Virus record (IMG/VR): IMGVR_UViG_3300037010_002181
Location: 1-20,107 of that record
Direction: 5' to 3' (one strand)
DNA: 20,107 nt
Source of the DNA: a virus
Shown: positions 1 through 20,107 of the stretch, piece by piece
Layout: the number at the start of each line of letters is the position of its first letter
Position numbering within the stretch: the stretch's first letter is position 1
The notes under the pieces: generated by a model
The model's input: the letters and a program-made list of their open reading frames with translations, nothing else
Told to the model about the DNA's origin: nothing
Databases searched by the model: none
Made by a program: the position numbers and the translations under genes

Positions 1-189
1 CATCACCACCGGGTCGGTGCTGAAATCGACTGCCGTTTTGCTGGTGCTAAAGCGGTCGGTGAACGGGCCAATGTCGATCAGCCATGTTACTGGGTCAGCG
101 GTCGGCACAGGCACAAACCTCAGTTCACGCACCACTGCACCACTGTCGTAATTCGTGACTACGTAGTCACCATCAATATATTGGTGCAT
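1..189 (-). CDS. Phage protein, N-terminal 63 residues (runs off left edge)
   Basis: This is the 5' part of a minus-strand gene whose first codon is the ATG at 189-187 and whose frame stays open to base 1. The translation begins MHQYIDGDYVVTNYDSG and continues with RFVPVPTADPVTWLIDIGPF. I do not recognise the family. The start sits one base after the TGA stop of the preceding gene, and an AGGA about nine bases upstream serves as ribosome binding site, so it belongs to the same transcription unit. Its place after the ejection and fibre-like genes suggests a virion or tail-tip protein, but that is inference from position only. Confidence 0.75.
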   Translation of the reverse strand, partial: MHQYIDGDYVVTNYDSGAVVRELRFVPVPTADPVTWLIDIGPFTDRFSTSKTAVDFSTDPVVM

Positions 190-190
190 T

Positions 191-658
191 TCAGTTCGTC
201 CTGTAAACGTAGGAAATAATTGTCTTGCCGGTTTCAGTCACGCTTGATGCGTACTCAGCCAAAAACGACGAATTGAATGGGATTTGGTCAATCACGGGGC
301 CGCCTGCAGAAAGTCCAATGAGCCCGATCGCCGCAATTCCCTTATTTACCGCTGCGACTGATGCGCTTGTGTTATCAGAAACTACAACGCCATCAATCGT
401 TATTTTTAGTCGGTGCGTCCTTGCCGTCGTATCGACGCTTTGTGCAGTAAGAAAATTTACAACACCAGAACCGGTGATAGACAACACTGTGGAGAGCGTG
501 TTTGCAATAAGCACTCCCGTGACAACATCCTTTGCGCCAGAGCCGGGTGCCAGCATAAAAAATGGCGTCATTCCGTTCGCGCCGTTAACCAGGACCTTGG
601 GTGGCTTTGAGCCACCTGATGTCTGCCGGTACGAGTCAAATGAATTACCCATGATCAA
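191..658 (-). CDS. Small virion-associated protein of unknown function
   Basis: The open frame gives 155 residues from a TTG at 658, or 153 from the ATG at 652-650; the ATG is the more likely start, because the TTG overlaps the stop codon of the preceding gene. The protein is rich in small and hydroxylated residues (Ser, Thr, Gly, Ala, Val) and alternates short hydrophobic stretches with turns, as expected of a beta-rich structural protein. The N-terminus carries GNSFDSYRQTSGGSKPPK. No enzymatic motif, signal peptide or membrane segment is evident. It sits between two other small late genes with no intergenic space. Function unknown; a minor virion component is an inference from context. Confidence 0.75.
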   Translation of the reverse strand: MIMGNSFDSYRQTSGGSKPPKVLVNGANGMTPFFMLAPGSGAKDVVTGVLIANTLSTVLSITGSGVVNFLTAQSVDTTARTHRLKITIDGVVVSDNTSASVAAVNKGIAAIGLIGLSAGGPVIDQIPFNSSFLAEYASSVTETGKTIISYVYRTN

Positions 659-1080
659 TACTGCCCAGTAGTTGCAAACACGGTCAGATCTTGCTGCACG
701 GTCACGCTCACGTAAAGTTGCTGCGTCACCTTCAGTTGAATGCTGCCCTCTGGCTGTGTCGTTATGTAACTGCGCGTGACACTAAAAGATGGTGTAATCG
801 TAGAGTCAGGAGTAACCGCCGTGATTGGTATCTCGTCCTTGAGTACGCTCGTCGTTCCGTCATACAGCCACACGAACAATATCCCGGCAAGCGATGTACC
901 CTTACTCTTGATCGTGATAGCGTCTACCCGCTTGGGGTTTGGAGCGGGTTGATCAGTTAACTTCGTCAGACCCGTAGTGCCGGTGATATTGGCCCGCGAG
1001 GTGATCGCTGTGGGTGTTGTGAGAGTCGCAATTTCGGTTGCGGGGCCTTGCGGGAATACCGCTGCGTTTGTCATAGCCAT
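655..1080 (-). CDS. Small beta-rich structural-type phage protein
   Basis: A 141-residue protein starting at the ATG at 1080, directly abutting the TAA of the fibre-like gene upstream. A GGAGG Shine-Dalgarno lies seven bases before the start, inside the upstream gene's end. The composition is Thr/Val/Ile-rich with an alternating pattern, and includes the segment SLAGILFVWLYDG, reminiscent of small jelly-roll-like proteins in podovirus tail regions that I recognise only in general form. A second ATG at codon 3 is a possible alternative start. Probably a virion or receptor-binding accessory protein; exact role unknown. Confidence 0.75.
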   Translation of the reverse strand: MAMTNAAVFPQGPATEIATLTTPTAITSRANITGTTGLTKLTDQPAPNPKRVDAITIKSKGTSLAGILFVWLYDGTTSVLKDEIPITAVTPDSTITPSFSVTRSYITTQPEGSIQLKVTQQLYVSVTVQQDLTVFATTGQY

Positions 1081-1584
1081 TTAGAAGCCTCCGAAAGTTT
1101 GTGCGGAAAAGTAAGGATCGCCGGCGGGCGCCCAGAAGACGAGGGAGATGCCATCGTTGGAAAGACTCAGCCCTTTTGTCTGTGGGGTTAGGGCAGGCAG
1201 GGCCCCAGCAGGCAGTGCCGCGACCGCCGCTTGGATTGCTGCCATATTTGCGACCTGAGTGGTATTTGCCCCAAGTGCCGCTGTTGGTGCAGTAGGAATC
1301 CCCGCCAGAATGGCATTGGTAAATGTTGGGGTGGTGAATACCTGGGTAAAGTTAACCGCATCAGTCGGATTCACCCCGTTACCAAGTCCGCTGATCTTAA
1401 ACCCGGCCAGCTGCAAGTTCGCAGACATCCCTGCCTGCCCATCACGTGGCAGTGCCGTGGACAGTCCCAGGAACACGTCATTCATCGTCGCGTTGAAGTA
1501 GCTCGCGAGGATGTAGTCCCCTGTCACAGCAGGGAATGCTGGCACACCGAGGGAAGTAAAGCTTCCCGCACCATTGTAAGGCAT
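1081..1584 (-). CDS. Tail-fibre N-terminal-like protein
   Basis: A 167-residue protein with the arrangement often seen at the start of phage tail-fibre proteins: MPYNGAGSFTSLGVPAFP, then ALPRDGQAGMSANLQLAGF followed by KISGLGNGVNPTDAVNFTQV. The PRDG...M..NL...G.KI.GL..G..P.DAVN pattern is a widespread fibre motif that precedes the shaft or links to the receptor-binding part. The protein is short and lacks a long C-terminal shaft, so it may be an adaptor that anchors a separate fibre or tip protein encoded further left. The start has an AGGAG six bases upstream. It follows the last ejection-type gene after 12 bases. Confidence 0.8.
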   Translation of the reverse strand: MPYNGAGSFTSLGVPAFPAVTGDYILASYFNATMNDVFLGLSTALPRDGQAGMSANLQLAGFKISGLGNGVNPTDAVNFTQVFTTPTFTNAILAGIPTAPTAALGANTTQVANMAAIQAAVAALPAGALPALTPQTKGLSLSNDGISLVFWAPAGDPYFSAQTFGGF

Positions 1585-1596
1585 GTTTACTCCTAA

Positions 1597-3726
1597 TTAT
1601 TCCAGGGGATTACCGTTTTGTAATCCGGGGGCGTTTCCAGACACCGCTCCCCAGGTACCAAGTATCACCTGAGCTTTCTTCGACATAACTGGCACCTTCC
1701 CAAGTTCAATGAGCATTTTAGCGCCCTCGGGGGATGTGAGGATAGTGTCTAGCTGAGATAAGGTCTTGTTGAATGTTGCGCGTTCGATGGACTCGCCTAG
1801 ACGGTTAGCAGGAAGGAAGCTGGCTATGCGGACGACATTAGCGACATTGGAACTGCCTCCGAGTTGCTTTAGGTCAGCTCCAGATACACCGCCGACGGCC
1901 TCCGGGCGATTCTTCATTGCGATGGTTAGCTGGCGAAGGTTTTCCAGCCCACGGATGACTTCCTCTGGCTTTTCCCCTTGCAGCTTCGCCATACCAGCTG
2001 TGGCATCCTTGATTCCATGCCATTGCAGCGGGTCTTTAAACAAGTTGTTGTAGAGCTCTCCTGGGTTAGTCTTGGACAGCGGAACATCCCCAACCCCAAG
2101 TTCAATGGCCCCCTGCATTTTCCTGGAAACCCACCCCTTGAAAGCATCCTGAAAAGCAGTAGGATCTTGCGTTCCAAGTTCCGTGACCGCTGTGGCAATG
2201 TCAGATACCTTTGCAGTGGGGTCCGTCCCCTTATTCATCAGTTTTTCAAATTTCGACACCATCGCGGCGGTGCTTGGGTCAGCACCGTGAGCTTGGTTTA
2301 GAAGTCCAATGGGGCCTTGCTTCAGCGGAGCCACTGTTGAATTTGTGATGTCTTTGAAAGTAGCCGCAGCCTTAGCTACATCCGGGGATAGGTCCTGGAA
2401 CCGTTGGTTTAACTCCCCCGCGAGTCCCTTTATCTGCCCCTGCTCCTTCGGGTACGCAACTTTCAGGTCCTGCCCTTTCCAGGGACCCGCGAGCTCCCCG
2501 ATCCAGGTATTCACATCCAGTGCACTTAACGGTTTTGACTTAGCTCCTTGCACAGCGCCATTGGCGGTAGCCAGTGCTTGCTGGGCTACCGCGCGTTCAG
2601 AAGGTCTTTTTGCAGCAGCAAGTGCCGCTTGCGCGGCATCAACCGCTTCTCCGAGCTTCGGATCATTGCCGAGTAGTTTCTGTGCAAATTCCGCAGCCTT
2701 CCCTTTCAGGACTTCCGTAGCCCCAGGCTGCATTGCGAACTTGTTCAAGATCTGCCCGAGGTCATTCCGAGCGTTCACCGGCAGGTCGCCAGCTGCTGCA
2801 TAGAGGTCTTTAACCGCAGCAGAACGGCTTTTCTGCGCCTGGGCTAGTACATCACTGGCAGTCTGTTGGACGTTGTTAGCGTTCTGCTGCGCGGAGTAGT
2901 TCTCCCCAGGCAGACTGCGGATAGTCAGCTCTGCCTGCCGTGCAAGTTGTTCTGGCTGCCCCCGCAGTGTTTTCTGCACTTGGTCACCCTGGCTGCGCTG
3001 GGCGAGGAAGTTGCGAATTGACCCGAGATTACCAGAGTGACCACCAGTGGCCTGCAGTGCCTGCACAAGGTCAATGTCACTCCCCGTTGCCGCCATGGCA
3101 TTCTTGTAGGCTTGTGCGGAGTTTAATTGCTCCGGGGTGATTCCTTCCAGTGCCTCACGCGCGACATCAGTCGACTGAGGGCGTACCCGAGCTGCCAGTA
3201 CGGCGCCGGTTCCCGCAGCAACCCCGCCGAGCATAGATGCCCCAGCTCGCAGCAGAGGGTTCGGTTGGCCGTTTGTAAGATTATCTGCCATGGCTGCCCC
3301 TGCACCAGCCCCAGCTCCAGCGATGAGTGTTGTCGGGGTAGGTGCCCCAGCGGTGGCAGCTCCGCCAATGCCTCGGGCAACACCCTGCCCATAGCTGTTA
3401 TTAGTGGACTTGCTTCCGACTTCATTCCAGTAGTCTTCAGCCGAGCCCGCGGCGGAGTTGAGGCTGTCAGCGAGTCCATTACCTTTCGGGAGGAATGCGC
3501 CTGCGGCAGTAGCGGCTCCACGGATAATATTAGCAGCACCGTGGCCGAAGCCACTTGCAAGATCCCGTCCGAAGGATTCGATGAAACCAGCGGGTTCTTG
3601 CACCTTGGAAGCATTCCGAAACTGCTCCATGCCTTGCAGTTTGGCACGGACAGCCATTAGCATCTCCGGCGTGGCATTGTCAGGAACGTCAAGCTGATTA
3701 CCATCAGGAAGATCGATTAATGGCAT
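1597..3726 (-). CDS. Large internal virion (DNA-ejection) protein
   Basis: A 709-residue protein beginning MPLIDLPDGNQLDVPDNATPE. It is dominated by Ala, Gly and Gln. Gly/Ala-rich hydrophobic stretches around residues 60-75, 125-155 and 160-185 could insert into or cross membranes. The middle (about 190-480) is long and mostly helical. No lysozyme or transglycosylase signature was recognised. In short-tailed phages, large Ala-rich helical proteins encoded after the nozzle are packaged in the head and ejected to form a channel (P22 gp7, gp16 and gp20; T7 gp14-16), and this gene fits by size, composition and position. Its start overlaps the preceding stop as TAATG, with AAGGGG upstream. The last codons contain the GGATTAC-N6-GTAATCC dyad. 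Confidence 0.75.
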   Translation of the reverse strand: MPLIDLPDGNQLDVPDNATPEMLMAVRAKLQGMEQFRNASKVQEPAGFIESFGRDLASGFGHGAANIIRGAATAAGAFLPKGNGLADSLNSAAGSAEDYWNEVGSKSTNNSYGQGVARGIGGAATAGAPTPTTLIAGAGAGAGAAMADNLTNGQPNPLLRAGASMLGGVAAGTGAVLAARVRPQSTDVAREALEGITPEQLNSAQAYKNAMAATGSDIDLVQALQATGGHSGNLGSIRNFLAQRSQGDQVQKTLRGQPEQLARQAELTIRSLPGENYSAQQNANNVQQTASDVLAQAQKSRSAAVKDLYAAAGDLPVNARNDLGQILNKFAMQPGATEVLKGKAAEFAQKLLGNDPKLGEAVDAAQAALAAAKRPSERAVAQQALATANGAVQGAKSKPLSALDVNTWIGELAGPWKGQDLKVAYPKEQGQIKGLAGELNQRFQDLSPDVAKAAATFKDITNSTVAPLKQGPIGLLNQAHGADPSTAAMVSKFEKLMNKGTDPTAKVSDIATAVTELGTQDPTAFQDAFKGWVSRKMQGAIELGVGDVPLSKTNPGELYNNLFKDPLQWHGIKDATAGMAKLQGEKPEEVIRGLENLRQLTIAMKNRPEAVGGVSGADLKQLGGSSNVANVVRIASFLPANRLGESIERATFNKTLSQLDTILTSPEGAKMLIELGKVPVMSKKAQVILGTWGAVSGNAPGLQNGNPLE
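1607..1626. repeat. GGATTAC-N6-GTAATCC dyad, copy 1
   Basis: A perfect 7-base inverted repeat with spacer CGTTTT lies within the last codons of the 709-residue ejection-type gene, a few bases before its stop. It is identical in its 14 defined bases to the copy after the coat gene. Confidence 0.8.
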
Positions 3727-5018
3727 TATTGCCCCTTCATGAAGTCGTCATAGGAAATGACTTTCCGCTGCCCGGAGCTGTCACTAGCCCGGCGTTTCGG
3801 CGTTGCTCCCTTCAAGTAACTGCCATCATACTGCATACGACTGTTCCGGTCCAATTGCAGCGCCGGATCATCCTGCCCGCCCTTTTGTGGCTGGTTCCAT
3901 GACAGTGGTGGGAGTGGGTAGAGCTTCTCGGCGCCGCCCATACCGGGGATGGTTTTTGCACTGCTGTACTGGTCAGTAGCATTCATGATCGCATTGTGGT
4001 TAGCCTGGTACGTCAGAGCAGCGACGTGTTTAATCACCTGCGGAGTGAAGTCGATCTTACCAGCTACAACCTGTTCGAGGAATGGTTTTTCCTTATCAGA
4101 GATCGAACCGGTTAACTGCTTTGTCATGGACAGTGTTTTCGCTGCCATTTCCGTAGCTAGTGCCTGCGTCTTCGCCGCACCTTCTGGTCCGTTGAAACCG
4201 AGTTGTGCCCCGATAGCGGCAAGGCCCATGGCGGCACTAGCCCCGAAACCGGTTTGCACAGCAGGGTCATCAACAAGCTGCATAACCCGTTCCGCAGCCT
4301 GCAATCCGCTCTGCGCAGTTATAACTGTTTCCCGAGCAGACTTCAGCACAGGGATCGTGTCCTTCTGCACCTCGGTAATACCTTTATTGTCTATGTTAAT
4401 GGTCTGCCCGGCAGGAGCAAATTTGACCTCTCCGGTACGGGCATCTCGCTGACCGAATAGCGGCTTACCATCCGAGCCAGTTCCCATCTGTTCGATAGGG
4501 CCGTACCCAGCTTTGTTGAACTGCTGACTGCTGACGAGCTTGCCTTGCCCGTTAGTGGCCACCAGTGTATCACCAATAACGTGCTCTTTCACTTCCTGCG
4601 GTTTCATCGCGCTAGCCATACTAGCCTTGCCCATTGCCTGCATTTCTGGCAGTTGGCTAGTCATCGCGCGGATTACCGCTTCGCGAGGGTTTGGAGCAAC
4701 TGGAGGGGTTTGCGGGCCGTAGCCATCCGCAGCCATGTCACCCTGCGGCTTCCCATTCATCCGATCCATGTACTGGTTCGTCTCATTCCCCAATGCCTGA
4801 CTATACTGCTTTCGGAAGTTGGCTGTGTCTTGTGTCAGTTGCGCTTGCTGGCTGAAGGCATTGGACTTTCCAAGCAAGTTGGAAACTGCATTCCACACTG
4901 GGCCAGTAGTCCCCATCCCTGCTTGCAGCGGCTGTCCCTGCCACAGCGCATCCACCAACTTCTGCCGACGAAGGAGTTCTTCTTGCTGCGTCGAAAAATC
5001 GAGTCCAGACGTATCCAT
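3726..5018 (-). CDS. Internal virion (DNA-ejection) protein
   Basis: A 430-residue protein. The N-terminus (residues 1-80) is charged and helical. A middle part holds a small beta-like segment (VIGDTLVATNGQGKLV). The C-terminal half is long and helical, with ISDKEKPFLEQVVAGKIDFTP and an Ala/Gly-rich stretch near residues 255-275. It ends in a charged tail, VISYDDFMKGQ. The central and C-terminal pattern resembles annotated phage internal or ejection proteins. It lies between two other such proteins, as gp7, gp20 and gp16 do in P22. A CGGAG lies seven bases before the ATG, and the stop overlaps the next start by one base (TAATG). No catalytic motif was seen. Confidence 0.72.
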   Translation of the reverse strand: MDTSGLDFSTQQEELLRRQKLVDALWQGQPLQAGMGTTGPVWNAVSNLLGKSNAFSQQAQLTQDTANFRKQYSQALGNETNQYMDRMNGKPQGDMAADGYGPQTPPVAPNPREAVIRAMTSQLPEMQAMGKASMASAMKPQEVKEHVIGDTLVATNGQGKLVSSQQFNKAGYGPIEQMGTGSDGKPLFGQRDARTGEVKFAPAGQTINIDNKGITEVQKDTIPVLKSARETVITAQSGLQAAERVMQLVDDPAVQTGFGASAAMGLAAIGAQLGFNGPEGAAKTQALATEMAAKTLSMTKQLTGSISDKEKPFLEQVVAGKIDFTPQVIKHVAALTYQANHNAIMNATDQYSSAKTIPGMGGAEKLYPLPPLSWNQPQKGGQDDPALQLDRNSRMQYDGSYLKGATPKRRASDSSGQRKVISYDDFMKGQ

Positions 5019-5036
5019 GTTTTTACTCCGATCTGG

Positions 5037-6764
5037 TTAGGTTGTCCATATGCTGGTATCATCAGGAACAGCAGTGTTGGGACTGCTGAAGAAGTTGCCA
5101 AGGCTGTTAGCCAGTCCGCCCCAGTTAACATTGCCCACGGCATTGATCAGCCCTGCTGCATAGCCTGCGTTGTTATTCGCCTGCGTGTTCTGGTTGCCGA
5201 AGTTATTAGCGGATGCCTGCAGACCCTGCAGTGTGGGTGTCGGAGAGGCACTGCCGCCGGTGTAGTAGTTGCCAAACTGCTGACCACCCGGCCGGGACAT
5301 CTCCTGAAATGCCTGCATTTCCTGCAGCTGCTGGTCACGGATAGCAAGCTGCTCGGTGATGTTTTGCATGTGGTTGGCGGAGTCGAGGGCCCGACTTTGC
5401 AGTGCCTGAGCTCCAGCAGAAGCAGCCATGGAAGCGCCAGCGGCATTTTGTGAGGCTTTCAGCGAAGCCGCGTCGTGCGCGGCATTGATGCTAGCATTCG
5501 TGGCGTTACCTGCGCTCGCAGTGTTCGCATTCGTCAGAAAGCCGGCATTTGCCAGATTGACAGAATTGGTCTGACCAAGGTTGTACTGGTTTGCCGCATT
5601 CGTCTGGGAAGCATTGGCAAGTCCAATGCTGTTCGACTGCCCTGCATTGAAGCGGGAAGTGTCGTTCGCTGCCGCCGCATTTGCGAGGTTGTTCTGGTTC
5701 AGGAAACCAGCGTTTGCCAGGGATGCCTGCGTGCCAAGCTGGGCATTGGCGATGCTTGCCTGTGTCTGGTTATTCGACATGTTCGTGTCAGCGGACTGCG
5801 CGAACTGTCCTGTCTGCAGCGCATGCTGGTATTCCTGCTGATTCAAGCCTTGTACGAGGCCGACCTGCCGAGACTCTTCCTGCCCACCAGCCAGTACAGC
5901 CTGCATACGGGCATCATTTAGGCGTTGGGAGAAGTTATTCATCTCTCGATTGTAGGCATCGGTCCCGACCTCGATGCCGCTATTCAGTAAACGCGTGCGC
6001 AGGGCACTTTCGTCGTTCTGGTACTGCGGGTTGATACGGGACATAATAGCATCCTCGACCCGCTTGCGCGAGGTATCGTCGATAGCTCCTGGCAGGGCCC
6101 GGACACCGCTTTGATCAAAAGTGCGTTGGATCGACCCCCCAGCGGAAGCGGCCGAGGCTTGCCCTTGTGCGGCTGGTCCGGCGTTGGTGAGGGTGGCTAG
6201 TGCGGCCTGCGCCTGCGCCGTTTCCGCTTGCCCAGAAGCCGCTGCTTGCCCGGCAGTTACCTGCCCAAGCGGAGTATTCGAGGTCGTTGCAGTCGGGGCG
6301 GCAGGCGTGGCAACCGCAGGTGCGGCCGCGGGGACATTTTCATTACCCGCAATACTGCCGTCTGGGCTGCGACTCTGCTGGGATTCATACTGAACTCCAG
6401 CTTGAGAGGCCTTGCTGGCGGCGCCGGCCCCATACCATGGACCATCTTGTGACACAGGGGAGGCGAACAAGCTTTGCCCTTGCCTCACAGAATTCATCCC
6501 AAGCTGCCCGATCCCAGCTGCCATGTTCTGGGCACTGTCATACAACCCCTGCTGCCCGGAGGATAGCGCGTAGGTCTGCACTGGCCGGCCGTTGGCATCC
6601 ACCGACCACGTCAGCGACCCGCCGGGACCTACTTGATCCGCCCGGTTCAGGTTAGTGTTGAACAGTGCCGCGTTCTGGTTATCCCAACCTTGCTGGCTCG
6701 TCGCCGCAGTGAAGTCACCAGTACTCGCCGGACCTTGGTCCTTCGCCATTCCTAGAAAGCCCAT
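5037..6764 (-). CDS. Internal virion protein with 11-residue Asn/Ala repeats
   Basis: A 575-residue protein. The N-terminal region includes GGSLTWSVDANGRPVQTYAL, and residues 120-205 are Ala/Thr/Gln-rich and low in complexity. A conserved helical block follows at about 210-330 (SRKRVEDAIMSRINPQYQNDE and GTDAYNREMNNFSQRLNDARMQA), a pattern common in proteins encoded after the adaptor and nozzle genes of podoviruses. Residues 331-429 are nine tandem 11-residue repeats, for example QLGTQASLANA, GFLNQNNLANA and GQTNSVNLANA. The C-terminus is Gln/Asn-rich. The role is likely packaged ejection or internal head protein. GAGGAG precedes the start, which overlaps the upstream stop as TAATG. Confidence 0.75.
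   Translation of the reverse strand: MGFLGMAKDQGPASTGDFTAATSQQGWDNQNAALFNTNLNRADQVGPGGSLTWSVDANGRPVQTYALSSGQQGLYDSAQNMAAGIGQLGMNSVRQGQSLFASPVSQDGPWYGAGAASKASQAGVQYESQQSRSPDGSIAGNENVPAAAPAVATPAAPTATTSNTPLGQVTAGQAAASGQAETAQAQAALATLTNAGPAAQGQASAASAGGSIQRTFDQSGVRALPGAIDDTSRKRVEDAIMSRINPQYQNDESALRTRLLNSGIEVGTDAYNREMNNFSQRLNDARMQAVLAGGQEESRQVGLVQGLNQQEYQHALQTGQFAQSADTNMSNNQTQASIANAQLGTQASLANAGFLNQNNLANAAAANDTSRFNAGQSNSIGLANASQTNAANQYNLGQTNSVNLANAGFLTNANTASAGNATNASINAAHDAASLKASQNAAGASMAASAGAQALQSRALDSANHMQNITEQLAIRDQQLQEMQAFQEMSRPGGQQFGNYYTGGSASPTPTLQGLQASANNFGNQNTQANNNAGYAAGLINAVGNVNWGGLANSLGNFFSSPNTAVPDDTSIWTT
5478..5774 (-). repeat. Nine tandem 33-base (11-residue) coding repeats
   Basis: On the minus strand these bases encode nine consecutive units of exactly 11 residues with consensus roughly G-x-x-N-x-x-x-L-A-N-A, residues 331-429 of the 575-residue virion protein. 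Units include NNQTQASIANA, QLGTQASLANA, GFLNQNNLANA, GQSNSIGLANA and GQTNSVNLANA. The period is seen more clearly in protein than in DNA, so the copies are old or under protein-level selection. Eleven-residue periodicity fits a hendecad coiled coil. Confidence 0.8.
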
Positions 6765-7207
6765 TAGGAACTCCTCAAGTTAAATTTAGCTTCGAAAGTC
6801 CGATCCTCACCATCGTCGATACGGGTGGCAGTTGCGGAATGAGTGGAATATTTTAGCAGGTCATTAATCCGCGGATTGTCATAAAAGGTCACAGCGAACT
6901 CGTAGTGAGGGGAAAGCGCTGCGAGCAGAGTATTAACCCCTGCGGATAGGTCCCGACCATTCCCTCCATTGAAAGCGTGGAACTCCGCAATACTGGGAGA
7001 GCGCTCCCGCACAATGAATATCGCATTCTCCGTGCAGAATAGTATACCCCCAGTACCTTTCCAGGTCATGACGAATCTCGTAACAAACGCGCAGTCATAT
7101 GCCCGGTCAGAGTGGTTTACCTCATGATCCTGGCGGAGAATCCGCTCGAGTTCTTCTTGTGGATGGTGTGGGGGGAGGCTATCGAAAAGGGTTCTGGGAA
7201 GTGGCAT
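6764..7207 (-). CDS. Small phage protein of unknown function (possible internal or assembly protein)
   Basis: A 147-residue protein starting at the ATG at 7207, with a GGAG six bases upstream. It shows a mixed alpha/beta pattern: an N-terminal helix (HPQEELERILRQDHEVNHSD), then short strands such as GGILFCTENAIFIVRE, then FHAFNGGNGRDL, then EFAVTFYDNPRINDLLKY. The order of strands and helices loosely recalls acetyltransferase-like folds such as that proposed for the T7 internal protein gp13, but no acetyl-CoA loop can be named with confidence. By position it corresponds to P22 gp26/gp14. Function unknown. Confidence 0.75.
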   Translation of the reverse strand: MPLPRTLFDSLPPHHPQEELERILRQDHEVNHSDRAYDCAFVTRFVMTWKGTGGILFCTENAIFIVRERSPSIAEFHAFNGGNGRDLSAGVNTLLAALSPHYEFAVTFYDNPRINDLLKYSTHSATATRIDDGEDRTFEAKFNLRSS

Positions 7208-7253
7208 TTTGGGCTCCGAAGGTTGAGTCGAAGTCCCTGCGTACCCAGGAAGA

Positions 7254-8819
7254 CTAGCCTAGCAATGCACCTACTTCATAGATAACATCCGTGGCTGACC
7301 AGTCAACTGTACAGTTGTTGGCAATCGCGCGCAAGCAAATCGCTGAACAGTAGCTTGTCTCTGCATCAACTGTTACCCACTCGACATGCATGACAGGCTC
7401 AGTAGACCATTGTGCGCTATCCCAGCGAGATACGTCCCAGCGGGAGGTCACGGCGGTGTTGAACACGGCAGCACCGAAGGTAGCGTCATTACCGAAGTCT
7501 GTATCGAGGGCAAGGTTGACCGCGCATACCCCACCGATAGTTAGGTTAGCTCGGAGGAGCTTCCAATCCTTCAGCCGACTGCGGGGCTTGTAGTAGTTGA
7601 AGGCGACTTTAGCGTTGCAGATAATACCGGAGCCGAAGTCATTGGCAGGCTGGAAGAACTTTCCGATGGCGGAGGCTAGTCCACCATACAGGACATTCTC
7701 GTAGAAACAGAATCCTCCAACATCCCATCCAAGGAAGCGGCACCATGCATTCGTCTGCGTGTTCATGACGTACTGGACGGAGGATGCCCCAGAGGAAGCG
7801 GTTGGGATGTTACAGACCAGTACACTGTACTGTGGATACTCCACGACTTCCCAACCTTCGGCATCTGGCAGGGCATGGGCAGATGCAATAAAGGCCTCAC
7901 CGATGACGGAACTGAGTGCGCCCTGCGGATCGAGTTTGGTTTCCTTCAGGATGGCCGTCATGGAGAACAGGCCACGAACAGTGAGGATCAGCAGGTCACC
8001 GCCGTAGGAGCAGAAGCACTTCCGACCCAGCGGTGGGGAAAGGTTGAACACTCCCTTGAGGGTCCATGTCGTAGACGACGAGGGGTCAGTGCCATAGTAG
8101 ACCGCCGCCTGCCCCTTGCTGGTGATGAATACGGAGTAGTCTTCCTGCCCGGTGGCGCCATCCACTGTCCAGGTACCCATCGCCATCAATTTTCCACCCT
8201 TGGTAAAGAGACCGCCGAGTGGAAACTCCGATACCGTGCCGGTGATTGAATCAATCGGCAGGAAGAAGAAACTCATCGAATTCTTCTTGATGAAGTAAAT
8301 CGACCGCTTAAATGCGTTGATATTCCACAGCTGGTTGGTATTAACCGTACCGCCAGCAGAGATTGTGAAGTTGGCGATGGTTATCCATGTACTGCCGTTC
8401 GTGTAGGCGAGATCATCAGTGCCGTTAACCGTGACGAGGTAGCTGCCACCTGTGGTGTTAAAGTTGATGTGGCACATGTAACCATTGGTGCGGGCTTGTA
8501 CCAGAGCCCCAATGGCACCACCAGCAGTCGCATCGTAGATGCCAGCGTCGGTTACTCCGAAGAGTTTGCTGGAAGTCAGCCCGTTCCACGCCATGGTGGT
8601 TTTTACTCGGGCGAGGAAGGCAGTGGCCCAGTACTGCGCGCCGGGGCGTACGGACACTGTCCCAGTACCGGGCAACCAGTTGTCGAGGGTAATCGCATAA
8701 TCTGCCCGCATGTTGGCCAACGGGTCGCGGGTATTCCAGCCTCGTAAAGGGGCAGAGACGGTGACGGAAGTAGAGACTTCCTGACCACCTTTCGGCGAAT
8801 CGTTGAGGGGTTCCATCAT
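7254..8819 (-). CDS. Tail nozzle / stabilisation protein (P22 gp10-like)
   Basis: A 521-residue protein with little helix and repeated short strands. It opens with SAPLRGWNTRDPLANMRADYA and ITLDNWLPGTGTVSVRPGAQ, a pattern typical of podovirus proteins that form the lower tail (P22 gp10 nozzle, 472 residues; T7 gp12 counterpart). Repeated aromatic/Gly strands such as KLFGVTDAGIYDATAGG and LLILTVRGLFSMTAI fit a beta-propeller core. The C-terminal part has paired SRWDVSRWDSAQW motifs. It directly follows the adaptor gene with an ATGA overlap, as gp4 and gp10 neighbour each other in P22. The weak ribosome binding site suggests translational coupling. The role is to cap and extend the short tail. 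Confidence 0.82.
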   Translation of the reverse strand: MMEPLNDSPKGGQEVSTSVTVSAPLRGWNTRDPLANMRADYAITLDNWLPGTGTVSVRPGAQYWATAFLARVKTTMAWNGLTSSKLFGVTDAGIYDATAGGAIGALVQARTNGYMCHINFNTTGGSYLVTVNGTDDLAYTNGSTWITIANFTISAGGTVNTNQLWNINAFKRSIYFIKKNSMSFFFLPIDSITGTVSEFPLGGLFTKGGKLMAMGTWTVDGATGQEDYSVFITSKGQAAVYYGTDPSSSTTWTLKGVFNLSPPLGRKCFCSYGGDLLILTVRGLFSMTAILKETKLDPQGALSSVIGEAFIASAHALPDAEGWEVVEYPQYSVLVCNIPTASSGASSVQYVMNTQTNAWCRFLGWDVGGFCFYENVLYGGLASAIGKFFQPANDFGSGIICNAKVAFNYYKPRSRLKDWKLLRANLTIGGVCAVNLALDTDFGNDATFGAAVFNTAVTSRWDVSRWDSAQWSTEPVMHVEWVTVDAETSYCSAICLRAIANNCTVDWSATDVIYEVGALLG

Positions 8820-9544
8820 GGCAGTGACCAGCTTCCAGGGCTAACAACAACACCAGGGCCTACGCTGGGGCTCATACCGTCCATGCTGATCGGACCGCGA
8901 GCTGCATCGCGCAGGCCTTTTCCAGCGACCATCATCTGGTACTTTCGGAAATCTTCCGCATAGCTAAGTCCCTTTGCCTGCTTCCAGGCCCATTTGAAGT
9001 ACTGCATGGCAATGCCATCGTCGACAAGGCAGGTGTCTGTGTCGAGTTCCCAGTACTTTTTATACACTGTTATGGGGCCGGAGACGGTGTTGCAGATGAA
9101 GAAGTTGGAGTAGTACTCACAGAACACAGTCTGCCCAGCCGTTGGAACTGGGTTGAACATCAGCAGATTATTGCGAATTCGGTAGACCGGCAGTGGGCCA
9201 GTGAAACTAGCAGCCTTCCGAAATGCCCACTCCGCAGGGGACTTGCTGCCGAGTACTGGGAGGACTGTCGTGCGGTTATAGAAGGTTTCTGGGACAATGC
9301 CCTCGAAACCATAAGGGAACAGGGTGTTGATGTCACCCTGGCTTTCCGTCGCTACCGTTATGAAGGTTGCCTCACGGGTGACTACCTGCCACATCATCCG
9401 ATTAACCAGATCCTCCAGGAACTCCTGGAAAATCCCCATACATTGAATAATGCTGGGGTCAGTGTTACCGGCTACACTCCCTGGAATGGGCTGCCCCATT
9501 CGCCCGCGGACTTGCTGGACAAGCTGCAGTAAAGACATAGCCAT
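8816..9544 (-). CDS. Head-tail / tail adaptor protein (SU10-adaptor-like)
   Basis: A 242-residue protein. The N-terminal part (MSLLQLVQQVRGRMGQPIPG, then VAGNTDPSIIQCMGIFQEFL and VNRMMWQVVTREATF) and the following LFPYGFEGIVPETFYNRTT match the pattern I recognise in the phage SU10-type adaptor family, functionally comparable to P22 gp4. Helices at the N-terminus would bind below the portal ring, and a beta-rich middle part (about 85-150) would contact the nozzle. The C-terminus has a helical SYAEDFRKYQ segment. GGAG lies seven bases before the ATG. The gene is followed directly by the nozzle gene, which supports the call. Confidence 0.85.
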   Translation of the reverse strand: MAMSLLQLVQQVRGRMGQPIPGSVAGNTDPSIIQCMGIFQEFLEDLVNRMMWQVVTREATFITVATESQGDINTLFPYGFEGIVPETFYNRTTVLPVLGSKSPAEWAFRKAASFTGPLPVYRIRNNLLMFNPVPTAGQTVFCEYYSNFFICNTVSGPITVYKKYWELDTDTCLVDDGIAMQYFKWAWKQAKGLSYAEDFRKYQMMVAGKGLRDAARGPISMDGMSPSVGPGVVVSPGSWSLP

Positions 9545-9554
9545 AAGGTAACTC

Positions 9555-10139
9555 CTATTTTTTGAGTGCTGCTACAGTAGCTTGCAACTCTTTCAATTGT
9601 TTTTCCAGTGCCACGACCCGGCCATCGGCGTCCGCTTTCGCAGCTTTCAGTGCAGCCAATTCTTCCGTCACTTTACCATTACCGGCGGCAGCGGACAACC
9701 AGCTTACTGCTTTCTCCTTCAAAGCACGACCACCCATGCCGAGGCGATTGATGGTCTCCTCATTGGCAGCCGCGAGGTCCTCGATGGTGCGAAGGCCAGA
9801 ATCGATGCAGTTATGCACTTGGCTGGGGGAGAGGACGGGCCAAGTTAAGATGGCGGTGCCGTTCAGTGGAATTTCCTTGCCCTCTTTCCAGGCGGTATAA
9901 CCGGCACGGAAGTGTGTGAGCCATTCCTGTGGGAAGCGCTGTTGCTGCACCTGCGTAGCGAGGTGGTCGAACCATTCTTCCGCCACGCGCTCGATGCGAT
10001 CCTTGCTGCCCTGCGGGGTGATGAAAGCGTAGTTAATATCCTTTGTCACATAGTGACCGCTGGTGATACTCGCCTCCCGATCCTCTACAGCTTTCGCTTC
10101 GAAACTTACATATGGGGGGCGGGCTTCTGCGACTTGCAT
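9555..10139 (-). CDS. Conserved phage protein with hairpin-helix segment and C-terminal coiled coil
   Basis: A 194-residue protein that resembles a conserved but uncharacterised phage family. The N-terminal part has ARPPYVSFEAKAVEDREASI and YAFITPQGSKDRIERVAEEW. Residues 103-150 (LSPSQVHNCIDSGLRTIEDL, then AAANEETINRLGMGGRALKE) look like a helix-hairpin-helix or SAP-like module. Residues 157-194 are a Lys/Glu/Ala-rich coiled coil. Such genes usually lie between the capsid and adaptor genes. The role is unknown; head completion or assembly is an inference from position. AAGGA precedes the start, and a hairpin with a short T-rich tail lies just upstream. Confidence 0.8.
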   Translation of the reverse strand: MQVAEARPPYVSFEAKAVEDREASITSGHYVTKDINYAFITPQGSKDRIERVAEEWFDHLATQVQQQRFPQEWLTHFRAGYTAWKEGKEIPLNGTAILTWPVLSPSQVHNCIDSGLRTIEDLAAANEETINRLGMGGRALKEKAVSWLSAAAGNGKVTEELAALKAAKADADGRVVALEKQLKELQATVAALKK

Positions 10140-10178
10140 GGCAATTCCTTAAAAATGGTTGAGGTCTGGCAGTGAGAA

Positions 10179-10196
10179 AGGGGACCAAAGTCCCCT
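10179..10196 (-). terminator. Weak intrinsic terminator or attenuator
   Basis: AGGGGAC and GTCCCCT form a perfect 7-base-pair stem with a 4-base loop in the 79-base gap after the capsid accessory gene. On the minus strand the stem is followed by TTCTC. The U tract is poor, so partial termination is more likely than full termination, and read-through into the tail genes is expected. Confidence 0.5.
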
Positions 10197-10218
10197 CGTC
10201 ACAACCATGGAAAACTGG

Positions 10219-10959
10219 TTAGGTGATGGCACCCTGTGCGAATGGACGGTTCAGGTGTGCGACATTATAGAAGATCGTCGCGTTATTATAGGTAGCTGTG
10301 ATACTACCGCCGATGATGGCGGCTGTGGTGGCTACTGACATTGTCACGTAACGGCCATCTGGGGAGATGGACGAGATGGCGGCGGCTGCGCCGATACCAG
10401 TACCGGACAGGTAGGCCCCGACAAACCAACCGTCGCTGTTCGGTACCTGCAGGACAGTGCCTAATGCAGGGGCATTGCAGCCGGTTTTGATGACAGTCGC
10501 CGCAGCGGCTATGATAACACGGGCATTGAGGATTTGCTTGCCGGCTGTGTTAGCACCGCCTTGGCCTGCAGCAGCGATACCGAAGGTCGTATCGGCGGCA
10601 ATGGATGCCTGGCAGTTCACCGGGGTGATGCCGGAGATGCAGAACCAGCTGTAGTTACCGGACACCAGGGTATTCTGGCTAACGCACAGCATACGGCCCA
10701 AGTTGGCGATATTCGGGGCTTCTGTCGCATCGAAGCGGTAGGCGTTCAGCGTGGAATCGAAGACTGGCGTCAGTACGCAGACACCGAAGGCACGAATGGA
10801 GCCCGCAGCGCGCGCGTAGATGAACTCACCCGCACCCCACCAACTGTCGACAAAGGTCGAAAACTGGCCAGGTTGCATGCGAGGCGTGGCGTCTACAGTC
10901 AGGCCAGCCAAGCTGACTTGAGGTGTACCGGCCAAGCCAGAATTGTTTGAATAGGTCAT
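10219..10959 (-). CDS. Probable capsid accessory / decoration protein
   Basis: A 246-residue protein directly downstream of the coat gene. It is Ala/Gly/Thr-rich and strand-rich. It contains WWGAGEFIYARAAGSIRAFG and, later, GWFVGAYLSGTGIGAAAAIS and SPDGRYVTMSVATTAAI. The GEFIY...A.GSIRAG-type segment is typical of small beta-barrel proteins made in large amounts next to phage coat genes (head decoration or cement proteins), though this one is longer than lambda gpD. Its Shine-Dalgarno, AGGAGA, is strong. There are no enzymatic motifs. The call rests on position and composition; a minor structural protein of another type cannot be excluded. Confidence 0.7.
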   Translation of the reverse strand: MTYSNNSGLAGTPQVSLAGLTVDATPRMQPGQFSTFVDSWWGAGEFIYARAAGSIRAFGVCVLTPVFDSTLNAYRFDATEAPNIANLGRMLCVSQNTLVSGNYSWFCISGITPVNCQASIAADTTFGIAAAGQGGANTAGKQILNARVIIAAAATVIKTGCNAPALGTVLQVPNSDGWFVGAYLSGTGIGAAAAISSISPDGRYVTMSVATTAAIIGGSITATYNNATIFYNVAHLNRPFAQGAIT

Positions 10960-10995
10960 GAGGTTCTCCTAAAAGAAAAAAGGTTGGACGGAACT

Positions 10996-11025
10996 CCCAT
11001 GGATTACGGAATGGTAATCCATGGG
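10996..11025. repeat. 12-bp hairpin after coat gene, containing GGATTAC-N6-GTAATCC
   Basis: CCCATGGATTAC pairs perfectly with GTAATCCATGGG across the 6-base loop GGAATG, in the 74-base gap between the coat and accessory genes, starting nine bases after the coat stop codon. The inner 20 bases (11001-11020) are a perfect copy of a dyad found elsewhere in the window. On the minus strand a T6 tract follows only about 14 bases later, so it is not a canonical terminator. An mRNA 3'-end stabiliser or a protein-binding site are both possible. Confidence 0.75.
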
Positions 11026-11033
11026 GAATTCAA

Positions 11034-12014
11034 TTAGGCTTTGAGAACGCCCTGCAAACTGCGGTTAGAGCAGACCATGTTACCCATCCAGAGGATTGGG
11101 ATAACGGCAGCGTCCTGGTTGTAAGGCTTCATTTCATCCATGATAGTCATGTCGGCATCCTTGTGCACCACCAGATCCAGGTAGTCGGTATTCAGGAAGT
11201 ACATGTGGTTGGCAGGGATGCCCGAGCCGCCGTCGAAGATCACGTCGGCAGTCTTGTACTTCAGCGACACGAAACCGGCTGCGGCCTTACCTGCGCTACC
11301 ACCGTCGTTCGTATAGCGCTTGAGCGAGGTCTGGGAGACTTCGAAAAAGCTGAAGTAACTGTTATCTGCAACGATCAAGTCGGGCTGGTCATCGCCCCGA
11401 ACCTGAGCCAACCACAGGGGCAGCATCAGAGATTCGATGGTGGTCGCGCTGGGTATGATCGCGCTGCCACCCTGCAAGGGGGTAGCTGCGGACTGCACCA
11501 AGTTCTTCCAGAACGCCCACACGGAGGAATCGATACCACCCACGGTGCCGGTGCCAGTGTCAGCCACGAGAGACTGCAGACCGCCGATCTGATTTGGCAG
11601 CGTGCCGTCGCCGTAGATGTCAGCGGAGAAGTTGTTCTTGAACGTGCGAATCGCATTCTTCATCCGGGCTTTCACCAAGTTGATAATACGGCTATCACCA
11701 CTGTTCGTGCGCAATTCCAGACCACTAGCCACGACGTTAACCGCAATCTGGCGCCACTGATATTCCGCCGCGCTGATCACATCGCTTGCGCCAATATTCA
11801 GTATGTCATAACCAGAGTAGCGCTGATAGGTGCCGTTGGCGGCATAGTCGAGGGGCTGGGCAATGGTCAAACCACCGTCTTCCCTGCGAGTGCCTTTGAT
11901 GCCAAGGCGAGCCAGCAGAGCGTTGTTCTTACTGATATTGTCTTTGATCTCTTTAGAGTGTTTGCGGAACGTGGTGGAGACCAGTTCCGTGAAGGTTGCA
12001 TTGGGGGATGCCAT
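11034..12014 (-). CDS. Major capsid protein (HK97-fold, BPP-1-like)
   Basis: A 326-residue protein starting MASPNATFTELVSTTFRKHS, then KEIKDNISKNNALLARLGIK, and later LDYAANGTYQRYSGYDILNI. These are hallmarks of the coat family of Bordetella phage BPP-1 and related podoviruses, whose members are about 330 residues long. Recognisable downstream features are a long helix with NLVKARMKNAIRTFKNNFSA (the spine-helix region), GGLQSLVADTG, and a C-terminal YFLNTDYLDLVVHKDADMTI strand region. It follows the scaffold gene and has the ideal Shine-Dalgarno AAGGAG with a 5-base spacer, consistent with very high expression. No frameshift signal at its end was found. A strong hairpin follows the stop. Confidence 0.92.
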   Translation of the reverse strand: MASPNATFTELVSTTFRKHSKEIKDNISKNNALLARLGIKGTRREDGGLTIAQPLDYAANGTYQRYSGYDILNIGASDVISAAEYQWRQIAVNVVASGLELRTNSGDSRIINLVKARMKNAIRTFKNNFSADIYGDGTLPNQIGGLQSLVADTGTGTVGGIDSSVWAFWKNLVQSAATPLQGGSAIIPSATTIESLMLPLWLAQVRGDDQPDLIVADNSYFSFFEVSQTSLKRYTNDGGSAGKAAAGFVSLKYKTADVIFDGGSGIPANHMYFLNTDYLDLVVHKDADMTIMDEMKPYNQDAAVIPILWMGNMVCSNRSLQGVLKA

Positions 12015-12052
12015 ATTAGCTCCTTAAAAAGGGTTACAAGAAACACATAATC

Positions 12053-13045
12053 TCAACCACCGCGGGACTTAATGTTCGCGAGAGCTGCGCTCAGCGTGTC
12101 GTCGAGGCTTCCCAAGGTAGTCGTAGCACTACCACTCTTCGCTCTCGTCTGCACATTCGCTGCAGTTGCGGCCTTTGCCGCCATTAATTTGGCCGCTGCA
12201 GCTGCCTGTGCGGTGGAAGTTTGCTCTGCGGTAACGCGGGCAGCTTCCTTCATACGGGTAACTGGGTTCAACCAAATAGCCTTTTCATAGGCTTCCTGCA
12301 CCGTCCCAGCAATACCCCTTTGGATGAGGCCAGCCATTTCATCGGCAACCTCATTGAAGTAGATATTTCTTTGGTCATCCGCAAAACTGCTAACTTGCCT
12401 CGAAATCGTATTACGCGACTCGTTGAAGCGGGCTTGGCGGGCTTGCGTTAGTTCGGATTCTACAGCACTCAACTTTTCCTGCAAGGAAGCAACTGCCGGA
12501 TCGATGTAAGGGGGCTCGCCGGCTGGTTGCTGTGGGAGCAAGACGCCCATGTCGAGGTTATAGTCCTTCGCCAGGGAACGGAACAGTTGCACACGCTGTG
12601 CTTGCGTGCCAGTGGCGAGCACGTGGTGGCTGGCGAGCAGGCCACGAATGGTAGTCGCCGGGTCCATGTTGTGCTGCCGCATGACCTGCTCAAAGGGAGC
12701 GATGGCCTGTTTGACCCCCTGCCCGAAGGCTGCATCGACTTTGTAGGTTTCAATACCCTTGAAGATATCGGCTTCGCGCTTGAGGATTTCGGCTTTTGCC
12801 TCACTCGGGAGTGCCGCCCAAGTAGCAGAGGCTTCCTTGCGCCAGGTCGTGGGGGCTTCATCAACAGTGGGGGTGGTAGTGGCAGTTGTGGGCGTAGCTT
12901 CGCCGGGAGCTGGGGCTGGCGTGTTGGGGACTTCCTTCGCGGAAACCTCTAGAACAACATCATCGTCAGGAGTATCCTCCCTGTCGAAACCCAGCCCACT
13001 TCCAACCTCCTCAACCGCAGCGTCGAGGTCAAAATCGTCTTCCAT
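12053..13045 (-). CDS. Capsid scaffolding protein
   Basis: A 330-residue protein with typical scaffold composition. The N-terminus is very acidic (MEDDFDLDAAVEEVGSGLGF), residues 40-66 form a Pro/Thr/Ala linker, and residues 67-165 are helical (TWAALPSEAKAEILKREADI). A Gln/Glu-rich coiled coil lies around 183-215, an Ala-rich helix around 265-300, and the C-terminus is basic (NIKSRGG), suitable for contact with the coat protein. It is located immediately upstream of the coat gene, the normal place for a scaffold. It probably directs procapsid assembly and leaves before or during packaging. There is no visible protease domain, so exit without self-cleavage is likely. Confidence 0.85.
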   Translation of the reverse strand: MEDDFDLDAAVEEVGSGLGFDREDTPDDDVVLEVSAKEVPNTPAPAPGEATPTTATTTPTVDEAPTTWRKEASATWAALPSEAKAEILKREADIFKGIETYKVDAAFGQGVKQAIAPFEQVMRQHNMDPATTIRGLLASHHVLATGTQAQRVQLFRSLAKDYNLDMGVLLPQQPAGEPPYIDPAVASLQEKLSAVESELTQARQARFNESRNTISRQVSSFADDQRNIYFNEVADEMAGLIQRGIAGTVQEAYEKAIWLNPVTRMKEAARVTAEQTSTAQAAAAAKLMAAKAATAANVQTRAKSGSATTTLGSLDDTLSAALANIKSRGG

Positions 13046-13047
13046 AT

Positions 13048-13461
13048 CTACTTCCTTTCAATGCTTACATCGAGGCCAGTTGTGACAGCAGTGGCGAGTG
13101 CCCCCCGCTTGTCAGTGGGCAGGGCCTCCCAATACTGCTCCACGGTATCATCTACTCGTCTGTCAAGTTCAGCTTCTTCTTTCTGCTTGCCAGCGCGAAC
13201 TTCCTCTGTTTCTCCAGTTTCGAGAATCCGACATCCGTGCCTTTTAAGGTTTTCGCTGTGGGCCGTCTTGCCTTCGACCCACTTGCCGGTGATGGGGCAA
13301 GAATACCCTGCGTAGTCGACCGAAACAGCCGGGGCACAGAGTCTACGTTCCATCGAGGTTTGGCATTTTTCACAGAATTCCTCACGATTTAAGGAGGCTA
13401 GGGGTTTGAAGATGTCTCGACGAGACTGACAGGCCGGGCACTGATAGAGGTAAGTAGGCAT
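13048..13461 (-). CDS. Small zinc-ribbon protein between portal and scaffold genes
   Basis: A 137-residue protein whose N-terminus, MPTYLYQCPACQSRRDIFKP, holds Cys8 and Cys11, followed by Cys30 and Cys33 (FCEKCQ). This is a CxxC-18-CxxC zinc ribbon like that of FmdB/regulatory small proteins. After residue 40 it has a Cys52-containing segment (GYSCPITGKWVEGKTAHSEN) and ends in an acidic helical region (EEAELDRRVDDTVEQYWEAL). It lies within the head-gene cluster: its start is two bases after the portal stop and its stop is two bases before the scaffold ATG. Similar small zinc proteins occur at this place in related podoviruses; their function is unknown. Confidence 0.82.
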   Translation of the reverse strand: MPTYLYQCPACQSRRDIFKPLASLNREEFCEKCQTSMERRLCAPAVSVDYAGYSCPITGKWVEGKTAHSENLKRHGCRILETGETEEVRAGKQKEEAELDRRVDDTVEQYWEALPTDKRGALATAVTTGLDVSIERK

Positions 13462-13463
13462 GG

Positions 13464-15836
13464 CTATTTTGTGGAAGGTTTCGCGGCGGCGATAGTACGT
13501 GCGTGGGCATCTTGCTTTAGCTGCAGGCTGTGCTCTTTTGCGCTGATCTTCTGGTCGGTCTCCGCGATGCGCATTTGTTGGGTGAAATCCGCTTCCTTCA
13601 TAGCCATTTGCTTGGCGAAGTCGATTTCCTTCAACATCTGGGCCTTTTGCAGGTCGAGTTCCTTCGCGGCAAACATCTGTTCCTGGGCGGCAGACTGTTT
13701 CTGCAACTCAAGGTCATGGGCTTGCTGTGTCAGCAAGGCTTTCTGCTGATCAACCTGTTGCTGCAGCTGCTGCTGGGAAACCGCCTGCTTCTGCTGGACA
13801 GCCTGCTCTGTCGCGACCTTCTGCTTTTCGAGGTCAGTAGCTTGCGCTTCCAGTTGTTTCTGCTGCGCCTCGAGTTCCTTCTGCTTCTTCGCCAGGTCAT
13901 CGGGATTTGCTTGCTGCGGGGGTTTCATTCCCTTGATAGAGTCCTCCATCTCCACTCCCATTCGGTATCGGCGCACGACAGTGAGCAGCATGCCCTGCGC
14001 GATTTCGAACGGCATAACTCCGCTCTGCACCATCGGGCCGATACCGGTCATGAATTGACTGATCGCGGTCAGCACCTCTGCCATGTCTTTCTTGTCTTCA
14101 GTCGCCTCGGCATCCACTGTCGAGTTTGTCTCGATGTCGATGCGGTAGCTACGCTGAATATCATCACGAAGCATGCCCAGGATGTCATCCCAGCTAGGGC
14201 TCTGCGCGGCCTGCAGCAGTTGGGGAGGTGGTTGCTGCGGCGGAGGTGGTTGTTGCCCAGTCATCTGTGCCTGTTGTGCAACTTGCTGTTGTTGCTGCTG
14301 CATCATTTGCAATTGCTGCCCGGCCTGTGCCTTTTCCGAACCTGTCGGGTAGGGCAAACCGGTCATCGCTTTGAGGGTCTCGGGAGCCAGTTTGCTCACA
14401 GCAATTTCCGCCATGATCCGCAGGCAGTCTCTGCAGTACCGCATGACCTCCTTTTGGGCCTTTTTCAGCCGCAGGGTACCCCATTGATTCTTCAATTCCT
14501 GCGCACCGAGGGTTTCGCTCGCCTGCGAAGCCCCCCGCATGATGTCGGCAATACCGGTAATCTCGTAGATCGTCTTCTTCACTTGCTCGCGCTGCGTGTA
14601 GAGCTGCTGCAGGACGGAAACGAGCTTCTCAATCGGCATGAGCCAGACGGCTTTTTCTAGGGCGTTGCCTTGCGCCAGCAGTGCTGCGACATTCTCCGCA
14701 GGGACCAGCGTGTTGTCATCAGCCTGTAGGACCTTTTCAATCCCCTCCACAGTGCTATCATACATACCCCGCACCTTGAGTGCCGAGATGATCTTGTTGA
14801 TGCGGACGGTGACGCGGTTGAGTTCCTTTGCCTGCTCTTCATAGAAGGTGTACAGGGAGACTGGGGTCAGTGTACTAACCTTCGCCACAAAGGCCAGCGG
14901 CCGCGGCCAGGGGAAGAATCCAGACAAGCCCAGTGGGTCGTCAACTTCCTTAATCGGTTCCGATTTCCATTGTGGGCTGATGAACAGCACCTTCTTCTCA
15001 TCCTTATCCCAGATCTCATACACCTGGGCCACTTTCAGGTTCTTCGTATCATCCTTTGGGTCGTCGTTTTCTCCTTCGTCAGAGGTCGCGGAAGTGCCGG
15101 CCATTTCGATGACAGGGATTTTTGCTCCGACTTCCCCGAAGTTCTTTTCCAGCTCCTCGCGAGTCATAAAGTGTTCAATCGCCCCCCACGGGATATCCTT
15201 CCACTTCTTGGCGTTGCCATGCAGGAAGCGATCCCAAGGTATTTCCTCCCCGCAGACGGTCTCATATTTGACGGATTCCTGCACGGGATGCTCTAGCGAG
15301 GCATCGCCTTCGACTTCATCTTCGGCTTCATCTTCCTCGGCGGGGGATTCTACGGCTTCCGCCTGCGCTTCCAGTTGCTGGGTTTCAATACTCGCATCGT
15401 ACTTGAAGCGGGTCAGCCCACGGCCGGGGACAAGTGCCTCCAGCGTAGCTGATTTCATCAAGTCGTCGAAGGGGGTATACTGCACACTACCATCATCCAC
15501 GAGGTACTCAAGTGTACGCTGCGCTGCAACGCTGGCCAACTTCCCGAGTGGGTCCTCATCCTTGAAGCGGCGTTGTACTACTGGCCGGGGTACGCTGTTG
15601 TACAGTGCCGGCAGCATCGTTTCTGTGTTGGAGTACAGAATGTTGAATTGGTAGTCTCGCTTCTTTTCGCCCTCAAACAGCTCGACAATGCGATGGCCTT
15701 CCCTGCGGAAATCCTTTTCCAGCTTCCTCGCATCTGCGACCTCCTTCAGCCACTTGCCCACCACCTTCGACAGCGGTGCTGCATCGGGAGTGTTAACAGC
15801 GCCTTTCAGGCCTAAATCTGTCGGATTGATGTCCAT
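13464..15836 (-). CDS. Portal protein with long C-terminal coiled coil
   Basis: A 790-residue protein of the P22-like portal type, the dodecameric channel through which DNA enters and leaves the head. The N-terminal domain has KRDYQFNILYSNTETMLPAL and SVPRPVVQRRFKDEDP. An acidic insert spans about 151-185. The stem/core region (about 300-480) includes RPLAFVAKVSTLTPVSLYTF, IYEITGIADIMRGASQASET and QWGTLRLKKAQKEVMRYCRD. Then come a poly-Gln/Pro linker at 508-540, a wing-like return (PSWDDILGMLRDDIQRSYRI), and a Gln/Lys/Glu coiled coil at about 645-780, comparable to the helical barrel of P22 gp1. The start overlaps the terminase stop (TAATG). Confidence 0.92.
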   Translation of the reverse strand: MDINPTDLGLKGAVNTPDAAPLSKVVGKWLKEVADARKLEKDFRREGHRIVELFEGEKKRDYQFNILYSNTETMLPALYNSVPRPVVQRRFKDEDPLGKLASVAAQRTLEYLVDDGSVQYTPFDDLMKSATLEALVPGRGLTRFKYDASIETQQLEAQAEAVESPAEEDEAEDEVEGDASLEHPVQESVKYETVCGEEIPWDRFLHGNAKKWKDIPWGAIEHFMTREELEKNFGEVGAKIPVIEMAGTSATSDEGENDDPKDDTKNLKVAQVYEIWDKDEKKVLFISPQWKSEPIKEVDDPLGLSGFFPWPRPLAFVAKVSTLTPVSLYTFYEEQAKELNRVTVRINKIISALKVRGMYDSTVEGIEKVLQADDNTLVPAENVAALLAQGNALEKAVWLMPIEKLVSVLQQLYTQREQVKKTIYEITGIADIMRGASQASETLGAQELKNQWGTLRLKKAQKEVMRYCRDCLRIMAEIAVSKLAPETLKAMTGLPYPTGSEKAQAGQQLQMMQQQQQQVAQQAQMTGQQPPPPQQPPPQLLQAAQSPSWDDILGMLRDDIQRSYRIDIETNSTVDAEATEDKKDMAEVLTAISQFMTGIGPMVQSGVMPFEIAQGMLLTVVRRYRMGVEMEDSIKGMKPPQQANPDDLAKKQKELEAQQKQLEAQATDLEKQKVATEQAVQQKQAVSQQQLQQQVDQQKALLTQQAHDLELQKQSAAQEQMFAAKELDLQKAQMLKEIDFAKQMAMKEADFTQQMRIAETDQKISAKEHSLQLKQDAHARTIAAAKPSTK

Positions 15837-17314
15837 TAGTCAGTTTCCTTAGCAATGCGGCGTTCCCGCAGTTTGTCAACAAGTTGGTCAATTGTGTGGT
15901 CTTGTGGAAGCTTGGGCAAGCCGGTGCCTGCGGGTTTGGGGGAAGCAGGTATCCAGGGTCGAGACATCACGGCGTAGCGAGTTTCGTCGTAGGCGTGATC
16001 TTCAGCCTCGGTATCGACATCCTCCGGGTCCTTGTCATCGTGCTGCAGGGTTGGCAGGGTCCGAATGGTGTCCTCACAGCAGTCGAGGAAGTACAGCATA
16101 GGCCGCCCATTGTGCCCAACAAGTCGCTGGCGAAGCATTTCAGCACCCACTTTACGCTTGTTGTCGGCGCGTCGCCAAGTGCAGCGATGCTGAGCCATGA
16201 CCTCTCCAATGCTGGGGCCGCCATCACGGATGAAGATAGCGGGATCGGCTACGCCATAGCGAATGCGTTCCTTCGCTTCCCGGAGAATGATCCCATCGGC
16301 GACGAGATCAGCTGTCATTTTGAGACCCTTATTCGGCCCCTGACTGCCATACCATTCCCGGTACTTCACCAGTGCTCCCTTTGGGATCAACTTTCCCTGG
16401 AAATCCAGGTCATTTGCCATAAGCGCGTACCAGCCCACGGAGAATGGGCGGTAGCTCCCCCAGTCAAACGAGCGGAACTTCAGTACATCGGGCTGGATAA
16501 AGGGCATGAAGTCATGGGAACTGAGTACGTGCGTGCCCTCATCCCATTCGTCAAAGAATGCCCCATCTACTATGTCCCAGTTCCCTTCCAGCCATGCCTG
16601 CACCAAAGCCGCGGAGCCGGACTGCTTCAGCCGGAGGATATACGTTGGATCATTCCGCATGAGCAGCAGATTGTCCGAGATTTTACTCGGAATAAACACC
16701 CGATCCAGCTTGACCGTCTGCTTGACTCCGTCAATCTCAATCTCCGTGTCGTCGGTGATGAGCTGGAAGCCTCTGGGGTTCGGATCTATGAAGCGTCGCT
16801 TTACCCAATTATGACCGGCACCACCAGGGTTACCAGTAAGACGCATACCACAAGGGACGCCAGAGCCAGATCGCAGAGTAGCTCGGAGTTTGTTGATAGG
16901 GTCCGGCGAAGGGAAGTTAGTAACTTCCTCCACGTAGACACGGGTATAATTGTGGCCTTGGTATTCTTCCGCATCGCTGTCACGCTCCAGGTAGGCAAAC
17001 TTCAGTCGAGCTCCGTTGGGCATGGTCCAGGTCTTTTGCTGCTCATTGTACTTCGCCCCGAGCTTGGGGAAGAGCTGCTTTGTGCGGGCGATCACTTCCA
17101 TTAACTGGACGAGTTTTCGGCGGAAGAAAATACCAATTGCGGCCTCGCCATATAGTGAGCTGTGCTGCAGCCAATCTCCGATGGAACTTTCTGTTTTCCC
17201 ACCACCTCGAGCGCCTCCGTAGAATACCTCGAAAACGGGGCATTCCAGAAGGAAGGTTTGTGGGCCTGGCTGGGGTTGCCAGATTATTGTCGGAGAGAGG
17301 GCTTCAGCCAGCAC
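15836..17314 (-). CDS. terL: Terminase large subunit (ATPase and nuclease)
   Basis: A 492-residue DNA-packaging motor. The ATPase has a Walker A at residues 34-41 (GARGGGKT), a Walker B at 125-130 (RVYVEE, with the acidic pair E129/E130) and the coupling motif LTGNPGG at 159-165. The nuclease half has candidate metal ligands D284 (SFDWGS), D357 (GVADPAIF) and D439 (EDHAYDETRY), in the usual RNase H-like order. Length is normal for the family. The start is GTG at 17314; a stop five codons further upstream in frame rules out longer versions. It overlaps the 87-residue gene by 11 bases and has only a weak Shine-Dalgarno, so translation is probably coupled. It works with the small terminase and docks on the portal. 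Confidence 0.95.
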   Translation of the reverse strand: MLAEALSPTIIWQPQPGPQTFLLECPVFEVFYGGARGGGKTESSIGDWLQHSSLYGEAAIGIFFRRKLVQLMEVIARTKQLFPKLGAKYNEQQKTWTMPNGARLKFAYLERDSDAEEYQGHNYTRVYVEEVTNFPSPDPINKLRATLRSGSGVPCGMRLTGNPGGAGHNWVKRRFIDPNPRGFQLITDDTEIEIDGVKQTVKLDRVFIPSKISDNLLLMRNDPTYILRLKQSGSAALVQAWLEGNWDIVDGAFFDEWDEGTHVLSSHDFMPFIQPDVLKFRSFDWGSYRPFSVGWYALMANDLDFQGKLIPKGALVKYREWYGSQGPNKGLKMTADLVADGIILREAKERIRYGVADPAIFIRDGGPSIGEVMAQHRCTWRRADNKRKVGAEMLRQRLVGHNGRPMLYFLDCCEDTIRTLPTLQHDDKDPEDVDTEAEDHAYDETRYAVMSRPWIPASPKPAGTGLPKLPQDHTIDQLVDKLRERRIAKETD

Positions 17315-17567
17315 TGGGGCTACGGATTAGAGTTTGTAGAAAAGCCCCAACGTGGTCTGGACGCTCCTCCAGCCCGTAGACAGCAGCAAAGGCATAGCCG
17401 CTTAACCGACGGCAGTCATCTATCGTAGTTACCCTGCGGAAAAGCTGTCGAACCTCAGGCGTGTCTATCCGCAGAGCCGGCTTCGAGCACACCCCCTCGC
17501 ACTTTGCTTTCTCGAAAGCCTCCACAGCGGCGTGTTGTGTGCCGAATGTATGAAGTACAGTTTTCAC
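17304..17567 (-). CDS. Small unknown protein between terminase genes
   Basis: An 87-residue protein starting with GTG at 17567, overlapping the small-terminase stop as GTGA, with a strong GGAGGGG seven bases upstream. Its end overlaps the large-terminase start by 11 bases. It has no recognised domain. It contains three cysteines (CEGVC and DDC) and a conserved-looking C-terminal segment (IDDCRRLSGYAFAAVYGLEE then RPDHVGAFLQTLI) that looks helical. The good start signal and tight overlaps on both sides make it a real gene. A packaging-related accessory role is plausible from position only. Confidence 0.72.
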   Translation of the reverse strand: MKTVLHTFGTQHAAVEAFEKAKCEGVCSKPALRIDTPEVRQLFRRVTTIDDCRRLSGYAFAAVYGLEERPDHVGAFLQTLIRSPSAG

Positions 17568-18139
17568 TGAGCGGCCCCTCCGACTGGCGTCACATCCTGC
17601 ACCATTGCGGCAAGGCCGGGAGTCCGCTGCGAGATGTGCTGATGCATCGCCGCCCAGTCCTCTGGACTCTGCACCTTATTCGGCATCGCCACAACGAAGT
17701 TCTGCTGCACGTTCAAGTTCTGCTGGCGGGCGCCATAGCCGAGCGCCTTACTGGTCAACTCCAGCGCCTTCAGCGCGGTGTCGGGATTCTTCGTAACCGT
17801 CAGCTTCTCCATAATCACGTCCAGGGACTGATCCGCCAGGGCTCGGAACTTCTCATCCAGCGTCAGCGCGATGCTTGGATCGACGATATCAGACTTCCGC
17901 TGTGCCAAGCGGGCCAGGAATGCATCGCTGTTCATCACCCGCGACACCCAAGCCTGCGTGTAGCCGAACTGCAGGGCAATTTCCCCTTGCTTAATCTCCG
18001 GGCGAGCAATCAGCAGATCGATCATCGCATCGTGCGAGTACTTCACCCGAGCAATAGCTGTCGCAGCGGACACAGTCCCCCCCAGCGGAGCGCTTTGCGT
18101 GCGCGCCCAATCGTCAATTGCTGTCTGTACATCGTCCAT
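17564..18139 (-). CDS. terS: Terminase small subunit
   Basis: A 191-residue protein when read from the ATG at 18139. A helix-turn-helix spans about residues 35-75 (YSHDAMIDLLIARPEIKQGE then IALQFGYTQAWVSRVMNSDA), the DNA-recognition module of this family. A helical oligomerisation part follows (DEKFRALADQSLDVIMEKLT) and then LELTSKALGYGARQ. The C-terminus is Gln/Pro-rich. The frame is open up to a GTG at 18208, but that start lies upstream of the predicted promoter. The ATG instead has GGAG six bases before it and an 18-base leader, so I chose the ATG. It recognises phage DNA and loads the large subunit encoded two genes downstream. Confidence 0.88.
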   Translation of the reverse strand: MDDVQTAIDDWARTQSAPLGGTVSAATAIARVKYSHDAMIDLLIARPEIKQGEIALQFGYTQAWVSRVMNSDAFLARLAQRKSDIVDPSIALTLDEKFRALADQSLDVIMEKLTVTKNPDTALKALELTSKALGYGARQQNLNVQQNFVVAMPNKVQSPEDWAAMHQHISQRTPGLAAMVQDVTPVGGAAQ

Positions 18140-18164
18140 GAAAGGCTCCGGTTGATTAGCCCAT

Positions 18165-18193
18165 AGTGTAATAGGCTTTTCCGGCACTGTCAA
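18165..18193 (-). promoter_or_regulatory. Sigma-70-type late promoter before the small terminase
   Basis: On the minus strand TTGACA (18193-18188, perfect -35) is followed by a 17-base spacer and TACACT (18170-18165, four of six bases of the -10 consensus). The predicted start is near 18158, giving an 18-base leader with GGAG before the ATG at 18139. It would drive the terminase-to-tail transcription unit with host RNA polymerase. Confidence 0.75.
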
Positions 18194-18208
18194 GGGGCAA
18201 ACATCCAC

Positions 18209-18228
18209 AGATTACTATTTGGTAACTT
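18209..18228. promoter_or_regulatory. Degenerate GATTAC dyad upstream of the late promoter
   Basis: AGATTAC-N6-GTAACTT matches 10 of the 14 conserved bases of the window's recurrent GGATTAC-N6-GTAATCC element. Its centre lies about 60 bases before the predicted late transcription start, where class I activators such as CRP bind. A regulatory role is inference. Confidence 0.4.
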
Positions 18229-18519
18229 CCCGGATATTTGAGCCACCCATTTCTTTCAGTAATGGTAGCCGGGTCACCCCCATACCCATGCACCAAATTG
18301 AACAAGCCCGAGTAAAATCCGTAGGATGGGACCTGAGAAAGGTGAAATAGGGCGTGGCGCGTGTAGCGGCTATGCGCGTAAACACCCGGCTCAGCCGACC
18401 CCCACCTGCCGACAAGCCGCCCCCAGTCTGTGGTATGGAAACGACACCCCCTACCCCCCTCGAGGGGATCAGTGGCAGAAAAACAATATAACAAAAATTG
18501 TCGGGGGCTGGGCACGGAA

Positions 18520-18537
18520 TGTCACATGATTGTGACA
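18520..18537. promoter_or_regulatory. Dyad TGTCACA-N4-TGTGACA, candidate enhancer site
   Basis: A perfect inverted repeat with 7-base arms and a TGAT spacer lies in an AT-rich island. Related ATTGT/ACAAT boxes occur at 18483, 18497, 18529, 18535 and 18548. The centre lies about 85 bases upstream of the predicted sigma-54 start, in the usual range for an enhancer-binding protein. It could also be a repressor operator. Confidence 0.5.
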
Positions 18538-18586
18538 ATGTTGTTAGATTGTGTTGTATCCAGGTTGAAACCATGGGGGTTACAGG

Positions 18587-18604
18587 TTGGCACGGGGCTT
18601 GCAT
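18587..18604 (+). promoter_or_regulatory. Sigma-54 (RpoN) promoter
   Basis: TTGGCACGGGGCTTGCAT matches the -24/-12 consensus YTGGCACG-N4-TTGCW at every defined base, with the essential GG (18589-18590) and GC (18601-18602) separated by 10 bases. The five bases before TGGCACG (CAGGT) also fit the extended consensus. The predicted start is near 18614, about 40 bases before the ATG at 18654. No comparable plus-strand sigma-70 promoter was found nearby. Confidence 0.8.
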
Positions 18605-18615
18605 GTATGACTAGG

Positions 18616-18630
18616 CCACCAATTGGGTGG
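18616..18630 (+). other. Short leader hairpin
   Basis: CCACC and GGTGG form a 5-base-pair stem with loop AATTG at the extreme 5' end of the predicted sigma-54 transcript, about 24 bases before the first start codon. It could protect the 5' end of the mRNA; regulation is speculative. Confidence 0.4.
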
Positions 18631-18653
18631 TGTTTAAATAGATAGGGTTTGAT

Positions 18654-18857
18654 ATGATGGACGTAGTAACACTCGGTGATGTGAACGAATGCGATAGCGT
18701 GATTGTGGTGGCTATGGATGACAAGGGCCGTACGTGGTCCACCGCCGAATGGGAAATCGCATTCCCTGGGCAAAGGGCTTCCTGTGCGATTGCGGAGGCT
18801 ATTGCCTACTTCGGCAGCATGGAATTGACGGTCACGGTCAAATTTCTGAGGGCCTGA
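18654..18857 (+). CDS. Small protein of unknown function, first gene of plus-strand operon
   Basis: A 67-residue protein; ATG at 18654 or, less likely, 18657, with an AGGG six bases before the first. It is an acidic-to-neutral, compact alpha/beta-looking sequence: VVTLGDVNECDSVIVVAMDD, then GRTWSTAEWEIAFPGQ, then a helix CAIAEAIAYFGS and a strand ELTVTVKFLRA. Homologues are not recognised. The gene is downstream of the sigma-54 promoter and upstream of two strong hairpins. The strand change from the late genes suggests a function outside virion assembly, such as an early or regulatory small protein, but that is inference. Confidence 0.65.
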   Translation: MMDVVTLGDVNECDSVIVVAMDDKGRTWSTAEWEIAFPGQRASCAIAEAIAYFGSMELTVTVKFLRA

Positions 18858-18865
18858 TAGCCTAG

Positions 18866-18894
18866 CGGGTTCCCCTACGGGTTAGGGGTTCCCG
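18866..18894 (+). other. Strong intergenic hairpin 1
   Basis: CGGG-TT-CCCCTA, loop CGGGT, then TAGGGG-TT-CCCG. The inner 6-base-pair and outer 4-base-pair stems are separated by a symmetric TT/TT internal loop. It begins nine bases after the stop of the first plus-strand gene. There is no U tract, so it is not a standard terminator; an RNA-processing or stability element is more likely. Confidence 0.65.
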
Positions 18895-18900
18895 GTGCGC

Positions 18901-18918
18901 TATCGCAACCCCGCGATA
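18901..18918 (+). other. Intergenic hairpin 2
   Basis: TATCGC and GCGATA form a perfect 6-base-pair stem with loop AACCCC, seven bases after hairpin 1 and 27 bases before the next ATG. It leaves the Shine-Dalgarno GAGGA (18934-18938) free. Confidence 0.55.
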
Positions 18919-18945
18919 CGGCCTAATCACAATGAGGATTGAAAA

Positions 18946-19455
18946 ATGAACGCTACTACACGTACACCAGCCATTGATGCTACAACAGACACGAATGCCC
19001 TAACGGTAACGCTGGCATTTAGTAACGGGGAAACGCTAACCATCGATGCAACGCAATTGACAACGGATATTCAGGCGCAGGCCACGTTGCACGGATTGAA
19101 ACAAAAACTGGTGGATGCCGCAGCGATTAGTCGCAACCCGGATACCGGACGATCCGCTACCATCAATGATAAATATAACGCGGTGCGCGAAGTCTATGAT
19201 CGTTTGTTGTTGGGGCAGTGGAATAAAAACCGCGATGCCGGGGCCGTGCGCGGCGGGCTGCTGTTCCGAGCCCTGTGTATGTTGTACCCCGATAAAACCG
19301 GCGATGCCATTAAGGCGTTTCTAGAGAAAAAGACGGCAGCTGAAAAGACCGCATTGCGCAATACGCCGAAGATTGCCGACATTATCCTGACCTTAAAGGA
19401 TGACGAAGCCGGGGATGATGTTGACACGGATGCGATGTTGGACGAATTGAACTAA
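18946..19455 (+). CDS. Conserved phage protein of unknown function
   Basis: A 169-residue protein with GAGGA seven bases before the ATG. It has a beta-rich N-terminal part (ALTVTLAFSNGETLTIDATQ), a central helical block (LHGLKQKLVDAAAISRNPDT, then GRSATINDKYNAVREVYDRL and LLGQWNKNRD), and VRGGLLFRALCMLYPDKTGD near residues 101-120. It ends in an acidic tail (DDEAGDDVDTDAMLDELN). The core with HGLKQKL.DAAAISR...G.SAT...K and LYPDKT resembles a small family found in many phages close to the terminase or early genes, always uncharacterised as far as I know. The sequence is acidic at the C-terminus, and no catalytic site is visible. Confidence 0.85.
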   Translation: MNATTRTPAIDATTDTNALTVTLAFSNGETLTIDATQLTTDIQAQATLHGLKQKLVDAAAISRNPDTGRSATINDKYNAVREVYDRLLLGQWNKNRDAGAVRGGLLFRALCMLYPDKTGDAIKAFLEKKTAAEKTALRNTPKIADIILTLKDDEAGDDVDTDAMLDELN

Positions 19456-19465
19456 GGAGAATATC

Positions 19466-19654
19466 ATGCTTTTTGTATATGCCAAAACCGACCAAAGCGG
19501 TCTACATTTTGTGTGCATCGGGGCTAGCGAACTGGACGAAGACCCAATTATTGTGTGCCGTACCAACGATACCGCCGAGGCTAATAGCGTTGTGGTTTTT
19601 TGTGTTAACAAGTTAAACTCCGCCGGGGTTACGGTAGCCCATTCAGGTCTGTAA
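19466..19654 (+). CDS. Small protein of unknown function, last gene of plus-strand operon
   Basis: A 62-residue protein starting at 19466 with the ideal Shine-Dalgarno AAGGAG six bases upstream, overlapping the end of the preceding gene's stop codon. It looks like a compact beta-strand protein (MLFVYAKTDQSGLHFVCIGA, then PIIVCRTNDTAEANSVVVFC). Two cysteines lie in the strands. Homologues are not recognised. It is translated with the upstream 169-residue protein, and an intrinsic terminator follows it by 20 bases, which marks it as the operon's last gene. Confidence 0.7.
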   Translation: MLFVYAKTDQSGLHFVCIGASELDEDPIIVCRTNDTAEANSVVVFCVNKLNSAGVTVAHSGL

Positions 19655-19673
19655 CACCCCGCACCCCCAGATT

Positions 19674-19698
19674 GCCCGGCATAGTCCGGGCTTTTTTT
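19674..19698 (+). terminator. Rho-independent terminator of the plus-strand operon
   Basis: GCCCGG pairs with CCGGGC across the loop CATAGT and is followed at once by seven T residues (19692-19698). It starts 20 bases after the stop codon of the 62-residue gene. Confidence 0.93.
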
Positions 19699-19705
19699 CG
19701 TCCAT

Positions 19706-19725
19706 AGATTACGAGGCGGTAATCC
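19706..19725. repeat. AGATTAC-N6-GTAATCC dyad, copy 3
   Basis: Matches 13 of the 14 defined bases of the dyad at 1607 and 11001, with the same 6-base spacing (GAGGCG). It lies eight bases after the T tract of the plus-strand terminator. Confidence 0.75.
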
Positions 19726-20079
19726 AACGGTGTTCCTGGCACATGGATACCGATTCCCGGCCCGCAATGATACCGTGCGTGCATCGTGGGGGCGAGCTGG
19801 TAGGTTAGTATAGGAAACTACGTTCGTGCCGCATATGTTGTTTAAATTGTTGCATGCTGGTTTAAGTTAAACACGTGGTGGAATGTGGCGGTTTCCCTGT
19901 GTGCCTCGAATAATCGTCACCGCCATGCCCTAGTCCGTCCAGTTAATCCAGTATCCTCTGAGTTTATTTTTTTTTTTTATTATAAGGAAGGGTAAGGGGC
20001 GGTAACGAATATTACATGCAATCATGAAAACCCCCATATACCACCACCGGTTTCGATTGAACTACTGCTCCCGGTATTA
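19726..20079. other. Non-coding right-end region with short repeats and a T tract
   Basis: About 350 bases without a supported gene. GTTTAA occurs at 19840-19845 and 19860-19865, 20 bases apart, and the second forms GTTTAA-G-TTAAAC with 19867-19872. A run of 12 T residues lies at 19967-19978, within an AT-rich patch that could bend DNA. GTAA-N6-TTAC occurs at 20002-20015. These could be operator or replication-related sequences; nothing proves this. Confidence 0.5.
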
Positions 20080-20107
20080 TTGACAACACCACCATACGGG
20101 GTATTAT
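20080..20107 (+). promoter_or_regulatory. Strong sigma-70-type rightward promoter at the window edge
   Basis: TTGACA (20080-20085, perfect) is followed by a 16-base spacer and TATTAT (20102-20107, five of six). The octamer GGTATTAT occurs both at 20073-20080 and 20100-20107. It would fire to the right, outside the window, and probably serves an early or middle operon. Confidence 0.65.

Follow-up and report, generated by a model that had tools for sequence, protein, structure and literature searches.

The window analysed here, meaning the whole stretch of DNA under study, is an IMG/VR virus fragment of 20,107 bases in which the structural genes, including TerL (15836-17314), the portal and the major head protein, run leftward and a short operon runs rightward across a divergent control region (Table 1). 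A preliminary description of this sequence had proposed an operon of three genes closed by an intrinsic terminator and both are present, with a hairpin and T run also found after gene 2 in many relatives. The good ribosome binding sites proposed alongside are true of gene 3 (AAGGAG), but the Shine-Dalgarno-like bases are fair before gene 2 (GAGG) and weak before gene 1 (AGGG). Gene 1 has no Pfam or PHROG match and a search for its relatives gave none that was informative. For gene 2 an alignment of 25 members was built and 80 loci were found in IMG/VR, its structure model is confident (pLDDT 83) and a fold search with this model gave no PDB match. An Rfam scan of the window gave no match.

Table 1. 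Features of the control region and the rightward operon, with positions in the window
Feature	Position	Strand	Description
sigma-70-type promoter	18165..18193	-	TTGACA-N17-TACACT, for the leftward structural genes
palindrome TGTCACA-TGAT-TGTGACA	18520..18537		candidate activator (enhancer) site, centred ~85 bp before the predicted start
sigma-54 -24/-12 promoter element	18587..18604	+	full consensus match; relatives conserve the motif in their control regions
gene 1	18654..18857	+	67 aa ORF, first of the operon, no family
gene 2	18946..19455	+	169 aa, conserved phage protein, HGLKQKLVDAAAISRN motif
gene 3	19466..19654	+	62 aa ORF, good ribosome binding site
intrinsic terminator	19674..19691	+	stem GCCCGG/CCGGGC and T run, closes the operon

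The usual view is that phages have their genes transcribed by sigma-70 polymerase or by factors of their own. In keeping with this, these phages have a sigma-70-type promoter leftward before the structural genes, with a similar TTGACA-N17 promoter in the same place in L005, L007, L010, L016, L020, L022, L060 and L132. The rightward operon of the window differs from this ordinary arrangement in having a sigma-54 site, and no sigma-70-type site was found on the + strand between 18460 and 18654. A C-rich element, CCCCC..CCTGCCGA..CCGCCCCC, lies at about 18392-18428, with counterparts in roughly half of the relatives, and may belong to a packaging site or be a leftward control element.

The sigma-54 element reads TTGGCACGGGGCTTGCAT, with GG at 18589-18590 and GC at 18601-18602, and its position predicts a transcript start near 18613. 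The preliminary description had claimed a full match to the RpoN -24/-12 consensus with these invariant pairs at 10-base spacing and a fit of the extended upstream bases, and neither claim needs to be altered, the spacing being exactly 10 bases and the 24-mer CAGGTTGGCACGGGGCTTGCATGT agreeing at all defined positions, with 0 mismatches, with mrNrYTGGCACG-4bp-TTGCWNNw, the consensus of 186 sigma-54 promoters (quoted in PMC2725144). The pattern expected of a sigma-54-dependent promoter, GG-N10-GC within YTGGCACGN4TTGCW, is thus present, and by chance 0.0057 matches to TGGCACGN4TTGCA and 0.0003 to the full consensus are expected per window. There is no second site with two or fewer mismatches to the core anywhere in the 20 kb window. 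The coordinates given earlier are exact, as are the location in the divergent control region and the + orientation, and the distance to the operon, put at about 50 bases, is 49 bases between the end of the element and the ATG of gene 1.

Relatives were collected through TerL (80), through a TerL profile (more) and through the 80 gene 2 loci, the sets overlapping. Where relatives have the motif it lies in the same divergent control region and its orientation is mostly shared. In the 1000-1500 bp bin 23 of the sites with GG and GC intact and two or fewer mismatches are forward and 5 are reverse, with few or none in each farther bin, and when only the best site per locus is taken the top score band is reached by 8 sequences of the 99 derived through TerL (the window included) and by 9 of the 70 gene 2 relatives, all of them forward and none reverse. 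Seeding with GGCAY alone recovers N4-TTGC and seeding with TTGCW alone recovers GGCAYGR; together these give the sigma-54 pattern, the spacer being free. In 5.6 kb of control regions 30 exact matches point forward and 1 is reversed.

About three quarters of the relatives are without a strong site, and conservation, which the preliminary description had suggested checking, is accordingly divided. In L005 (85% TerL identity) the site is kept with a changed spacer directly before the conserved gene 2, and it is found in many distant relatives, but in the closest relative, L003 (89% TerL identity), the whole promoter module is absent and the genes on both sides are conserved. The element is therefore conserved with a varying spacer and mosaic at the same time. 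In L003 about 170 bp of unrelated DNA replaces the module from the C-rich element to the start of gene 2; judging from such sequences, regulatory modules are exchanged between close phages. Presence of the site is scattered on the gene 2 tree, with 12 changes where shuffled labels give about 17.5, thus the promoter module seems to have been swapped often. The comparison did not support the idea that sigma-70 promoters near gene 2 are better in relatives that lack the sigma-54 site. In L199, L200, L212 and L236 exact sigma-54-like sites are directed away from gene 2, toward genes of the other strand.

It is apparent that the relatives fall into two architectures, the window belonging to those with a single site. 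In this class, which like the other was drawn after inspection of the loci, exact IHF sites lie just upstream in 6 of 14 loci (7 sites where 0.06 would be expected) and TGACA/TGTCA half-sites number 12 against 5.0 expected, with 1 of 400 shuffles as high. The array class has up to 5 tandem copies, reversed in some loci, with 0 IHF sites and no excess of half-sites, and in some arrays a good sigma-70 promoter lies between the array and gene 2. The control regions of L022, L123, L186, L248 and L252 carry 2-5 near-perfect sigma-54-like sites 25-55 bp apart, and several end in TTGCTACGYGYGC. Tandem arrays are unusual for sigma-54 and the array class may work differently. A further observation is that in L052 and L238 several DnaA-box-like TTATCCAC(A) sequences lie just upstream of the IHF/sigma-54 site, where the control region may also be a replication origin.

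As these classes were drawn post hoc, an independent test was made by scanning all of IMG/VR for an IHF 13-mer with a sigma-54 core, the IHF site being taken in both orientations. The scan gave 27 + 37 = 64 stretches with 49 distinct sites, against fewer than 1 expected per orientation on a rough composition estimate in which the size of the collection in bases was assumed. The gaps between IHF and sigma-54 sites are far from uniform (p 4e-12 and 1e-10 for the two orientations) and rise in steps of about 10.5 bp, being 5-7, 15-17 and 30 in one IHF orientation and 17-20, 28 and 40 in the other. The loci are those of phages, as of 20 proteins tested 17 have a match among phage protein families, in 12 cases terminase or portal; in most no relative of the window's TerL was seen, and in several a gene-2-like protein is encoded closely downstream of the site. 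TGACA/TGTCA half-sites number 43 in the 130 bp upstream of the IHF sites, where 13.0 would be expected and 0 of 300 shuffles reach as many; they lie mostly at -80 to -130, with TGACR-N5-YGTCA the commonest arrangement. The window itself has no exact IHF site, IHF being a common and not a universal feature of sigma-54-dependent promoters.

What such an enhancer serves in bacteria could be read from 398 Pseudomonadota genomes, in which TGACA-N5-TGTCA together with a sigma-54 site occurs in four places, all of them at pilin genes; a relaxed enhancer pattern adds one pilin and one other gene, so that pilins account for five of the six distinct host places. PilR is known to activate pilA with sigma-54 (PMC6058289). 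L284, L291, L292, L294 and L304 have the TGACR-N5-YGTCA palindrome as it occurs at pilin genes and, since the same enhancer with sigma-54 marks pilin genes in hosts, several phages carry a pilin-type enhancer. The phage promoters thus resemble the bacterial pilA promoter, which is controlled by sigma-54 and the PilR of the PilSR two-component system, in the -24/-12 element, in half-sites at about -80 to -130 and, for those five phages, in the palindrome itself, but they drive phage genes and not pilin, and the palindrome of the window has the different spacing TGTCA-N8-TGACA. As a control the IHF and sigma-54 pattern was taken to the same 398 genomes, where it occurs in only three places, which by protein sequence are an amtB ammonium transporter, a sensor kinase adjoining a response regulator and an argD/astC-type aminotransferase. 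Genes of these three types are of kinds with sigma-54 dependence. The phages share with these IHF-assisted promoters the arrangement of IHF 13-mer and sigma-54 site, but in the phages it precedes phage genes and the upstream enhancer varies from phage to phage, and the window differs again in having no exact IHF site.

The activator sites of sigma-54-dependent promoters are typically found at -80 to -150. The candidate activator site of the window, at -85, has perfect 7-bp arms, and 7.6% of shuffles are as good, making it only mildly unlikely by chance. It shares TGACA/TGTCA half-sites with the other phages, in which these are enriched at a similar distance, but its spacing together with a sigma-54 site has no match in the 398 host genomes, and the PilR-type TGACR-N5-YGTCA is not found in the window. 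A NifA-like TGT-N11-A(C/G)A element has been described at a PilR-controlled promoter (PMC6058289); there are none in the window, two in L005 and one in L020. The palindrome does fit TGTC-N10-GACA, the QseF/GlrR consensus (PMC8745638), and in this the window is like the glmY promoter controlled by QseF/GlrR, which combines sigma-54, IHF and this consensus. It differs from glmY in having one site only and no exact IHF site, and the spacing is not shared by the relatives of the window.

The gene for an AAA+ enhancer-binding protein that the preliminary description had suggested looking for did not appear, as the activator domain PF00158 gave no match above cut-off in the window or any virus record searched, with only two sub-threshold partial matches in the genomes of L123 and L266. 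Neither the RpoN DNA-binding domain nor the Fis-type HTH of activators (PF04552, PF02954) was found in 30 records, and a phage-encoded activator or sigma-54 was therefore rejected. With no activator gene in the phage records searched, an activator supplied by the host must be assumed. A cyanobacterial host was considered, as Pam5 and Mel-JY34 share distant genes, and was ruled out on the ground that cyanobacteria are not known to have sigma-54 or IHF. Integrated relatives in the genome collection have TerL identities of 54% or less and are mostly in Alphaproteobacteria, and no strong site was found in their control regions.

It is quite probable, going by these patterns, that the element is a working sigma-54 (RpoN) promoter that is opened by a host activator and drives the phage operon. 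Host RNA polymerase with sigma-54 would bind the element as a silent closed complex, which would be opened by a host AAA+ activator seated some 85 bp upstream, the palindrome being its probable site, and in many relatives IHF would bend the DNA between the activator site and the promoter. The operon so driven would be small and insulated, consisting of genes 1-3 up to the terminator, with a sigma-70-type promoter serving the structural-gene direction, and it would thereby depend on the regulatory state of the host. Since the operon is insulated and the opposite promoter is of the sigma-70 type, only the operon and not the whole phage would be under such control. The proposal of a sigma-54 promoter for a phage operon, as first made, is strongly supported by the comparison with relatives and other phages; that the operon is actually transcribed in this way, which activator serves the window's phage and what this means physiologically is what we infer. 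The strongest evidence that phage promoters of this kind are real sigma-54 promoters comes from the helical phasing and from the pilin result, and what links it to the window is the -24/-12 element that they share, together with the half-sites and gene 2, and not an identical enhancer. Counting against the proposal are the absent module in L003, the scattered sites, the lack of an exact IHF site in the window, a palindrome that is only mildly unlikely and the arrays.

The arrays bear most directly on the suggestion that some other protein, such as a phage regulator or a replication initiator, binds the motif, which would resemble sigma-54 sites by coincidence, with the arrays being operators or iterons. 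The 3-5 copies set 25-55 bp apart in L022, L123, L186 and L252, the reversed copies in some and the position of some arrays upstream of a good sigma-70 promoter would all suit this, but such a protein would have to account for every defined sigma-54 position and the exact GG-N10-GC spacing being recovered, for single-site loci with helically phased IHF sites and half-sites at enhancer distance, and for the same composite pattern marking sigma-54 genes in bacteria, so that we regard it as rather unlikely. Sigma-54 polymerase forms stable silent complexes, and it might bind here without initiating, as a decoy or as a roadblock modulating other transcription. Arrays would suit decoys, and widespread intragenic sigma-54 binding is reported (PMC4591121). 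Against this the site of the window is the sole promoter-like candidate before the operon, at the right orientation and distance, the orientation is conserved in relatives, and for a decoy IHF and the phasing of an enhancer would be superfluous, making binding alone an improbable explanation. The absence of the site from L003 and its scattered presence on the gene 2 tree could also be those of a chance match or of the non-functional remains of a host promoter taken up by the phage, but this is very hard to believe of a match so rarely expected that is found in the same place in L005 with a changed spacer and in many distant relatives; chance was rejected on the expected counts and the conservation.

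If the element is indeed a working sigma-54 promoter, it is probably through sigma-54, and not through the housekeeping sigma factor, that such phages read the regulatory state of the host. Sigma-54 polymerase is silent until a sensor-driven activator opens it, therefore a promoter of this kind before a conserved phage operon would tie part of the infection programme to a host signal. The tie to host nitrogen, motility or stress state made in the preliminary description would be conjectural for the window's phage. The match to the pilin (PilR) enhancer in other phages points to surface and pilus state there, and with that enhancer in several of them the state sensed would probably be that of PilSR or the pilus. 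Type IV pili are common phage receptors, and the pilin enhancer thus suggests a concrete host signal. We suggest tentatively, as a possibility that falls a little short of likely, that the sigma-54, IHF and enhancer logic of the hosts has been adopted by a large number of unrelated environmental phages, some with the pilin enhancer itself, so that the operon would be on only in cells with the right pilus or surface state, and elsewhere in response to another sigma-54 signal, giving a sensor of host state that is built from host regulators with no phage regulator. No description of such phage sigma-54 promoters was found in open-access papers, most subscription journals being outside the scope of the search.

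Some further features of these genomes may be mentioned. At the right end of the window (20080-20107, +), past the terminator of the operon, lies a strong sigma-70-like TTGACA-N16-TATTAT with 11/12 agreement, and the genes that follow probably have a sigma-70 promoter of their own. Adjoining the portal gene, positions 13048-13461 (-) encode a protein of 137 aa with a zinc-ribbon-like N-terminus (PF09723, below cut-off). In L001 (MW202489.1, 39992-40171) a short ORF is annotated as the class D beta-lactamase OXA-58, which at only about 59 codons is far too short and is probably a misannotation.
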